NCBI GenBank assembly: GCA_015698285.1
Contig: CP048685.1
Location: 2,046,001-2,110,000 of the forward strand
Length of the DNA: 64,000 nt
DNA from: Candidatus Nitronauta litoralis
Lineage (GTDB): Bacteria > Nitrospinota > Nitrospinia > Nitrospinales > Nitrospinaceae
Reading direction: 5' to 3'
Of the stretch, positions 1 through 64,000 are shown piece after piece; position 1 is the stretch's first letter; each line of letters opens with the position of its first letter. The translations under genes and the position numbers were made by a program. Below the pieces are notes generated by a model that saw only the letters and a program-made list of their open reading frames with translations, was not told where the DNA came from and searched no databases.

Positions 1-2
1 TT

Positions 3-38
3 GAAACCTTCTCACGGATTGAAAGGTCAGCAGTATGA
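3..38 (+). CDS. 3' end of an upstream gene (probably sensor kinase)
   Basis: An open frame enters from the left edge, encodes the last 11 residues of a protein and stops at TGA 36-38. The stop overlaps the ATG of the next gene in an ATGA arrangement, which is typical of translational coupling. Because the next gene is a DctD-like response regulator, the upstream partner is most likely its histidine kinase (DctB-like). That identity rests on context only; the 11 residues carry no diagnostic motif. Confidence 0.4.
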   Translation, partial: ETFSRIERSAV

Positions 39-1405
39 ATGCCATTGGGAAAGTCATTCTTGTAGATGATGAAGTCCTGGTTCGAAGGGCCTACCAGAAT
101 GATCTTAAGAAAAACGGGTTTGAAGTGAAAGCGTTCGAAAGTGCGGAAAAAGCGCTTCCTGAAATTTCCAATGATTGGCCTGGAATTGTGATTACCGATG
201 TTGTCATGCCAAAAATGGATGGCCTGGATTTTTTAAAGAAGGTCAAGGAAATCGATGAAGACTTGCCAGTGATTCTGATGACAGGCCGCGGAGATATACC
301 CATGGCTGTCCAGGCTGTTCGCCGGGGGGCTTTTGAATTCCTCGAAAAACCGTTTCCAACAGAGGCCTTGATGGGAGCGGTTCACCAGGCGATTGAAAAA
401 CGCAAACTGATCATGGAAATCCGGACCCTTCGATCCCAGATTGAAGATCAATCACGACTGGAAACAAGACTTATCGGAAATTCGTCATCTATCCAGCGGT
501 TGCGGGAAGTGGTCCGCGGAGTCGCTGAAACCAACTCAGATATCCTGATTGAGGGTGAAACCGGCACTGGAAAAGATCTCGTGGCCCGTTGCCTTCATGA
601 TTTCAGCTCGCGTAGCAAACACCCCTTTGTAGCGATCAATTGTGGTGCGCTACCTGAAACCATTATCGAAAGTGAATTGTTCGGGCATGAGGCGGGATCT
701 TTTACTGGAGCTGATCGGAAGCGCATTGGGAAATTTGAATTCGCTCATCTGGGAACCATATACCTTGATGAAATAGAAAGCATGCCACTTCATTTGCAGG
801 TCAAGCTTCTCAGGGTTCTTCAGGAAAGGGTGGTGGAACGGGTTGGATCCAACGAACCGATACCGGTCGATGTAAGGGTTATTGCGGCCACAAAAGATAA
901 CCTGAAGCTGGCTTCGGATGAGGGTCGCTTTCGAAAAGATCTTTATTTCCGTTTAAATGTCATTCAGATTCCCTTGCCTCCTCTTCGTGAGAGGAAGGAA
1001 GATATTCATCTGTTGTTTCATCACTTTTCCCAGCAAGCCGGAGTCAGGACGCAACTGGAGGTGACGACACCTTCAGTAAATTATCTTGAAGAATTAAAAA
1101 CCCGGCCCTGGGACGGAAATATTCGTGAATTGAAAAACGAAGCGGAACGATTTGTTTTGGAACAAAGTCTCGGGCTCTCACGGCTTCAAAACAAGGCCGA
1201 CTCCACGCCGCAACAGGAGAATGAAATTGAAGTGACGGGTTCTCTAAAAGAAAAACTGACTCAATTTGAGCGGCACCTGTTGGTTAAAGAACTATCTCAC
1301 CAAAATGGACATATCGCCAAAACCCACCTGGCTCTGGGAATTCCCCGTCAGACTCTTTGCTCGAAAATGAAAAAATTCAATCTGAAGCGGAAAGACTTTC
1401 TCTGA
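35..1405 (+). CDS. Sigma-54-dependent response regulator, DctD-like
   Basis: NtrC-class transcriptional activator of 456 residues. Domains in order: receiver (phospho-acceptor Asp55 in VITDVVMP, conserved Lys in EKPF near 105), AAA+ sigma-54 interaction domain (Walker A GETGTGK about 174-180, Walker B IYLDEIESMP about 242-251, arginine-finger region after FRKDLYFRLN) and a C-terminal Fis-type helix-turn-helix (about 420-450). The IESMP wording after Walker B is typical of the DctD branch, which controls C4-dicarboxylate transport in other bacteria. The sigma-54 contact loop, normally GAFTGA, reads GSFTGA (221-226). It activates transcription from -24/-12 promoters in response to an upstream kinase, whose gene end overlaps its start. 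The transport target is not in the window. Confidence 0.9.
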   Translation: MNAIGKVILVDDEVLVRRAYQNDLKKNGFEVKAFESAEKALPEISNDWPGIVITDVVMPKMDGLDFLKKVKEIDEDLPVILMTGRGDIPMAVQAVRRGAFEFLEKPFPTEALMGAVHQAIEKRKLIMEIRTLRSQIEDQSRLETRLIGNSSSIQRLREVVRGVAETNSDILIEGETGTGKDLVARCLHDFSSRSKHPFVAINCGALPETIIESELFGHEAGSFTGADRKRIGKFEFAHLGTIYLDEIESMPLHLQVKLLRVLQERVVERVGSNEPIPVDVRVIAATKDNLKLASDEGRFRKDLYFRLNVIQIPLPPLRERKEDIHLLFHHFSQQAGVRTQLEVTTPSVNYLEELKTRPWDGNIRELKNEAERFVLEQSLGLSRLQNKADSTPQQENEIEVTGSLKEKLTQFERHLLVKELSHQNGHIAKTHLALGIPRQTLCSKMKKFNLKRKDFL

Positions 1406-1639
1406 TCATTTCAACGGGATTTCTTCCCGGGGCGATGGGAGATTTCCAGTCATTAAAAATCGAATAAATTCAGATAAAAGATAGAGAACGAAACAAAACC
1501 CCAATAGATTAATTCAAGCGTAAAAAAGATACTTATCCGAAAAGGTTTTCGGAAAAGATTGCTTTGGTTCTACAAAGCACGATATGTTATTCACCGTCTG
1601 CAACGCCCGGGATTATTAGATGCCTCTCATATCTTTCCA

Positions 1640-1664
1640 GATAATGATTCCAGAATTATTATTC
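1640..1664. promoter_or_regulatory. Fur-like box upstream of ECF sigma gene A
   Basis: The 1406-1916 gap has no convincing gene. At 1640-1664 an AT-rich imperfect palindrome begins GATAATGATTCC and ends AATTATTATTC, resembling the Fur consensus (GATAATGATAATCATTATC) in its left half. It lies about 250 nt upstream of the FecI-type sigma gene, where iron repression would be expected. The match is partial. A short hairpin (CGGGA, five-base loop, TCCCG) just after the preceding gene is too weak to call a terminator. Confidence 0.4.
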
Positions 1665-1916
1665 GTTAGCTCAAATTTTGTCTGAGTACATCTCGTGAAA
1701 AAACATTCCATCGTGAAAAAAGTTGGGATTTTGCGCGAATCTTGTTATCAACGAAATCCTAATGTAGTATGCGTTCGCTTTTCAATTTCCAGGTTATGAA
1801 TGCCCTTGTGCTTTTCTGCGCTTAAGGTGAAGGTGAATCTCAAAAGCGCTGACCTAAGCTAAAAGCCCACCAGAAAATTAATCAAGACATGAAGTTCGGC
1901 AGGAATATAGGCCCCT

Positions 1917-2456
1917 ATGCAGGAATCAGTATTATTAGATGCTTTTCGAGAATATGAATCCGAGCTATTGCGTTTTTTAAGCAAGAGATTCGGTTCAGCT
2001 TCTATCGCTTCGGATATAGCACAAAACCTTTACGTCAAACTGCTCAACGCTGAGAGTCATCCTGAAATTCGTAACTCGAAGGCTTATTTGTTTAGTATGG
2101 CCGTTAATCTGGGGACTGATCAAATGCGTGTCGAAAAGCGGCGTAAAGAAATTTTAGCGGAAGTGAATGATCTGGTCTGGTATCAGGCGGACGAAGTGAC
2201 TCCTGAGCGTCACGCAATGGCAAAAGAAGAACTTTCCTTTCTAGTATCCGAGGTATCCAAACTGCCAGAACGCTGCCGGAAAGTTTTTTACCTCAACCGT
2301 TATGAAGGCCGGTCTCAGAGTGAAATTGCCACAATGTTGGGAGTCGGGTTGAGCACCGTGCATAAGGACCTCAAGGCTGCTATGAATTTGCTAATAGAGG
2401 CCCGGCAGCGTTTTCGAGCCTCATTGCCTGAAAAATCGGAACAGGAGAAAAAGTGA
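1917..2456 (+). CDS. FecI-family ECF sigma factor (locus A)
   Basis: RNA polymerase sigma factor of 179 residues with the two conserved ECF regions: sigma-2 (about 5-75, containing ASDIAQNLYVKLLN and the SKAYLFSMAVNLGTDQMR stretch) and sigma-4 (about 105-160, LPERCRKVFYLNRYEGRSQSEIATMLG, a helix-turn-helix). Length and motifs match FecI/PvdS-type iron-starvation sigmas. The next two genes are a FecR anti-sigma factor and a siderophore receptor, the standard cell-surface signalling trio: ligand at the receptor signals through FecR to release this sigma. A Fur-like box lies upstream. Locus B (50891-51436) encodes a paralogue. Confidence 0.93.
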   Translation: MQESVLLDAFREYESELLRFLSKRFGSASIASDIAQNLYVKLLNAESHPEIRNSKAYLFSMAVNLGTDQMRVEKRRKEILAEVNDLVWYQADEVTPERHAMAKEELSFLVSEVSKLPERCRKVFYLNRYEGRSQSEIATMLGVGLSTVHKDLKAAMNLLIEARQRFRASLPEKSEQEKK

Positions 2457-2457
2457 G

Positions 2458-2478
2458 CCCACTCGTCTATATAGTAGG
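2458..2478 (+). promoter_or_regulatory. Putative ECF (FecI-type) promoter before fecR
   Basis: A 21-bp stretch beginning CCCACTCGTCTATAT directly after the sigma gene stop recurs at 3661-3681 before the receptor gene with a single mismatch (20 of 21). The CGTCTATAT core looks like the -10 element of ECF promoters, which often carry CGT(C). I infer that both sites are read by the FecI-like sigma encoded just upstream. No convincing shared -35 element was found, so promoter function is inference; the repetition itself is seen directly. Confidence 0.55.
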
Positions 2479-2558
2479 GGGTCAGTTTGACCGGGAGAGT
2501 GGCTATTTTCTTCAAACCCTGCCCCTATTTAACTCTACTCTTGTGGAGTTCTGATTTT

Positions 2559-3608
2559 ATGAATGAGCCCGGAGATCAAGAGGCCATGGACCAAGCTATC
2601 AGAGATACCGCCCAAAACTGGTTCCTTCGAATTTCGGAAGGTAAACTGACCGAAAGGGATCTGTTTGATTTTAAAGCCTGGCGTGATGCAGATCAACGTC
2701 ATCACAAAGCTTATGAAGAAATACGTTGCCTCTGGAATGAGGTCGATGAATTGAAATTTGCTTTTGCTCCAACAGACCGGGAACTGATCCATTCAAGAAA
2801 GCATCCACCGCTTGCTGGGAAAAGCGATTCTCCCGAACGGTTGGATGTCAGGAACCCAGGGTTCAGGCACCGATCAAGGGTATGGAGTGGGCTCATCGCG
2901 GCTTGTTTGGCACTTTTTATTCTTTACACTTCAGACTTTGCCTCCATATTGCGCGCGGATTTCCGTACCAGCGTAGGTGAACAGAAAAAGGTCACTCTGC
3001 CTGACGGGTCTATCGCCTTGTTGAATACTGAAACGGCGATCTCTACAAATTTTGCAAACAACAGGAGACAAATCACCTTGCTTGGAGGCGAAGCATTATT
3101 TGAGGTTGCCAAGGATCCGGCACGCCCTTTTTCCGTAAAAGCGGGAGACGGTGTGGCGACGGCTATCGGCACGGCTTTCACTGTCAGTGATTTGGATGAG
3201 ACGGTTTTTGTCAGGGTAATCGAGGGTACCGTAAAAGTTTCCGGACCGGATCATAACGATACCGGTTCACTGGAAAAGTCCAGGCACGCGGTCACTTTAA
3301 CGGCAGGACAACAAGTACGCTACGGAGCAGGCGAGTTACCCGGTGGGGTGACCCCGGCAATCGCAGACTCGGATATTGCCTGGACTAAAGGATTTATTGT
3401 GATAAAGGGCGAACCGATGGATCAGGCTATCTCTAAAATCGACCGGTACCGTCCCGGGAAGATTTTCATCGCGGCCGATGCATCAGAACTTCAACCTATT
3501 ACTGCCAGACTTTCTATAGAAATGCTGGATGTTGGCCTTGAAGCGCTAGTCTCCACACATGGACTGACTGTGACGAGATTGACAGATTATGTTTTGATCA
3601 TCCACTAG
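2559..3608 (+). CDS. FecR family anti-sigma regulator (locus A)
   Basis: Inner-membrane anti-sigma factor/signal transducer of 349 residues. An N-terminal cytoplasmic DUF4880-type domain (about 1-65, with NWFLRISEGKLTERDLFDFKAWR) is followed by a single membrane segment (SGLIAACLALFILYTS, about 110-125) and a periplasmic FecR domain (TSVGEQKKVTLPDGSIALLNTET, RQITLLGGEALFEVAKD, and a secretin/STN-like C-terminus). I place the start at ATG 2559, preceded by GGAG, rather than at a TTG 72 bases upstream with no ribosome-binding site. The periplasmic part should contact the STN domain of the receptor encoded next and relay ligand binding to the ECF sigma upstream. Confidence 0.9.
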   Translation: MNEPGDQEAMDQAIRDTAQNWFLRISEGKLTERDLFDFKAWRDADQRHHKAYEEIRCLWNEVDELKFAFAPTDRELIHSRKHPPLAGKSDSPERLDVRNPGFRHRSRVWSGLIAACLALFILYTSDFASILRADFRTSVGEQKKVTLPDGSIALLNTETAISTNFANNRRQITLLGGEALFEVAKDPARPFSVKAGDGVATAIGTAFTVSDLDETVFVRVIEGTVKVSGPDHNDTGSLEKSRHAVTLTAGQQVRYGAGELPGGVTPAIADSDIAWTKGFIVIKGEPMDQAISKIDRYRPGKIFIAADASELQPITARLSIEMLDVGLEALVSTHGLTVTRLTDYVLIIH

Positions 3609-3624
3609 TATTTGCGCCAAGCCC

Positions 3625-3658
3625 AAAAAATTTTCTCCAAAAAAAGAAAATATTTTTT
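3625..3658 (+). terminator. AT-rich hairpin with T-run after fecR
   Basis: AAAAAA-TTTTC and GAAAA-(TA)-TTTTTT form the two arms of an A/T hairpin around a ten-base loop, ending in a T-run, 16 nt after the fecR stop. It may end the sigma-fecR transcript, leaving the receptor gene to its own ECF/Fur-controlled promoter just downstream. The AT-rich arms make this a weak call. Confidence 0.35.
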
Positions 3659-3660
3659 CT

Positions 3661-3681
3661 CCCACTCGTCTATATTGTAGG
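3661..3681 (+). promoter_or_regulatory. Putative ECF (FecI-type) promoter before the receptor gene
   Basis: Second copy of the CCCACTCGTCTATAT... motif seen at 2458-2478, with one mismatch in 21 bases. It lies 67 nt before the receptor start and just upstream of a Fur box (3694-3710), so sigma recruitment and iron repression would act on the same promoter. Inference from position and repetition. Confidence 0.6.
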
Positions 3682-3693
3682 CAGGAAATATTA

Positions 3694-3710
3694 ATGAGAA
3701 TCGTTTTCAT
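3694..3710. promoter_or_regulatory. Fur box upstream of receptor A
   Basis: ATGAGAATCGTTTTCAT is a 7-3-7 palindrome with one mismatch and closely matches core Fur boxes of the TGAGAATnnTTTTCA type. It lies 38 nt before the receptor ATG and directly after the ECF-type promoter motif. Iron-loaded Fur bound here would block transcription. Confidence 0.75.
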
Positions 3711-3747
3711 AGTTTTCCTGATATTCAATGAATGAGTTGGAGGGGTA

Positions 3748-6387
3748 ATGCGTTTAAAAATAAATATTTATGGTTCTTGTGTTGATCGATCTCTTTTTCG
3801 GGGGAATATCCGTTCAACACTGGAAGACAAAATACCGTCACTCTCGAGCATCATAATGGCGGTTCTGATGGTAGCAGTAGTTTTCACATGTACTCCGCTG
3901 GATGTCGCCGCCATGGACGGGTTTTCATCTTCTCCGGCAAACCCGCAAGTTGTTCCATCAGCAAAAACAAAACACTTTTCCATCGAAGCCCAATCCCTGG
4001 GTTCGGCGCTGGATCGTTTCTCGGAGCAAGCTCAGGTATCCTTCGCCTCCAAAACGAAAAACCTGTCAAACCTTCAATCACCCGGCGTTTCCGGAACACT
4101 GGCTCCACAGGAAGCACTCAACCGATTGCTTGAGGGAACAGGGTTGGGTTATCAGATGAAGGGCAATGCCTTCACTCTGGAAAAAAAATCATTCCAGGGA
4201 CGCAAAGAACTCAGCCTCAAGCGAGCGGAGGACGAGTCACCCTATACCCTGCTGGCGCAAAATCAGGGAATCGATAAAAACAAAGACCAATCAAAGCAAA
4301 ATTCTGAAAAGGAGAAAGCTAAAACTCCTGAAAAAAACAAAATCAATTTAAAGCCCTTGAATGTGATTGCGGACAGACAAAGAATTGTTGAAGGTCTCAA
4401 TAGTTATGTGGTCGAGAATGCGACGTCTTCCACAAAAACCGATACTCCCCTCATCGAAACACCACAATCCCTTTCCATTGTCACAAGGAAACAGGTTCAA
4501 GACCAACACGCGATCAGTCTTTCTGAAGCGTTGCGCTACACGCCTGGAGTCCAGGGGGAGCCAAACGGAATCGACCAAAGATTGACCTGGCTTCGAATGA
4601 GAGGTTTTGATGCAACCACGACAGGGCTTTACCGGGATGGATTGCAATTGCGTAATCCGGGCTTCAGCATTGGTTACAACATTGAACCTTACTCTTCAGA
4701 GCGTATTGAAATACCCCGTGGTCCGGCATCTGTAATGTTTGGTGCAGGAAATCCTGGGGGATTGATCAATTTCGTTACGAAGCGGCCTACCGAACAACCT
4801 ATGCACGAGTTTTACATTGACGGGGGTAGCTACAATTACATCCAGGGACGGTTTGACATCAGCGAACCTATAGAGGAAAGCGACTTTTCATATCGTTTGA
4901 CGGGGCTTTTCCGGGAAAGCGATTCCCAGGTAAACTTCACTGAGAACGATCGCATCTTTATTGCTCCAGCCCTGACCTGGAGCCCAAATGCAGACACCTC
5001 ACTCACCATTCTGACAAACTTTCAACAGGATGACCTGGGTGTGTATCAGTACCTACCCGCTATGGGATCCTTGCTGCCCAATCCGAATGGCAAAATCGCT
5101 AGCGATATTTACACAGGCGAACCGGATGTCGATCATTACGACCGAAAAGAATTTTCCTTGGGTTATCTTTTCGAACACCGCATCAACAACACCTGGAAGG
5201 TTAATCAAAACGTTCGCTTTAACTCAACCGATGTAGATGACAGCACTGTGTTCGCAGATACCCTGATGCCAGACCTGCGCACGATGTCCCGTTCCCAATT
5301 TGATGTGGATGGAAAGCTGGATGCTATTGCGATAGACAATCAGGTCCAGGCGAAGTTCAACACAGGCCCGGTGGAACATACGGTCCTGGTTGGGCTGGAT
5401 ATTCAGCATGTGGAGGCAAGCAAGACGAATCGATTCGGTCCGGCTCCCAGCCTTGATATGTTCAATCCTGTTTACAGGACGCCTTTTATGTCCGCACCTG
5501 TATTCAATATTTCAAAAATTGAGCAGGATCAAATAGGTCTTTATTTTCAGGACCAAATTAAACTGTTTGATCGATTGATTTTTCAGGTCGGCGGCAGACA
5601 TGACTGGACGGATTCTACCAATACTGTCAACTTCAACGCGTTCGCGGGCTCTTCTGTCAATATGCAGGACAACGATAAATTTACCTTTCGAGGTGGGGTC
5701 ACTTACCATTCGGAAATCGGGTTGGCACCCTACTTCAGTTATTCAGAATCCTTTCTGCCTGTTGCGGGCATGGATTTTTCGGGCAATCAATTTAAGCCGG
5801 AGACCGGGAATCAATACGAAGTTGGTCTTAAATACCAGCCTCCCGGATGGAACAGTTTCATCACGATTGCCGCCTTCGATCTGACGCGGCAAAATATCAG
5901 CACTACAGATCGAATCAACATTGGTTTTCAGGAGCAAACGGGTGAGGCCAATTCTAAAGGCATCGAGTTTGAAGCAGTTTCCAACCTGGATTTCGGATTG
6001 TCCTTTATTGCAAGTTACACGTACCTGGATACAGAAATCACATCCAGCAATGTTTTTGGTGAGTTAGGTTCCCGGTTGTTCCAGGCGTCTGAAAATACGG
6101 GATCATTCTGGATAGATTATACCCAGCCAGACGGGATTCTTAAGGGCCTGGGTGTGAGTGGAGGTGTGCGCTACATTGGATCCTATTTTGCTGATAACAC
6201 CAACATGCTGCTGGTGCCCTCTGTGACTTTGGCCGATGCGGCGATTCATTACGACTGGAAGCAGTTTCGCGTCGCGTTGAATGCACAAAACGTTTTTGAC
6301 AAGGAATTCGTCGCCTGCTTCGACCCTTCTTTCTGCTCTTCAGGTCCCGCGCGCCAGGTGAGAGCGACCGTAGGCGTCCATTGGTAA
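3748..6387 (+). CDS. TonB-dependent siderophore receptor with STN signalling domain (locus A)
   Basis: Outer-membrane receptor of 879 residues. A long N-terminus holds a hydrophobic signal segment (about 35-55). The secretin/TonB N-terminal (STN) domain follows (about 75-145, KHFSIEAQSLGSALDRFSEQ...), then the plug (about 225-345, TPQSLSIVTRKQVQDQ, LRMRGFDATTTGLYRDG, ERIEIPRGPASVMFGAGNPGGLINFVTKRP) and a beta-barrel ending in the aromatic VRATVGVHW. The STN domain marks it as a transducer receptor of the FecA/FpvA kind, able to signal through FecR. The start ATG follows GGAGGGG. Transport would be powered by the TonB/ExbBD operon at 33160-35881. The ligand cannot be told from sequence; the family is ferri-siderophore receptors. 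Confidence 0.93.
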   Translation: MRLKINIYGSCVDRSLFRGNIRSTLEDKIPSLSSIIMAVLMVAVVFTCTPLDVAAMDGFSSSPANPQVVPSAKTKHFSIEAQSLGSALDRFSEQAQVSFASKTKNLSNLQSPGVSGTLAPQEALNRLLEGTGLGYQMKGNAFTLEKKSFQGRKELSLKRAEDESPYTLLAQNQGIDKNKDQSKQNSEKEKAKTPEKNKINLKPLNVIADRQRIVEGLNSYVVENATSSTKTDTPLIETPQSLSIVTRKQVQDQHAISLSEALRYTPGVQGEPNGIDQRLTWLRMRGFDATTTGLYRDGLQLRNPGFSIGYNIEPYSSERIEIPRGPASVMFGAGNPGGLINFVTKRPTEQPMHEFYIDGGSYNYIQGRFDISEPIEESDFSYRLTGLFRESDSQVNFTENDRIFIAPALTWSPNADTSLTILTNFQQDDLGVYQYLPAMGSLLPNPNGKIASDIYTGEPDVDHYDRKEFSLGYLFEHRINNTWKVNQNVRFNSTDVDDSTVFADTLMPDLRTMSRSQFDVDGKLDAIAIDNQVQAKFNTGPVEHTVLVGLDIQHVEASKTNRFGPAPSLDMFNPVYRTPFMSAPVFNISKIEQDQIGLYFQDQIKLFDRLIFQVGGRHDWTDSTNTVNFNAFAGSSVNMQDNDKFTFRGGVTYHSEIGLAPYFSYSESFLPVAGMDFSGNQFKPETGNQYEVGLKYQPPGWNSFITIAAFDLTRQNISTTDRINIGFQEQTGEANSKGIEFEAVSNLDFGLSFIASYTYLDTEITSSNVFGELGSRLFQASENTGSFWIDYTQPDGILKGLGVSGGVRYIGSYFADNTNMLLVPSVTLADAAIHYDWKQFRVALNAQNVFDKEFVACFDPSFCSSGPARQVRATVGVHW

Positions 6388-6415
6388 TAATGGGTTTAAC
6401 ACAAAGCAGGGCAAC

Positions 6416-7546
6416 TTGAATTTAAAAGCGCTGAAAATCTGGTACGGTGTGCACAAGTGGACAAGCCTTGTGTGCACCGTATTCATGTTATTGCTTTGTC
6501 TGACCGGACTCCCCTTGATCTTTTTCCATGAAATCGATCATGCCATGGGAAGGAGCGTGGACCCTCCCGAAACCGTTGCGGTTCGTGGTCCTGCCAGCCT
6601 CGATTCCATCGTGTCTGACGCTCAGAAACGCAAGCCAGGCGATGTTGTCCAGTTCATGGGAACCTCGTCGGATGAACCGCATTCCATATTCATCACTATG
6701 GGTGAAACCATTGATGCGCCGGAAGCTTCCGCATTTTTCACCTACGATGCCCGAACCGGGGAATTTGTCCACGAATATCCCCTTAAGCAGGGCTTTATGT
6801 TCACTGTTTTCAAGCTCCATGTAGATTTGTTTGCGGACCTCCCGGGAATGTTGTTTTTAGGTTTCATGGGGCTGCTGTTGACGATTTCGCTGGTTTCCGG
6901 TGCAGTGGTCTACAGCCCCTTTATGCGCAATCTCCCATTTGGGACTGTTCGCAGGGACCGGTCTGTCTCATTAAAATGGCTCGATCTTCACAACCTGATA
7001 GGAATCGGAACTCTGGTCTGGTTCCTGGTGGTGGGGGTTACCGGTGTCATCAATACACTGGCGACTCCTATTCTGGACCAATGGAAAGAAACTGAACTGG
7101 CTTCCATGATCGCTCCTTATATGAATGACGAACCCGGCACGGAACCGGTTTCGTTGGAACGGGCAGTGGCGGCCGCACGCGCGGCAGAGCCCGAAATGGA
7201 ATTAGGTTTTATCGCTTTTCCCGGAAACAGTTTTGCAGGTCCTTACCACTTTTCGGCGTTCATGCGCGGGAAAACACCGCTCACCTCAAAGATTCGAACA
7301 CCTCTGTTAATCGACACTCGAAGCTATGAAGTTGTAGAGAAACGGGAGCTTCCTTTGTATGTAAAAGCCTTCCTGATTTCGCAACCACTACACTTTGGAG
7401 ATTATGGAGGACTTCCTCTGAAAATCCTGTGGGCAATTCTGGATATTCTGGCGATCATCGTGTTGGTGAGTGGGATTGTATTGTGGTACAAGGGCCGGCG
7501 TGTGCCTATAGAGGCGCGTCTAAAAATAGATCAATTGGCGGCATAG
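6416..7546 (+). CDS. PepSY-associated transmembrane protein (locus A)
   Basis: Inner-membrane protein of 376 residues with about four transmembrane segments: near the N-terminus (TSLVCTVFMLLLCLTGLPLIFF), two in the middle (LFLGFMGLLLTISLVSGAVVY and LIGIGTLVWFLVVGVTGVI) and one near the C-terminus (ILAIIVLVSGIVLWYKG). PepSY-like periplasmic parts lie between them. This family is regularly encoded next to TonB-dependent siderophore receptors and some members reduce ferri-siderophores (FoxB/FegB/SidH-like), so an iron-release role is inferred. Translation appears to begin at TTG 6416 after GCAGGG. The gene lies 28 nt after the receptor and locus B has a paralogue at 45755-46951. Confidence 0.85.
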   Translation: MNLKALKIWYGVHKWTSLVCTVFMLLLCLTGLPLIFFHEIDHAMGRSVDPPETVAVRGPASLDSIVSDAQKRKPGDVVQFMGTSSDEPHSIFITMGETIDAPEASAFFTYDARTGEFVHEYPLKQGFMFTVFKLHVDLFADLPGMLFLGFMGLLLTISLVSGAVVYSPFMRNLPFGTVRRDRSVSLKWLDLHNLIGIGTLVWFLVVGVTGVINTLATPILDQWKETELASMIAPYMNDEPGTEPVSLERAVAAARAAEPEMELGFIAFPGNSFAGPYHFSAFMRGKTPLTSKIRTPLLIDTRSYEVVEKRELPLYVKAFLISQPLHFGDYGGLPLKILWAILDILAIIVLVSGIVLWYKGRRVPIEARLKIDQLAA

Positions 7547-7567
7547 GTCCGTTCAGGAAAGTACGCT

Positions 7568-7756
7568 GTGGCAACCCGATTGAGTACAACGCAAATATGG
7601 CGAGTCCCCATAGCCTTGGGTGTTTTAAGCGGGGTTGGTCTTTTATCCGCTTTATTGGGAGACGAGTTGTGGGATGTCGCTTCGTGGGTTGCCCTCAGCG
7701 TTCCGGTTGTTGTCTGCATCTATTTTTCCTGGTGTCCAAAAAAAGCAAGTCTCTAA
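7568..7756 (+). CDS. Small two-helix membrane protein of unknown function
   Basis: A 62-residue protein with two hydrophobic segments (VPIALGVLSGVGLLSALLG, about 13-31, and VASWVALSVPVVVCIYFSW, about 37-55), starting at GTG 7568 and lying 21 nt after the PepSY gene. Small proteins of this kind are often found at the end of receptor-PepSY operons. I cannot assign a function; a role in iron release with the PepSY partner is a guess from context. Confidence 0.7.
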   Translation: MATRLSTTQIWRVPIALGVLSGVGLLSALLGDELWDVASWVALSVPVVVCIYFSWCPKKASL

Positions 7757-7956
7757 ACCCCCGTCGATTAGTAAGGTCTAAGCTCTGTATACCCCTCTTC
7801 CCAATCATTTCTTCTTTTTTTATCCGTTGAAACCATATGAAAATCCGGCAACTATATTTGTGTTTTATATGAAAACATGATCAGTCTGTTTCGGATCTCC
7901 TGATCTCTTTTTAGTTAATTTATTGAAAAGCTTACCCTTAAAGCTCCTCTTCGTTT

Positions 7957-7973
7957 TTGGCACGCACGTTGCT
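7957..7973 (+). promoter_or_regulatory. Sigma-54 (-24/-12) promoter
   Basis: TTGGCACGCACGTTGCT matches the sigma-54 consensus (TGGCACG-N4-TTGCW) at every conserved base, with exactly ten bases between the GG (7959-7960) and the GC (7971-7972). Transcription would start near 7984, about 58 nt before the small gene at 8042. The same architecture recurs before the pilin gene at 16661-16677. Confidence 0.85.
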
Positions 7974-8041
7974 AAGTATTAGGTGATGCCAAGGTGTTTT
8001 GGGAGGGTCCCAAAACGTTATTATTTTTAAGGAGGAGAGTT

Positions 8042-8263
8042 ATGATCTACCCAGTGAAAATTCTCAGTAAAGGTGGGAAAGTAAAAAAAGTGGTTAGTGG
8101 GCACAAATTAACCGGTCTTCATTGGAAAAAGTTTTACGATGACGAAAACCAGATTGACCTGATGCATGGGCCAAGAAACAGTAATATTCCGAACCATATA
8201 AAGAAAAAGCTGGACCAGAAATATGCCGGGGTGTTCGACCAGTCCTTTTCTTTTATTAATTAA
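8042..8263 (+). CDS. Small basic protein under sigma-54 control, unknown function
   Basis: A 73-residue lysine-rich protein (MIYPVKILSKGGKVKKVVSG...) with no signal peptide or membrane segment. The start is ATG 8042, preceded by a strong AAGGAGGAG site; the in-frame upstream TTG at 7994 has no comparable site. It is a single-gene unit behind a perfect sigma-54 promoter. I do not recognise the family. The promoter shows deliberate regulated expression, so it is very likely a real gene. Confidence 0.75.
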   Translation: MIYPVKILSKGGKVKKVVSGHKLTGLHWKKFYDDENQIDLMHGPRNSNIPNHIKKKLDQKYAGVFDQSFSFIN

Positions 8264-8518
8264 CCGGTTTTTTTGCTGTTTGGAGGAATACCAGGGGTTC
8301 AATCCATAGGATATATGGTAATTGGGTTTAAAAAAGAAGTTCCTCTGAAAGTGCCTGGGGTTGCAGAAATACTCTGATAAGTATTTTTAGTGCTTATTTT
8401 TCTGGCTTTAAGAGGCTTTTAAATGTTTTTTAAACCCATTTGTGACCAGTTCCAACCGGGTTGCGGCTCTTGAAAAGGAGAACTTTGCATAAATGGAATA
8501 TTTTGAAACAAAGTGATG

Positions 8519-8689
8519 CATCATTGCGAGGAGCCCTTCGACAAGCTCAGGATAAACTCCAGCGACGAAGCAATTCAGCCGGGCAACCCCCGGAGATAAC
8601 TGGAAAAAACTTCTGAACCTAACCCTTCGGAGCATGAAATCTTAGGATAAATACCTTGGCCACGCACTTTTCAGCCGCTCGCGATGACG
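8519..8689. repeat. Dispersed palindromic repeat (CATTGCGAG...CTCGCGATGACG), copy 1
   Basis: Outer arms CATTGCGAG and CTCGCGATGACG are inverted, enclosing GAAGCAATTCAGCCGGGC and a GCCACGC segment. It has the same order as the copy at 44344-44453. A second element, CCCTTCGACAAGCTCAGG plus GATAAACTCC (8534-8560), sits inside the left arm and recurs at 44742-44769. No protein is encoded. The rest of the 8264-8880 gap is AT-rich and shows no gene. Confidence 0.75.
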
Positions 8690-8883
8690 ATTTTTTTGAA
8701 ATAACCGCTTCCAAATCAGGAAAACCCTGATTTTGGTGTTATGCAAAGGTCTCCTTAAAAAAAAGGCCTTCAATTCCTCCTATTTAAGTGATTGATAAGC
8801 CTTGGTCATTCAGGGTTGATATTTTGAATTTCTTCCCTTAACTTATTTTTAAATACAGTTGTGACAAGGCTTGTGGTCCCAGA

Positions 8884-9015
8884 CGGCGGCAACTGAGAAA
8901 CAATAGAATTTGGGCGGTAGGAAGGAATTCTGTCCCAGGTTTACAACCCCTCCCGTAAACCTGGGGCCGCCTGTAAATAATGTCCCAAATAAGTGTTTCC
9001 GTTTGCAGGGGAGGG
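8884..9015 (+). ncRNA. Candidate pseudoknotted structured RNA (5' leader of HD-GYP gene)
   Basis: A perfect 11-bp hairpin (CCCAGGTTTAC 8934-8944 with GTAAACCTGGG 8955-8965) has a C-rich loop whose CCCTCCC (8948-8954) is exactly complementary to GGGAGGG at 9009-9015, a 7-bp pseudoknot. An outer helix pairs ATTTGGG (8908-8914) with CCCAAAT (8984-8990). CCGCC at 8967-8971 can pair with either of two upstream partners (GGCGG near 8886-8890, or GGCGG at 8913-8917), which suggests switching. It ends 133 nt before an HD-GYP regulator. It does not match the c-di-GMP-I, c-di-GMP-II, cobalamin, SAH, tmRNA or RNase P signatures that I know. Confidence 0.5.
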
Positions 9016-9148
9016 TACTGGGGGCATCGTAAACAAGGTGGCACGTTTTGAATAAATTGCAGGTTATAAAAAATCTTTTATCGGAAACAATTAATCGAAA
9101 TAGGTTGGGAAATGTATTTCGTTTTTCTTTTCTCGGAGCCTGACCAAA

Positions 9149-10225
9149 ATGGACCCAATTAATTGCCTTGAATCTAAAATTTTGATTGTAGATGATCAGG
9201 CCTCCAATGTTTTGTTATTAAAACAAATTCTTTCTCAGGCCGGATATACAAATATTATATCAACGCAAAACCCCCTTGAAGTCCTGGACTTATACAAACA
9301 GCACAAACCCGAGTTGGTGCTACTTGATTTAAACATGCCGCATCTTGATGGTTTCGGGGTAATGAAGCAACTTAAAGAGGTTGAAACGGATTCTTATATT
9401 CCTGTGCTGGTTTTAACGGCTGTTGACCACCCCACCATTCGGCATCGCGCTTTAAGTGCGGGAGCCCGCGATTTCCTTGGAAAGCCGCTTGACGTTTCTG
9501 AAGTGGTCTGCCGCATCCGGAATATGTTGGAGGTGCGGATCCTTCATAACAAACACCGCAACCTTAACCAGATACTTGAAGAGCAGGTCCGTGCCCGGAC
9601 CCAGGAACTGGAAGAAACAAGGCAGGAGGTGATCCATCGACTGGGTCGAGCGGGAGAATACCGTGACAACGAGACAGGAAACCATGTTATCAGAATGAGT
9701 CGGTTTTCATATTTATTGTCAAAAAAGATGAGATTCCAGGACAAAATGTGTCAACTGATCCTCGACGCAAGCCCTATGCATGATATTGGCAAGATTGGTA
9801 TTCCAGATAAAATTCTATTGAAACCAGGCAAGCTGGAAGCCGATGAATGGGAAATAATGAAGACCCATGTAAGTAAGGGAGCAGAGATATTGTCTGGAAA
9901 CGACTCAGATTTGATGGTGACCGCCCGCAATATAGCTCAGCATCATCATGAAAAATGGGATGGTTCTGGCTATCCAGAAGGGCTCAAAGGGGAAGATATT
10001 TCGATCGAAGGGCGGATTGTAGCGGTCTGCGATGTGTTTGATGCCCTGACATCTGAACGCCCCTATAAGAAGGCCTGGGCTTTGAAAGACGCAATAAACT
10101 GGATGAAAGATCAGCGTGGTAAACACTTTCAGCCTGAACTACTGGATGCTTTTACTGAAATCCTTCCGGAAGTTGTCAAGGTACGGGATCAGTTCACTGA
10201 TACTTTTGAACCCGTAACACTCTGA
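9149..10225 (+). CDS. RpfG-type response regulator, HD-GYP c-di-GMP phosphodiesterase
   Basis: 358 residues. Receiver domain (about 10-125; phospho-acceptor Asp in LVLLDLNMPHLDG), a short coiled linker (NQILEEQVRARTQELEETRQEV), then an HD-GYP domain (about 165-350) with intact NHVIRMSRFSYLL, HDIGKIGIPDKIL, HHEKWDGSGYPEGL and DVFDALTSERPYK motifs. It should hydrolyse cyclic di-GMP in response to phosphorylation by an unlinked kinase. All metal-binding histidines and aspartates look present, unlike the degenerate HD-GYP protein at 36345-37319. Its leader contains a candidate structured RNA. Confidence 0.92.
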   Translation: MDPINCLESKILIVDDQASNVLLLKQILSQAGYTNIISTQNPLEVLDLYKQHKPELVLLDLNMPHLDGFGVMKQLKEVETDSYIPVLVLTAVDHPTIRHRALSAGARDFLGKPLDVSEVVCRIRNMLEVRILHNKHRNLNQILEEQVRARTQELEETRQEVIHRLGRAGEYRDNETGNHVIRMSRFSYLLSKKMRFQDKMCQLILDASPMHDIGKIGIPDKILLKPGKLEADEWEIMKTHVSKGAEILSGNDSDLMVTARNIAQHHHEKWDGSGYPEGLKGEDISIEGRIVAVCDVFDALTSERPYKKAWALKDAINWMKDQRGKHFQPELLDAFTEILPEVVKVRDQFTDTFEPVTL

Positions 10226-10312
10226 GTTCAAGGCGGTTTAAGGCTTTCTTCTTTTTCTACTCCCAAATTCCTGCAACCCGAAAAGAAAACTTTTGTATTC
10301 CAACAGGATTCC

Positions 10313-10372
10313 CCTCAATTTTGCCCTAACTAATTGAGGTCCAAGGTCTTGGGAGTATTTTTTGTTTTCCAT
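10313..10372 (+). terminator. Inverted repeat and possible terminator after the HD-GYP gene
   Basis: CCTCAATT (10313-10320) and AATTGAGG (10332-10339) form a perfect 8-bp arm pair with an 11-base loop. CCAAGGTCTTGG follows and then a T-rich stretch (TATTTTTTGTTTT). One of these hairpins probably ends the HD-GYP transcript. Neither is a textbook GC-rich terminator. Confidence 0.4.
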
Positions 10373-10496
10373 AAGAGCTGGATTAGAGTACAATAAATGG
10401 ATTGAATTATTTGATTGTTAAGGGATTAGGGGCGATTTCCCAAAAGCCGGGAAATTGAATCGCCTGTTGTCCTCAAAACTTTGGAAGGAGACGACC

Positions 10497-10985
10497 GTGA
10501 AGCTTGATAAAGTTATCGGGGCGATTTTTCTGGTTGGGTTTTTAATCAGCCCCGTTTTGTCCTGGTCCGCAAATCTTGTGGTCGGTGAAAACATTAAACC
10601 CGGTATGGCACTTAGTGATGCGATAAAAATTCTGGGGATCCCATCCTCGGTAAAAATCAACCGGGGGCCAGATTCCAGTAAAGACAGTATTGAAATCAAT
10701 TATGCCAGTCAAGGGTTGGTTATCCGCGCCCTTAATGAAGGTACACAGGTGGAGGCCATTGAACTGTCTCCTACTTTCAAGGGAAAGTTTGTTTCAGGTC
10801 TGAAACTGGGTGACCATTTTTCCACCATCGTCAAGCATTATGGAACCCCAAAAACAGTTTCGAGCCAGGTAGTTCGATATCCCAGTCAGGGGCTGTATTT
10901 TCTTCTGAACAAGGATTCCCTGTTGTCTGCCAAAACATTTTTAAAAGGCACCAAGCTGGTTCAGGCTGAAAAAATGAACCCATAG
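10497..10985 (+). CDS. Secreted protein with a duplicated BamE/SmpA-like unit, unknown function
   Basis: 162 residues. I choose GTG 10497, which follows GGAAGGAG at good spacing and begins a clear signal peptide (KLDKVIGAIFLVGFLISPVLSWSA). An in-frame TTG 42 bases upstream lacks a site. The mature part holds two similar units of about 50 residues: IKPGMALSDAIKILGIPSSV... with YASQGLVIRAL, and LKLGDHFSTIVKHYGTPKTV... with YPSQGLYFLLN. The 'G-x-x-L-S-x-A-I-x-x-L-G-x-P' pattern recalls BamE/SmpA folds, but the resemblance is by eye. Likely periplasmic; no partner genes in the neighbourhood. Confidence 0.75.
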   Translation: MKLDKVIGAIFLVGFLISPVLSWSANLVVGENIKPGMALSDAIKILGIPSSVKINRGPDSSKDSIEINYASQGLVIRALNEGTQVEAIELSPTFKGKFVSGLKLGDHFSTIVKHYGTPKTVSSQVVRYPSQGLYFLLNKDSLLSAKTFLKGTKLVQAEKMNP

Positions 10986-11111
10986 ATGATTACTCGCCAG
11001 AGTTGTCTGGACTGTTTAAGGGATGATCAGCTCAAGGATTCCAGGCTGGGACTCCTTGTGTCGGGCTAATTTTTTTTAGTGGGTTCTGAATCGAGACAGG
11101 TTTGTTTTTTG

Positions 11112-12506
11112 TCAGGCTGCGGAAGTTTGATGAGCCCGGAGTTTTGAAGACCCGCAGGTCAGGGTTGCCCAGGAATTACAATGAGGGCAGAGACCGAACC
11201 ATGTATCGAATTCGTGTCCGCATGCGCTGCAATAGTAAACCCTTACGGCGTGTTCCACTTGATCAAATGTAGATTGAATCAGTGCATCTGCCTTGTCATT
11301 GGCTCCTGAATCCTGAAGAGCCTTGATTGTGGACAGGCGGGTGAGTATTGTTCCGTCTTCAATCTTTTCCAGAACATCGGCCGCGTCCTGACTTTTTCCC
11401 TGGGCCAACAGGCGTTGTGAATAGATCAATGATAACAATTCCTGCCTTTTCCCCTCGCTTTTTTCAATAGCATTCTGAAGCAGCTTATCCCCTTCCTCCT
11501 TCTTTCCCTGGGAATCGTGCCACTCCTGCATTCTTAAAAGACACACGGGTGCACCGGTTTTTTCAAATCCGGATTTCCAGGCTTTCAAGGCCTGCCTTGA
11601 GTTTTCCAGTTTGAGATAAATATCTCCCAGGCTGACATGAGCAGGAGCAGAGGATTCATCTTCTTTAATAGCCCGACGGAATTCGGCAACTGCGGAATCA
11701 TATTTTTCTTCTTTAATGCGTTCCATTCCGATGGAATAGATAATGCGCAGGAGTAATGCCCGTTCATCATCTAATTTATCTGAATCCTGGACCAGACCCA
11801 GGATCGATTTTTGGATGTTTTGGGCGCCGTCCAGATTGTGGGTTGAAAGATAGGCGTCCCGCAATTTCTTCAGGGTTGGCAGGGAATTGGAATCCAGTTC
11901 CAGGCAGCGGTTGAGTGTTTCAATTTCCTGTTCGATATCTCCTGCAGCCGCGAAATCCTCAGCCAGACTGTACAAAGCCTGAAAGTCTTCCGGATCTGCA
12001 ACCAGTGCTTTTTGATGGTATTCAATTGCCGTTTCGAATTCGCCCTGAGCCCGCTTGTGATTGCCCAGTTGAAACAGGGCAGCGCTGTGGTGAGGATTGT
12101 CTGACAGGATTTTTTCATACAATGCCAGGCCTTTGGCAAGTCTTCCGCTTGCAATAGCGCTTTCTGCCTTGCGGTACCATTTGTCCCATTTGTTAAAGCG
12201 ACTTTCCTGCTTTTTTATTTTCTGGTTTTCCCGGAAATGGCTCCATGAAGCTTGAATTTCCAGAAGGCTTTGAAACACAGCGCTGATTAATACACCGAGC
12301 AGGAGGGAACCCATTAGAAACACAACCATGGGAATTTCGAACATCAGGTTGCGAGTCAGGTGAATTTCGACCTCCGTCGGATTCAGGAAGGCAAAATACA
12401 CCGCCATCAGAATCAAACCTGCTAATGATAGGATGAACCTTAGAGACACAGCGAAAATCTTAAAAAAGGTTTTTGATGGGACACCGTATGCGGGATTGAG
12501 AAACAT
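11112..12506 (-). CDS. LapA-LapB fusion: TPR lipopolysaccharide-assembly regulator
   Basis: 464 residues. The N-terminus has two membrane segments with the LapA/DUF1049 pattern (FLNPTEVEIHLTRNLMFEIPMVVFLMGSLLLG..., about 40-85). About seven TPR units follow (100-400), then a C-terminal rubredoxin-like metal site (YYCSACGHEFDTWFGLCPHCNSW, two CxxC pairs). TPR plus rubredoxin is the LapB/YciM architecture, which controls LPS synthesis by presenting LpxC to FtsH; in E. coli LapA and LapB are separate adjacent genes. Here they form one chain. The gene follows the DksA-type gene by 21 nt on the same strand. An AAGGGAGG site sits unusually close to the ATG. Confidence 0.85.
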   Translation of the reverse strand: MFLNPAYGVPSKTFFKIFAVSLRFILSLAGLILMAVYFAFLNPTEVEIHLTRNLMFEIPMVVFLMGSLLLGVLISAVFQSLLEIQASWSHFRENQKIKKQESRFNKWDKWYRKAESAIASGRLAKGLALYEKILSDNPHHSAALFQLGNHKRAQGEFETAIEYHQKALVADPEDFQALYSLAEDFAAAGDIEQEIETLNRCLELDSNSLPTLKKLRDAYLSTHNLDGAQNIQKSILGLVQDSDKLDDERALLLRIIYSIGMERIKEEKYDSAVAEFRRAIKEDESSAPAHVSLGDIYLKLENSRQALKAWKSGFEKTGAPVCLLRMQEWHDSQGKKEEGDKLLQNAIEKSEGKRQELLSLIYSQRLLAQGKSQDAADVLEKIEDGTILTRLSTIKALQDSGANDKADALIQSTFDQVEHAVRVYYCSACGHEFDTWFGLCPHCNSWATLTCGSSKLRAHQTSAA

Positions 12507-12527
12507 CCTCCCTTAAACCGGTGCAAT

Positions 12528-12908
12528 TTATTTGATGGTGTTGATACGATCAAGGTTTTGCTCTTTTTCAATTTCATCCAGGCAGGACACACAATATTGT
12601 GTAAAAGGCACCACACGAAGACGAGCCTCCGGAATTTTTTTTTCGCAACGCAAACAGATCCCGAAATCACCACTTTCAATGCGTTCAAGCGCTTCCTCGA
12701 TTAATTTTAATCTCTCCCGACCCTGCTCACCCAGATTGAGGATCATTTGCCGGGTGGAAAGCCGGGCGGCCTCGTCTGTTGTATCGGCCAGCATTTCGGT
12801 GAATTCGTCCGTCTGACTGGTTTTACGATTTTTTTCGACGTCCCCTAATAGTTCGTTTCTGAGTTCAATCAGGGCAAATTTCAACTTCTCGATTTTTTTC
12901 AAATTCAT
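12528..12908 (-). CDS. DksA/TraR-type C4 zinc-finger protein
   Basis: 126 residues. A long helical hairpin (about 1-85) is followed by a four-cysteine zinc site, ICLRC...YCVSC (about 87-112), the DksA/TraR finger. Members bind the RNA polymerase secondary channel and alter initiation, often with ppGpp. The acidic residues expected at the coiled-coil tip (DxxDxA in DksA) appear as ADTTDEAARL, close to the DksA pattern. First gene of the pair with lapB. Confidence 0.88.
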   Translation of the reverse strand: MNLKKIEKLKFALIELRNELLGDVEKNRKTSQTDEFTEMLADTTDEAARLSTRQMILNLGEQGRERLKLIEEALERIESGDFGICLRCEKKIPEARLRVVPFTQYCVSCLDEIEKEQNLDRINTIK

Positions 12909-13028
12909 AAAAACACTAACACTCCTATAATTGGTCGCTCACTTCAATTACCAACTCCTTAAATGGCATCCCATCCCACAAAAAATGGAGGCTTGGTAAC
13001 AGACTATTCCCTGTAGTTATCTGGAAAA

Positions 13029-13382
13029 CTATCCATTAACTTCAGCGACAATGGGTACATCTCCCCAAAGTCGTTCAAGGTCATAATATTTCCGGACATC
13101 TTTTTTGAAAATATGAACAATAATGTCCACAAGATCAAGAATAACCCAATTTCCTGAGTTATAACCCTCAACAGAAACCACCTTGTGTGGGGTTCCTACG
13201 GTTGCTTCGAGAATGGCATCAGCGATGGCCTGAACCTGAACATGGGTTTTGCCACTACAGATCAGAAAGAAATCCGTAAGGTCCGACCGATTGCGAAGGT
13301 CCAAAACGAGGATGTCAGTTGCTTTTTTTTCGGAAGCAGCGTTGACCGCCAGCCGGTTTAGTTCACTTAGAGGCTCGTTCAT
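13029..13382 (-). CDS. rsfS: Ribosome silencing factor RsfS
   Basis: 117 residues, the usual length. Conserved features include ATDILVLDLRNRSDLTDFFLICSGKTHVQVQAIADAI and the C-terminal GNWVILDLVDIIVHIFKKDVRKYYDLERLWGD. RsfS binds ribosomal protein uL14 and blocks subunit joining under nutrient stress. It lies 18 nt downstream of nadD in the same direction, the standard nadD-rsfS pairing. Confidence 0.95.
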   Translation of the reverse strand: MNEPLSELNRLAVNAASEKKATDILVLDLRNRSDLTDFFLICSGKTHVQVQAIADAILEATVGTPHKVVSVEGYNSGNWVILDLVDIIVHIFKKDVRKYYDLERLWGDVPIVAEVNG

Positions 13383-13400
13383 GAACCTGAGGAAAGAGAG

Positions 13401-14066
13401 TCATGAGTACAATTGATGGTCCATAATATATTGAACAACCGGGGGGGGCAACATCTTTTTAATCGAAGGTTTCTGGACGAATTCCCGTCTGATATTGCTT
13501 GAAGAAAGGTCAACAACCGGTTTCGAAAGAAAATAAATTTTGTGGTCCGACCTTCCCGTGGTTATGGAGTTCACCCCTTTTTCGGGTATTAATGGGAAGG
13601 CCGAATGTTTAGAGTTTATTTTTAGATTAACCAGGGTGTCTTCAAGGTCATCTATCTTATAGCCGGGTCTTGGTGCCACAATCAGGTCTGCCAGGTCCAG
13701 GATCTGGTCGAAATTTTTCCAGCCCGGCAAATCGAGGAAAGTATCGAGGCCCATTATCCAGAACCAACGGGTATCCGGTTCTTCCCGATGAAGTTCTTCA
13801 AGGGTTTGGCAGGTATAAGAGTTCCCACTTCGCTTTAGTTCCAGATCACTGAGTTCGAATCGATCATCTCCTTCAATGGCAATTTTCACCATGGCGACCC
13901 GGTGCCCAGAAGGGGTTGTGGATTCGTTGGATTTGTTGGGTGACTTAAAAGCGGGAATAAAGCGGACTTTATCCACTTTAAATTGATTCAATACCTCCTG
14001 GGCCACTGCAATATGTCCCATATGAATGGGATCAAAGCTTCCTCCGAATAATGCGACTCGTCTCAT
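13401..14066 (-). CDS. nadD: Nicotinate-nucleotide adenylyltransferase NadD
   Basis: 221 residues. Nucleotidyltransferase motif GGSFDPIHMGHI (about 8-19) binds ATP, and the C-terminal SSSNIRREF matches the family's second signature (SSTxIR). It converts nicotinate mononucleotide to deamido-NAD. Together with nadB at 20551 it covers de novo NAD synthesis steps. The C-terminus (LPPPVVQYI) is coded through a run of eight C (eight G on the given strand at 13441-13448), a tract prone to slippage but in frame here. Confidence 0.96.
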   Translation of the reverse strand: MRRVALFGGSFDPIHMGHIAVAQEVLNQFKVDKVRFIPAFKSPNKSNESTTPSGHRVAMVKIAIEGDDRFELSDLELKRSGNSYTCQTLEELHREEPDTRWFWIMGLDTFLDLPGWKNFDQILDLADLIVAPRPGYKIDDLEDTLVNLKINSKHSAFPLIPEKGVNSITTGRSDHKIYFLSKPVVDLSSSNIRREFVQKPSIKKMLPPPVVQYIMDHQLYS

Positions 14067-14416
14067 GCTGGACTGTTTAGATTGTGTTTGGCGGTAAATT
14101 TAAGCCCTGGCGTTCTTTAGACACTGATTTGCTTAGATAATTTAGAAGGTTTACATTTAAAAATCAAATAACTTGAAAAACCCTTAGTTAAAGTTGAGGG
14201 TTTCCGAATTTGGAATTACATGTCATCACTAATATGAGAGAAGGTTATAAAGTAAAATTAAAATATTAAAAAATCAATTTTTTTGATCCTTTAACAATAA
14301 ATGTAAATGTTGAATTGTTAAAATTTTTATTGTTATTTCTGAGGGTTCTTTTGATAAAACAAGATTGAAACTTTTTTGCCCAAACTTTTCTCTGTTAGTT
14401 TTTGAAGGTAAGATTG
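14067..14416. other. AT-rich intergenic region between divergent genes
   Basis: About 350 bases of strongly A/T-rich DNA (especially 14240-14350) separating nadD (minus) from the methyltransferase (plus). It should hold both promoters, but no clear operator, riboswitch or RNA gene was seen. Confidence 0.5.
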
Positions 14417-15226
14417 TTGAAAAAGAAATTTTACAAATCGGTTATCGAAAGACTCCTGCTGGAATCCAAAGTCGATGTTTCCATGAGTACCCTGGTTATT
14501 TGTGGTGATGAATTCGATAAAGCAGTTTTCAAGGATTTGGGTTTTTCAAACGTAACAATATCCAATCTGGATCAACGGAATACCCCTGACTATTATAGTC
14601 CATACAAGTGGATGTTAGAGGACGCTGAGAACTTATCATTCCCTGACAATGAATTTGATTTAGTTGTCGTTCATGCCGGGTTGCACCATTGCCGTTCCCC
14701 GCACAAGGCTTTATTGGAGATGTACAGAGTTGCACGAAAAACCGTCCTGGTTTTTGAGACGAGAGATAACTTTCTGGTCAGGTTAGGAAATAAAGTTGGA
14801 TTGGTTTCAGACTACGAAGTTGAAGCAGTCGTAGGTAATAATAATCAATCTGGAGGGGTGCGCAATACAGAGATACCAAACTTTATATACAGGTTTCGTG
14901 AGCGGGAGGTTTTCAAAACAATTCAGTCCTTTGCCCCCGAATTTAAACATGAAATCAAATATTTTTATGGATTGAATATGCCCCTGGAGCGCTTGCGTGT
15001 GCATAAAAACAAGGCCCTGGTATGTTGCGCATTTTTAAGCTACCCCTTTGTAAAACTATTGACATGGCTTTTCCCTAAACAATCCAACCTTTTCTCATTT
15101 TCCATTTCCAAACCCGACAAAGCAAAAGACCATTGGCCCTGGATCTCTTTAAATGCTGGATCACCCACTCTAAACGTAGGTTGGTGCGAAAATCGGTTTT
15201 TAACAGAAAATATGGAAAAGCAGTAA
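14417..15226 (+). CDS. Class I SAM-dependent methyltransferase, unknown substrate
   Basis: About 269 residues. Methyltransf_11-like core: MSTLVICGDEFDKAVFKDLGFSNVTISNLDQ (a glycine-poor motif I), AENLSFPDNEFDLVVVHAGLHHCRSPHKALLEMYRVARKTVLVFE (motifs II-III). The usual GxGxG of motif I is not intact (ICGDE), so activity needs care. Starts are TTG codons at 14402, 14414 and 14417; GAAGG at 14404-14408 favours 14414 or 14417. The C-terminal 100 residues (with AFLSYPFVKLLTWLFP) look membrane-associated. It lies before the pilin genes, so a surface-glycan or lipid role is possible but unproven. Confidence 0.75.
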   Translation: MKKKFYKSVIERLLLESKVDVSMSTLVICGDEFDKAVFKDLGFSNVTISNLDQRNTPDYYSPYKWMLEDAENLSFPDNEFDLVVVHAGLHHCRSPHKALLEMYRVARKTVLVFETRDNFLVRLGNKVGLVSDYEVEAVVGNNNQSGGVRNTEIPNFIYRFREREVFKTIQSFAPEFKHEIKYFYGLNMPLERLRVHKNKALVCCAFLSYPFVKLLTWLFPKQSNLFSFSISKPDKAKDHWPWISLNAGSPTLNVGWCENRFLTENMEKQ

Positions 15227-15804
15227 TTGGGTCAGGCGCCTGGTTAACAAATAACTCCCAGAACCAAACAGCCCAGTTGTTGATACAAGGTGAAAAGGCT
15301 TTGGTTCCCGTTCCATTTCGTATTTTTTATAGCGCTAATTAGGTATAAGTGATTGTCCCACCAGGGACTTGATCCTGAGTAATGAAATTCATCCCTGAGA
15401 AAACTATTAAGGAAGGTTGTTTTTTTTGAATTAACACCTTACGGGATTCTCGTGTTGCACCCTTTGAAAAAGATGTTTTAACTCCTGGACGCTCTGCAAG
15501 CTTGAAAACTTAAGCCTCTGGTAACAAAACAATTAATGTTTTGTCTGCTCCCCGGCCATTCCCTTGCGTTTCCCACAAATATTGATCTTGCACTTAATGA
15601 AAGAAGATTTCTTTTAAAAAAATAAAAAGGCCTATAGACCTCGAACATTTTTAAATTCCCGCCTGGGAGTGGACAAAAAGTGTCTGTTTTTAAGGGGTTA
15701 GGGGGTGGTGTGGGTTCATTGATGGGAACAATGTTTTTAATGAAAAAATGAATTTCATTGATTTTTTATACTTTAAATGGAAGTTGAATTTGGGAACGGG
15801 GTCC

Positions 15805-15820
15805 TGGTATTCATCTTGCT
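15805..15820 (+). promoter_or_regulatory. Weak sigma-54-like promoter before pilin 1
   Basis: TGGTATTCATCTTGCT has the GG-N10-GC spacing and TTGCT of a -12 box, but the -24 box has T for C at two positions (TGGTAT for TGGCAC). It lies 65 nt before the pilin start. The perfect site before pilin 2 makes it plausible. The remainder of 15227-15884 is AT-rich with no supported gene. Confidence 0.35.
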
Positions 15821-15884
15821 CTTTAAAATATTTATAAAAAGCGTTACTTTGTAATAATAAACTTTATGGCAGGTAGGGGTCACC

Positions 15885-16244
15885 ATGAAGGAAAATCGGG
15901 AAACAGGGTTTACTCTGATAGAGTTGCTGGTGGTCATTGCTATTATTGGCATTTTAACTGCTATCGCCATCCCCCAATTTAATGCCTATAAAATCAGAAG
16001 TTATGATGCAAATGCCAAAAGCAGCTTGAGACAGTTGTTTATGGCCTGTAAATCCTATTGGATTGATAGCGATTCACTTCAAAACTGCACCGTTGCTGTA
16101 GCCAGTATCCCCACCTATGGATTTATTCCATCAGCTGGAGTGACCCTGGTTCCAGTAGGAAATGAAAGTAACTTTTCCGCTTCCGCCCAGCACATTTCCA
16201 GTCCCAACTCCTTTTCGGTAGACTCCACTGGAACCGTACGGTAA
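15885..16244 (+). CDS. Type IV pilin-like protein 1
   Basis: 119 residues. Prepilin leader of eight residues ending in G, then [24 protein letters not shown]: cleavage before Phe, Glu at +5 and a hydrophobic alpha-1N helix. Two cysteines (MACKSYW... and QNC) are spaced as in pilin 2. Either a minor or an alternative major pilin of a type IV pilus; the assembly genes are not in this window. It lies about 540 nt before its paralogue and is not obviously co-transcribed with it. Confidence 0.92.
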   Translation: MKENRETGFTLIELLVVIAIIGILTAIAIPQFNAYKIRSYDANAKSSLRQLFMACKSYWIDSDSLQNCTVAVASIPTYGFIPSAGVTLVPVGNESNFSASAQHISSPNSFSVDSTGTVR

Positions 16245-16660
16245 CCCCCTTCCCAACTCCTGATCCAGTGTTTTTTTCTGTAGCTCATTGTTTTAAAATT
16301 ACTTATCTATTTTCAGGGCGCTGGCGATATTTCGTCTGAGTTCAGGGATGTTTCAGAAAAATGATTTGTCATGTTTTGTAAACAGTCCCTCCGTTGTTAG
16401 AAAGAATTTAGTCATACTGATTCGAAAAAGACAGGTTCCCCTTTTAAAAACAATATTTTACTTTATTTATCTGTTGTGTTTTGAAAGCCAGATGGCTCCA
16501 GTAAGTTCGGCGTGGACCCAATATTGTCAGGCTGACTAACAAAATTTGTCAGTTTTTACAGGAACGACTTTGTCCCCCATTCAGGTTAAGAAATTTTAAC
16601 TCTTTATTTTAGAAGAGTTTGTGTGTTTTTTTCGGTGTTTTTTTATTGTGGTTATTGTTT

Positions 16661-16677
16661 TTGGCACACCGCTTGCT
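16661..16677 (+). promoter_or_regulatory. Sigma-54 (-24/-12) promoter of the pilin gene
   Basis: TTGGCACACCGCTTGCT matches the sigma-54 consensus with GG (16663-16664) and GC (16675-16676) ten bases apart. Predicted transcription start is near 16688, about 95 nt before the pilin ATG. Pilin genes in many proteobacteria are driven by sigma-54 with PilR; no pilR is in the window. The 16245-16660 stretch upstream is T-rich and shows no gene. Confidence 0.9.
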
Positions 16678-16783
16678 TTAAACAGATCAAATACGGAGCT
16701 CAAGCAGGTCACCCTGATTAGCTAAATAAAAAGAGAATTAGACAACCATGACACACCAACCAAAAAATCGAAGGAGAAACAAA

Positions 16784-17164
16784 ATGTTGAAACGAGACGA
16801 AAAGGGTTTTACCTTGATCGAACTGCTCATCGTAATCGCCATCATCGGTATTCTGGCTGCTATCGCTATTCCGCAGTTCAACCAGTACAAACAGCGTGCA
16901 TACCTGACCACTACCAAAAACGATCTGCACAACCTCTATCTGGCATGTAAAGCGTTCTGGATTGATAATGGTGGTGCAACAGCATGTCCGGTACCTGGTG
17001 CTAACGGCGCGGGAACCTTGCAGAACTCTTTTGGCTTCAACCAGTCTGCTGACGTGACCATCGCGATCACGACTGCTACTGAGACTGCTTTTGTTGCCAC
17101 GGGTACTAATGCAAACGTACCGGGAACAACCAATACCATCAATGCTTCTGGTAACATTTCCTAA
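16784..17164 (+). CDS. Type IV major pilin (PilA-like)
   Basis: 126 residues from ATG 16784, which follows GAAGGAG; an in-frame ATG 36 bases upstream has no site and would spoil the prepilin leader. Leader MLKRDEKG is followed by [32 protein letters not shown], the class III signal with Glu+5. Cysteines in LACKAFW and ATACPV could form a short disulfide loop. The rest is rich in Ala, Thr and Asn. A perfect sigma-54 promoter and strong terminator frame it as a single-gene, high-expression unit, so it is more likely the major pilin than its neighbour. Confidence 0.95.
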
Positions 17165-17198
17165 GTCTTCTGAACTTTCCTGAAAAGGGAATTACTCG

Positions 17199-17232
17199 CC
17201 GCCCCACCTCAAAAGGGTGGGGCGGTTTTTTT
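17199..17232 (+). terminator. Strong rho-independent terminator after pilA
   Basis: CCGCCCCACC (17199-17208) pairs perfectly with GGTGGGGCGG (17216-17225) around a short A-rich loop, followed by seven T. Oddly, the next gene starts only three bases after the T-run, so the 3' arm (GGGTGGGG) is also its only visible ribosome-binding site. Confidence 0.95.
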
Positions 17233-17234
17233 CT

Positions 17235-19496
17235 ATGCCTACAGCCCATCAAATTCGTCCGGTTTTCTTTCTGATCCTTTTTATCTGGGCCTGGTATCTC
17301 ATCACTATTGCTCCTTCTGTACTCTTTTTTGATTCACCCGAATTTATCAATACAGCCTTTGCTCTTGGAATCAGCCACCCTGCTGGTTTTCCCCTTTATA
17401 ATTTACTGGCAAAAGGCTTTACTCTGGCCCCTATAGGCTCAATCCCCTTCCGGGTTAATCTGTTTTCCGCTGTTTCTTCTCTGGCGGCACTGGGACTTGT
17501 CGCCTGTGCTGGAATCGCTTTATTAAGAATCCTGTTTCCGGATCGAAACCGCGAACTAATTGTGTGGTCCGTTGTGGTGCCGACGGGCTATCTGGCAATC
17601 AGCAAACCTTATTGGCTGCAAAGTCTTCAGGCGGAAGTCTATACCCTTCACGTTGCCTTAACAGCAGGGCTCATCCTCTTGATGTTTCTTTGGAAGCTCC
17701 GTGATGATGTGCGCTACCTCTACGGCGCAGGACTCCTTTTCGGCTTGAGTGCGGGGAACCATGCTACGGTCGCTTTTTATTTGCCTGCCGTTCTGGTTTT
17801 GTTTTTCTGCTGGTGCCGGGAAAATCGATGGACTCATCTGGCCCGTTGTATCTGTCTATTTCTTCTGGGGCTTTCGATTTACGCGTATTTGCCACTCCGG
17901 TCAATTAATGAACCCTCGTTTGATTTTGGAAATCCGGAAACCGTCGATGGTTTTTTCTATCAGGTGACAGACCGCAGGCATTCCTATTACCATTTCCGGG
18001 TTTTTGATATGGGTTCCTCGGAATCAAGCCAGCAGGAAGGGCCTACATTGTCCCAGCAGGCGAAAGAAGCTGCGGACAAAATATCTTTTAAAGCAGGGTT
18101 AATGGCTAAACGGCTTTACCAGAATATTGCCGGACACCTTTCCTGGGTCTGTTTTATCGGTTTGTTTGTTGGAGGGGTTCTTTGTTACAAACGGTCACGT
18201 CCCATTTTTGTTTTTTTACTGGTGATAGCAGGATCTAATTTTGCATTTTTTTTCAAATGGGGCCGGGAAAGTATATTTCCCACTTACGTTGTCGCCTGCC
18301 TGATGGCCGCCGTAATGCTGGCTTATTTTCTGGATGCCCCCTGGTCATCACCCGAGCCTAAAACTGGGAAGGAAGATGAAAACCAGGAGGGAGAGCAGGC
18401 CGCTGGATTTCGATGGAAACCTATTGTCTGGGCAGTGCTGGTGTTGATGATTCCCTTTAACACCATCAGGAATCTGGTCTGGGTTGACCTGGCCGATATC
18501 TACAGTGGCGATGCCTTAATGAAAAAGTTTTACCTCAAGCTGGAAAATAACAGCCTGTTTTTACCGGGTATGAGCTGGTTCTATTATTACTACCTCCAGG
18601 ATGTCGAACGTTTACGGGATGATATTATAGCAGTTCCCGCCTGGGACCTTGTTGGCGAAAACCCGCCGGGAATGCTGACATCGAGGCGTTATCCTGATTT
18701 AAAATTTCCTCCACCAGCAGCTTTCGATTTTTCCAATATGGAAAACAATGCAGCTTACAACCGTGCTTTTCTCGAATTGAACAGGGAAAACTATCCCGTC
18801 ATTCTCGAACACAACCCTATCTATTTTGACAGGACGGGGTTGGAATCTGATTTTATTCCCAGCCGGGTTTTATTTGCCAGATATTCTCCCGGCACGACAA
18901 AAAGCGAAGACTTTTCGGGAATGAACGGCTGGCAGGAGTTTACCTACTGGACGGGAAAAGAAATTGAACGCTCTTTTGAAGAAGAGAACCGTCTGCAAGG
19001 GGTAGAGGGACTGGGTTGGGGCAATATGCCCAAGATGATGTTGATGGGGACCATCACGTATGCACGCGATACAAAACGGTATCCGCTTGAAGCAGAGGCT
19101 TTGAGTCTGCAGGTTAATAAGTTTACAGGTGAGACGGCCCCGTTTTATTGGCAATGGCTTGAAAACAGGCTTCACTTGAATAAACCCAAAGAAGCGGAAG
19201 CCGCATTCAAGGCTCTTGAAGAAAAATTTCCGGAGGCCTATGAAACTCAACTTGCCCGTGGGAGAATGGCCGAAAGGTCCGGCCTGAATGATCAGGCGGT
19301 TTCCCATTTTCTACAGGCGGCTCGAATGAAACCGCCAGCCTTGCAGCCGCATCTGGAACTGGCGGGTCTTTACGCCCGAATGAATAATTCTGAAGGAGTG
19401 CAAAAGGCTCTGGATGATGCCAGGAAGCGCATCGTCACTCTTCGGGATCTGGCTCAGCTTAAAGAGCGAGTGGCCGAAATAAAGAAACGTTCCTGA
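17235..19496 (+). CDS. DUF2723 membrane glycosyltransferase-like protein with TPR tail
   Basis: 753 residues. N-terminal multi-pass domain of the DUF2723 (GT-C-like, protein O-mannosyltransferase-related) family: IWAWYLITIAPSVLFFDSPEFINTAFALGISHPAGFPLYNLLAK (conserved acidic DSPE and SHPAGFPLY), with about ten membrane segments to about residue 420. The C-terminal 300 residues are soluble, with TPR-like helices near the end (AEAAFKALEEKFPEAYETQLARG). The start is ATG 17235. Probably transfers sugars from lipid donors in the periplasm; the GT2 enzyme 26 nt downstream could supply the polyprenyl-phosphate sugar. Substrate unknown. Confidence 0.85.
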   Translation: MPTAHQIRPVFFLILFIWAWYLITIAPSVLFFDSPEFINTAFALGISHPAGFPLYNLLAKGFTLAPIGSIPFRVNLFSAVSSLAALGLVACAGIALLRILFPDRNRELIVWSVVVPTGYLAISKPYWLQSLQAEVYTLHVALTAGLILLMFLWKLRDDVRYLYGAGLLFGLSAGNHATVAFYLPAVLVLFFCWCRENRWTHLARCICLFLLGLSIYAYLPLRSINEPSFDFGNPETVDGFFYQVTDRRHSYYHFRVFDMGSSESSQQEGPTLSQQAKEAADKISFKAGLMAKRLYQNIAGHLSWVCFIGLFVGGVLCYKRSRPIFVFLLVIAGSNFAFFFKWGRESIFPTYVVACLMAAVMLAYFLDAPWSSPEPKTGKEDENQEGEQAAGFRWKPIVWAVLVLMIPFNTIRNLVWVDLADIYSGDALMKKFYLKLENNSLFLPGMSWFYYYYLQDVERLRDDIIAVPAWDLVGENPPGMLTSRRYPDLKFPPPAAFDFSNMENNAAYNRAFLELNRENYPVILEHNPIYFDRTGLESDFIPSRVLFARYSPGTTKSEDFSGMNGWQEFTYWTGKEIERSFEEENRLQGVEGLGWGNMPKMMLMGTITYARDTKRYPLEAEALSLQVNKFTGETAPFYWQWLENRLHLNKPKEAEAAFKALEEKFPEAYETQLARGRMAERSGLNDQAVSHFLQAARMKPPALQPHLELAGLYARMNNSEGVQKALDDARKRIVTLRDLAQLKERVAEIKKRS

Positions 19497-19522
19497 ATGT
19501 CTCCACAAGGCGAGGTGGTCCC

Positions 19523-20476
19523 TTGTACCAAGAGAAAACAGTTGCGGTATTGATTCCCGCCTACAATGAAGAAAAATTGATACGCCAGGTCATGGAAACT
19601 CTTCCGGACTGGGTAGATCACATTGTTGTAGTTGATGATCGCAGCCGGGACAAAACGGTAGAAAAAATCCGGGAGTTCATGGCAGAAGACTCCCGGGTTC
19701 AATTGATCGAACACGAGAAAAACACCGGGGTTGGCGGTGCTCTGGAGACAGGCTACCGGGCCTGCAGGGAAGCGGGTTACGATATTACCGTTGTCATGAA
19801 CGGCGATGCCCAGATGCACCCGGATGATTTACCGGCGATTGTCAAACCACTGGCAGAGGGACGCGCCGACTACGCAAAGGGAAATCGCCTGTTGCATGGA
19901 GAAGCCTGGCGCATCATTCCCCGCGTGCGTTATCTGGGAAACGCAGTGCTTTCGCTGCTCACCAAAATCGCCAGCGGTTACTGGCATGTGGCCGATTCAC
20001 AATGTGGATTCACTGCAATCAATAAAGAAGCCCTCGCTGTTCTCGATATCGACCCTCTATTCCCCCGATACGGTGTACCTAATGACATCCTGGTAAAGCT
20101 CAATATTGAAAGTATGCGGGTGAAGGATGTGCCGATCAGACCGGTTTACGGTGTCGGAGAAAAATCCAAAATGAAAATCAGTAAGGTGATCCCCGATATC
20201 TCCATGCTGCTGCTGCGTCTTTTTATCCGACGCCTTGTTTCAAAATACGTGATCCGGGATTTTCATCCGCTGGTGTTCTTTTACGTCTTCGGATTGCTGA
20301 CCTTTCCACCCGGTTTTGCCAGCGGACTTTACTATTTTTTCTATCGCTTGTTCATTGGCAAGGTCACACCTGTGACCGCTCTTTTTGCGGCTTTCCTGAC
20401 CCTGATGGGGCTCATGTTCCTTTTGTTCGCCATGATGTTCGACATGGAACAGAATCGGAACCTGAAAGGGGATTGA
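19523..20476 (+). CDS. Family 2 glycosyltransferase (DPM1/polyprenyl-phosphate sugar type)
   Basis: 317 residues. GT-A fold: VLIPAYNEEKLI (nucleotide-sugar site), VVVDDRSRDKT, VVMNGDAQMHPDDL (DxD-like), and QCGFTAINKEAL. Two C-terminal membrane helices follow (LVFFYVFGLLTFPPGFASGLYYF and VTALFAAFLTLMGLMFLLFAMMF). This resembles undecaprenyl- or dolichyl-phosphate mannose/glucose synthases. The start appears to be TTG 19523 after GAGGTGG. It is encoded directly after a GT-C-like protein, which would use its lipid-linked sugar. Confidence 0.9.
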   Translation: MYQEKTVAVLIPAYNEEKLIRQVMETLPDWVDHIVVVDDRSRDKTVEKIREFMAEDSRVQLIEHEKNTGVGGALETGYRACREAGYDITVVMNGDAQMHPDDLPAIVKPLAEGRADYAKGNRLLHGEAWRIIPRVRYLGNAVLSLLTKIASGYWHVADSQCGFTAINKEALAVLDIDPLFPRYGVPNDILVKLNIESMRVKDVPIRPVYGVGEKSKMKISKVIPDISMLLLRLFIRRLVSKYVIRDFHPLVFFYVFGLLTFPPGFASGLYYFFYRLFIGKVTPVTALFAAFLTLMGLMFLLFAMMFDMEQNRNLKGD

Positions 20477-20550
20477 GCCAGCCCCTCCCAAATCGCCCGG
20501 GGACCTCAATATCTTATTGAATTATAAGGCTTTTAGTGTAAGATGATGGC

Positions 20551-22233
20551 ATGCAATATTCCCATGATTTCATCGTTATTGGCAGCGGAATCGCTGGGCT
20601 CACCTACGCTCTTAAAATCTCCGAGTTCGGATCGGTAGCCCTCATTGCCAAGGATGCCCTGGAGGAAGGGGCAACCCGATATGCCCAGGGGGGGATCGCC
20701 TCCGTCATGGCTGATGATGATTCATCGGACCTCCATGTTTCAGATACCCTGGAAGCAGGACGCGGCCTGTGCAAGGAAGATGTGGTGCGCTGTATCATAA
20801 AAGAGGGGCCGGCTCATATACGAGACCTCATCGACCTGGGAGCCCGCTTTAATCGCAATCCAGACGACAGCTATGCCCTCGGAAAGGAAGGCGGACATTC
20901 CAAACGCCGCATTCTGCATGCCGGAGACCTCACCGGTTGGGAAATAGAGAGCACACTCATCCGGGCAGTCCGCTCTAAACCCAATATCGAAATTTTTACC
21001 CACCACATGGTGGTCGACTTCATCACCCGCGCCAATCTGGATCCGAAAATCACACCGGGTGAAAAGGACGATGAAGTTCTGGGACTGTACGCACTTTCGG
21101 AAGAGAGTGGTGAGGTCAATATATTTGTTGGCAAGGCAACCCTTCTTGCTACCGGAGGTGCCGGGAAAGTTTATCTCTATACGTCCAACCCGGACACCGC
21201 TTCGGGAGACGGGGTTTCCATTGCCTGGCGTGCCGGTGTAAAAATTGCCAACATGGAATTTTTCCAGTTTCATCCAACCTGTCTTTATCACCCGCAAGCC
21301 AAATCGTTTTTAATTTCCGAAGCAGTAAGAGGGGAGGGAGCGCAGCTCATCCTCAAGAACGGTAAAACGTTCATGGAAGATTATCATCCATTGGGTTGCC
21401 TGGCTCCGCGTGATGTGGTGGCGCGTGCCATTGATTACGAGATGAAAAAAAGCGGTGATGATTGTGTTTATCTGGACGTCACCCATCTCGAAGGCTACCG
21501 CATACGCGAACACTTTCCCAATATCTACAAAACTTGTCTGAAATTCGGATTCGATATGACCCGGGAACCACTGCCTGTGGTTCCGGCTGCGCATTACATG
21601 TGCGGTGGGGTTGTGGTCGATCTTAATGGACAAACGTCACTCGGCCGCCTGTTTGCATCTGGAGAAGTGTGTTACTCCGGTTTGCATGGGGCTAACCGGC
21701 TGGCATCCAATTCTCTTCTGGAAGGACTGGTCTTGTCGCATCGGGCTGCTGCCAAAGCCCGTGAATTTGCCAAGCCAGACGCCAGGTTGGAACAATTGCA
21801 AAAGGCAATCCCCGCCTGGGATAGCGGTCATGCGGTAGACAGCGATGAATTGGTCATCGTCTCGCATAACTGGGATGAAATTCGCCGTCTGATGTGGAAT
21901 TACGTTGGCATCGTCCGCACAGACAAACGTTTGCGGCGGGCCAAAAGACGGATCGACTTGTTGATGGAAGAGATCACCGAATATTACTGGAATTTTAAAA
22001 TCACACGAAACACGTTGGAACTGCGCAACATTGCTGTAGCGGCGCAGTTGATCATCGCCTGTGCTCTCGAGCGTAAGGAAAGCCGTGGACTTCATTACAA
22101 CCTGGATTATCCAAAACTTCAGGAAGGACCAGCCGAAGATACACTGGTGCAGGAGTTCAAGTCACGAGTGATCGTTCAACCCGAACAACAACAGCAAAAA
22201 AGTAATGTAGAAAAACCTCACAATGCAAATTAG
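20551..22233 (+). CDS. nadB: L-aspartate oxidase NadB
   Basis: 560 residues. FAD-binding VIGSGIAGLTYAL (about 6-20), YAQGGIASVMADDDSSDLH, the flavoprotein signature for succinate dehydrogenase/aspartate oxidase (FHPTCLYHP, SEAVRGEGAQL, APRDVVARAID), MCGGVVVDLNGQTSLGRLFASGEVCYSGLHGANRLASNSLLE, and a C-terminal helical domain. It oxidises L-aspartate to iminoaspartate, the first step of NAD synthesis. Cytoplasmic. A stretch of two short insertions (about 170-185) is unremarkable. Confidence 0.96.
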   Translation: MQYSHDFIVIGSGIAGLTYALKISEFGSVALIAKDALEEGATRYAQGGIASVMADDDSSDLHVSDTLEAGRGLCKEDVVRCIIKEGPAHIRDLIDLGARFNRNPDDSYALGKEGGHSKRRILHAGDLTGWEIESTLIRAVRSKPNIEIFTHHMVVDFITRANLDPKITPGEKDDEVLGLYALSEESGEVNIFVGKATLLATGGAGKVYLYTSNPDTASGDGVSIAWRAGVKIANMEFFQFHPTCLYHPQAKSFLISEAVRGEGAQLILKNGKTFMEDYHPLGCLAPRDVVARAIDYEMKKSGDDCVYLDVTHLEGYRIREHFPNIYKTCLKFGFDMTREPLPVVPAAHYMCGGVVVDLNGQTSLGRLFASGEVCYSGLHGANRLASNSLLEGLVLSHRAAAKAREFAKPDARLEQLQKAIPAWDSGHAVDSDELVIVSHNWDEIRRLMWNYVGIVRTDKRLRRAKRRIDLLMEEITEYYWNFKITRNTLELRNIAVAAQLIIACALERKESRGLHYNLDYPKLQEGPAEDTLVQEFKSRVIVQPEQQQQKSNVEKPHNAN

Positions 22234-22296
22234 TGAAAGATGATTGTTTTCAAAAATTGAAACGATCTTTGATCAACCTGAAACACATACATAATC

Positions 22297-24693
22297 ATGT
22301 CAGATCAAAAACCTGAACCAACACCGTCATCACTGGGACGTGATTTTACTGGATTACTCCTGCTGGGCTTTGCCCTGTTCACACTGGTGGCGTTGACTTC
22401 TTATTCGGCTGGAGACCCCTCTTTCAACACGTTCGCTTCCAACAAGATTGAAGCTAAAAATATGGGTGGGCGTGTGGGAGCCTATCTTGCAGATGGTCTG
22501 GCCCAGTTTCTGGGAGCCGGTGCCTTTTTCTTCCCATTCATCACAGCTTTAATGGGGTGGGCGGTCATCCGCGGTCAGGCTTTTCCGCGGTGGCGGGTGG
22601 TGTTGTTTTTCGGGACCCTGTTCATGATTTCCTTCTGTGCCTTATTGAATGTCCAGTATCCCGGTGATCCCTGGTTTGGCACTGCGGCACATGCAGGCGG
22701 TATGACCGGAGCTTATACAGGACCTCATCTGATCACCTGGCTCAATCCATCTGGAGCACTATTGGTACTCGGTGTTCTGTTATTCACCTGTACCCTCGCC
22801 ATGTTGAATATTTCTGTTAATGCTCTGATTGACGGTACAGCGGGATTGTTTCGTCGTGGATTCACCGGGTTGGCCAATGGTGCCAAATCTGCGGGACAGG
22901 GTTTGAAGCAGGGCGCATTTGCAACCGGGTCGCGCTTCATGGAATGGCGTAATATTTTGCGTCAGGCCAAAGAGGAACGCACCCGCTCCAGGCGACAGAA
23001 TGAAGAGCCCGTGATTGTGGCGCGGACACCGGAAATTTCAAGGCCCAAACCGGAAGTTAAACCTGCCAGGAAAAAGAAAGTCGAAACCCCTGAGCCTGAT
23101 TTTCCGGTTCGTGAGGAGACTCTGGTGCCGGATGAAAATTCAAACTATCAGGTTCCCCCACTGGGTTTGTTAAACGACCCGGAAGATGTGATCGACACGG
23201 CACGGATGCGTGAAGAACTGTTGCACAATTCAGAGGTGCTTGAAAACAAACTGGCGGACTTTGGGATCGAAGGAAAAGTTGTGCAGGTGTTGCCGGGTCC
23301 GGTGATTACCTTATATGAATATGAGCCTGCTCCCGGTGTGAAGGTCAGTCGAATCCTTTCCCTGACCGACGATCTTTCATTGGCCATGAAAGCCCCCAGT
23401 GTGCGTATTCTCGCGCCGGTGCCGGGCAAATCAGTGGTGGGGATTGAACTTCCCAACCCGAATCGCGAGATTGTGACCATGAAAGAAATCATGCGGTCGG
23501 ATGAATTCAAACACGCATCTTCTAAAATTGCGATGGTTCTTGGCAAGGACAACATTGGCAACCCGGTAGTGCAGGATCTGGCACAGGTGCCTCACCTCTT
23601 AATGGCGGGCTCCACCGGTTCGGGGAAATCGGTTGGTATCAATGCGATGATCTGTTCGATTCTGCTCAACGCTACACCGGATGAGGTCAAACTCATCATG
23701 ATCGATCCCAAAATGCTGGAGCTTTCAATGTACGACGGAGTTCCTCATTTGATTGCGCCGGTAGTGACCAATCCCAAAAAAGCGGCGTCTGCATTGCAGT
23801 GGGCGGTCACCGAGATGGAAGCGCGGTATAAGGCAATGTCCGAGACCGGGGTTCGCAACATCAAGGCCTTCAACCAGATGGTTGAAAAAATGGAAAAGGA
23901 ACGGGCGGAGCTGGAGGAAAAACAATCGCGGCAAGCCAAATATAAAAAGAAAATGGGACCGATCAAACCAGGTGAGCCTGAAGCTGAAAACCCTGAGGAA
24001 GTGACCGAGGAACCTCTACCCGAAGTTCCGGCAAGGTTGCCTTATGTTGTTATTATCATCGATGAATTGGCGGACCTCATGATGGTTGCGTCAAAGGGCG
24101 TTGAAGATTGTCTGACCCGTCTCGCACAAATGGCGCGGGCTGCCGGTATCCACCTGATTGTAGCGACCCAGCGTCCTTCGGTGGATGTGTTGACCGGGAT
24201 CATCAAGGCCAATTTCCCCGCCAGGATTTCATATCAGGTCACCTCGCGTGTGGATTCCCGTACAATTTTAGACAGCATGGGTGCCGAAAAACTTTTGGGT
24301 AAGGGGGATATGCTGTTTCTGCCACCGGGAACCTCCCGTTTGAGACGCATTCATGGGGCCATGGTCAGCGATGAGGAAATCAATCGGTTGCTGGAATTCA
24401 TCAAAAAGCAGAGTGTGAAGCCGGAATACAATGATGATGTATTCGAGCAGGCAGCTCTGGAGGAAGAGAAGAAGGTCGAGGAGGAACAGGAGTACGATGA
24501 GCTGTACGATCAGGCTCTGGCCATTGTTGCCAAAGAACGGCAGGCCTCAATATCGATGATACAAAGACGACTTCGAATTGGTTATAATAGAGCTGCACGC
24601 ATTATCGAAACAATGGAGCGCGATGAGGTCGTTGGACCTTCCGACGGCGTAAAACCTCGCGAAGTTTATGTCAATCCGATCGCTTTGGAGTAG
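22297..24693 (+). CDS. ftsK: DNA translocase FtsK/SpoIIIE
   Basis: 798 residues. Four N-terminal membrane helices (about 18-175), a short basic/proline linker (215-270), then the motor: Walker A AGSTGSGKSVGINAMI (about 437-452), Walker B VVIIIDELADLMM, and RAAGIHLIVATQRPSVDVLTGIIKANFPARISYQV. A C-terminal gamma winged helix (QASISMIQRRLRIGYNRAARIIETME) reads KOPS-type DNA motifs. It pumps chromosome termini through the division septum. Its last 26 bases overlap the next gene. Confidence 0.97.
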   Translation: MSDQKPEPTPSSLGRDFTGLLLLGFALFTLVALTSYSAGDPSFNTFASNKIEAKNMGGRVGAYLADGLAQFLGAGAFFFPFITALMGWAVIRGQAFPRWRVVLFFGTLFMISFCALLNVQYPGDPWFGTAAHAGGMTGAYTGPHLITWLNPSGALLVLGVLLFTCTLAMLNISVNALIDGTAGLFRRGFTGLANGAKSAGQGLKQGAFATGSRFMEWRNILRQAKEERTRSRRQNEEPVIVARTPEISRPKPEVKPARKKKVETPEPDFPVREETLVPDENSNYQVPPLGLLNDPEDVIDTARMREELLHNSEVLENKLADFGIEGKVVQVLPGPVITLYEYEPAPGVKVSRILSLTDDLSLAMKAPSVRILAPVPGKSVVGIELPNPNREIVTMKEIMRSDEFKHASSKIAMVLGKDNIGNPVVQDLAQVPHLLMAGSTGSGKSVGINAMICSILLNATPDEVKLIMIDPKMLELSMYDGVPHLIAPVVTNPKKAASALQWAVTEMEARYKAMSETGVRNIKAFNQMVEKMEKERAELEEKQSRQAKYKKKMGPIKPGEPEAENPEEVTEEPLPEVPARLPYVVIIIDELADLMMVASKGVEDCLTRLAQMARAAGIHLIVATQRPSVDVLTGIIKANFPARISYQVTSRVDSRTILDSMGAEKLLGKGDMLFLPPGTSRLRRIHGAMVSDEEINRLLEFIKKQSVKPEYNDDVFEQAALEEEKKVEEEQEYDELYDQALAIVAKERQASISMIQRRLRIGYNRAARIIETMERDEVVGPSDGVKPREVYVNPIALE

Positions 24694-25576
24694 GATTACA
24701 CTATTTTGTGTTGTTGGGCTCGCTGGAGTTGCTCTATTTTCCTGGCCTGTTCAGGCAAAAATGTATAAATGGAAAGATGATAAAGGCAAGACTCACTATA
24801 CCGATAGCGTCTCCAAAATTCCCGCCAAGTATCGAAAAGGCAATCAACGAAAATTCAAAACCATGAGAAGCGCCCCAACCAACTTTTCGGGTGGTGGGGG
24901 AATGAGTTCGAGAGGTGGTTCAGGTTTCAGTATTGCCATTCCCAAAACCGGTGCTGAAGTGCCACTCATTCCCATGGGCAATGGTAACCATGCTGTGCAG
25001 GTCACGATAAACGGCAGCACCAACCTTCGTTTAATGCTCGACACCGGAGCTTCCATGATGGTACTGCATCCCTCCGTCGCTCCTCAACTGGGTATCCGCA
25101 ACCTCGACAAACAGCCCAAGATTGTGGTCAACACGGCTGGGGGCAAAGAGATGAACGCAATTGGCGTGTTGAATTCCGTAAAGGTGGGGCAAGCGATGGT
25201 GCCTGATGTGGAAACCACCTTTAACTCACACATGGATCCTGCAGGCGGACTTCTGGGTATGACCTTTTTGAACGATTTTCGATTTGAGATCGACCGTCAG
25301 CAAAATCTGCTAATTTTGAAACCCCTGCGTGAAGGGGCGGGAGGTTCTTACGGTGACCGACCGTTGACCTGGTGGACCGAAAAATATAAGCATTATTTTT
25401 CAGGATTGAACCGTGCCAGTTATTTCAAGTCGCAGACAAAAATCCGCAAGGAAAGAGTGGAACAGCAAAGAATGGCCACATATTACCAGGATTTGATTGA
25501 CCGACTTGATCGCAGGGCCAATCAGGCCAACCTTCCTTCCCAGTTCCGGGATCCCTTTGGCAACCGCAGCCAATAA
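24668..25576 (+). CDS. Secreted retropepsin-like aspartic protease with DUF4124 domain
   Basis: 302 residues beginning inside the ftsK end (26-bp overlap, different frame). Signal peptide (about 1-30), a DUF4124 segment (MYKWKDDKGKTHYTDSVSKIPAKYR), a Gly/Ser-rich linker, then a clan AA single-lobe aspartic protease: VTINGSTNLRLMLDTGASMMVLHP (active-site DTGA) and GGLLGMTFLNDFRFEID. Such enzymes act as dimers. Periplasmic or envelope location; substrate unknown. Coupled translation with ftsK is odd but may only reflect gene packing. Confidence 0.85.
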   Translation: MSIRSLWSRITLFCVVGLAGVALFSWPVQAKMYKWKDDKGKTHYTDSVSKIPAKYRKGNQRKFKTMRSAPTNFSGGGGMSSRGGSGFSIAIPKTGAEVPLIPMGNGNHAVQVTINGSTNLRLMLDTGASMMVLHPSVAPQLGIRNLDKQPKIVVNTAGGKEMNAIGVLNSVKVGQAMVPDVETTFNSHMDPAGGLLGMTFLNDFRFEIDRQQNLLILKPLREGAGGSYGDRPLTWWTEKYKHYFSGLNRASYFKSQTKIRKERVEQQRMATYYQDLIDRLDRRANQANLPSQFRDPFGNRSQ

Positions 25577-25597
25577 TCCTTTCTCGCTGAAATTCTA

Positions 25598-26431
25598 ATG
25601 GCAAGAGAATCTCAGCCGACTTTTTTATCTGGCCTGGGCAATGCCCTGACCCAATCAGAAATTTCGAATCCCAATGCAGCATCTCCCGTTACGATTGCTT
25701 TGCTTGGGGCGAGTAATTTGTCGCGCGGATACTGGGCGCTCAGGCATTGCCTGTGTGCTAACCTGAGGCCGCGTCGGGTGAACGTTATTGCGGCACTCGG
25801 TCCAGGTCGGGGCTATGTGGCTCGCGGTGGTCTCTGGCCTATGATTTTTCAACCCATAAATGAATGTTCAGTTTTTGACACCATAAAAAAACAACATAAG
25901 GAAGGGGATAGCACCTTTGCTTTTTTAACGGACCTTGGCAACGATTTTCTTTTCAATGTTACGGGAGAAGAGTTGATCAATGTTTTGGATATCACCTTCA
26001 ATCGTTTGGAAGAAAGTGGAACGAGGATTCTGGTGACACCCATTCATCCCATTCTCATGGAGGTTTTAACACCGGCTATCTACAAAATATTGCGAACCTG
26101 GTTGTATCCTAAAAGTCGGGTCTCATTCGAACAGGTGGTCGCAGGTATCGGGGCTGTAAATGATTTTTTGGTTGAAGCCGAGGAGGCGGGACGTATCAAA
26201 AGGGTTTTAGGACTAGACGACTTTCTTGGTTGGGATTATGTTCATTATGGATGGATGCAGGCAAATCGGGCCTGGACCCTTGCGGTGGAATCGATATGTT
26301 CCAGCATTGGCGAAACCTGTAACGTTACAATGACTCGCGAGCAGATGTTCACTTCCTATTTTGAAAACGGAGTGCGGCTTGCCGGTACCGAGATGCTGCG
26401 TTGGTACCCGCGCCGTACGGACCTTTTTTAA
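25598..26431 (+). CDS. SGNH-hydrolase-like protein with variant GAS motif
   Basis: 277 residues, no signal peptide. The four SGNH blocks can be seen in order: LLGASNLS (37-39; the nucleophile Ser would follow Ala instead of Asp of GDS), GPGRGY (block II Gly), TDLGNDF (block III Asn115) and WDYVH (block V Asp213-x-x-His216). I infer an esterase-like fold. The D-to-A change in block I also occurs in some divergent members. It lies 6 nt before an acyltransferase gene, suggesting lipid metabolism. I do not recognise a named family. Confidence 0.65.
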   Translation: MARESQPTFLSGLGNALTQSEISNPNAASPVTIALLGASNLSRGYWALRHCLCANLRPRRVNVIAALGPGRGYVARGGLWPMIFQPINECSVFDTIKKQHKEGDSTFAFLTDLGNDFLFNVTGEELINVLDITFNRLEESGTRILVTPIHPILMEVLTPAIYKILRTWLYPKSRVSFEQVVAGIGAVNDFLVEAEEAGRIKRVLGLDDFLGWDYVHYGWMQANRAWTLAVESICSSIGETCNVTMTREQMFTSYFENGVRLAGTEMLRWYPRRTDLF

Positions 26432-26437
26432 TTACGC

Positions 26438-27175
26438 ATGACGCTACTTCGTGCGACCTTACGGTTTCTTGGATTTCTTTTAACGCAGGCGGTGTTTATT
26501 GCACTCGCCGGGCTGCTTTGTCTCATCCTCCCTTTTGGGAAAAAATGGCGATGGAGATTGGCCGCCTATTGGGGGCGAGTCTGGGCACGCACTTGCTGCA
26601 CTGTCTTGAATATACGTATCCGTCAGGAGGGAGTCGGTTTATCTAAAGGGCCAGTGTTGATGGTCTCGAACCATATAGGCATGCCCGACGTTTTCGTGAT
26701 GGGTTCTTTATTCCCTGGTTTTTTTGTTGCGAAGCTGGATGTACGAAAATGGCCTCTAGTAGGATGGATGGCAGGAGTAGGGGGAGCAGTTTTTGTGGAT
26801 CGCGACCGACGTCAATCCACTGGAGGTTTGGTTGACCAGATGGTGGTGAGGTTGGAAGAAGGCATTACCGTCCATCTTTTCCCCGAAGGAGGCGCGATGG
26901 ATGGATCTGCCATTGCTCCCTTTAAAACACCACCCTTTGAAGCGGCACTCCGTGCCGAGGTTCCGGTTCAACCTGTAGTTTTGGAATACCACGATAACAA
27001 CAAGCCCTCTGTAGCCTGCTGGCATGAGATCACTTTTACCCGGCATCTCCTCAATATCCTGAAAGCACCCCGGCTTGAGGTCACGGCGTGCATCCTCCCT
27101 ACGGTTTCTGGTTTCGAGAAACGCCGCGAATTGGCGGAGGAGGTGCGAAAATCGATGATCTCCAGTGAACAGTAA
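26438..27175 (+). CDS. 1-acyl-glycerol-3-phosphate acyltransferase (PlsC-type)
   Basis: 245 residues. N-terminal membrane helix (FLGFLLTQAVFIALAGLLCLILPF), then acyltransferase blocks: SNHIGMPDVF (catalytic H-x4-D), GGAVFVDRDRR (block II) and LFPEGGAMDGSAIAPFKTPPFEAAL (block III, FPEG). Acylates lysophosphatidate or a related acceptor at the inner membrane. Follows the SGNH-like gene by six nt, so they are probably co-transcribed. May be one of several PlsC paralogues. Confidence 0.9.
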   Translation: MTLLRATLRFLGFLLTQAVFIALAGLLCLILPFGKKWRWRLAAYWGRVWARTCCTVLNIRIRQEGVGLSKGPVLMVSNHIGMPDVFVMGSLFPGFFVAKLDVRKWPLVGWMAGVGGAVFVDRDRRQSTGGLVDQMVVRLEEGITVHLFPEGGAMDGSAIAPFKTPPFEAALRAEVPVQPVVLEYHDNNKPSVACWHEITFTRHLLNILKAPRLEVTACILPTVSGFEKRRELAEEVRKSMISSEQ

Positions 27176-27308
27176 AAATCAATATCTGGGTAGTTAAAAT
27201 TTGTCTGCAGGACGATTAAATTCTGTTTTCCCCATTAAATGGTGCTGTATACTGGGCCTTCTTTTTTAAAATAAACAAATCCCTTTCTCTGGAAATGGTG
27301 GTATTCGC

Positions 27309-27815
27309 ATGATTCATTCGTTCAAAGGTCAGGAACCCAAAATTCATTCTTCTGCAATGGTGATGGAAAGCGCACACGTAATTGGTGATGTGGAAATTGG
27401 TGAAGAGAGCAGTGTCTGGTTCAATGCTGTGGTGCGGGGTGATGTCAATTACATTCGGATTGGAAAACGCACCAATATCCAGGATGGTTGTGTTCTCCAT
27501 GTGGCACGTCGAACCTTGCCTCTCATCATTGGCGATGAGGTGACCGTTGGGCACAATGCAACCCTGCATGCCTGCACAGTGGGGACACGGGTTCTGATCG
27601 GTATGGGGGCTACGGTTATGGATGGTGCAGAGATCGGTGACAATACCATTGTCGCGGCAGGTTCTCTTGTCACTCCCAACACCAAAATTCCGGAAGGCAG
27701 CATGGTGATGGGATCGCCCGCAAAGGTCAAGCGAGAGCTCACTGAAGAAGAGAAACGCAGCGTTCGCGATTCCGCTGCCCACTATGTGGGCGACATCGAA
27801 ACATACATCGATTAA
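27309..27815 (+). CDS. Gamma-class carbonic anhydrase-like protein
   Basis: 168 residues of left-handed beta-helix hexapeptide repeats (VIGDVEIGEESSVWFNAVVRGD, IRIGKRTNIQDGCVLHV). Zinc-ligand histidines appear as VLHVA, VGHNATLHAC (HxxxxH), as in the Cam/CaiE/YrdA group. May hydrate CO2 or serve as an uncharacterised transferase-fold protein. 21 nt before the phosphorylase gene, same strand. Confidence 0.9.
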   Translation: MIHSFKGQEPKIHSSAMVMESAHVIGDVEIGEESSVWFNAVVRGDVNYIRIGKRTNIQDGCVLHVARRTLPLIIGDEVTVGHNATLHACTVGTRVLIGMGATVMDGAEIGDNTIVAAGSLVTPNTKIPEGSMVMGSPAKVKRELTEEEKRSVRDSAAHYVGDIETYID

Positions 27816-27836
27816 CCTTCCCCTCCCACGCCCTTT

Positions 27837-28709
27837 ATGAGTCACGAGCATGCAGTCATTGGCGGGAGTGGAGCCTACCATCTTTTGACCCGTGGCCTTC
27901 TGGGTGACGAGGTCGAATGTCGCATTATTGAAACGCCGTTTGGATCCAGCGCTCCCCTGCACCGTTTTGGAAACGGTGAAAATGCTTTCTGGTTTCTCTC
28001 ACGTCATGGCGAGAAGGATTACTCCGTCACTGCCCCCTTTGTCAATTACCGCGCCAACATTTACGCACTAAAAGAATTGGAAGTCGGGCGTATTGTCGCC
28101 TGGTCGGGACCCGGCATCATCAACGACCGTTTCAGGCCAGGTGATTTTGTCATTCCTCATGATCTCATAGACGAAACCCGTCGTCGCGAGACAACATTTT
28201 TTAAAAACAAAGGCTGGGGATTCATCCGTCAGAAGGAACCATTCTGCCCGGAGGTTCGCTGGTCCCTGCACGAAGCCGTGCACAACCTCGGGCATCAGCA
28301 TCACGAAGAAGGAGTGTATGTCTGCACAGAGGGACCGCGGTTGGAGACTCCTGCAGAGATCAGGAAGTATCGTATCGCTGGAGCCGACCTGGTGGGTATG
28401 ACGTTAATCCCGGAGGCTTTTCTCGCACGCGAATTGGAGATGTGCTATGCGCCGGTATGTTATCTGACCAACTACGCGGAAGGTGTGGTTGAACGCGATT
28501 TTAAAACAGGCGAGTTATTCGAAGGCATGCAATCGGAAAAGGAAAAGACGGATGTTGATGAGGCTATCAGCCGGTTCCCTGCGATCCTGGCCAGAACGCT
28601 GGCTTTACTGATGGACCGGGACCGGGGATGCCATTGCGGAAGAGCCATGCAGCGCTATCGGGATAAGGGAATGATAGGCGAAGACTGGAAAAACTGGATA
28701 GGCGCCTAA
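27837..28709 (+). CDS. S-methyl-5'-thioadenosine phosphorylase family
   Basis: 290 residues. PNP/UDP-phosphorylase fold with MTAP signatures: IGGSGAY at the N-terminus, APFVNYRANIYALKEL, and YVCTEGPRLETPAEIRKYRIAGADLVGMTLIPEAFLARELEMCYAPVCYLTNYAEG. Cleaves methylthioadenosine (or methylthioinosine) to the base and methylthioribose-1-phosphate for methionine salvage. The phosphate-binding SRHG stretch is intact (FLSRHGEKDYS). A C-terminal extension contains a GCHCGRA cysteine pair not usual in the family. Which purine it prefers cannot be told. Confidence 0.88.
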   Translation: MSHEHAVIGGSGAYHLLTRGLLGDEVECRIIETPFGSSAPLHRFGNGENAFWFLSRHGEKDYSVTAPFVNYRANIYALKELEVGRIVAWSGPGIINDRFRPGDFVIPHDLIDETRRRETTFFKNKGWGFIRQKEPFCPEVRWSLHEAVHNLGHQHHEEGVYVCTEGPRLETPAEIRKYRIAGADLVGMTLIPEAFLARELEMCYAPVCYLTNYAEGVVERDFKTGELFEGMQSEKEKTDVDEAISRFPAILARTLALLMDRDRGCHCGRAMQRYRDKGMIGEDWKNWIGA

Positions 28710-28731
28710 AGGCTGTTTTTCCCAGGGAACA

Positions 28732-30237
28732 TTAAGGAAAATAAAAGGAAGGAGCCGATTCGTTATAGACCAGCTCACGTTTCTGAAACTTTTGTAGCGC
28801 CGGACTCGGTGGGTTGGTGACGGGAATAAATATTCGTGCCGTTCCATCCTGGTAAATTTTCACCCAGTCTTTTCGATTTTCCAGATCTTTATTCAGGTAA
28901 TGAGTCAGTATGATGTCGTGCGGATACATTGATAACATTTGATCCCAGTATTTCATTCCACGGTGGAAAATAAAATTTTGCAGGATCACATTATCTGGGT
29001 AAACCGTCCAATAACGCCCGTCGATGGAAACTTTCGAGTTTGGCAGTTTCCAGATCAGGTATTCCCCCCAATTGAAAGCCACCAGAACATTACCTCCCAG
29101 GTTGTTTTCCTTCATAAACCGCACAGCGTATACAGGAAATTGTTTTGCATCGACCATCATCTGAAATCGGGTGGGGCCGAGTTTAAAGATCACTGTACTT
29201 CCCTGCCAGACTATCAGGGCGACCAGGATTGTTGCCACGTAAACTGGTTTTACTTTTAAAAATACGCTTCCCGATTGTTTGAGCTTGTCCACCAGTATGT
29301 TGAGGCCGGTTGCGAAAACAGGGGTCAACAATATTCCTGCGATGAACGTGTGGCGCAGGTGTCGGAATCCAAAAAACACGGCGCAAACCACTAGAGCTAT
29401 TTCCCAGGGACGTTTTTCTTTTTTCAAAAACAGTGTGATTATGGAAAACACAGCCATGACTTTGAAGGCCAGCAGCCCCGTGTTGGAACCGAGAAGTTCT
29501 ACAGGTCGCCATTCTGAAATCATCCTGGGTTTGGGAATGGTCTGTACTAAAAACATCAGTAACTCGTGGCCATAAGGGTTGATCAGTAGGGCAATGCCTG
29601 ACGCAACCAGACTGATGATGAGGTAAGAAGGAAGCTGCAACCCTTTGAGTTTGCATCGGAGAGATTCCACCACCACAACCATTCCCAGAATGGCGATACC
29701 CGCAACGGCCCCACCGTGGCAGTTGATCCACAGAATAATCATTGGAGGAATCCAGAAAACGCTGGTCTTTTGAATCTCGAAATGATTATAGATGAGAACC
29801 ACCAGCGCTGCGGTGAATGCGTAAGTAAACAGGTAGGGGCGGGTGCCGTATCCAATTTCCAGAACATTGATGAGCAGGAAAAAGGTCAACCCATAGGCCA
29901 GCAGGCTGGTGAAATTCCGAAAGTACCATTGGGAAAGGATATGAATGATGAAAAGTCCGACCCCTATTTTCAGTACCATCAAACCGGTAGACCCCATCAA
30001 GGCAAACATCACATAAAATATTAATTCACTTAACCATTCATGATTGATCCATGAATGGCCCGGTGCGGTATACGAAAAAGGGTCGGTAGCAGCAAGGCTG
30101 CCGGTCTGGTAATGTTCCTGTCCAAACTTAAGATGTCCCCATAGGTCAACGTCGGCAAAATTGTAGGAGAAGGCATGGACTCCATAGACGAGGATAAGCA
30201 GTCGAATTAAAAATCGTGTATAAGAGGTCGGGGGCAT
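28732..30237 (-). CDS. Polytopic membrane protein, GT-C-like, unknown function
   Basis: 501 residues with about ten membrane segments. The first periplasmic loop carries DVDLWGHLKFGQ and DPFSYTAPGHSWINHEWLSELIF, acidic/His motifs typical of GT-C-fold glycosyltransferases, and the C-terminal 140 residues form a soluble domain (FNWGEYLIWKLPNSKVSIDGRYWTVYP). Probably a lipid-linked sugar transferase or related enzyme. Converges with the phosphorylase gene, with 22 nt between. Confidence 0.75.
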   Translation of the reverse strand: MPPTSYTRFLIRLLILVYGVHAFSYNFADVDLWGHLKFGQEHYQTGSLAATDPFSYTAPGHSWINHEWLSELIFYVMFALMGSTGLMVLKIGVGLFIIHILSQWYFRNFTSLLAYGLTFFLLINVLEIGYGTRPYLFTYAFTAALVVLIYNHFEIQKTSVFWIPPMIILWINCHGGAVAGIAILGMVVVVESLRCKLKGLQLPSYLIISLVASGIALLINPYGHELLMFLVQTIPKPRMISEWRPVELLGSNTGLLAFKVMAVFSIITLFLKKEKRPWEIALVVCAVFFGFRHLRHTFIAGILLTPVFATGLNILVDKLKQSGSVFLKVKPVYVATILVALIVWQGSTVIFKLGPTRFQMMVDAKQFPVYAVRFMKENNLGGNVLVAFNWGEYLIWKLPNSKVSIDGRYWTVYPDNVILQNFIFHRGMKYWDQMLSMYPHDIILTHYLNKDLENRKDWVKIYQDGTARIFIPVTNPPSPALQKFQKRELVYNESAPSFYFP

Positions 30238-30387
30238 ATAACTTTTTGGAAAACCGTTATTGCAATTAATAACTGCGAAGTTACCATTCAGAATAGGGGT
30301 GGCAACAAAAAAACTCTAGTTTTTTATTTCATTGCAAAATGCCTGAACAAACAATATCCAAACAAATAGAGATCCCGTTAAAATAAT

Positions 30388-31362
30388 ATGATGAAAATTG
30401 TCGAAGTGATAGTGGATAGAAGTTATCAGGATATCACCCGTGAAGTGGTGGAAAAGCACGGCGCAGAAATTTTATGGGAAGACGAACAGGATGACCGTTG
30501 TACGTATCGTCTGCTCGTAGATTCGGCAATTCGACAGGCCTTTATTGATGAATTGCAGGATCATCTGCAGAGTAGCCCCAGAACCCTGATTCTGGTGACT
30601 CCTGTGGAGGCGGTGCTGCCTTCACCTAAAAAAATTCCAACGGACCCCGACAATAAAATTCGCTCAACGGGTACGCGCGAGGAACTGTACAGTGGGATTG
30701 AAAAAAATGCCGAACTTACAGGAACCTATCTGATTCTGGTCTTGTTATCCACCATCGTTGCCGCCATTGGCCTGGTCGAAGACAACGTTGCAGTGGTTAT
30801 CGGAGCTATGGTGATTGCACCTTTACTGGGACCCAATATTGCACTTGCCCTGGCCGCGACATTGGGTGATGTCCCCTTGATGTTGAAGTCTTTAAGAACC
30901 TCACTGGCGGGACTGGGGCTGGCTTTGTTGTTGTCGGTATTGATAGGTTGGGTCCTTCCTGTTGATCTGACCAGCGAAGAGTTGATGTCGCGGACAGTCG
31001 TCAAACTGGATTCCATTGTGTTGGCACTGGCCTCGGGCGGCGCCGCTGTGTTGTCTCTCACTACCGGACTGCCAAGCGTATTGGTGGGAGTGATGGTTGC
31101 TGTTGCCCTATTGCCACCAACTGCTACTGTAGGCATGATGCTGGGCGGTGGGCATTATGAACTGGCAAGTAGCGCGGCTCTTTTGCTTGCAGTGAACGTG
31201 GTGGCTGTGAACCTGTCTGCAAAGGTAACCTTTCTGATGCGTGGGATCAGTCCAAGAACAAAGGATGAAAAACTTAAAGCGCGCCAATCAGTGGAAGTGT
31301 CACTCGTGATCTGGGTGGTGACGCTGGCCCTCCTGGTTGGTGTGATTTTGTTGAAGCCTTAG
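30388..31362 (+). CDS. DUF389 family membrane protein (TIGR00341)
   Basis: 324 residues. A soluble N-terminal domain (1-100) is followed by about six membrane helices with the family's glycine/proline-rich pattern: AIGLVEDNVAVVIGAMVIAPLLGPNIALALAATLGD and LASGGAAVLSLTTGLPSVLVGVMVAVALLPPTATVGMMLGGG. Function unknown in any well-studied species; a transporter is possible. Divergent from the preceding gene; the 150-nt space holds both promoters. Confidence 0.9.
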   Translation: MMKIVEVIVDRSYQDITREVVEKHGAEILWEDEQDDRCTYRLLVDSAIRQAFIDELQDHLQSSPRTLILVTPVEAVLPSPKKIPTDPDNKIRSTGTREELYSGIEKNAELTGTYLILVLLSTIVAAIGLVEDNVAVVIGAMVIAPLLGPNIALALAATLGDVPLMLKSLRTSLAGLGLALLLSVLIGWVLPVDLTSEELMSRTVVKLDSIVLALASGGAAVLSLTTGLPSVLVGVMVAVALLPPTATVGMMLGGGHYELASSAALLLAVNVVAVNLSAKVTFLMRGISPRTKDEKLKARQSVEVSLVIWVVTLALLVGVILLKP

Positions 31363-31428
31363 TGAGTTGCTATGGGGTTGGTAAAAACAGAAAAAGCAAC
31401 CGTTCAATTATGGAGGGAAAAGTTTAGT

Positions 31429-32085
31429 TTATAGTTCTTTTTTTTGAGCCAGGAGGACGCTGGTACCTCCGCAATGAGGATCTTCAGGGACAAAATGTAT
31501 CGTTTCAATATTTAAACTATTTAGAATCGAAGTGTATTCTTCAATCGAAAGACTCGCATGGTAGACCTTGTCGTCACCGACATTGCCGATAACTTCTCCT
31601 TCTTCGTGACCAATCGTAAGCAGCAAGACACCCCCGGGGGTTAAATGATTGCTAAAGCATTTAAGAGTTTCCCGTTGATCCTCGGGTATTAAATGAAAAA
31701 AACTGTGCCACGCGATGATTCCCTCAAATTTTTTCTCGAGGTTTAATTTTCGCATATCCATCTGAAGCCATTGATGGTCAGGAAAACGTGATTTGGCAAT
31801 GTCCAATATACTTTGAGAAAAATCGATTCCAGTTAGATCGAACCCTCGACAAATAAAATACTGGGCGATTGGTTCTCCAGCGCCACACCCTGCGTCAAGA
31901 ATTTTTGCCCTGGGGGGTAGCAGCTCTTGAAAACGGCTGAGCCATTCTTTTTCATAAAGTACTTTTGGACGCTCCATGTCAAAGCGCGGTCCGTTTCGCT
32001 CGTAAATCTCTTGAGTCTTCTGGGCCAGAAGCATCATTTCTTTTTGGTTCATACATTTTCTGTTCGCAGGTTTTCTTAAGCTCAT
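31429..32085 (-). CDS. Class I SAM-dependent methyltransferase
   Basis: 218 residues (207 if the second ATG is used). Intact motif I (AKILDAGCGAGEPIAQYF), acidic end of beta-2 (LTGIDFSQSILDIAK), motif II (FEGIIAWHSFFHLIPEDQ) and HLTPGGVLLLTIGHEEGE. Substrate unknown; neighbours give no hint. Upstream DNA is unusually G-rich. Confidence 0.88.
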   Translation of the reverse strand: MSLRKPANRKCMNQKEMMLLAQKTQEIYERNGPRFDMERPKVLYEKEWLSRFQELLPPRAKILDAGCGAGEPIAQYFICRGFDLTGIDFSQSILDIAKSRFPDHQWLQMDMRKLNLEKKFEGIIAWHSFFHLIPEDQRETLKCFSNHLTPGGVLLLTIGHEEGEVIGNVGDDKVYHASLSIEEYTSILNSLNIETIHFVPEDPHCGGTSVLLAQKKEL

Positions 32086-32108
32086 TTTGAAATCAAAACA
32101 CGTTCGGA

Positions 32109-32133
32109 GGGGGGGAGGGAGGAAAGTCGGGGG
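32109..32133 (+). other. G-rich tract, possible G-quadruplex
   Basis: G7-A-G3 and, nine bases on, G5 give at least four runs of three or more G within 25 bases. It sits 24 nt upstream of the methyltransferase start (minus strand). An inverted repeat, ATGGAGG (32136-32142) with CCTCCAT (32159-32165), follows. The remainder of 32086-32389 has no gene. Confidence 0.4.
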
Positions 32134-32389
32134 AAATGGAGGAGTCCTTTATTTTACGCCTCCATATTCAAGGAGAATTTTGCAAAACCCAAAAACTAAA
32201 GTCCAGGGCGAGGTTCCTTACTTCACTGCGTAAAATTCAGGATGACAATCCTTTAATTTAATGCGGCACAACAAACCTGTAGATGTGCGACATCTTTCCT
32301 GCCCCTTTTAAGACAATAGTTATACAAAGGTTTTATTTCCAAGGGGAATATTATGTTCACCACTAATTATGTCTACATTAGACGATGAT

Positions 32390-33118
32390 TTACTTGTTCT
32401 GGGTCATATCGATTTTGCCGTCGAAGTTGCGGTCGAGTTGCACTTTTGTCACTTTGCCGCCGCTGTAGGTATCCCAGCGATCTACCTTGCCATCGTAGTT
32501 GGTATCGAATTCAACTTTGTCGACCTGCTCACTGCTGTTGAAGATTTGCCACTGGTCAGGTTTGCCATCGGCGTTGGTATCGAATGCTGTTTTGGTTCGT
32601 TTCTCTGAGGAGTCGAACCAGCTCCACACATCGGTTTTGCCGGTGCCTTTTGTGTCGCTTTCAACCCGTTCCAGTTTTTCCGATGCGTTGTAATGCTGGA
32701 TCAAATCAAACGAGCCATTTAGGTCGGTGTCAATTTCAACACGCGAAAGTTTTTCTGCGTCGTTGAAGAATTCTTTCCAGTCGATCTTGCCCTTGTTTTT
32801 TGAATCACGTTCGATGCGAACGACCTTTTTACCAGGCCCGTAATACTGGAAGTTGTCCATTTTTTTGTCGTTATTACTGTCAAACTCAACGCGCTGGAGC
32901 GTTTTGCCCGGGCCGTAGTATTCAATCTGATCAACTGCCCCGTCAAAATTGCCATCGTGTTCGATTTTGGTGGTCTGGCCGTTAGAGTCCACGTGTTCCC
33001 ATTGATCGGGTTTACCATCGAAATTTGAATCAGACTCGTTGACTGTGGCGTTGGCAGACCCCGTGGCTACCAGGAAGGTGGCCAGAGCTGTGAGAAGAAA
33101 AGGTTGGAATTGTTTCAT
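32390..33118 (-). CDS. Secreted protein of 25-residue EF-hand-like repeats
   Basis: 242 residues. Signal peptide (about 1-24), then about nine tandem units of 25 residues with pattern D-(S/T)-N-x-D-G-K-x-D-x-W...K-V-x-x-(V/I)-E-F. The D-x-N-x-D-G-x-x-D core is that of calcium-binding loops (thrombospondin type-3 or dockerin-like). Likely a periplasmic or surface calcium-binding protein. It follows tonB by 41 nt on the same strand, so it may be iron-regulated with the exb-tonB operon; a role in iron uptake is only suggested by position. Confidence 0.8.
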   Translation of the reverse strand: MKQFQPFLLTALATFLVATGSANATVNESDSNFDGKPDQWEHVDSNGQTTKIEHDGNFDGAVDQIEYYGPGKTLQRVEFDSNNDKKMDNFQYYGPGKKVVRIERDSKNKGKIDWKEFFNDAEKLSRVEIDTDLNGSFDLIQHYNASEKLERVESDTKGTGKTDVWSWFDSSEKRTKTAFDTNADGKPDQWQIFNSSEQVDKVEFDTNYDGKVDRWDTYSGGKVTKVQLDRNFDGKIDMTQNK

Positions 33119-33159
33119 GGCGTTATCCTGAAAATTGAGATGGTTTATTTCCTTCTAGA

Positions 33160-34332
33160 TTATCGTATGTAGAAATTAAATGGAACCGTCACATCAAATT
33201 CGTTCCCGACGATCCCTTCCGGAAATTCCGAGAACGGAGCGGCCTTTTTCAGTGCTTCCAGGGCGACTTGATTGATACTCGCGAATTCATTCGGGGTTTT
33301 TACATAGACCTTTTTTACGCTTCCATCCCGCATCAGCGTGAAGGAGATAACCACTTTGCCCTTTTTACCCGTCTTTCTGGCTCTTGACCGCTTGAAATGT
33401 TTCTGGGCGACGTATTGCAGTCTCCGGGAAATTTTCCTTTCGTAACCCGCTTTGGCTTCCGGATCGGTGACCTCTCCTATGACTTCTTCGATCACCTCGA
33501 CCGGGGTTTGAGCCATTGGTGCAAGGCCTGCGACCTGGACCGGGCGTGCGGTGGATTTTTTAAGTCCCACACCAGTGGATCCGCTGGAACCGGTAACGAC
33601 AGGTGCTGCAACGGACCGTGGCGATCCAAAAGAGTTGGCTACCCGCGTTGCGCTCGAACGTTTAATAGCGGCGCCTTTGGTTCCTGACTGTGTTGTATTG
33701 ACCGAAGCGACTGCTATAGGGGCCGGAATGCCTACTTTTGCCACCGCCCGTCCACGTTTGACCCCGGTACGTTTTGAGGTCAGGATCGGCTTGGCGATGG
33801 TAGTCGGTTTCTTGACCGGTGCCACATCAGAAATCTTGTAAGCAAAGACATTGGATGTTTTTCGTCTTACGGTATTGCTGGATGAGGCCATAGTGGCTAC
33901 GGCTGTGGTTCGCATGGGGCGCGGAGTCGAGGTTGCAGCCGTCATGGCCCGGGAGCTGACATGCGATGTGACTTTCGCATTTTTTGGCAACGCGGTCGCA
34001 GTAGGTACCGATTCCATCATAACCGGCTGAACGTCAACCTTGGTCTGGACGGAAGCGACCTGGGTTACCTGTTGCGGCTGTTTCGGCTGGGTGATTTCAA
34101 CCGGTTGTATAGCCGGTGCCACCTCCACCACGGGTTTTATTTTTCGTTCCTTTTTCTCTTTACGCTCGGGCTTTTCTTTTTCGATAATCTGGACTTTTAC
34201 CTGATTTTTTACCGGGGGCGGCTCACGTGTCAGGAAATAGGCTCCCGCCGTCATGGCAAATACCAGATGGAGTGCGGTTGAGCCGATAGCAGAAACTATG
34301 AATGACTTGGACAGGACTTTCTGGGAAAGCAT
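33160..34332 (-). CDS. tonB: TonB energy transducer
   Basis: 390 residues, longer than E. coli TonB (239). N-terminal membrane anchor with the conserved Ser-His face (ALHLVFAMTAGAYFL), a Pro/Lys/Val-rich periplasmic spacer (about 40-290) and the C-terminal TonB domain (GKVVISFTLMRDGSVKKVYVKTPNEFASINQVALEALKKAAPFSEFP). It carries proton-motive energy from ExbB-ExbD to the outer-membrane receptors, here the two at 3748 and 47072. Three nt after exbD2. Confidence 0.93.
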   Translation of the reverse strand: MLSQKVLSKSFIVSAIGSTALHLVFAMTAGAYFLTREPPPVKNQVKVQIIEKEKPERKEKKERKIKPVVEVAPAIQPVEITQPKQPQQVTQVASVQTKVDVQPVMMESVPTATALPKNAKVTSHVSSRAMTAATSTPRPMRTTAVATMASSSNTVRRKTSNVFAYKISDVAPVKKPTTIAKPILTSKRTGVKRGRAVAKVGIPAPIAVASVNTTQSGTKGAAIKRSSATRVANSFGSPRSVAAPVVTGSSGSTGVGLKKSTARPVQVAGLAPMAQTPVEVIEEVIGEVTDPEAKAGYERKISRRLQYVAQKHFKRSRARKTGKKGKVVISFTLMRDGSVKKVYVKTPNEFASINQVALEALKKAAPFSEFPEGIVGNEFDVTVPFNFYIR

Positions 34333-34335
34333 GGT

Positions 34336-34755
34336 TTAGGTAGCCTCCCCTTCGGATTCCAATTGATCGGTAGCGATCAGGAATTTTACCACTCCCCCTT
34401 CACGAGCCCGGTCCAGAACCTCACCAAACAGCCCAAATTCGATATTCTGGTCGCCCTGGATGATCAGGGCATCTCGTCCATTTTCATCCAGCAATGATTT
34501 GATTTTTCCAGACAACTCTTCCATAGAGACTTTTTCATTTTCCAAAAGCAGGTCGCCGTTTTCCCCAATACTGAGTGCGATTTCCTGTGAATTGATTTTC
34601 TCCGCCGTGGCCGCATCAGGCAATTCAACATCCAGACCCTGATTGACAGCGGAGGAGGTCAACATGAAAAAGATCAACAGGAGGAACACGATATTGATCA
34701 GCGGCGTGATATCCAGCCTGAATGATTCCCGTTTTTTCTTGGTGAAATTGATCAT
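34336..34755 (-). CDS. exbD: ExbD/TolR biopolymer transport protein 2
   Basis: 139 residues: short cytoplasmic start (SFRLDITPLINIVFLLLIFFMLTSS) with the proton-path Asp in DITPLINIVF, one membrane helix, then the periplasmic ExbD domain. Second of two ExbD copies, 8 nt after the first. Two ExbD paralogues with one ExbB occur in several TonB systems and may form a heteromer. Confidence 0.92.
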   Translation of the reverse strand: MINFTKKKRESFRLDITPLINIVFLLLIFFMLTSSAVNQGLDVELPDAATAEKINSQEIALSIGENGDLLLENEKVSMEELSGKIKSLLDENGRDALIIQGDQNIEFGLFGEVLDRAREGGVVKFLIATDQLESEGEAT

Positions 34756-34763
34756 GAGCGTTG

Positions 34764-35156
34764 TCAGCGAATGATGTTGAAGTCTTTTGCGCCAGCCTGG
34801 CGAGAAATATCCAACACCGATGTGAACATCTCGAATTTGGTTGAATCAAACGTTTCCAGGCTGACGAGCTTGTCCTTGCGCGCATCCAACCGTGTTTTCA
34901 ACTCCTGCCTGAGGTCGGTGATTTTTATAGGCTCGCCGTTTATCCGAATCAGTCCATCCCGGTCGATCATGATGTTGATGTCTTCCTGCAGGTTGGCTTC
35001 CGGTTGGGCTTCACCATCGGGAAGGTTGACATCCATCGCCTGACCGAGAACGGAGAACGTGAGCATGAAGAATATGAGGAGAAGGAAGACCACGTCGATT
35101 AACGGGGCCATGTCCATACGGAAACTTTTTTTCCGCTCGGATTGAATCTGAACCAT
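34764..35156 (-). CDS. exbD: ExbD/TolR biopolymer transport protein 1
   Basis: 130 residues with SFRMDMAPLIDVVFLLLIFFMLTFSV, including the conserved Asp of PLIDVVF, then a periplasmic domain. The first ExbD copy has the family's usual PLIDVVF, whereas copy 2 has PLINIVF (Asn for the same Asp), so copy 1 is the likelier proton carrier. Confidence 0.92.
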   Translation of the reverse strand: MVQIQSERKKSFRMDMAPLIDVVFLLLIFFMLTFSVLGQAMDVNLPDGEAQPEANLQEDINIMIDRDGLIRINGEPIKITDLRQELKTRLDARKDKLVSLETFDSTKFEMFTSVLDISRQAGAKDFNIIR

Positions 35157-35179
35157 GACTCAGGTGACCGGAAAAAAGG

Positions 35180-35881
35180 TTATGCGACTGTACGCGCTTT
35201 TTGAACGGGTTGAACGTGTTGGGAACCGTGTGAACCGGTTCCGTTACCCCGGGTTTCCTGTTCACCATGAATTTGATGGACCAGAAACTTGGCGAACTTT
35301 TCCATATGGAACGAGATGGTTTCGATCTTTTTTTCAAAGTAGTGCAGCATGATGACTACTGGAATGGCAACGGCGAGTCCGGCAGCGGTCGTCAGCAGGG
35401 CTTCCCAGATGCCGCCAGCGAGCAGGCTGGGGTCGACCTGTCCTTTGTATTCTGCAACCTTGTTGAAGGCACGCACCATACCGGTAACCGTACCCAATAA
35501 ACCGAGTAGTGGGGAGATGGTGGCGATTACTTCCAGCCATCTGATATTTTTTGAAAAACTATTGATCTCTTCCTGCCCGGTAACGGAAAGCTTTTCTTCG
35601 AGTTTCCACTGCGGGGCATTTTTTTCTTCAAGGCCTACTTTTAAAAGACGCGCAATAGGACCGTCCTCTTTTACAGGGATGTCTTTTGAAGACAGGTTCT
35701 TGCCTTTGGCCAGCATTTTTTCTATAGAGTCAAAAATGGCTTCCGGGTTCTCGTACGTTTTAAAAAAGAAGTAAAGCCGCTCGAAAATGATGGTTAACGC
35801 GATCAGGGAACAGATCACAATCGGGGCCATCAACAGGCCACCCCGGCCAATTAAATCAAATGCGGAATTGATCGATTCCAT
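35180..35881 (-). CDS. exbB: ExbB/TolQ/MotA-type proton channel protein
   Basis: 233 residues, three membrane segments: GLLMAPIVICSLIALTIIFERLYFF near the start, and in the C-terminal half LEVIATISPLLGLLGTVTGMVRAFN and GIWEALLTTAAGLAVAIPVVIMLHYF, with the family's conserved Thr and Pro. First gene of the exbB-exbD-exbD-tonB operon (gaps of 23, 8 and 3 nt). A Fur box lies 127 nt upstream. Confidence 0.93.
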   Translation of the reverse strand: MESINSAFDLIGRGGLLMAPIVICSLIALTIIFERLYFFFKTYENPEAIFDSIEKMLAKGKNLSSKDIPVKEDGPIARLLKVGLEEKNAPQWKLEEKLSVTGQEEINSFSKNIRWLEVIATISPLLGLLGTVTGMVRAFNKVAEYKGQVDPSLLAGGIWEALLTTAAGLAVAIPVVIMLHYFEKKIETISFHMEKFAKFLVHQIHGEQETRGNGTGSHGSQHVQPVQKARTVA

Positions 35882-36007
35882 CCTGGTTTCCTTTTGTCAC
35901 AGGTTGATGAAAAGCGGCAAACTAACAAAAACGTAAGAAAAGGGTTGGGCACAAACTCTTATTAGAAACCGTAATGAGTAGAGTTCTATTCCCCCAAATC
36001 TACACTT

Positions 36008-36025
36008 CATGAGAATGATTTTCAG
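36008..36025. promoter_or_regulatory. Fur box upstream of exbB-exbD-tonB
   Basis: CATGAGAATGATTTTCAG contains TGAGAAtgaTTTTCA, a near-palindrome closely matching the 3694 Fur box. It lies 127 nt before the exbB start, so iron should repress the whole TonB energy operon together with the receptors. The wider 35882-36344 region is AT-rich with no gene. Confidence 0.75.
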
Positions 36026-36344
36026 TTCCATGGATTTTACCCTAAAACCCCATAAAAAACAAAAAAAACCCTGAATTTCCTCCCAATATTTTAATCAGGT
36101 CAATCATCAAAAATGGTTTATTTCAAATTTAATAATCTGGGTTTGACTGTTTCAGGTAGATGGAAAACCTGTCAATAAATAACAGGTTTTTGCCTGCAGG
36201 CTCGGCAATCCTGCGATCTTTGAAACTGATTTGCCATTAACAAATATCCAAAAATGGATTTATAATATTAAAAATATCGAAATAGTCAAACTTTGTGGAT
36301 ATTATCGACTGTTTAAATTGATCGATAATCACCAAAGAGTGCCC

Positions 36345-37319
36345 ATGTCGCCTAATCCTGCTTCTACTTTATCTTATTGGCCAATCAATAAGGAATTCCT
36401 CAATAAAAATTCAGACCAGCAGTTCACGCTTTATTTAAAAGAAAATAGTCAGCCTTATGATTTATTTGTGAAGTTTGCGGGTCCGGATCCTGCCCATCAA
36501 GAGAAGGTCCGAAAAATGTTGAATGAAGGGGAGTTGGACAACTCTCTCTATATACATAAGGATGAAATGCAGGAATACTTTTCTCAGGCTTCTGAAAGGA
36601 TAAAGGAGTGGGAGAAAGCTGAAGAAGGCAATCCCGAAGCTTTAGCCAAAAAACTCCATGGCCTTTGCCTGGATATTATGAAGGGGTTTTTTGAGTTCAA
36701 TGTTTCTTCAAAGGTATTGAAACTGATCGATCCCATCATGGAGAAAATGCAACAATGTTTGACAGAATCTAACTATTCCATCTTAAATAAAACACTTGCT
36801 AAAGATTTTTCCCTTTATACCCATTGCGTTAACGTGGGTTTATATTGCCTCAGTTTCGGGGTTTATAACAAAATAAAACCCGAAGAAGTTCATTCCCTGG
36901 GAATGGGCGGGTTGTTCTGCGACATTGGAATGTCTACGGTCCCAGTTGAAATTCTGCAAAAAAAAACGGCTTTAAATAAAGAAGAAGAGGAAATTGTTAA
37001 ACAACATATCAATAAGGGAAAAGAAATTTTAAAAGAATTGGATTTTTCTGACAGTGTGGTGTTGGAAATTGTTGAAAACCATCACGAAGAATTTGAAGGA
37101 GGAGGGTACCCGAAAGGTGCATCTGGAAACGATATCCCCTACAATGCCCGCATTTGTAAAATTATGGATATGTACAATGATTTCACCTCCCCACGGGAAA
37201 GCAAAAAAGCGTTATTACCAATCCAGGCTCTTACCAAAATGACCACGGAATATCGTCCTCAATTTGACCCCGAACTTTTAAAACAATTTATTCTGATGAT
37301 GGGACCTTCCCTGGACTAA
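36345..37319 (+). CDS. HD-GYP-domain protein with degenerate metal site
   Basis: 324 residues from ATG 36345 (an in-frame TTG at 36231 has no supporting site). The N-terminal 130 residues are unassigned; the C-terminal part is HD-GYP: H160 in LYTHCVNVGLY, FCDIGMSTVP (191-200), VENHHEEFEGGGYPKG (HH 246-247, GYP 254-256) and a final YRPQFDPELL. The HD pair is C192-D193 where active enzymes have H-D-I-G-K; Lys is Met. Loss of the His ligand suggests reduced or no phosphodiesterase activity and perhaps a c-di-GMP-sensing role. Compare the intact HD-GYP protein at 9149. Confidence 0.8.
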   Translation: MSPNPASTLSYWPINKEFLNKNSDQQFTLYLKENSQPYDLFVKFAGPDPAHQEKVRKMLNEGELDNSLYIHKDEMQEYFSQASERIKEWEKAEEGNPEALAKKLHGLCLDIMKGFFEFNVSSKVLKLIDPIMEKMQQCLTESNYSILNKTLAKDFSLYTHCVNVGLYCLSFGVYNKIKPEEVHSLGMGGLFCDIGMSTVPVEILQKKTALNKEEEEIVKQHINKGKEILKELDFSDSVVLEIVENHHEEFEGGGYPKGASGNDIPYNARICKIMDMYNDFTSPRESKKALLPIQALTKMTTEYRPQFDPELLKQFILMMGPSLD

Positions 37320-37480
37320 TCTGCTTCCCCCCCCTCATTTTTCCCTGAAAAATTTTAAAGGCTTCTATTGGTAAGAAGATTCTTATTGCCTGAGCCCGGG
37401 GCACCTGCACACAGGAATGTGCAAGCCTATGATATGATTTGATTTTAATTCTATTGCTGTGAAAAAGGTCGGGATATCAG

Positions 37481-38629
37481 GTGATAAAAAGACAGGATAT
37501 AGAAAAACTGGAAAAGGAGATCCTGGCACCGTTTGCCGTTAAAAGCGGAGAAAGCCGGGGACGCCAGAACCGGGAAAAAGAACATTCCTACAGGACCCGC
37601 TTCCAGCGCGACCGCGACCGGGTGATTCATTGTTCCGCTTTTCGCCGGCTGGAATATAAAACCCAGGTGTTTGTGTATCATGAGGGAGATTATTACCGCA
37701 CCCGCCTGACCCACTCGCTTGAAGTCGCGCAAATCGCCCGTTCTATCTGTAAATCTCTCCAGCTAAATGAAGACCTGGCGGAAGCGATTGCCTTGTCGCA
37801 TGATCTGGGGCATCCTCCTTTTGGTCACACAGGGCAAAAAGTCCTCAACCGGTTGATGAAAGATCACGGTGGTTTCGAACACAATCGGCAAAGCCTGCGG
37901 ATCGTCAAACTTCTGGAAAAACGTTATCCGCAATTTGAAGGCCTCAATCTGACCTGGGAGGTTTTGGAAGGAATCAGCAAACATTCAAGGGATGAGGATA
38001 ATCCACTGATCAAACCAAAACAGAACCGCTTTCCCTCACTTGAGGCACAGGTGGCGGACTTTGCTGATGGCATAGCCTATAACGCCCATGACCTCGACGA
38101 CGGCATCACTTCCGGTTTGCTTGATCCGGTACAACTCCGATCGGTAGCCCTCTGGCGGGAAAATGAAAAACGCCTGGACAAGGAATTCGCCAACCTGGAT
38201 CTGAAAATGAAAAAGTACCAGATTGTTCGGAGCATCATCAACGACCTCATCACTGATTTCCGGAAAGCGACACTGAAAAATATTAAGAAACACTCCATAG
38301 ATTCAGTTCAGGCCGTGCGGACCAGTTCTATCCGGCTGGCGGGCTTTGGTAAGGAGGTAGGGGAAAAAAATGCAGAGCTGAAGCAATTCCTGAATAAAAA
38401 GATGTATCAACACCCCAAGGTCCGTCGAATGGAATTCAAGGCGGAACTGCATCTCAATAAAATTTTTGAAGCTTACAAAAGGTTTCCGGACCTTGTGCCG
38501 GAAGATGCTTCTCCAAAGGGGGAGGGGGACTCTATAGAGCGCCGTATTTGCGATTACATCTCGGGGATGACCGACCGATTCTGCATTCGTGAGTATAAAA
38601 GCCTGTTCGGGCCGGAAGAAAAGGATTAA
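37481..38629 (+). CDS. Deoxyguanosinetriphosphate triphosphohydrolase-like protein
   Basis: 382 residues. HD-domain dNTPase: SRGRQNREKEHSYRTRFQRDRDRVIHCSAFRRLEYKTQVFV, RTRLTHSLEVAQIAR (first His), ALSHDLGHPPFGHTGQKVLN (HD and HxxxxH) and ADGIAYNAHDLDDG (final Asp). Hydrolyses dGTP or other dNTPs to the nucleoside and triphosphate. Start GTG 37481. Such enzymes also act in phage defence by dNTP depletion, but there is no linked defence gene on this strand; housekeeping is the default. Confidence 0.92.
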   Translation: MIKRQDIEKLEKEILAPFAVKSGESRGRQNREKEHSYRTRFQRDRDRVIHCSAFRRLEYKTQVFVYHEGDYYRTRLTHSLEVAQIARSICKSLQLNEDLAEAIALSHDLGHPPFGHTGQKVLNRLMKDHGGFEHNRQSLRIVKLLEKRYPQFEGLNLTWEVLEGISKHSRDEDNPLIKPKQNRFPSLEAQVADFADGIAYNAHDLDDGITSGLLDPVQLRSVALWRENEKRLDKEFANLDLKMKKYQIVRSIINDLITDFRKATLKNIKKHSIDSVQAVRTSSIRLAGFGKEVGEKNAELKQFLNKKMYQHPKVRRMEFKAELHLNKIFEAYKRFPDLVPEDASPKGEGDSIERRICDYISGMTDRFCIREYKSLFGPEEKD

Positions 38630-38746
38630 AAATATGGTCCCGGAAAAAAATCAATGGGTTTAAATTGGATAAGCTTGATATAAAATAGGGCGGCGGCTAA
38701 TTTTAGTTGCGTGAATCGATAACTTTTTCATCCGGTGATACAGACG

Positions 38747-38956
38747 ATGAGTGTACATGATAAATGGGAACAGCGGTTTTTCGAATGGAAAAAAATGGTC
38801 GGGTTTGAAAAGGAGCCGACCCCCCTCGAAGTATTTCAGATGCTATTGGAAAAAAATGAAAAGAACAGGGATTTGCTTTTTAAGGATCTTCAGGCGCATT
38901 TCAATCAGATCGACGAGATCCTCCAGGAAACCCCCTCCGAACGTCCCAACGAATAG
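38747..38956 (+). CDS. Small acidic protein, unknown function
   Basis: 69 residues from ATG 38747 (GTG 38735 is in frame). Helical, charged sequence (MSVHDKWEQRFFEWKKMVGFEKEPTPLEVFQMLLEKNEKN...). No signal peptide or membrane segment. Codon use and composition look like coding DNA, and it follows the dGTPase by 117 nt. I recognise no family. Confidence 0.55.
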   Translation: MSVHDKWEQRFFEWKKMVGFEKEPTPLEVFQMLLEKNEKNRDLLFKDLQAHFNQIDEILQETPSERPNE

Positions 38957-39094
38957 TCCTCACCGGACGGGCGATGCCCCTCTCTAATAGGTGTGCGAAT
39001 ACTGGATGCCTGTTAATAGGTAGATGACCTTTAATGAGTGCTTTATTGAGGTTGGCTGTGTCACTCTGAGTGCTTAATGTGGATAAGTGAAGCC

Positions 39095-39134
39095 CGTCAT
39101 CGCGAGCGACCACAGGGAGCGTGGCGATCCAGAA
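39095..39134 (+). repeat. Dispersed repeat half-element, copy 2
   Basis: CGTCATCGCGAGCGACCACA... through GGCGATCCAGAA, nearly the same as the half-element at 39559-39598 and in reverse at 39478-39516. It lies 51 bases beyond the stop of the GIY-YIG pseudogene. Confidence 0.8.
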
Positions 39135-39185
39135 TTTATAAAATGAAAATATTTATACCTCGCTCACTTTTGCTTGAGAAGCAAT

Positions 39186-39475
39186 TTAAAGGATTTGATC
39201 GTATAAATCAGCCCACTGAGGATTCATCTCTTCAATCAGCTCCAGTTTTTTTCTCCTTGATCCTGATTTAATCCGTTTCTCGCGTGATATAGCATTTTCC
39301 ATAGTGTCGAATGTTTCAAAATAAACAAATAACTTGCAACCGTATCTTTTTGTAAAACCAGGTACTATACCCTGTTTATATGTTCAAAAATGCGCTTTAT
39401 TAGGTCTCCTGTCACGCCCGTATATAAAGTACCATTTCGTTTGTTTGTCATTATATAAATGGCAGGTTGTTTCAT
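39186..39475 (-). pseudogene. Frameshifted GIY-YIG nuclease (URI family)
   Basis: Minus-strand reading starts at ATG 39475 with MKQPAIYIMTNKRNGTLYTG (the GIY-YIG core as YIM-LYTG), then VTGDLIKRIFEH. Near 39377-39381 two extra bases (an AT duplication) shift the frame into a stop. Skipping them restores HKQGIVPGFTKRYGCKLFV..., MENAISREKRIK and NPQWADLYDQIL, ending at TAA 39186-39188. That gives 95 residues, the usual size of small URI-type GIY-YIG proteins. The gene is bounded closely on both sides by copies of the dispersed repeat. Confidence 0.85.
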
Positions 39476-39477
39476 TG

Positions 39478-39516
39478 TTCTGGATTGCTTCGTCACTTTA
39501 GTTCCTCGCAATGACG
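39478..39516 (-). repeat. Dispersed repeat half-element, inverted, copy 3
   Basis: CTGGATTGCTTCGTCACTTT... ending CTCGCAATGACG is the reverse of the CGTCATTGCGAG-type half-element. It begins two bases before the pseudogene start codon and faces copy 39559-39598, making an inverted pair of about 120 bp. Confidence 0.8.
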
Positions 39517-39558
39517 AAAAAATAGTTTGTCCTAGGATTCCCAACCAGATTGCGTTCC

Positions 39559-39598
39559 TGTCATCGCGAGCGACCAGAGGGAGCGCGGCGATCCAGAA
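39559..39598 (+). repeat. Dispersed repeat half-element, copy 4
   Basis: TGTCATCGCGAGCGACCAG... through GGCGATCCAGAA. It ends 31 bases past the stop of the TIR-PAP2 gene and so bounds the three-gene operon on its downstream side. Confidence 0.8.
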
Positions 39599-39629
39599 TA
39601 TATCATTGGCACTGAAGGTGGTCGGTTTT

Positions 39630-40808
39630 TCAATCAATCTCCAAAAACGAATACAGTTTCTCAAAGGTCGCGCTGAAGTATTCGTGTGAATACGGCACAC
39701 CATTGTGACGCACCAACTCGCGCAACTCCTCCGGCAATTCCTTCGAAGGAGGAAATTCGAATCCTTCCACCATCAAAGGCACAATGTTCCGCTTCATCCT
39801 GATGGCGTGCCCGATCTCCTTGCGCAACCAGTCTCCGGGCATCTGGCATCGATCCAGCGCACCCGGAGAAAGTATGACCACAAAATTGGTAGTCGATTCA
39901 ATTTCCTGTAACAGGCGCTGATCAAAATGTTCGGCTCCCAGGTCGTCCACATCCAGAAAACACGGCACCCCACGTCGTTCCAGTTCCGAGTGCACCACCC
40001 GCGCCAGTTCAGATCCACGCTCCCTTCGGTAACTGATAAACACCCGGTTGCCTTTCGATTTATCCAGTGGAACAGATGACGTTGGTTTTGCATCAACCTC
40101 CGGCAACTCTTCTTCCTGGGGCTCGGGGTAACGGCGGTCCACAACCGTTGCCAATCCGAAAGCCAGCACCGCCATCACACTACCCATGGCGAGGTCCGGC
40201 AGCCAGTGAATCCCAAGTGCAAAAGTGGACAGCACAACGGTGAGAGCGAGACAGGCAATGCTATGTCGGAATCTCAAGCGAAAACGGTAGGCGGTGATTA
40301 GCGTGATGATGGAAAATGAAACGTGTACACTCGGGAAACAATTGTCGAGGCCACTGATCGGGCGGATCATTTCAATCAAATGGGTCGATAGCAAATCCGA
40401 CCATAGTGTGGCACTCGCCGCTGGATAAGCCCAGCGTTCCGGAACGGGAAAGAAGAGAAAGAACGGCAGACTGAGCAGGTAGTTTCCAGTGAGCGCCAGG
40501 GTGAACACGCGAAACGGCCCTACCTGTTTGCGACGCACCAGAGCAGCGGCCGTTCCCAGCAGAAGCACAGGAAACACCACAAAATAGGACAGGGAAAACC
40601 CGCCAATGGCTTTCATGGAAGGTGGTGCCTGATTCTGGAATCTTATCTTGCCTTCCAGTTGATCAAACGCCTGGGCTATCCGATACCCTTTTTCAAAAGT
40701 TCCCGGACCCTTCAGCATCTCTTCCATTTTGGTCTCGGCGAAATTAAAAAGGAACAGCGCGATCAGAATTCCGGTGAGGCCAATGCGGGTTGTGAGTGAT
40801 TTTTCCAT
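39630..40808 (-). CDS. PAP2-TIR fusion: membrane phosphatase-like protein with C-terminal TIR domain
   Basis: 392 residues. N-terminal half: about six membrane segments with PAP2/Aur1-type lipid phosphatase motifs, IRP (148-150), FPSVHV (PSxH, His162) and STFALGIHWLPD (S194...H201-x3-D205), all intact. After a Pro/Glu linker (227-252) comes a TIR domain (255-392): RVFISYRRERG, VPCFLDVDDLG, FVVILSPGALDRC and DWLRKEIGHAI, where Glu331 sits at the NADase catalytic position. Last gene of the operon; its ATG directly follows the stop of the preceding gene. Likely effector: TIR cuts NAD or makes a signal at the membrane. The fusion is one I do not recognise as a described defence protein. Confidence 0.88.
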   Translation of the reverse strand: MEKSLTTRIGLTGILIALFLFNFAETKMEEMLKGPGTFEKGYRIAQAFDQLEGKIRFQNQAPPSMKAIGGFSLSYFVVFPVLLLGTAAALVRRKQVGPFRVFTLALTGNYLLSLPFFLFFPVPERWAYPAASATLWSDLLSTHLIEMIRPISGLDNCFPSVHVSFSIITLITAYRFRLRFRHSIACLALTVVLSTFALGIHWLPDLAMGSVMAVLAFGLATVVDRRYPEPQEEELPEVDAKPTSSVPLDKSKGNRVFISYRRERGSELARVVHSELERRGVPCFLDVDDLGAEHFDQRLLQEIESTTNFVVILSPGALDRCQMPGDWLRKEIGHAIRMKRNIVPLMVEGFEFPPSKELPEELRELVRHNGVPYSHEYFSATFEKLYSFLEID

Positions 40809-42428
40809 TTACGCGTCTTTCTTCCTGGAAAAAAATGCGGCTTTGAGACTGAACAACGCTGCCAGGGAAAACAGGCCGATCATGCCCAGGGTCGCCACTT
40901 TGAGGACGCGACCTCCGGGGTTGGGTCGTACCAGAAAAACACGGTAGGCACTGTTGCCCATCGGATCAAAACTGTAATGATTATCTGCACCTTTGGGAAA
41001 ACCATCCCCTTCCAGTCGGAAAGAATGGAATCCAGATTCGGCAACGGAGATATCGAAAGGTTTGTCACTCGTGTAGGCATTGCTGCTCTGGTCGCTCCAG
41101 GTGATTTTCATGCCCTTCATCCGGGTACCCTCGGGAATATTAAAATCCACATCGCGTAAAACCCGGGCCGCCGCGTCATCAAACGGCCATATGTAACGTA
41201 TCCGGTGCATGCGGTTGGTAATCTCCGAACCGATGCGCGTGACCAGGCTTTCGAGATCATTGCGTTTGAAGCTGATATGAAATTTCTGCTGAGGCAGTTC
41301 CGAATCGATAAACTCCGATGTGATGATGAGTGAGTCATCGTGGGTCTGGTGCAGAGTCCAGAGCACGTCGAACTGTTTGTGGAAATCCTCGTCGTATAAA
41401 ATAAATTCTGTGCCGGACAAACGCACTGCCTGTCTGGCTGCTTCCAGATAACGTGGTTCGATGGTTTCGCCATCGGCATGAGGTTTTCGAATCTTTACCG
41501 GTACGGGATTGGGCGGAACCTTGGCCAGCCACCTCAGAGAAGCCAGGGCACGCCTTGCCTCGGGTGTTTTGTTAAAATCCACCCAGGTTTGAAAATCCCC
41601 GATGTTGATTTCCTGTGGACCCAGTTTGTTGATCGTTTCCCGCAAGCCGTCCTTCAATTCGTCCGGGGAATTTCTTGTGACCACGAGCAAATCGTTGGGC
41701 AGCCCCTGTGGCAATTTCAAAAAGTTGAGGTCCGGATCCTGATCGAATTTTACCTTGGTGCCGTCCCACACAGCGGCAAAATCCGCCTGGCCTTCTTTGA
41801 CTTTTCGCACCAGACTCGAACTGCCGCTGGCATCCTCGGGGCGCCTGGCGTTGATTGTGATGAACTTCCGATCATTGGCCGAGCTGCCCGGCACTGAAAA
41901 AATATCGTGACGGGCAAAATAGAGAGACGGGAGGAAGTAACTCGAGGTGCTGAATTTGTTGTGATAGATAAACTGGCTCGGGACAGGGCTTTCCCGCAGT
42001 GTTTTCACAAATCCGTCGAGGTCGTTTTCTGAGAAAGTTGTTTTCCTCGTGACCAGATAGGAGTGATAAATGAACTTTCCTGTTTTCTTACTGTGGTAGG
42101 TGGCCAGGATATCCAGCTCAGCCCCCAGCATTTCTGCAACAACATAAACGTAGGGTGTAACGCGGGCGATCATGGGGCCCTGTTCATTTTCATCCCAATC
42201 CACCAGGGTGTGAATCGCCGCGCCGTATTCCTGATCGCGTGTCTCGAAGTGAAGTGACTGTTGTCCGCGGATGAATTCACGCAACTTCTGGTCGGCTTCC
42301 TGCGTTTCCGGATCCAGCGCCACCCCGAGAAAGGTGACGGAACCATGTTCGTCGGCAACAACGGGAGCCGTCACCCCCAGAGGCATCAAGAGACACACGG
42401 CTATAAAGATAAGGAAACGAAAAATCAT
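40809..42428 (-). CDS. PhnD-like periplasmic-binding protein with C-terminal membrane anchor
   Basis: 539 residues from ATG 42428, one base after the stop of the upstream gene with AAGGAA just before; a longer frame to 42527 would overlap that gene. Signal peptide (MIFRFLIFIAVCLLMPLG), then a bilobed domain of the phosphate/phosphonate-binding (PhnD-like) type (about 35-300, with SSSLVRKVKEGQADFAAVWDGTKVK), a second region of mixed strands (300-480), and a C-terminal membrane helix (VATLGMIGLFSLAALFSLKAAFF). No ABC permease or ATPase is linked, so it is probably a sensor or adaptor, not a transporter part. Middle gene of the TIR/cyclase operon. Confidence 0.75.
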   Translation of the reverse strand: MIFRFLIFIAVCLLMPLGVTAPVVADEHGSVTFLGVALDPETQEADQKLREFIRGQQSLHFETRDQEYGAAIHTLVDWDENEQGPMIARVTPYVYVVAEMLGAELDILATYHSKKTGKFIYHSYLVTRKTTFSENDLDGFVKTLRESPVPSQFIYHNKFSTSSYFLPSLYFARHDIFSVPGSSANDRKFITINARRPEDASGSSSLVRKVKEGQADFAAVWDGTKVKFDQDPDLNFLKLPQGLPNDLLVVTRNSPDELKDGLRETINKLGPQEINIGDFQTWVDFNKTPEARRALASLRWLAKVPPNPVPVKIRKPHADGETIEPRYLEAARQAVRLSGTEFILYDEDFHKQFDVLWTLHQTHDDSLIITSEFIDSELPQQKFHISFKRNDLESLVTRIGSEITNRMHRIRYIWPFDDAAARVLRDVDFNIPEGTRMKGMKITWSDQSSNAYTSDKPFDISVAESGFHSFRLEGDGFPKGADNHYSFDPMGNSAYRVFLVRPNPGGRVLKVATLGMIGLFSLAALFSLKAAFFSRKKDA

Positions 42429-42429
42429 T

Positions 42430-44217
42430 CTATAGTTCCTTAAGATGATACATACGGATGCGACCAAAACCTTTTGGTAGTGGATGGTTCCCAACATATT
42501 CGCAACGGTATCCGCCTTCGCCTTCAAGTGAGATGAGAGCAGCGAAGGGTTCGGTTACATAAACAGATCCCGGTGGTGTGCACGGTTCCAGCCTTGCCGT
42601 CTGGTTGACGTGTTTGCCAAAGAAATCGGGTTTGCCCAGCACGGGATTATCCGTCTGGAAAATGGGGCCGACATGCGCCGCGACGCGCAGACCGAGGTTG
42701 GTTGGAAGGCCCAGTTCAAAATAGTCCCAGTCGTTGAACATCCCCGCCAGTTCAAGCGCAAGATTGGCTGCAGTCGGAACCTCGTCGATCACCAGATAAG
42801 CCGCGTCTCCCCAGGTGTTGATGTATTGAATATGTTCTGTGTGTTTGGTCTTGATCGTTTCCAGAGCGTTGAACCAGCGCGCCATGAAGATGGCAATCTG
42901 GCGCTCGTTCATCGCACTGAAGCCTTTCACGTCGGCAAAAATCATGGCCTTCATCTGGCGTTGCAGTCCAGGTGGCGCCGGTTCGATCTTGATGGTGGGT
43001 TTCACACCTTCACTGCGTGGCGGCGGCACCGGGACGATGAGATTTTCCAGACCCAGATCGTTCCAGCGGCGCATGGCTCCTGAAGTGCCGGCCGGATTGT
43101 CCACATTCAACTGGTTCCACACCGCGATCTGGTAAGCGCGCGAACCGAGCGTCTGGCTTCTCAGATGGGCCAGTCCCATACCTTGCCGCGAGCAGGCTTC
43201 AAATAACAAATCGTGACCGGTGATGGCTTCTTCCACAATCTGCGTGACCGAACTGGCCCGGCATAAAATGGCTTCGTAACGTTTCACCCAGGATTCCCCA
43301 CCGGGTGCAACCGAGATCCGTTTGAACTCTTCCCGACCAAACGGCAGAATGATATTCAACTCACCCTGCGATTCCAGCACCGCTTCGGCCACCAGAATAT
43401 CCGCTCCGCAGGCGAGAGAGCCATAGGCAACGCGCACCCGGTGCTGATCAAGCAGCGCGGTGATATGAGTCCGGATTGCGTCTTCATCCGTCGGGTCCAT
43501 GCCCGGTGATTTCCCAATCCCGTGCACCATCTGGCCGGTGTAGGTGATGACAGTCGGCGGCCGGATCGCTTCCAGCGTGTCCAGCGTTATTCCGCGCTTT
43601 TTGCAGATACGGTTTAATTGTTGATAGGTGGTGCTGAGGTTCCCCAGATCCCAAGGACATATTTCCCGCGCTTCCTGAAGCCGACCAACGGCTTCATCCG
43701 TTCGGCCCAGAAGCAAGGCCGCCTCGGCTTGCGTGGCCCTGAGGTAAAACCCGTTTATTCCGGAGCCATCGGGATCTTTCGCACAAAGTTCGAGAACCGT
43801 TTCCGCCTGTTTTTTTGAAGCCACTTCATCCCCTACCAGAAGCGATAGAGTCGCCGCGTTGATGAGGGGGTAATAGGACGGATTCTTGTTGTACGCTTCC
43901 ATGTAAAGTTCGCGGCTGCGTTCACCCAGAACCTTTTGATTTTCCGGATTTCGCGAGTTGTTGCACAGGTCTTTATAAAGACGGGCCAGCAGCGATAAAA
44001 ACCGGGTTTCCTCTGGCAGGCGTTCGTGGAAGGTTTCGTACAGTTCCAGAGCCTGCCGGGTGGCCCCGCTTCGGGCCAGTGCCAGGAGACCGAGATAGAC
44101 CAGGTCGGAGTTGAACTCCCCTTTCTCCAGTGGTTTCTGGATGCAGTCGTAAACACCGAAATAATCACCCTTTTCCAGTAACTGGTTGGCGTTTTGTATT
44201 AAATGATCCAGAGCCAT
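42430..44217 (-). CDS. TPR-SLOG-class III nucleotide cyclase
   Basis: 595 residues. N-terminal TPR-like region of the DUF4071/TRAFs-binding type (1-210), a SLOG-like Rossmann domain (about 221-300: TVITYTGQMVHGIG, VAYGSLACGADILVAEAVLE, LNIILPFGREEFKR), a linker, and a C-terminal class III cyclase (about 422-560). Metal aspartates are present (D429 in FADVKGFS, D471 in NTWGD), as are the transition-state Asn538 and Arg542 (VNQTARLE) and specificity Asp531. The specificity Lys of adenylate cyclases, expected before TxGD, is Asn467. It should make a cyclic nucleotide of uncertain base. First gene of the operon, so the likely sensor/signal producer. Confidence 0.85.
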   Translation of the reverse strand: MALDHLIQNANQLLEKGDYFGVYDCIQKPLEKGEFNSDLVYLGLLALARSGATRQALELYETFHERLPEETRFLSLLARLYKDLCNNSRNPENQKVLGERSRELYMEAYNKNPSYYPLINAATLSLLVGDEVASKKQAETVLELCAKDPDGSGINGFYLRATQAEAALLLGRTDEAVGRLQEAREICPWDLGNLSTTYQQLNRICKKRGITLDTLEAIRPPTVITYTGQMVHGIGKSPGMDPTDEDAIRTHITALLDQHRVRVAYGSLACGADILVAEAVLESQGELNIILPFGREEFKRISVAPGGESWVKRYEAILCRASSVTQIVEEAITGHDLLFEACSRQGMGLAHLRSQTLGSRAYQIAVWNQLNVDNPAGTSGAMRRWNDLGLENLIVPVPPPRSEGVKPTIKIEPAPPGLQRQMKAMIFADVKGFSAMNERQIAIFMARWFNALETIKTKHTEHIQYINTWGDAAYLVIDEVPTAANLALELAGMFNDWDYFELGLPTNLGLRVAAHVGPIFQTDNPVLGKPDFFGKHVNQTARLEPCTPPGSVYVTEPFAALISLEGEGGYRCEYVGNHPLPKGFGRIRMYHLKEL

Positions 44218-44343
44218 GGCACAACGAGCAGGGGTTTAAGAAAGAGAGCCTGCACATTGTAACGTATTTGGGGACTATAGGATGACAGGATCAGGTTCCA
44301 GCACTCTATTTTTTATGAGAGAATCGGGTCGGAGTTGGTTCTT

Positions 44344-44453
44344 CGTCATTGCGAGGAATCAGAGTGACGAAGCAATCCAGCCGGGCAAACGCCCGGAGTA
44401 AACTGGTGAAAACCTCTGGATCGCCACGCTCCTTTTAGTCGCTCGCGATGACG
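44344..44453. repeat. Dispersed palindromic repeat, copy 5 (full element)
   Basis: CGTCATTGCGAG (44344-44355) and CTCGCGATGACG (44442-44453) are inverted ends; inside, AAGCAATCCAG faces CTGGATCGCC around a GC-rich centre (CCGGGCAAACGCCCGG). The element is about 110 bp, MITE-like, and bounds the TIR/cyclase operon on its upstream side. It has no coding capacity. The rest of 44218-44876 shows no gene. Confidence 0.85.
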
Positions 44454-44730
44454 GACTCTATGTTCTTGCGAGTGGAAAAATCTTATCTTTGAATTCGATT
44501 TTTGGGTAAGTAAGGGCCTCGTTTAAGAAAGGCCCCATTGAGGTGCCCTGAAACAATTTTAAAGGAGAGTAGATGGCTCCTTTTCTCCTCCCCTTGAAAG
44601 GATATCTTTGGATAAGTGCATTTTGAATGAAAACAATAAGGAGGTCACACTTCGACAGGAAAAGGACAAGCACTCCTGTTCAAGAACCGCTACTCGCGTT
44701 CTTGAATGTGACACATTAACTCAAAGCACT

Positions 44731-44783
44731 GTCATTCTGAGCCCTTCGACTTGGCTCAGGATAAACTCCGCGAAGAATCTCGC
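44731..44783 (+). repeat. Second dispersed repeat family (CCCTTCGAC...GGCTCAGGATAAACTCC)
   Basis: CATTCTGAGCCCTTCGAC followed by GGCTCAGGATAAACTCCGC. The CCCTTCGAC-GCTCAGG pair is a short interrupted palindrome. The same core is inserted inside the repeat at 8534-8560. Repeats of this wording are common in environmental genomes. Confidence 0.7.
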
Positions 44784-44876
44784 CTTTGCTTTTGAATTTA
44801 AGATTATAAATAGGACTCGCGTTTTTGAGGTCTCAAGTTGAATTGTTCTAATACTTTTTTCGAGGAGTGAACGTTA

Positions 44877-45191
44877 ATGAGTGAAGCGCCCAACCCCATT
44901 CTTGTAGAGTTCGCAGAGGGTATACCGGATTCGGCCCTTTCCAAAAAACTGGTCGACAAAAATGCTCCATACAGAGAAATTTCAAAACAGGCCCGCAAGG
45001 AATGGGAACTGATCGCCCCGCTGGTGGAAAGCGAAGAGCCGCCGACAAAGGAGCTTGTCGCCATGGGTTATGAGGAGTGGTTTAATGATGCCGTCCCGGA
45101 AGACCGCACCCGCATGCTTGGCCGATTGGATATGCTTTACGAAATGACCCTCGATTTAGCTGAGGAAGAGGAAGAAGATGAGGAGGGTTGA
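44877..45191 (+). CDS. Small acidic protein, unknown function
   Basis: 104 residues beginning MSEAPNPILVEFAEGIPDSA and ending in a run of acidic residues (about nine Glu/Asp). No membrane segment or signal peptide. The ATG follows GAGGAG at a somewhat long spacing. It lies among repeats and gene remnants just upstream (divergent) of the TIR/cyclase operon. I recognise no family; an accessory or regulatory role is speculative. Confidence 0.6.
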   Translation: MSEAPNPILVEFAEGIPDSALSKKLVDKNAPYREISKQARKEWELIAPLVESEEPPTKELVAMGYEEWFNDAVPEDRTRMLGRLDMLYEMTLDLAEEEEEDEEG

Positions 45192-45240
45192 TTGGCAACT
45201 CTCAATAGTCCATTTGTAGTCAAAAAAATCTGACCTCTTT

Positions 45241-45259
45241 TTAAAGGGTGACCCTTTAA
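45241..45259. repeat. Perfect 9-1-9 palindrome
   Basis: TTAAAGGGT-G-ACCCTTTAA, a complete inverted repeat with a single central base. It may be an operator, a stem-loop or the end of a lost mobile element. No T-run follows. Confidence 0.5.
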
Positions 45260-45271
45260 GTTAGTCCATAA

Positions 45272-45622
45272 CAAAATTATGAGAATGGTCATAGGCCAGG
45301 AACATCAGAAACTATCGTTAACATAAAACAATGGATTGATAACAAATATCCGCAGATACTACGTGATAGTGAAATAAAAATAGGAGTTGTTCAAAAGCTC
45401 CTAAATCTTTATCTAAAGTATCAGTGGCGTTTGGAGTTGGTTTCAACTCCACCTCACTGCCCTTTTGATAGAATTATTATTTCAAAAATGCAAATGAGTA
45501 GACTACCTCCATGGACAAAGTAGAATTCAATTGAAGATTACAAAGAGCTGGTAAGTAGGGCATCAGAGTTAGCAGGTAATAAACCGATAGCGGAGTGGGA
45601 GCTTGATGTTTTTGCACGATGA
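45272..45622 (+). pseudogene. Remnant of a conserved hypothetical gene with in-frame stop
   Basis: An open frame with protein-like sequence (ETIVNIKQWIDNKYPQILRD, KIGVVQKLLNLYLKYQWRLE, HCPFDRIIISKMQMSRLPPW) is broken by TAG at 45521-45523 and continues in the same frame (NSIEDYKELVSRASELAG, IAEWELDVFAR) to TGA 45620. The start codon is lost or not clear. The two halves read as one ancestral protein. Function unknown; the family appears to be a small conserved hypothetical. Confidence 0.65.
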
Positions 45623-45699
45623 CAAAGTGTGAAGAGGGTCAAGCCTTAATTTATCTGAAAATTTAAAGTTGTCGCCTTCGTTAACCCCTCTGCACAACT

Positions 45700-45780
45700 T
45701 TATCCCTCAAAACTTTCAAAACGATATCCTGCCTCATGCACCGTTCAGATAATTTCAGGTTGTTGGGGATCTTTTTCGAT
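45700..45780 (-). pseudogene. Remnant of an OmpR-type response regulator C-terminus
   Basis: Reading the minus strand gives IEKDPQQPEII-stop-TVHEAGYRFESFEG-stop, matching the last 26 residues of the response regulator at 51949-52650 (19 of 26 residues identical; one replaced by a stop). The first third of it (45755-45780) is read in another frame as the end of the PepSY gene. It implies a past duplication or deletion joining locus B to a two-component gene. Confidence 0.75.
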
Positions 45781-46951
45781 ATCGTGTATCAGGGTCTCCT
45801 GGGAAGTCGGCACGCAGGCGCGCTTTGCGTTTACGCTGCCAGACTATGAGTCCGGTGACATAAAGATGGATCGGGGCAAATCCAGCCAGGAACATCAGGA
45901 CACGACCGGGCATTCCGAGCGCTTCTCCATTGTGGATGGGGAACATCCAGGACAGCAAAGTGTCTCTGCTGCTCATGGTCTGTGGCTCCTGAGTTTTCCG
46001 AATTTCACCATTGTAAGCTGATATCCAAAGCTGGGTGCTGCCGCTGGTTTGGCGTATCTCGCCGGGCTGGCGCATGATGATGCGGAAAGCGGCTTCGGTA
46101 GAGGATGGGAAATAAATACGCTGTAGTTTCGCCCGGGGAAAAAAATCGCGGGCAATAGAAGCGACCTCGTGGATATTGATTTTTTGACCTCCGCCTGTCT
46201 CTATTTTGGATATACCGGATGGAGGCAATTGCTCAACGGGAAGAATCATGCTGAGGGCGGATTTCATGTATTGGGGGAAAATCATGGATATCCCGGAGAA
46301 GGCCGCCACCACAAGTACGATGCAGGCATAGGCGCCGACCGTTTTGTGCAGGTCGTAAATTTGTCGGACAGGGCTGGAACGATGCCTGAATGTAAATGCC
46401 TGCAGGAATTTTCCAGGTTGCCGCCACCACAGAACAACCCCGGACACAACCGAACAGATTAAAAGCAGGCCTATCACACCTACGATGGTTTCCCCACGCT
46501 TACCTGACAGCAGGGTGAAATGCATCTTATATAGACAACTCATCAGGTAGCCGCCCCACCGCCGTTGCCCTAACACTTCGGCCGTAAAAGGGTTGACCAT
46601 CACATCCAGCAAAACCGTTTGATCTTCTTTGGGAAGAGTAAACCGGATTTTAAAGGGCGCTCGCAAATGCGGAGGAAAATACAGCCTGGCTGGTTTTGCC
46701 GAAACAGGCACCGCCTTTTGTGCCGCCGCTGTGATTTCAGTGAGCCGGGCGTATTCTCCACCGGGCTCAACGGTCAGCAAGGCGGGGTTCAGAAGTTCAT
46801 CGATGCCCTTGTAAAAGACCAGGGCACTTCCCGTCAGACCGCTGAAAGCAAACATTAAGCCGACAAACAGACCGAGATATAGATGAATCCTGAACCACAA
46901 GCTGTGGCGGGGGGCAGGAGCGGTTCGTTTTTTCCGGATGGATGTCTTCAA
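45755..46951 (-). CDS. PepSY-associated transmembrane protein (locus B)
   Basis: 398 residues, paralogue of 6416-7546. Membrane segments: RIHLYLGLFVGLMFAFSGLTGSALVFY near the start, GVIGLLLICSVVSGVVLWW and TVGAYACIVLVVAAFSGISMIF in the middle and RVLMFLAGFAPIHLYVTGLIVW near the end. PepSY-type periplasmic parts lie between them. Family members act with siderophore receptors, some as ferric reductases. Its last residues (RYRKRSPTT) are coded within the response-regulator remnant, so the native C-terminus may have been replaced. Encoded 120 nt after the receptor of locus B. Confidence 0.85.
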   Translation of the reverse strand: MKTSIRKKRTAPAPRHSLWFRIHLYLGLFVGLMFAFSGLTGSALVFYKGIDELLNPALLTVEPGGEYARLTEITAAAQKAVPVSAKPARLYFPPHLRAPFKIRFTLPKEDQTVLLDVMVNPFTAEVLGQRRWGGYLMSCLYKMHFTLLSGKRGETIVGVIGLLLICSVVSGVVLWWRQPGKFLQAFTFRHRSSPVRQIYDLHKTVGAYACIVLVVAAFSGISMIFPQYMKSALSMILPVEQLPPSGISKIETGGGQKINIHEVASIARDFFPRAKLQRIYFPSSTEAAFRIIMRQPGEIRQTSGSTQLWISAYNGEIRKTQEPQTMSSRDTLLSWMFPIHNGEALGMPGRVLMFLAGFAPIHLYVTGLIVWQRKRKARLRADFPGDPDTRYRKRSPTT

Positions 46952-47071
46952 AACTCATACACGTTGTTCAATATCTCTGACACTCCGCCTTGGCTTTCCT
47001 GTTTGCCGCATGCGCCTCCCTTCTTTCCTTGAGTGGAACTCCAATGGATCGAAGGCCATGCATTCATCAGG

Positions 47072-49480
47072 TCACCATTTAAATGAATAAGTGGCGCTGA
47101 TGGAACGGCCCGATCCCGCTGAGTAGCGATCATTGAAGTCGTATATCTGGGAAATGTTCGGGAAATACTGCTCATCAAACAGGTTCTTGATGCCAACACT
47201 CAGTGACCCTGTTTCGAAATTCAAGGTGCTGACCAAATCCACCAATACATAATCGTCCACAGCGCCTCTGCCAAATCCGGGCTGCCCTTTGAATCGGTCC
47301 CGGTTGCCGGAGTACAGGAATTGCAGACGGTTACGCCAGTTAGAAAGAGTTTGATTCTCGATGTAACTGGTCAGCTTTAACGGGGAAATGCGGTTGCCCA
47401 ACATAAAGGAATCAAAGTTTCCATCATTATCGGAATCCAGTTCGCCTTCCATCCAGGACAAAGTTCCCCCTATACCCCACTTGTCAAACGGTTGTGCATT
47501 TACAGAAACTTCCAGGCCATAAACCCGTTCGGGAATACGCAAGAGCCCGATGAGCACGTTCGGAGAAGTCGGACTGGTGAGGGTGGAACCCAGATCGGAA
47601 TCGCTATAGAACAGGGATATATCCCCCTGTACATTGGCCCAGGACCCGCGAGCCCCCACCTGGTAGGTATCGACGACTTGCGCCTTTGGCCGGATATTGT
47701 CCACCGAAGCTCCAGCAGAACCAACGGTACGCAGGACCCGGCCAATTTCAGGCACGGTGAAGCCCTGGGAGAAGGACGCGTACAGGTCAACCTCTTCGGT
47801 CAAATTATACACCGCGCCCGCATTAAACACCTCGCGCCCGTAGTCCAGGTTCCCTCCCACGACATCGAAGTTGCCTACGGTGGTGAAATTGTCCACGGCA
47901 AACAGGATCGTTTCATACCGGACCCCGCCATGAAGCGTCAGGGATTCGCCCAGGAAAACCTCGGTCTGCGCGAACGGACCCACGGTCCACTGCTCCATTT
48001 CAGGCGTGAAAAACCTTCCATCTTCCATGGGCTGTGATGTTTCTTCATAGACCACATCCACTCCCCAAAGCAGGCGTCCAAAAGAGAATAGCGGTGTTTC
48101 AATATCCAGACGTCCACCATACCGCTGCGAATCAATAAAAGTCTGTCCGCCGGTCGTGTGAGTGGGAGGCGGGAAATATCCATAGCGCGTCCAGAAATCC
48201 CGGTAATAGAGCTGAGTCTTAACAATACTTCCCATCACATCTGTATTACGGTAGTTGAGATTGAGTTGAAGATTCTCAGTTCCCGTATCCTCTCCCAGCG
48301 GAACGCCTGGGACTGCCGGGGTCTTTACCACACCGGTCAAACCCACTCCCCTTGAAAAATTCGTTTCCTGTTCGAGTTTAAAAGAGTTGGCAGAAAGTTC
48401 AAACCGTTGCTGTTCATCCAGGTCGTATCCCAGTTTTCCGAACAGGTTATAGGAGTCGGAATCCGCTATACCTCCCTGGCCGTTGGGGTCAGGAGAAATC
48501 CGGTCACCCTCGCCATCAAAAAATCCGCCGGTCTGTTCACCCGTCGCGCTCAAAATATAGTCAAGTTGTTCATGACGGCCTTCCACACGCTGAGTCAGCC
48601 GTTCGCTGGCACTTTCGCCAACCTCGGAAGGCTGAAAGCGGACTGTAAAATCTGTAGTGAATTTCGCAGGCCCTTCCTCTGCCCTTTTTGTGATGATATT
48701 GATAATACCCCCTGTGCCCCCCAGACCATACACGCTGGTTGAACCACGTAGCACCTCCACCCGTTCGATGGCCGCGGGATCTATGGTCCGTAAGTTTCGC
48801 TGGCCGTTTCGAAGGGGGAGGGTCTGTGGCACGCCATCAATCAGGACAAACAGGTTTTGTCCCCGCAAAGTTTGTCCCACTTCGGTATTGCCTTCGGTGC
48901 TGGTCCCAAGACCCGGCACGGTTTTGGCCAGGATGTCTCCCAGGTCCGTCGTCAGGTCCATTTGCCGCTGGATTTGCTCACGTCTGACAATGGTTACACT
49001 TTGAGGCGTGTCAATAAGGTTACCAACACTCCGGGTTACCCCAACTTCTATGTTCCCTAATGATATGGAATCAGCCGCTTTTGTCAGGGTGACCGTATCG
49101 CGAGCCGTGAATCGGAAATCGAGGTCGGTTCCATCCAGGATGAACTCCAGGGCTTCCCTGGGCGTGTAGGTCCCCTGGACACCCTGCGTCTTCAACCCGG
49201 TCGTCATTTTAGCGTCGTATAGAAGTTGGAGGTCCGCGGTTTCGCCGAACCTGGAAAGCGCGGAGGAAAGGTCCTGTGGAAGAATATTGAATGGCAACTT
49301 CCTGCTTTCAACGGATGGAACAGTCCCCGTGTTGGAGTCAGCATTATTAGGACCTTCCAGTGCGTAGGCTGTCGTGGTCATGATCAGCCCCAAAAATAAA
49401 AACTGAATGAGGCGCACGGATTGTGACCAGATTGGGTTGTGCCCTCCGGACCTGGCATTAAACACAGACTGTTCCTTCAT
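47072..49480 (-). CDS. TonB-dependent siderophore receptor with STN domain (locus B)
   Basis: About 802 residues from ATG 49480 (a longer frame to 49570 adds 30 residues with no signal character). Signal segment (VRLIQFLFLGLIMTTTAYA), STN domain (about 60-135: KLPFNILPQDLSSALSRFGETADLQLLYDAKM), plug (TPQSVTIVRREQIQRQMDLTTDL, VLIDGVPQTLPLRNGQRN, ERVEVLRGSTSVYGLGGTGGIINIITKR), then the barrel ending YSFKW. The STN domain indicates signalling to the FecR encoded next upstream. Distinct from receptor A in length and plug wording, so probably a different ligand. Confidence 0.93.
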   Translation of the reverse strand: MKEQSVFNARSGGHNPIWSQSVRLIQFLFLGLIMTTTAYALEGPNNADSNTGTVPSVESRKLPFNILPQDLSSALSRFGETADLQLLYDAKMTTGLKTQGVQGTYTPREALEFILDGTDLDFRFTARDTVTLTKAADSISLGNIEVGVTRSVGNLIDTPQSVTIVRREQIQRQMDLTTDLGDILAKTVPGLGTSTEGNTEVGQTLRGQNLFVLIDGVPQTLPLRNGQRNLRTIDPAAIERVEVLRGSTSVYGLGGTGGIINIITKRAEEGPAKFTTDFTVRFQPSEVGESASERLTQRVEGRHEQLDYILSATGEQTGGFFDGEGDRISPDPNGQGGIADSDSYNLFGKLGYDLDEQQRFELSANSFKLEQETNFSRGVGLTGVVKTPAVPGVPLGEDTGTENLQLNLNYRNTDVMGSIVKTQLYYRDFWTRYGYFPPPTHTTGGQTFIDSQRYGGRLDIETPLFSFGRLLWGVDVVYEETSQPMEDGRFFTPEMEQWTVGPFAQTEVFLGESLTLHGGVRYETILFAVDNFTTVGNFDVVGGNLDYGREVFNAGAVYNLTEEVDLYASFSQGFTVPEIGRVLRTVGSAGASVDNIRPKAQVVDTYQVGARGSWANVQGDISLFYSDSDLGSTLTSPTSPNVLIGLLRIPERVYGLEVSVNAQPFDKWGIGGTLSWMEGELDSDNDGNFDSFMLGNRISPLKLTSYIENQTLSNWRNRLQFLYSGNRDRFKGQPGFGRGAVDDYVLVDLVSTLNFETGSLSVGIKNLFDEQYFPNISQIYDFNDRYSAGSGRSISATYSFKW

Positions 49481-49606
49481 CGTTCTATTTACCCCCGGTA
49501 AAAATGAAATTAATTGGGTTACAACAATAGAACGAAAAAAGAACCCTCCCCCCTGACCTAGAGGCAGCATTTTTTTTCTTGAAAGTCTCGATTAATTAAT
49601 GGATCT

Positions 49607-49624
49607 CACTAATATAACGATGGG
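49607..49624 (-). promoter_or_regulatory. Possible ECF promoter before receptor B
   Basis: On the minus strand CCCATCGTTATATTAGTG resembles the locus A motif (CCCACTCGTCTATAT) with small gaps, keeping the CGT and TATATT parts. It lies 127 nt before the receptor B start. Weaker than the two locus A copies. The 49481-49754 stretch otherwise shows no gene. Confidence 0.35.
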
Positions 49625-49754
49625 AAAGCCTGGTTCCCTGACTTAAGAAGTGATTATTTCTGGAAACGGATTTTTGATTTGCGCTTTTTCGCTTTTAGAA
49701 GCAGAAAAGATTGTGATTGTCCTGTCAGTAGGTGCAGATTTTTCGGGGAGGGAA

Positions 49755-50768
49755 TTAAAGGGCAGGAGCCGGGGAGTCGGTTTGATCTATAAAGACTAAA
49801 TAACTTGTCACACGATGAACGCGGATTGGCAATGTACTTTGTAATGCCCGTAGGACGGCATCGGGATCGCTGATGTCGAAAATTCCGCTGACCCTTGATG
49901 TTCGAAGTTTCTCATCAAGAATGAGGATAACCCCTTTGCGGTAGCGATTAACCTCATTGATTACTTCTCCCAGTTGCTGATTGTCGAACGCTAGTTTTCC
50001 ACGACGCCAGATGGCGATTTGACCACGATCAACCGATTCAACTTCGGAAAGACCTGTATTGGAACCATAATGAATCTTCTGTCCGGGAACCAGGTTTACC
50101 TTCGAAAAATCACGGGTAACCTGCACTTCGCTATCGAGCACCTTCACTATCACTTGATCCAGCTTTTTGCGCACCTCAAATGCTGTACCCAGAGCCCGGA
50201 CGGTACCCTCCCCGGCAACCACTTCGAATGGCCGTTTCTTGTCCTCTGAAACTACAAACAGGGCACCGCCCCGGTCCAGCACCAGCCGCCTTTGTTGAGG
50301 AGAAAAATCAACAGACAGGGCTGAGTCGGCATCCAGATAAACTTTCGAACCATCGGCCAGGTTCAGCGTCTTCAACTCACCGGGATTCGTGTAAAAATCA
50401 CTGGCGAGATGATCCCAGGCGTCAGACAACCAGAAGCTGCCACCTAAAAAGAGCAACAACATGGCAACCAGGGAGGTTCCCCAACGAGCCATACCACCCT
50501 TATGTAATTTGTCCTGTGGAAATACGGGAGGCCGACTTACGGTTTTTTTTCTGGAACGCTTATGACCCGGCCCGGTCTTGATCCCATCAAGATCTTCCCA
50601 GACAGCTCGGATTCCCTCGTACTCAAGTGCATGGAGGGGGCTGCTAGAGCGCCAGGCTTCAAATTGACGGCGAGTGTCTTCTGTGGCATCACCGCTATGG
50701 AGCCGGGCGAACCACCTGACCGCCTCATCAGAGACCGATTTGGATTCGTCGAGAGGATTGTGTTTCAT
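49755..50768 (-). CDS. FecR family anti-sigma regulator (locus B)
   Basis: 337 residues, same architecture as 2559-3608: N-terminal cytoplasmic region with EAVRWFARLHSGDATEDTRRQFEAWRSSSPLHALEY, one membrane helix (WGTSLVAMLLLFLGGSFWL, about 95-113), FecR domain (TNPGELKTLNLADGSKVYLDADSAL, RRLVLDRGGALFVVSEDKKRPFEV) and an STN-like C-terminal part. It links receptor B to the sigma encoded 122 nt upstream. Confidence 0.9.
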   Translation of the reverse strand: MKHNPLDESKSVSDEAVRWFARLHSGDATEDTRRQFEAWRSSSPLHALEYEGIRAVWEDLDGIKTGPGHKRSRKKTVSRPPVFPQDKLHKGGMARWGTSLVAMLLLFLGGSFWLSDAWDHLASDFYTNPGELKTLNLADGSKVYLDADSALSVDFSPQQRRLVLDRGGALFVVSEDKKRPFEVVAGEGTVRALGTAFEVRKKLDQVIVKVLDSEVQVTRDFSKVNLVPGQKIHYGSNTGLSEVESVDRGQIAIWRRGKLAFDNQQLGEVINEVNRYRKGVILILDEKLRTSRVSGIFDISDPDAVLRALQSTLPIRVHRVTSYLVFIDQTDSPAPAL

Positions 50769-50890
50769 TCAGGTCTTGTTAGTTGATAAAGTGCTGGAAT
50801 ATTCATTAGCTATTCCAATATGCTTGTCACGGGTTCGGTGACTATTATCAAAAAGACGTTATAGAGTGAATTATACCTTACATTGTTTTA

Positions 50891-51436
50891 TTAATTCACC
50901 TGACGCAGACGGTCCCTGCAATGAGCAAGGCCGCGAATAATATGTTTTTCCACCATATTTCGGGAAATATTCAGACGGTCTGCAATTTCCGCATGAGTGA
51001 AGGCCTCAAACTTGTGGAGCAAAAACACTTCCCGGCACCGCGGTGGCAACTCTTCGACCGCTTTACGCAAAATCGCCAGTCGCTGCTGGTAATCAATCAC
51101 CCGGTCAGGCAGGGGCATGCCACTGGAGATGTTCTCAGGAACCGCCTTCGCACTGATATGCCGGGTGCGCCTTTTTTCCGAGCGGAGATGGTCAATAGCG
51201 AGGTTGGCCGCCATTTTGAACAGATAAGAACGTGGATGATCGACCACCGGCTGCTTGGAAAGCTGGCTTACACGCAACCAGGTCTCCTGGACGACATCTT
51301 CGGCGAGCAATCGGCAACCGTATTGGCGGGTCAGAAACGCTTTTATGTCTTCGTAACTTGCAACCAGAACGTCAAGTAATTTGGAATCATAATATCGATA
51401 GGGCATGGTATCGGAGAAATCTCCCCGTTCGCGCAT
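50891..51436 (-). CDS. FecI-family ECF sigma factor (locus B)
   Basis: 181 residues with sigma-2 (LLAEDVVQETWLRVSQL, HPRSYLFKMAANLAIDHLRSEKRR) and sigma-4 (LPPRCREVFLLHKFEAFTHAEIADRLNISRNMVEKHI). The latter ends with the MVEKH wording common in FecI proteins. A second in-frame ATG at 51406 could be the real start; neither has a clear ribosome-binding site. A strong Fur box lies 37 nt upstream, so it is iron-repressed. Confidence 0.92.
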   Translation of the reverse strand: MRERGDFSDTMPYRYYDSKLLDVLVASYEDIKAFLTRQYGCRLLAEDVVQETWLRVSQLSKQPVVDHPRSYLFKMAANLAIDHLRSEKRRTRHISAKAVPENISSGMPLPDRVIDYQQRLAILRKAVEELPPRCREVFLLHKFEAFTHAEIADRLNISRNMVEKHIIRGLAHCRDRLRQVN

Positions 51437-51472
51437 TTAGATAACTAAATGACAGATGGTCTCCTCAGAGTT

Positions 51473-51491
51473 GGTAATGATAGTCATTATT
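51473..51491. promoter_or_regulatory. Fur box upstream of ECF sigma B
   Basis: GGTAATGATAGTCATTATT matches the 19-bp Fur consensus (GATAATGATAATCATTATC) at 16 positions and is nearly palindromic. It lies 37-55 nt before the sigma gene start (minus strand). The best Fur site in the window. Confidence 0.85.
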
Positions 51492-51760
51492 ATTATTTTG
51501 TCAAGCCTTTTGCTTTTTATCAACTCCGCAGTGCCTACCGATCCAACCCGTTCTTCTGCATTTGCCGGGCGGCGGCTCGGCCAAAATGGATGCGAGTGAA
51601 AGTGGCCTGCACTCGTTCTATCAATGGGTATAGTGTCCTTACAAAAGAGTTGGACGGGTATTTGCGGATTTATGAATGCGCTTAAGTGGGTAAGATTCCC
51701 TTCGGAGTCGTCCCGTCACCTGACGTTAGTGGGCATTGAAGATGGGAATCTCTATTCCCC

Positions 51761-51898
51761 CATGCGATCAAGGTGATCCTTGCGTGGATCGACAAGGACA
51801 ACACAGCGTGGCCTCACTCGGTCCTCGGCTATCAAAGCCCACGCGAGTACCGCAAAAATTTATCTGTTTAATCTGTCCTGATTTCAGGGGGCAGTACA
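51761..51898 (+). mobile_element. Remnant of an IS3-family insertion sequence (3' end)
   Basis: An open frame to TAA 51869-51871 reads IKVILAWIDKDNTAWPHSVLGYQSPREYR, the C-terminus of an IS3-type transposase (pattern YN-x-x-PHS-x-LGY-x-SP-x-E). A likely IS end follows (GATTTCAGGGGGCAGTACA, about 51880-51898). No upstream catalytic DDE region was found; the remaining element is gone. The 51492-51760 stretch holds no convincing gene. Confidence 0.75.
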
Positions 51899-51948
51899 GT
51901 TGGGTACAATTTTGAAATGGCTGGTGCAATTAATCGCTCAGCTCAAAT

Positions 51949-52650
51949 TTATCCCTCAAGGATTTCATACCGATAACCTACACCGTGCACGGTTTTGATT
52001 ATTTCGGGTTGTTGGGGATTTTTTTCGATGCGTTTGCGTAGTTTCGAAATGTGCTGGTCCAATGTCCGGCTGGACGGAAGGTAGTCTTGTCCCCAGCAAT
52101 GATTGAACAGGCTGTCTCGTTCGACAATTTTCCCGGCGTTGGTGTGCAACAGTTGCAGGATGCGCACGTCGCGCAAACTGAGATCCATGGAAGTCTCTCC
52201 ACGTCGGGCGCGCAGTTCGTCCGGAAAAAGCACGAGGTCGCCAAACTCAAGTTTGTTTTCAGGTTCCGCAGGCGACGAGGCTTTGCTTTTTAAATAGCGC
52301 CGTGTCACGGCGCGAATTCGGGCAACCACTTCGCGCGTGCCGAATGGTTTCATGATGTAATCGTCCGCTCCCAGTTCCAGGCCCACTACGCGATCGATCT
52401 CTTCCGATTTGGCGCTGATGAAAATCACCGGCACGTCCTGGTTGCGGTTCCGGATTTCCCGACACAGGGAATAACCGTCTTTTCCGGGGATCATGATGTC
52501 GAGCAGCACGAGGTCGGGTTCCTCACTTTCGAACAGGGTGAGCGCTTTGTTCCCTTCTTCCGCACACACGGTGGCGTAGCCTTCGCCCTCCAGCAAATCC
52601 CGCAACCCTTCACGTATATAAAGCTCATCCTCGGCGATCAGTATTTTCAT
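51949..52650 (-). CDS. OmpR/PhoB-type response regulator
   Basis: 233 residues. Receiver (phospho-acceptor in LVLLDIMIPGKDG, about Asp53; Lys in ADDYIMKPFG) and a C-terminal winged helix (SLRDVRILQLLHTNAGKIVERDSLFNHCWGQDY, RTLDQHISKLRKRI, TVHGVGYRYEI). Binds DNA as a phosphorylated dimer. Overlaps the end of the kinase gene by four bases (ATGA). A damaged copy of its C-terminus lies at 45700-45780. Confidence 0.95.
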   Translation of the reverse strand: MKILIAEDELYIREGLRDLLEGEGYATVCAEEGNKALTLFESEEPDLVLLDIMIPGKDGYSLCREIRNRNQDVPVIFISAKSEEIDRVVGLELGADDYIMKPFGTREVVARIRAVTRRYLKSKASSPAEPENKLEFGDLVLFPDELRARRGETSMDLSLRDVRILQLLHTNAGKIVERDSLFNHCWGQDYLPSSRTLDQHISKLRKRIEKNPQQPEIIKTVHGVGYRYEILEG

Positions 52651-54281
52651 GACATTCTTTCTGCTGGTGGAGTGTGGAGTTGAACCTGGAAGCAGGCTCC
52701 TTTGTCGACGGCCTCCAGCGTTAACGTGCCGCCATGTTTGATGGCCAGTTTATGTGCGATGGGTAGTCCGATGCCCGTACCGGCAACGCCGTCTGTTAAT
52801 CGTGAACTGATGCGATAGAAAGGATGGAAAATACGCCGCCGTTCCTTTTTAGGAATGCCCGGACCGTAGTCTCGTACTTTTATTGTGGTGAGATTGTTTT
52901 TTGCTTCGGACACCACATCGAGCCGTTTGCCTGCTGCACCGTATTTTTCCATATTACTCACCAGGTTGTTGAGGATTTGTTCGACCGCATCGGGATCGGC
53001 AATGACTTCATTGTTTGCACCACCGCGGAAACGAATTTTGATGCCTTTCGCCTTAAGCGTAGGCTCGAACGCGGTCAACACATTGCGGATGATGTCGTCG
53101 ATTCGACAGGGTTCTTTTCGGGTGGCCGACTGTTTTTCCGCTTCGCGGGAAAAGTTGAGCACATTGGCAATCAGGCGCGACAGTCTCCGGCACTCGGTGG
53201 TGATGACACCGATGTATTGTTGTATTTTGGGATCGGAGTCCGGTTCGTCGCCCAGTTTCTCATCAAGCAACTCGGCATACAGACGTATGTTGGTTAAAGG
53301 GGTACGCAGCTCGTGTGAAACCTGGCTGACGAAATTCACCCGCTGTTGGGCCAACCGGACCTCACGGCTGTGTTCGCGGTAGAGATAGAAACCAAGGCCG
53401 AGCAGTGCCGCACCCAGGGCGAAAAATCCAGCCGCATAATTGAACCATTCCAGTGAATTGTCTCCGGCAAATCCCGGAGCAAAGTATTCGAGGTGCCAGC
53501 TGGCAAGCGGCATACCGAGAGGAAGCAGGGTGATGGGCGTATCGGATGCAAGTGGTTCATGGTTGCCCCACTGGTAGGCGGTTTCACCGGAAGAATCGAT
53601 CAGCCGGATGCGGGCATTGGGCAGGCTACCGTCAACTTCTCCACCGGTGGCGGGGAGTTGTCCGATCACATCGGCCAGAAGGCGTACCGGTTCCAGTTCA
53701 AAAGCGATCAGGCCGCGTGCCGGGTCCCGCCTCCAGAAAAAATGAACCAGTTCCGAGCCGGAGTGCCAGACGAACCAGCCACGATCGTTACGCGGGTCTT
53801 CGACAGGTGCAGAAGATTTGGGGGAAAGACTGGACCTTTTGCCCGGTGCAGGTTCTTTGGGAAAGGGTTTATTTTTTTCAAGGGTCATGTTCTGATCCAG
53901 CCGGGGAATAACACCGAGAGTGCGTTCCAGAAACTGTTTTTCCTTTTCAGTGAGCGGAGCCTTTTCAGGGGGATGAAGACGCGTGCCTTCGGGGCCGAAC
54001 CAGAGCACCTGCCGAATGCGGGAACGTTTTTTCAGAAATTTTCGTATATTTTCCGGTTCATCGGGCAGGTCGTTCACCGCTTGGAGCAGGATTTCCTCCA
54101 GGTTGGCAAAATAATTTTGAAGGGAAGTGTCCACGGATTTTAACTGACCTTCGATGAGGGCCTGCAGCTGGAAGTTTCGCATTTCACGTTCCTTGACGGA
54201 CCGGTCGTATCCCAGCCAGCCGAGAAGAGCCAGAGGCACGATGATGATGGTCCAAAGAACAATGAGTGTTTTCAGGTTCAA
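52647..54281 (-). CDS. Sensor histidine kinase
   Basis: 544 residues. First membrane helix (TLIVLWTIIIVPLALLGWLGY), a large periplasmic sensor region (about 25-285) with no recognised ligand domain, second helix (NYAAGFFALGAALLGLGFYLY), HisKA with VSQVSHELRTPLTNIRLYAELL (phospho-His in SHELRTP), and HATPase (N-box NNLVSNMEKYG, G1 DYGPGIP, F-box IFHPFYR, G2 GTGIGLPIAHKL). Encoded before its response regulator with a 4-bp overlap. The stimulus is unknown; the VWA gene upstream on the same strand may be linked. Confidence 0.93.
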   Translation of the reverse strand: MNLKTLIVLWTIIIVPLALLGWLGYDRSVKEREMRNFQLQALIEGQLKSVDTSLQNYFANLEEILLQAVNDLPDEPENIRKFLKKRSRIRQVLWFGPEGTRLHPPEKAPLTEKEKQFLERTLGVIPRLDQNMTLEKNKPFPKEPAPGKRSSLSPKSSAPVEDPRNDRGWFVWHSGSELVHFFWRRDPARGLIAFELEPVRLLADVIGQLPATGGEVDGSLPNARIRLIDSSGETAYQWGNHEPLASDTPITLLPLGMPLASWHLEYFAPGFAGDNSLEWFNYAAGFFALGAALLGLGFYLYREHSREVRLAQQRVNFVSQVSHELRTPLTNIRLYAELLDEKLGDEPDSDPKIQQYIGVITTECRRLSRLIANVLNFSREAEKQSATRKEPCRIDDIIRNVLTAFEPTLKAKGIKIRFRGGANNEVIADPDAVEQILNNLVSNMEKYGAAGKRLDVVSEAKNNLTTIKVRDYGPGIPKKERRRIFHPFYRISSRLTDGVAGTGIGLPIAHKLAIKHGGTLTLEAVDKGACFQVQLHTPPAERMS

Positions 54282-54393
54282 GAAAACTTCCGAATAATTT
54301 TAATTCTGATCCCCTTTAATAAGGGATCATTGCTTAGGAAATTTGAGTTCAAAATTTTAATATTAGTCGGTACTAAGGAATTGTTTATGTTTT

Positions 54394-54472
54394 CCCTCCC
54401 CTTCAAGGGGAGGGTGCGGGAGGGGTTATGGAAACAACCTCCCCCGTACCCCCTCCTTCCATAAGGAGGGGG
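54394..54472. repeat. Paired GC-rich hairpins (CCCTCCCCTT type repeat)
   Basis: CCCTCCCCTT-C-AAGGGGAGGG (54394-54414) and CCCCCTCCTT-CCAT-AAGGAGGGGG (54449-54472) are two perfect 10-bp hairpins. The G-rich stretch after the first (GGGTGCGGGAGGGGTT) can pair with the C-rich stretch before the second, so the whole unit folds as a cloverleaf. It may serve as a terminator after the VWA gene or be a dispersed repeat. No T-run. Confidence 0.6.
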
Positions 54473-54533
54473 CCATAGAAAAAATTTACTTAGAGGCCTC
54501 TCCAAAAACAAACTCAGGGGAGGCCTCTAACGG

Positions 54534-55919
54534 TTAATACTGTTGCTGGGTCTCGCGTTTGTACTGGCGTTCTTTCAGTTCCTTACGTTTCTTGTTCCAT
54601 TCCATGGAAGCAGGCGGCGACTGGCTGAATGCACCGGATCTGCCAGGCATTTTAGCTGCAGGAGCCTCGTCGCGGAAAACTTCTGCATCCTCTTCCGCTT
54701 CAGACATCAGGCTTTGCAGTGCTGGAGAATCGTATTTTTTGGCACTTTCCTTAAGTAGCGAAACATTTTTTTCCTGAAGCCTCTGTGCTTCTTCCACTCG
54801 GCCTTCGTCCAGACTTTTCAAAACATCCTTGCTCATTTCATTGGAGACCTGCTCTACCGCTTTTTCCATGACTTTCCTGTTGGTGGCTCGTTTGACCTCT
54901 TCCGGTGCGGCGGAGTAGCGCACGGCGGCGAGTCCCTGCAGGGCATCGCTGCGTTTTGATTTTAAATCCAGGTAGTTCACATCGACCGAGGCAACTTCAC
55001 GACTTTGCCCGGCGCTGCCTTCGGGTAGCTCCACCTCCAGCATGACAAACTTTTCCTGTCGGCTTGATAATTGATTCAGGTCCACACTCACACGTTGCCC
55101 CATGATTTCATAATTGCGGCCGAGTACACGAATGGGGCGAATACCGTGTCGGCAATGGATGATGACGTTTACATCCTTGGCCACCACGGCGAGGACGTTG
55201 CTGAACTCATTGTTGAATACCGTTACCAGGTCACTGGCACTGCGTGCAAAATAATGATTGCCATCGCTGTATCCGGCCAGACGCGTCATCAGGTCTTCGT
55301 TGTAACCGTGACCCAAGCCGATGGTGGTGACGCTGATGCCTTCGCGACTGAGCGAGGAACCCAGGTTGCCGAGTTCGGAAGGAGTGGAAGGGCCGACATT
55401 GGCCAGGCCATCGGATAAAAGGATGACGCGATTGACCCGTGTTGATTCCAGGTAACGCCTGAGTTCGTGTGCACCTTTGCTGACGCCAGCGAACAAGGCG
55501 GTGTTGCCACCTGAGGAAATATTGCGGATGCGGTTCTGGAGATTGGCCTTGTTGACAACATTCTGCGCGGGTAGAATCACCCGGACGACATTATCGTAAG
55601 TCACCAGAGACAAGGTGTCCTGAGCCTCCAGCCGGTTGACTGCCATGATCGCGGCTTCTTTGGCGTATTCGATTTTGTCGCCTGCCATTGACCCGGATTT
55701 ATCGAGGACGATGGAAACGTTGACCGGTGCCCGGTCGCTGTGGTGTTCCTGTCCGATCAGGGAAACTTTCAGGAAGGCTGTTTGTTTTTTTCCTGCGGTG
55801 ATAACCGGAGTGCCAAGGGCGACATCGAGATTCACTTGCCGGGCCGGGGCCGGGACGGCTATCAGGCCGATGAGGGCTACCAGGCCGGCTGTTCTTAGAA
55901 TGTGTTTGATTTTTTTCAT
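54534..55919 (-). CDS. Secreted VWA-domain protein
   Basis: 461 residues. Signal peptide (MKKIKHILRTAGLVALIGLIA...PAPA), then a von Willebrand A domain (about 65-240) with intact MIDAS: IVLDKSGSM (DxSxS), the Thr of GGNTALFAG and Asp in LLSDGLANVGP. A C-terminal region follows (coiled-coil-like, 340-461) rich in charged residues. It binds a divalent metal and probably protein partners in the periplasm. Neighbours suggest surveillance by the adjacent kinase, but that is inference. Confidence 0.88.
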   Translation of the reverse strand: MKKIKHILRTAGLVALIGLIAVPAPARQVNLDVALGTPVITAGKKQTAFLKVSLIGQEHHSDRAPVNVSIVLDKSGSMAGDKIEYAKEAAIMAVNRLEAQDTLSLVTYDNVVRVILPAQNVVNKANLQNRIRNISSGGNTALFAGVSKGAHELRRYLESTRVNRVILLSDGLANVGPSTPSELGNLGSSLSREGISVTTIGLGHGYNEDLMTRLAGYSDGNHYFARSASDLVTVFNNEFSNVLAVVAKDVNVIIHCRHGIRPIRVLGRNYEIMGQRVSVDLNQLSSRQEKFVMLEVELPEGSAGQSREVASVDVNYLDLKSKRSDALQGLAAVRYSAAPEEVKRATNRKVMEKAVEQVSNEMSKDVLKSLDEGRVEEAQRLQEKNVSLLKESAKKYDSPALQSLMSEAEEDAEVFRDEAPAAKMPGRSGAFSQSPPASMEWNKKRKELKERQYKRETQQQY

Positions 55920-56162
55920 GGGAGGGCTCCTGATGAATCGGGTTTCAGTTCGAGTCCGGACGATGGTTCCGTCGATCTCTTGTCCCAGAGTAATTTTTCC
56001 CCATGATCGATTGGTGAATTCGGTTTAAAAGAAATGTAAAAAGAATGTGATTTCCTGAGCAATTGATATGGACTCAGTTTATCCGGATCATCAGGCAAAA
56101 CACATCACAAAAAAACAGCGGTTGACCCGCAAGTGTGATTAGAAGGCCATTTTCAACGGTTC

Positions 56163-56756
56163 ATGTGGTTCCAAATGGTTAAAACAGGTTTACCCATTCA
56201 ATCGGTTTGCGTGTATTGCGCTTCCAGCCAGGCGGTGAGTGATAACTATAAAAAGGTGGCTCGGGAACTGGGCCAACTGATCGGTGATTCGGGTTATGAA
56301 TTGATTTATGGAGGCGCGTCCATTGGGTTGATGGGGGAGGTGGCGCGGGGTGTCCACGAGCGGGGAGGCCGGGTTGTGGGCGTGTTACCCCGATTTTTCT
56401 TAAACAAGGATATCACCTACGAGGCGGCGGATGAATTGATCGTCACCCAGGATATGCGGGAACGTAAATCGATAATGGACGGGCGCGCCGATGCTTTTAT
56501 CGTGTTACCCGGTGGGGTGGGCACGCTTGAGGAAGCGATGGAAATCCTGTCCCAGATTCAGTTGAAACAGACCGCCAAGCCGCTGGTGTTTATCAATACA
56601 GAAGGATTTTATCACCAGCTGGAACGTTTTTTCCATCATCTGGTTGATCTGGATTTCGCGAAACAGGAGATGTTGCAACTGTTCGGGATGGAGGACAATC
56701 CAGTCGCGGCCGTGGAATATATCCGGAGCCATTACGCAAAGCGAAGCCGGGATTGA
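56163..56756 (+). CDS. LOG family protein (TIGR00730, nucleotide 5'-monophosphate phosphoribohydrolase)
   Basis: 197 residues. VCVYCASSQAVSDNYKKVAREL at the start, LIYGGASIGLMGEVARGV, and the LOG signature residues in RERKSIMDGRADAFIVLPGGVGTLEEAMEIL (PGGxGTxxE). Cleaves the ribose-phosphate from cytokinin-type or purine/pyrimidine nucleotides. Despite its similar Rossmann fold it is a different branch from the SLOG domain at 42430-44217. Its 3' end faces that of the nfu gene. Confidence 0.92.
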   Translation: MWFQMVKTGLPIQSVCVYCASSQAVSDNYKKVARELGQLIGDSGYELIYGGASIGLMGEVARGVHERGGRVVGVLPRFFLNKDITYEAADELIVTQDMRERKSIMDGRADAFIVLPGGVGTLEEAMEILSQIQLKQTAKPLVFINTEGFYHQLERFFHHLVDLDFAKQEMLQLFGMEDNPVAAVEYIRSHYAKRSRD

Positions 56757-56780
56757 TTTTGCCGGGAAAGAATTACGGGC

Positions 56781-57497
56781 CTAGGCGGCGTGGGTATCGA
56801 CTGTTTTTACGGTCAGGTTTTTGTGCAGTGTGTCTTGCAAAAACGTTTCGATGTATTGCAGGGTGCCGGTGGTTGAACTCGGGCAGGTGCCGCAAGCGCC
56901 CTGATAGTGGATTTGCACCACATCACCGTCTACACCAATGAGCGTGATGCCGCCACCGTCGTTGGCAAGTGCGGGTCGGATAGCGTGATCCAGCACGGCA
57001 TCAATGATTTTCCCCTTCTGCTCATTATCGAAATTCGGGAAATCTTCAACATCGACTTCTTCGAGCAGGCTTTTCGCTGTTTCTTTTTCTACGGGTTGCT
57101 CGTCTTCATCCGCTTTTTCGTAATAGACCAGGTTTTTCTCTAAAGCTTCCTGAAGAGCCCCCATCACAGAAGTCCAGTTGATGGTAGAGCTTTTGGTGAC
57201 CGTGACAAAATTTTCCTTGAGGAACAGGCTTTCCACTCCAAAAACCTTGAACATGGTTTGAGCGAACGCATCATCTTTAGAGGTGTCGGGGGAACTGAAC
57301 GTTCGGGTACCGCCGGGCCGAACCACGGGATGGCTCATAATGAATTGGCCAGCTTCCGGGTTGGGGGTTTGTACAAACCGAACAACCTTGAACTGGCGTT
57401 TGGTTTCGCCTTCTTCCGGATCGCTCAGCCGGTCTTCGCCGGGCCGGGGATGTTTGGGGCCAAAGAGATCGCTTAAAAAACGGGTGATTTTGGTCAT
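56781..57497 (-). CDS. NfuA-like Fe-S cluster scaffold/carrier
   Basis: 238 residues. N-terminal Nfu_N domain (about 38-125: FVQTPNPEAGQFIMSHPVV) and a C-terminal NifU-like domain with the cluster-binding CxxC in YQGACGTCPSSTTGTLQYIE (about 205-225). Delivers [4Fe-4S] clusters to apoproteins. The two halves joined in this order are the usual eukaryote/alpha-type Nfu1 arrangement. Length is about 40 residues more than the typical form because of an acidic middle linker. Confidence 0.9.
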   Translation of the reverse strand: MTKITRFLSDLFGPKHPRPGEDRLSDPEEGETKRQFKVVRFVQTPNPEAGQFIMSHPVVRPGGTRTFSSPDTSKDDAFAQTMFKVFGVESLFLKENFVTVTKSSTINWTSVMGALQEALEKNLVYYEKADEDEQPVEKETAKSLLEEVDVEDFPNFDNEQKGKIIDAVLDHAIRPALANDGGGITLIGVDGDVVQIHYQGACGTCPSSTTGTLQYIETFLQDTLHKNLTVKTVDTHAA

Positions 57498-57571
57498 AAG
57501 GTAGAGTCCTGCAATGGGTCAATCGGTCAGCATTAATTATAGACGATTTCGATCTGAGGCACCACAAATCC

Positions 57572-58099
57572 TTAAACCTGGGCTTTTTTTAACTCCGCAG
57601 AAAAAACCTCAAAGGTGCGGGTTTCGAAAAGGCAAAATCGGACCAGAGTGATTCCTGTATTACCTTTAAGGTAGCGGATAACGGTTTCCAGCATTATCCG
57701 GGCACAGGCTTTGACGGGAAAACCGAAAACTCCGGTGCTGATTGCAGGGAAGGCAATGGACTGGATATTGTATTCATCGGCTCTCTTAAGGCTGTGAAGA
57801 GTGGCACCCTGTAGTTTGTCCTCTGCATCGTCTTCACCTCGTCTTGGCCCGACTGCATGGATCACATATTTCGTATTTAACTGCCCGGCCCCTGTCACCA
57901 CGGCCTGACCAACAGGACAATGACGCAAAATATCGCACTCCTCCTGAATAGAGGGTCCCCCTTTTATTCGGATAGCACCGGCAACTCCGGCACCAAGGGC
58001 GAGGTCGGAATTGGCAGCATTAACGATTGCCTCTACCGAACTTTCCGTAATGTCTCCCTGCGTCAATTCGACCCAGGATTTATTGATATGTAATTTCAA
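57572..58099 (-). CDS. Macrodomain protein (O-acetyl-ADP-ribose deacetylase type)
   Basis: 175 residues forming a single macrodomain: ELTQGDITESSVEAIVNAANSDLALGAGVAGAIRIKGG (ADP-ribose pocket), CPVGQAVVTGAGQLNTKYVIHAVGP and AISTGVFGFP. Binds or hydrolyses ADP-ribose derivatives. Its wording follows the MacroD/YmdB branch: INAANS-type NAANS, GVAGAI and ISTGVFGFP. Possible clean-up of NAD breakdown products; the TIR gene is 17 kb away. Confidence 0.92.
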   Translation of the reverse strand: MKLHINKSWVELTQGDITESSVEAIVNAANSDLALGAGVAGAIRIKGGPSIQEECDILRHCPVGQAVVTGAGQLNTKYVIHAVGPRRGEDDAEDKLQGATLHSLKRADEYNIQSIAFPAISTGVFGFPVKACARIMLETVIRYLKGNTGITLVRFCLFETRTFEVFSAELKKAQV

Positions 58100-58265
58100 G
58101 AAAAACTCAAAAGCACATAGGGTTATAAAAAAGCGGGTTTTTTCTGAGTGTGTTGCTATCTTAACGCCCTTTCAGGCAAATATCAAATATCGGAAAATAT
58201 TATGTAATGGAATCCATCTCATATTTTCAGGGAAAGGCTTAATCCGGGATAATCAAAACGCCCTA

Positions 58266-58685
58266 TTATTGACCTGTAGACCCAAAACCCCCGGTACCAC
58301 GCTCTGAATCAGGAAGCTTATCTACTTTCCTGAACAAGACACGTTCAACCTTTTGGACAAGAAGCTGGGCAATCCGATCTCCCTTTTTTATCGGAAAAGC
58401 CTCATCTGAGTGGTTAAAAAGGAGGACTTTGATTTCTCCACGGTACCCGGAATCAATAACCCCGGCGCCGCTATCAATCCCTTTTTTCACAGCCAGTCCA
58501 CTGCGTGGCCAGACCAGTCCGACAAATCCCTCCGGAAGAGCAATACTGATCCCTGTTGAAATCAGTTTACGGCTGCGTGGGGGTAAAACATCATCGACGG
58601 AAGATCGTAAATCAGCCCCGGCATCTTCAGGTTGGGCGTATTCCGGCAACACTTCCCCCTGGACGGGGCAATCATAATCAGTCAT
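58266..58685 (-). CDS. dut: Deoxyuridine 5'-triphosphate nucleotidohydrolase (dUTPase)
   Basis: 139 residues. Five dUTPase motifs: I AQPEDAGADLRSS, II PRSGLA, III GVIDSGYRGEIKVLL, IV KKGDRIAQLL, V RGTGGFGSTGQ. The trimeric enzyme cuts dUTP to dUMP, preventing uracil incorporation. Catalytic Asp in motif III (VIDSGYRGE) present. Confidence 0.96.
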   Translation of the reverse strand: MTDYDCPVQGEVLPEYAQPEDAGADLRSSVDDVLPPRSRKLISTGISIALPEGFVGLVWPRSGLAVKKGIDSGAGVIDSGYRGEIKVLLFNHSDEAFPIKKGDRIAQLLVQKVERVLFRKVDKLPDSERGTGGFGSTGQ

Positions 58686-58727
58686 GTCTGAGGAGTCTTT
58701 AAAGTGGTAAGGGAGAATGGTTTAAAA

Positions 58728-58874
58728 GTTTCGGATTCCGCCGATTTCAACATGTGGAACACATGGGTGTATCGGTGAGGAAACAACCCTGTGCCGTGTC
58801 CTTGGCAAAGACTCGGTGTATGCATGTCAAAACTCTGGATAAAATCAAACGCCGAAATCGGCGGAGTCCGAAAC
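58728..58874 (+). ncRNA. 21-bp inverted repeat, candidate structured RNA or MITE
   Basis: GTTTCGGATTCCGCC... (58728-58748) faces ...GGCGGAGTCCGAAAC (58854-58874) over all 21 bases, with one position that forms a G-U pair if the plus strand is transcribed (A-C mismatch on the minus strand). The 105-base interior has a 6-bp triloop hairpin (CATGTG-GAA-CACATG) and other small repeats. It lies 42 nt upstream of the dut start, divergent in sense. No coding frame. Either a structured RNA gene, a leader or a small repeat element. Confidence 0.5.
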
Positions 58875-58883
58875 AGAAAGGAT

Positions 58884-59104
58884 GGCGGGTTACTTGATCA
58901 CCAGAACTTCCGAAGAAGTACTGAAAATCCGGATCGAGTCCCCGTTTAACGCCGCTTGGCTTGATTGTTGGAGCCGATTGAGAAGATCTCGGCCGGCGCT
59001 CAATACATTTGGGGATTTATGGAGGGGCCTTTGTTGTCTTTTTCCAATCCGAAAACCGGGGCCAGACAACGGAAAAACGGAAGACACGCCCTTAGTAACC
59101 CGCC
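58884..59104. other. Intergenic region bounded by an 11-bp inverted repeat
   Basis: GGCGGGTTACT (58884-58894) and AGTAACCCGCC (59094-59104) are a perfect inverted pair with a 199-base interior, directly after the larger inverted repeat. An 86-residue minus-strand frame (58890-59150) runs through it but lacks a ribosome-binding site and familiar sequence. Between 59105 and 59544 only short hairpins were seen: GGCC-CAAAA-GGCC-T7 near 59190, and GGAGAAG-AGTA-CTTCTCC at 59201-59218. Confidence 0.4.
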
Positions 59105-59544
59105 GGTCGGGGCAGGGTATCGTTTCCAGCCTGTGACTGGATTTAGCCATCGTTGAACACTCATTTCAGTAAGTGTGGTGGCCCAAAAGGCCTTTTTTTC
59201 GGAGAAGAGTACTTCTCCTGTATGTTGTATAGCAAAGAGAAAAATACCACCATATATTGTGCCAGTCAAGAAAATTATAAAAATAATTCTCAGAAAACGC
59301 TTTAAGCTTTAATAAATAAAGGGTTAACTGTCAATTTTTGTCCTGTGGAAAACGTCAAATTTATTTCTCCCCTAAATATTGCGGTAATTTCCCATATATA
59401 CCCCAATGGATTGGATAGGTTTTAGTTTGAAAAACTAAATGGTAAGAAGAGATCTCAATTTGGAACATTAAATATCAAAATTTAACGAAATATCTAAGAA
59501 ACAAGAGGTTATGGATTTATAACTGTTTTTGGGCAAACTGAGGT

Positions 59545-61314
59545 TTATTGTTCTTGTGCCAGCTGGAATTTTTCCAGTGTTTTGGGGATTTCGTTCAGAA
59601 ACCGGTCCTGAATGTGTACTTTTCGGGTTGGATCTTCAGTTTTTGCCCAACGGAGTTTTGTGTCCTCCACAGCATTTCCAACAATTACGGTTGCCAGTTT
59701 GCTTCCGTTTTCATCTGAAAGGGAAAGAGTAAGCGTTGGGGAATCAAAACCTGTTTTTTCGGAACCTGTTGATGGGAATTCCTGCTCAAACTGTAGGCTG
59801 TTGACAGTCCATAGAATATCGTTGCCGATGAAGGGTTTCAAGGGGTCAACTTTTTCCGGTTTCAACAGCGTCCAGTTTTTTCCGGCACGCTTTAGTTCAA
59901 AAGTTTTATCGGGGTATTTTAAAACGATGTGGTGAACCTGATCAGAATCAATGGATACCAGGCTTCTATCTCTGAGATCCTTAAAGGCCCGAAACAGTTT
60001 ATTTACTTTTTCCGTTTCCAAAACAAACACACCACCATCAAGGCTGCGTGATAGAAAATACTGTTTGCCATCGAGATTGGCGTTTCCCAGATGAAGCGTT
60101 TCTGTGTCGCCATTTTTTTTCTTAATGGTGAGTGATTGCTTTGGGTTTTCAAGTCCAAAGTTCTCCTTGTTACCAAAAGTCATGAAAGCGATAGCACGGG
60201 TGTCTTTCAAATCAAACAGGAGGCTGTTGACTGCCGCCTGGTCGGCATCGACTTGGGTGGGATGGGTTATCTTCCAAACCGGTTTTTCGCCTTCCTCTTT
60301 GTTGATCACAACAGTTCGGTTATTCTCCCCCTCTTCACTGGTGATTTGAATCTGAACGATTTCATCTTCCTTGAAAGTCAGAACACGTTTGTCGATGAGA
60401 TCAAGGTAATTGGTTTCAATAGCCGCTTTCACCCGGTTTTCAACTGCGACAACATTGGATTTATTTTTTAGTTTGGCGTGGAATGTGTTTTCTCCCTGGG
60501 CAGTTCCCAGGTCAAGCCCCCATGAGTTTTCTTCATCGGAAAAACGGGCCAGATGTTTTGGCTTGTCCAGCTTATAAATTGTCAGATCTGAGGGCGTTTC
60601 TTCGACAAACGCCTGGGCCCTTGCATGTCGGATTTGATTGATCAGGTTTTCAATTGCGGCTTTATCGCCAAGCGCCTCGATCGGCCGGGAAATATGCCAT
60701 TCGTCTTTTTCCTTTTTTATTGACAAGGTGCCGCCCGGTCGTTCAAGGGTCACCTGGGTGATCTTTTCCGTTGGGAAATCCAGCAGGGTTTTGCTGCGAA
60801 ATTCAAAAAGAGTTTTGGCCCAGTCTTTTTGAAACCCCGGGACGAGGATCACGCGCGGGTTGTCATCAACCTTGAAATAAGCTGAATGGCCAATGGGGGA
60901 GGGGGAGCCTATATGGACTGTCTTTTTGCCAAAACTTTTTTCTTCGAGGGTGATACTGATGGCTGGGTCCTTGAGTCCGAACTGAGACAGGTCTTCCGGA
61001 TTTTCTTCGACAACCCGAGTGTGGCGGGCTTCTTCAAGTTGTTGGAGCATACCATTGAGGAGCATGTGGTCGCCCAGCGTCTCCAGCGGTTTCTTCAGCT
61101 TCCAGGTGAGCTTTTCTTTTTCGGCCACCACGGTGAGCTCGCCGTTCTTGTACGTCAGCCGGTGAACTTTGTCGAGCAGGTATGGAAGGACTCTTGCCGA
61201 CTCCCGGGTTTCCTTGATTTTTTTTTCTTCCCGGGGGACATCTATGAAAAAATAATACCCTGCCAGACCGCCTAGCAGAACAAGGGTCGCCAGGGTTCCT
61301 GCAAACTGTTTCAT
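59545..61314 (-). CDS. DUF4340 protein of a Gld-type ABC operon
   Basis: 589 residues. N-terminal membrane anchor (LATLVLLGGLAGYYFFI), then a periplasmic, repetitive all-beta/alpha region with recurrent 'W-x-I-x-x-P' segments (LTWKLKKPLETLGDHMLLNGML, WHISRPIEALGDKAAIENLI, WKITHPTQVDADQAAVNSLL, WTLLKPEKVDPLKPFIGNDIL). There are about four such units. Family DUF4340 is regularly linked to ABC-2 exporters and GldG-like proteins. It overlaps the GldG-like gene by four bases. Probably an envelope partner of the ABC system; the cargo is unknown. Confidence 0.85.
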   Translation of the reverse strand: MKQFAGTLATLVLLGGLAGYYFFIDVPREEKKIKETRESARVLPYLLDKVHRLTYKNGELTVVAEKEKLTWKLKKPLETLGDHMLLNGMLQQLEEARHTRVVEENPEDLSQFGLKDPAISITLEEKSFGKKTVHIGSPSPIGHSAYFKVDDNPRVILVPGFQKDWAKTLFEFRSKTLLDFPTEKITQVTLERPGGTLSIKKEKDEWHISRPIEALGDKAAIENLINQIRHARAQAFVEETPSDLTIYKLDKPKHLARFSDEENSWGLDLGTAQGENTFHAKLKNKSNVVAVENRVKAAIETNYLDLIDKRVLTFKEDEIVQIQITSEEGENNRTVVINKEEGEKPVWKITHPTQVDADQAAVNSLLFDLKDTRAIAFMTFGNKENFGLENPKQSLTIKKKNGDTETLHLGNANLDGKQYFLSRSLDGGVFVLETEKVNKLFRAFKDLRDRSLVSIDSDQVHHIVLKYPDKTFELKRAGKNWTLLKPEKVDPLKPFIGNDILWTVNSLQFEQEFPSTGSEKTGFDSPTLTLSLSDENGSKLATVIVGNAVEDTKLRWAKTEDPTRKVHIQDRFLNEIPKTLEKFQLAQEQ

Positions 61315-62864
61315 AACCTCCTTCTCTTGAGCCAGATACGAAAGCCGATCAGGAGAGCTACACCAGGAATCATGATATTGCCAACGGCAAATATGAGTTT
61401 ACCCTGAACATCGGTGAGCGCGAGTGGAGAGCTTTTGCGTTCCTTGGGTCGAATAGAAATCAAGTCTTCTTCTTCCATGAGCCAGGCGGCTGAATTGGAG
61501 AAGAAATCCTTGTTGCCGTAAAGATTCAGATATTGATTGTTTGCAAAATCAGAATCACCAATCATGACCAGGTGGGCGTTTACTGTTTCGGGTTGAGTGG
61601 AGCTGTCTTCATTTGAGTCTGAAGTTTTGTTCCCGGAGATAGTTTTTGTAGAGGCCACCGCTACGGGGACCGGACCTTTTCGATCCTTTCCCTCTTCCAG
61701 TTGAATTTTTTCAGATCGGTAGTCACTTTCAGCCCAACTTCCTGCCCCTGAGAATAAAAATTCCTGAGTGTCGACACCATCCGCTTCGGTTTTTGAAACA
61801 GATCGGAGCAATGGGAATATGGTTGCTGTCCCGAAATTATTGGTGATGCCGTGTTTGCCATATTCCTTAATGATGGGGGCAAAAAAATCACTTCCATATA
61901 AACGGGACAGTGGGTCGACAATCACATCATCCTGGAGCTCAATTCCCCAACGTCGGAGGAACGATCCTGTTCCCGGCTCTTCCTGTGGGTCGAGCATCAT
62001 GAGGACGGAGCCTCCTTGATTGAGATAGGACTCGATGACTTCCTGCTCTACCCGGGGAATAATGTTTTTCGGGCCGTTAATAATTAGCAGGTCAGCATCT
62101 TCAGGAACTTTTGCCGTTTGGGCCAGCAGAACTTTGTCCACTTCAAATCCGTCCTGTTCCAAGGCTTCCCTGGCTTTTGAGTAGCCATTCTTTTCTTCGC
62201 TTTCGATATCCGGTTCACCGTGGCCTTCCAGGAAATAAACTTTCTTCCTGTTCTTGTTCGACACCTGAAGGATCGCGTTGGTCAGGTTTTCTTCATTAAG
62301 AATTTTTACGATCGTACTCTTTTCACCGCTTTCCACCACCACTGAGCTGTAAGTTGTGATACCGCGTTTCTCAACCAGGGCCGGATTCCGGTCAGGATCA
62401 ATCAATTCAAATTTGATGTGATCGGATTCTGCACTGAAGGTGCTCATCAAATGCTTGAAATGATCCCGGGATAAATCCATCCCGGTAAAAAATCCTATGA
62501 GCTTTACATCCTGTTCCAATCCTTTGAGGATCTTTGCAGACTGGGGCGCAATGGTGAACATACCGGTTTCGGTGTAGTCGAGTTGCACCTTATGGCGGAA
62601 CACCAGGAGGTTTGAAAAAACAAGAACTCCGGACACGACTAGAACCAGAACCGTGGCGTTCATTCCATAAAGCGTTTGCCTGGATTTCAAGGCCTTTTTC
62701 AGGTTCGACCAGTCCCCTGCAATAAAAATAATGGCATTGACCAGAGCCAGTCCCGCAAAAGAATAAAGGGACAACGTGAAATGAGGGAAGAACGTGAAAT
62801 TAAGGAGCGCGCATATTCCTGAGATAAGCGCGGTCCATCCAGCAAAAGGCATCATTATGTTCAT
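61311..62864 (-). CDS. GldG-like membrane/periplasmic protein
   Basis: 517 residues. Three N-terminal helices (to about 110), a long periplasmic domain (YTETGMFTIAPQSAKILKGLEQDVKLIGFFTG, LEGHGEPDIESEEKNGYSKAREAL, NQGGSVLMMLDPQEEP) of the GldG/ABC_transp_aux type, and a C-terminal helix (GKLIFAVGNIMIPGVALLIGFRIWL). In Bacteroidetes GldG works with GldA and GldF; similar trios in other phyla have unknown roles. Encoded four nt after the permease. Confidence 0.88.
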   Translation of the reverse strand: MNIMMPFAGWTALISGICALLNFTFFPHFTLSLYSFAGLALVNAIIFIAGDWSNLKKALKSRQTLYGMNATVLVLVVSGVLVFSNLLVFRHKVQLDYTETGMFTIAPQSAKILKGLEQDVKLIGFFTGMDLSRDHFKHLMSTFSAESDHIKFELIDPDRNPALVEKRGITTYSSVVVESGEKSTIVKILNEENLTNAILQVSNKNRKKVYFLEGHGEPDIESEEKNGYSKAREALEQDGFEVDKVLLAQTAKVPEDADLLIINGPKNIIPRVEQEVIESYLNQGGSVLMMLDPQEEPGTGSFLRRWGIELQDDVIVDPLSRLYGSDFFAPIIKEYGKHGITNNFGTATIFPLLRSVSKTEADGVDTQEFLFSGAGSWAESDYRSEKIQLEEGKDRKGPVPVAVASTKTISGNKTSDSNEDSSTQPETVNAHLVMIGDSDFANNQYLNLYGNKDFFSNSAAWLMEEEDLISIRPKERKSSPLALTDVQGKLIFAVGNIMIPGVALLIGFRIWLKRRRL

Positions 62865-62868
62865 CGCA

Positions 62869-63645
62869 TCACCTCCATCGCCTCGACTCCAGCACCCGGT
62901 GGGTCAGGAAAAGGAAAAACAGGGTGAATGAGATGTAGTACATCAGGTCACTGGTGTCGATTACGCCCCGCGTAAAATTCTGCAGGTGGCTGGACAGGGA
63001 TAAATATTCCAGAATTTGGGCCATGCCCGGGCTGCTGGACTGTGACTGCCATCCAATGATCCACATCAGGAAAATGAAACCGAAGGTGATGACGGCAGCG
63101 ATCAACTGGTTGTCGGTGAGGGATGATGCGAAAAGTCCCATGGAAATGTAACACCCCGTCATCAGCAACACCCCAAGATAACCAGTCAGGATGGGACCCA
63201 TTTCGGGTTGTCCCATGACCAGGATAAACACAACAAAATAGGAAGAGCCGAGGACCAGAAGTCCCAGTACTGAAAGGCAGGCGATAAATTTCCCGGCGAC
63301 AATTTCCCAAAGCCGGATGGGTGCGGCCAGAAGCAGGGGAAATGTTTTTTGTTTTTTTTCTTCAGCCAGACTACGCATTGTGACCATTGGACTGAATAAC
63401 AACAGAATGAAAGCCATTAATCCGAGCAGCGGTTCAATGACATCAGAGTTGATGTTCAGTGGTGGCGTTCCCTGTTGTTGCATTTGCATCTGGGTCGCCT
63501 GGAAACTTGCGTAGCTGAATGCATCAAGCGTATTGGTTGTGATGAATCCCATGATTCCGAGGAAGACGGTCGCTAAAAGATAGAAGACAGGAGAGGTGAA
63601 ATATCCCTTTACCTCACGAAGGCCAATAGTGAAAGCGTTCCTCAT
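62869..63645 (-). CDS. ABC-2 type transporter permease (GldF-like)
   Basis: 258 residues, six membrane helices in the ABC-2 pattern (FTIGLREVKGYFTSPVFYLLATVFLGIMGF, LLGLMAFILLLFSPMVTMRSLAEEKKQKTFPLLLAAPI, VAGKFIACLSVLGLLVLGSSYFVVFIL). The RSLAEEKKQKTF coupling segment is typical. Overlaps the ATPase gene by four bases. Confidence 0.92.
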   Translation of the reverse strand: MRNAFTIGLREVKGYFTSPVFYLLATVFLGIMGFITTNTLDAFSYASFQATQMQMQQQGTPPLNINSDVIEPLLGLMAFILLLFSPMVTMRSLAEEKKQKTFPLLLAAPIRLWEIVAGKFIACLSVLGLLVLGSSYFVVFILVMGQPEMGPILTGYLGVLLMTGCYISMGLFASSLTDNQLIAAVITFGFIFLMWIIGWQSQSSSPGMAQILEYLSLSSHLQNFTRGVIDTSDLMYYISFTLFFLFLTHRVLESRRWR

Positions 63646-64000
63646 ACTTCCACCTCACTTTCTTCCGTAGTCAACTGCAGGAAAATATCTTCCAGAGATA
63701 ACGATACGGGGCGCAGGGATTCGAGACCCCAGCCCTGTTCCAGAACAAGGCGTGCCACCTCCTCCTGAGGCAAACTTTCCGGTTGGCACTCCAGAATGTA
63801 TTGATTAGATGATTGAACTGTTGCCGAGATCACGGGGGCCAGGGAATTTAGTTTTTCGACAGCTTGTTCCGCATCCTTCCTCAAGGTCAATTCCAGTCGC
63901 TGTGTTTTATTGAGGGAAGCCGTTAATCCTTCGAGGGTGTCCATAGCTGCGATCTGTCCTTCGTGGATGATGATGACGCGTTGGCAGGTCTGAGTCACTT
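63642..64000 (-). CDS. ABC transporter ATP-binding protein, C-terminal part (cut by window edge)
   Basis: The last 119 or so residues of a GldA-like ATPase: VTQTCQRVIIIHEGQIAAMDTLEGL follows the H-loop region (which lies beyond 64000), and a regulatory tail runs to the stop (SLSLEDIFLQLTTEES). Walker A, Walker B and signature motifs are outside the window. First visible gene of the exporter operon that continues to 59545. Confidence 0.85.
   Translation of the reverse strand, partial: VTQTCQRVIIIHEGQIAAMDTLEGLTASLNKTQRLELTLRKDAEQAVEKLNSLAPVISATVQSSNQYILECQPESLPQEEVARLVLEQGWGLESLRPVSLSLEDIFLQLTTEESEVEV

What the first reader, a model, noticed from the sequence alone, without database searches (positions are those of the whole stretch)
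42430..44217. Class III cyclase with Asn in place of the adenine-specifying Lys
The metal Asp pair (429, 471), Asn538 and Arg542 are present, so catalysis looks possible. But the Lys that selects ATP, normally in a 'K-T-x-G-D' stretch, is Asn467 (NTWGD). Guanylate cyclases have Glu here and Pycsar cyclases have altered pockets, so the product may be neither cAMP nor cGMP. The SLOG domain in the same protein could bind an ADP-ribose-like nucleotide and gate it.
Basis: partly seen in the sequence, partly recalled or inferred. Interest (0 to 1): 0.6.

Follow-up and report, generated by a model that had tools for sequence, protein, structure and literature searches.

The report
Cyclase-TIR operon with unusual base pocket
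The flagged gene makes a three-part signalling enzyme (repeat sensor, SLOG nucleotide-binding domain, class III cyclase) whose Asn in the base-reading position is a trait of its whole family, and across several bacterial phyla its gene sits beside one for a TIR domain (typically an NAD+-cleaving enzyme), which suggests a two-enzyme nucleotide alarm relay rather than an oddity of one protein.

Summary
A 595-aa protein on the minus strand (42430-44217) ends in a class III cyclase with Asn467 (NTWGD) where adenylyl cyclases have Lys. D429, D471, R511, R542 and K582 are invariant in relatives, so catalysis is likely. But Asn467 is not peculiar to this protein. In an unbiased, SLOG-anchored sample from other phyla it is N in 25 of 29, E in 2, K in 1 and R in 1. 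The substitution alone does not show a non-cAMP/cGMP product: the second base residue is D/E in Nitrospinaceae, compatible with ATP or CTP, and Pycsar pockets differ from it.

The larger finding is the context. The gene leads a tightly packed three-gene operon: TPR-S-SLOG-cyclase, PhnD-like binding protein, PAP2-TIR. It is kept across Nitrospinaceae. Relatives in unrelated lineages have a TIR gene abutting the cyclase, and in six unrelated genomes every TIR_2 gene lies there. None of the partners scanned carries a cyclic-nucleotide-binding domain, so this is not Pycsar. The SLOG fold is closest to YpsA.

Best reading: a Thoeris-like relay in which a TIR-made NAD+ derivative gates a cyclase. 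Relay direction and product are inferred, not shown.

The parts
42430..44217 (-). TPR-S - SLOG - class III cyclase protein, 595 aa (P0001)
   Evidence: AlphaFold model mean pLDDT 90.3, pTM 0.89
43843..44106 (-). TPR-S domain (Pfam PF20308), aa 38-125, in a helical repeat region aa 2-208
   Evidence: E=5.9e-14; helices
43030..43557 (-). SLOG-like Rossmannoid domain, aa ~221-396
   Evidence: no Pfam hit; fold match to YpsA 2nx2 (TM 0.63/0.69, E=1.6e-7), DprA, LOG, and weakly TRPM2/TRPM4
42433..42966 (-). Class III nucleotidyl cyclase domain, aa 418-595
   Evidence: PF00211 E=3e-10; Foldseek to AC/GC structures
42817..42819 (-). Asn467 codon, position of the adenine-specifying Lys
   Evidence: N in 25/29 SLOG-anchored relatives
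42625..42627 (-). Asp531 codon, second base-contact position (E in the sister genera, mostly N elsewhere)
40809..42428 (-). Membrane-tethered PhnD-like periplasmic binding protein (P0002), likely ATG start 1 nt after the cyclase stop codon; N-terminal signal/TM and C-terminal TM
   Evidence: PF12974 E=5.4e-10; in 11 of 11 Nitrospinaceae loci that reach it; 45-81% identity
39630..40808 (-). PAP2-TIR fusion protein (P0003), starts at the base after P0002 ends
   Evidence: PF13676 E=8e-14, PF14378 E=1.3e-7; in 10 of 10 loci that reach it
39633..40049 (-). TIR domain with invariant catalytic-type Glu331 (DWLRKE)
40143..40595 (-). PAP2 membrane domain (FPSVH and GIHWLPD motifs present here; His of the first motif lost in sister genus g2)

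Best explanation
The protein is the nucleotide-sensing, messenger-making half of a TIR-cyclase signalling module. Proposed mechanism: an envelope or infection cue activates the TIR protein, here a membrane PAP2-TIR probably informed by the membrane-tethered PhnD-like binding protein. The TIR domain cleaves NAD+ into an ADP-ribose or cyclic-ADP-ribose type signal. The SLOG domain, with the TPR-S scaffold, of P0001 binds that signal and lets two cyclase domains form an active dimer. The dimer makes a cyclic mononucleotide, most likely cAMP, less likely cCMP or another. Shown: domain make-up, intact catalytic residues in cyclase and TIR, operon structure, recurrent TIR linkage, SLOG fold. Inferred: direction of the relay, identity of both signals, and biological role (stress or defence signalling).
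For: TIR genes are linked in all Nitrospinaceae loci long enough to tell, within 150 bp in 22/80 and 6/33 loci of the wider sets, and in several different arrangements. Every TIR_2 gene of the genome is the neighbour in six unrelated genomes: own G000 (1/1), G061 1/1, G064 2/2, G066 1/1, G954 1/1, G095 1/1. SLOG fold closest to YpsA; YpsA-like SLOGs include cADPR sensors (PMC9503650), and ThsA SLOG binds TIR-made 3'cADPR (PMC11204291). TIR Glu331 invariant. Cyclase D429/D471/R511/R542/K582 invariant. None of the scanned TIR partners carries a CNBD, which argues against the cyclase product being the TIR's ligand. From memory, not readable here: Burroughs & Aravind 2020 (J Bacteriol) proposed a TPR scaffold that senses NAD+-derived signals.
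Against: No activity has been measured. The linkage is not obligatory: no TIR found near the gene in many Magnetospirillum relatives, G013 or several cyanobacteria. In Nitrospinaceae the operon's cyclase gene is present in every family genome searched, one only as a contig-end fragment, which is unusual for a defence system. The SLOG sensor role rests on a fold match of moderate TM-score (0.63-0.69). The roles of the PhnD-like and PAP2 parts are unexplained.
Confidence: 0.45

Rival explanations
1. Pycsar-like order: the cyclase is the upstream sensor and its cyclic nucleotide activates the TIR protein, which then depletes NAD+.
For: Same gene pairing (class III cyclase plus TIR) as Pycsar PycC/PycTIR (PMC11224242); SLOG and TPR could be cue sensors; TIR domains with intact Glu.
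Against: None of the scanned TIR partners has a CNBD; they carry PAP2, FGE, TM, TPR, YARHG, SH3 or WD40 parts instead. P0001 does not match the PycC model at E<=0.1; one relative matches it only at E=0.004.
Confidence: 0.2
2. An ordinary adenylyl cyclase with a degenerate base pocket. The product is cAMP read by the genome's CRP-type proteins, and the TIR neighbour is a binding partner or scaffold rather than a source of a nucleotide signal.
For: All catalytic residues kept; D/E531 suits adenine; non-canonical pockets still make cAMP (PMC4215837); the genome has 15 CNBD regions; the gene is core in Nitrospinaceae.
Against: Very strong Asn and Trp conservation (NTW) suggests selection for a particular pocket; TIR linkage recurs across phyla with an intact Glu.
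Confidence: 0.25
3. The cyclase makes a non-canonical cyclic nucleotide (cCMP, cUMP or mixed) through the N-T-W pocket, as the first reader suggested (a question about the product that is partly independent of the relay direction).
For: Position D2-4 is the site Pycsar clades alter, and D2-2 (Trp here) is Gln in cCMP-making EaPycC (PMC11224242). N is kept in 25/29, with rare K, E and R relatives that look like specificity switches.
Against: No PycC clade described in PMC11224242 has Asn there; none of the PycC determinants reported to differ from ordinary cyclases is present (Phe at D1-2, shared with EaPycC/AnPycC, is common in class III); position 531 is variable.
Confidence: 0.15

Closest known systems
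Thoeris (ThsB TIR + ThsA SIR2-SLOG)
   Same: A TIR protein paired with a SLOG-bearing protein; TIR with the catalytic-type Glu; SLOG as likely sensor of a TIR-made NAD+ derivative
   Different: The output domain is a class III cyclase instead of SIR2; a TPR-S scaffold is present; in Nitrospinaceae a PhnD-like binding protein and a PAP2 membrane domain are added; defence activity untested
Pycsar (PycC + PycTIR/PycTM)
   Same: Class III cyclase encoded beside a TIR protein; altered base pocket
   Different: Pocket N-T-W-G-D matches no PycC clade described in PMC11224242; no CNBD in the TIR partners scanned; no PycC model hit for P0001; extra TPR-S and SLOG domains
TPR-S conflict-system proteins (Pfam PF20308; Burroughs & Aravind 2020, from memory)
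   Same: TPR-S scaffold joined to nucleotide-handling domains, TIR linkage
   Different: Whether this exact TPR-S-SLOG-cyclase-TIR module was listed there could not be read; the Nitrospinaceae operon with PhnD-like and PAP2-TIR parts was not found in any paper searched
Rv1900c / Rv0386 and Ma1120 mycobacterial cyclases
   Same: Class III fold (1ybt and Ma1120 among Foldseek hits); non-canonical substrate or transition-state residues compatible with activity
   Different: No SLOG, TPR-S or TIR partner; exact residue at the Lys site of Rv1900c not checked here

Membership tests
Class III nucleotidyl cyclase | Two metal Asp | tested here: met
   D429, D471 invariant
Class III nucleotidyl cyclase | Transition-state Arg, triphosphate Arg and Lys | tested here: met
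   R542, R511, K582 invariant; roles as in PMC2576301
Class III nucleotidyl cyclase | Cyclase fold | tested here: met
   Model matches AC/GC structures; TMt mostly 0.6-0.84 for single cyclase domains
Canonical adenylyl cyclase | Lys-Asp (or Thr/Ser) base pair | tested here: not met
   N467-D531
Canonical guanylyl cyclase | Glu-Cys base pair | tested here: not met
   N467-D531
Pycsar | PycC-type cyclase | tested here: not met
   No PADLOC match at E<=0.1; the PycC model PDLC00734 is in the library; pocket differs from PMC11224242
Pycsar | TIR or TM effector with cyclic-nucleotide-binding domain | tested here: not met
   No CNBD in P0003 or the partner TIRs scanned
Pycsar | Makes cUMP or cCMP | not testable with these tools
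   Needs enzyme assay
Thoeris | TIR (ThsB) gene adjacent to a SLOG- or macro-bearing effector | tested here: met
   TIR + SLOG linkage
Thoeris | ThsA with SIR2 or TM-macro effector | tested here: not met
   Effector slot is a cyclase
Thoeris | SLOG binds TIR-made cADPR isomer | not testable with these tools
   Fold only
SLOG superfamily | Rossmannoid SLOG fold | tested here: met
   Best PDB match YpsA 2nx2, then DprA and LOG
TPR-S (PF20308) | Profile match above cut-off | tested here: met
   52.9 bits against cut-off 27.6

The most novel reading that the evidence does not exclude
A widespread bacterial signalling module couples two nucleotide messengers in series: a TIR enzyme makes an NAD+-derived signal that a SLOG/TPR-S domain reads to switch on a class III cyclase. 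The cyclase's distinct N-T-W-G-D base pocket yields a second messenger of unassigned base, giving a Thoeris-type input with a Pycsar-type output.
Probability: 0.2. Interest if true: 0.85.

Novelty: new variant of a known kind. Interest (0 to 1): 0.55.

Why it matters
If the relay is real it would join two immune or stress signalling currencies, NAD+-derived ADP-ribose signals and cyclic mononucleotides, in one short operon, and would give the PF20308 TPR-S domain and YpsA-like SLOG domains a testable role. The family also holds a natural experiment at one base-reading residue (N, K, E or R with the catalytic residues unchanged), so the base-selection question can be tested directly. In Nitrospinaceae (marine nitrite oxidisers) the operon looks like core equipment, so it may serve physiology rather than phage defence.

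Tried and rejected
(1) Asn467 as a peculiarity of this protein: rejected, it is clade-wide in an unbiased sample anchored on SLOG. The first broad set had been collected with an NTWGD pattern and could not be used for that test. (2) Inactive cyclase: unlikely, five catalytic residues are invariant. (3) Pycsar membership: rejected on two tested features. (4) SLOG by sequence against the PDB: no hit, resolved by structure. (5) Defence-island context: the window neighbours are a siderophore-receptor/FecIR cluster and an HD phosphohydrolase; no other defence genes seen. (6) Plasmid mobility: only 8 plasmid records match, 2 over most of the protein; the Caballeronia one has AETAGDG, i.e. Glu, at the site and no TIR in its immediate upstream gene. 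(7) Original papers on Pycsar discovery, Rv1900c and TPR-S were not held; statements about them are from memory or secondary sources. (8) A viral structure search gave only generic cyclase, SLOG-like and TPR matches.

Full report
1. The observation. The ORF at 42430-44217 is on the minus strand, ATG start, 595 aa. Pfam finds TPR-S at aa 38-125 (E=5.9e-14) and a guanylate/adenylate cyclase domain at aa 424-593 (E=3e-10); the middle has no Pfam hit. N467 in NTWGD, D429, D471, D531, N538 and R542 are as described or implied. An AlphaFold model from a 36-sequence alignment is confident (mean pLDDT 90.3, pTM 0.89). Its cyclase part matches solved adenylyl and guanylyl cyclases. The middle domain modelled alone (pLDDT 91.7) matches YpsA best (2nx2, TM 0.63/0.69), then DprA, LOG enzymes and weakly TRPM2/TRPM4, so SLOG is right.

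2. Is the Asn special? Homologues from the phylum have NTWGD, and so do the 80 loci from other bacteria wherever the cyclase part is complete, but one search had used NTWGD as one of its two search patterns. I therefore built a profile of the SLOG domain only (A2) and searched whole genomes of Alphaproteobacteria, Cyanobacteria and Verrucomicrobiota, then read the cyclase part of whatever came back. Of 29 such cyclases, position 467 is N in 25, E in 2 (L141, L147), K in 1 (L136) and R in 1 (L149). W469 is kept in 28. D429, D471, R511, R542 and K582 are kept in all 29 (one non-cyclase protein, L163, was mis-aligned in that output and L168, whose frame is broken at the motif, was not counted). 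Position 531 is mostly N, but D in this genus and E in the sister genera. Position 538 is S, N or T. So the clade keeps an unusual N-T-W pocket and a complete catalytic set. It is very probably an active enzyme.

3. What does the Asn imply? Little by itself. Ma1120 K101E still makes cAMP, and Ma1120 itself lacks the transition-state Asn (PMC4215837); other established cyclases lack that Asn too (PMC4886424). Pycsar enzymes do change the same site, but to R142 (EaPycC, cCMP), D94 (BcPycC) or K104 (AnPycC) (PMC11224242). Asp or Glu at 531 in Nitrospinaceae can accept a hydrogen bond from an amino group, which fits adenine or cytosine better than guanine or uracil; this is inference. My order of likelihood is cAMP, then cCMP or mixed, then others.

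4. The context. P0001 is followed after 1 nt by P0002, a PhnD-like binding protein with signal/TM ends, and that directly by P0003, a PAP2 membrane domain fused to a TIR domain. All 11 Nitrospinaceae loci that extend far enough hold P0002 and all 10 that extend further hold P0003, in the same order, while the outer neighbours differ between genera. Every genome of the window's family searched has the cyclase gene, one only as a contig-end fragment; the other families of the phylum lack it except G013. That is core-gene behaviour within the family, not patchy.

5. TIR linkage beyond Nitrospinaceae. In one search the gene directly downstream in two Opitutia (L054, L059; TIR-FGE), a deltaproteobacterium (L058) and a Bacteriovoracaceae (L076; TIR plus TM) was a TIR protein. 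A systematic scan found a TIR ORF within 150 bp of the cyclase ORF in 22 of 80 pattern-derived and 6 of 33 SLOG-anchored or regional loci. Arrangements include downstream overlapping, upstream overlapping (sphingomonads), convergent at 3-58 bp (Phenylobacterium) and divergent (Verrucomicrobiota). The strongest control is genome-wide TIR_2 counts: in the own genome and in G061, G064, G066, G954 and G095 every TIR_2 gene present (one or two per genome) is the cyclase neighbour. Genomes with many TIRs (G063 11, G067 7, G955 4) have one near; G068 has one elsewhere. These genomes were chosen because they carry the family and mostly because a TIR had been seen nearby, so the counts test whether the neighbour is the only TIR, not how often the linkage occurs. 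The loci are not all phylogenetically independent, and many family members have no TIR nearby.

6. Which way does the signal run? The TIR partners scanned have PAP2, FGE, TM, TPR, YARHG, SH3 or WD40 parts and no cyclic-nucleotide-binding domain, unlike PycTIR. The cyclase protein, by contrast, carries a YpsA-type SLOG and TPR-S. YpsA-like SLOGs include cADPR sensors (PMC9503650), and ThsA SLOG is switched by TIR-made 3'cADPR (PMC11204291). From memory, TPR-S was proposed to sense NAD+-derived signals (Burroughs & Aravind 2020, not held). The TIR Glu331 is invariant, whereas the PAP2 His of the FPSVH motif is lost in one genus (FPSLPAAF), so within P0003 the TIR looks more constrained than the lipid-phosphatase site. 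I therefore prefer TIR -> NAD+ derivative -> SLOG/TPR-S -> cyclase.

7. Membership and novelty. It is a class III cyclase, a SLOG protein and a TPR-S protein by test. It is not a canonical AC or GC by pocket, not Pycsar by two tested features, and not Thoeris as defined because the effector slot is a cyclase. It works most like Thoeris with a cyclase output. PADLOC and NCBIfam have no model that names the cyclase protein. I call it a new variant of a known kind; part of it may already be listed in a paper I could not read.

Noticed in passing
L028, L030, L031, L035 (P0003 orthologues); window 39630-40808: The His of the PAP2 FPSVH motif is lost (FPSLPAAF) in one sister genus while the TIR Glu and the GIHW-PD motif stay; the membrane domain there may be a sensor or anchor only.
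   Followed up: partly
L136, L141, L147, L149; Caballeronia plasmid L215: Rare relatives have K, E or R in place of Asn467 (KTWGD, ESWGD, ETWGD, RTTGD, ETAGD): a natural panel for testing base specificity.
   Followed up: partly
L037:4045-7731; L056, L058: Relatives fused to an ABC transporter (L037) or to an N-terminal RyR domain (L056, L058).
   Followed up: partly
window 39365-39703 (-) and about 44340-44460: Truncated GIY-YIG-like ORF downstream of the operon, and a GTCATTGCGAGG...GACGAAGCAATCC-type dispersed repeat upstream, which look like small mobile repeats flanking the operon.
   Followed up: no
window 45755-51436: Sigma factor, FecR-like protein, TonB-dependent receptor and PepSY-type protein: an apparent iron-siderophore uptake cluster upstream of the operon, judged from the translations only.
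   Followed up: no
window 37481-38629; L027:11152-12297: HD plus HD_assoc phosphohydrolase (dGTPase-like) lies downstream of the operon in two genomes of the genus.
   Followed up: partly
L148, L151-L156, L170-L179: SLOG-like domains related to this one occur in proteins without a cyclase, a possible wider family of the sensor domain.
   Followed up: no
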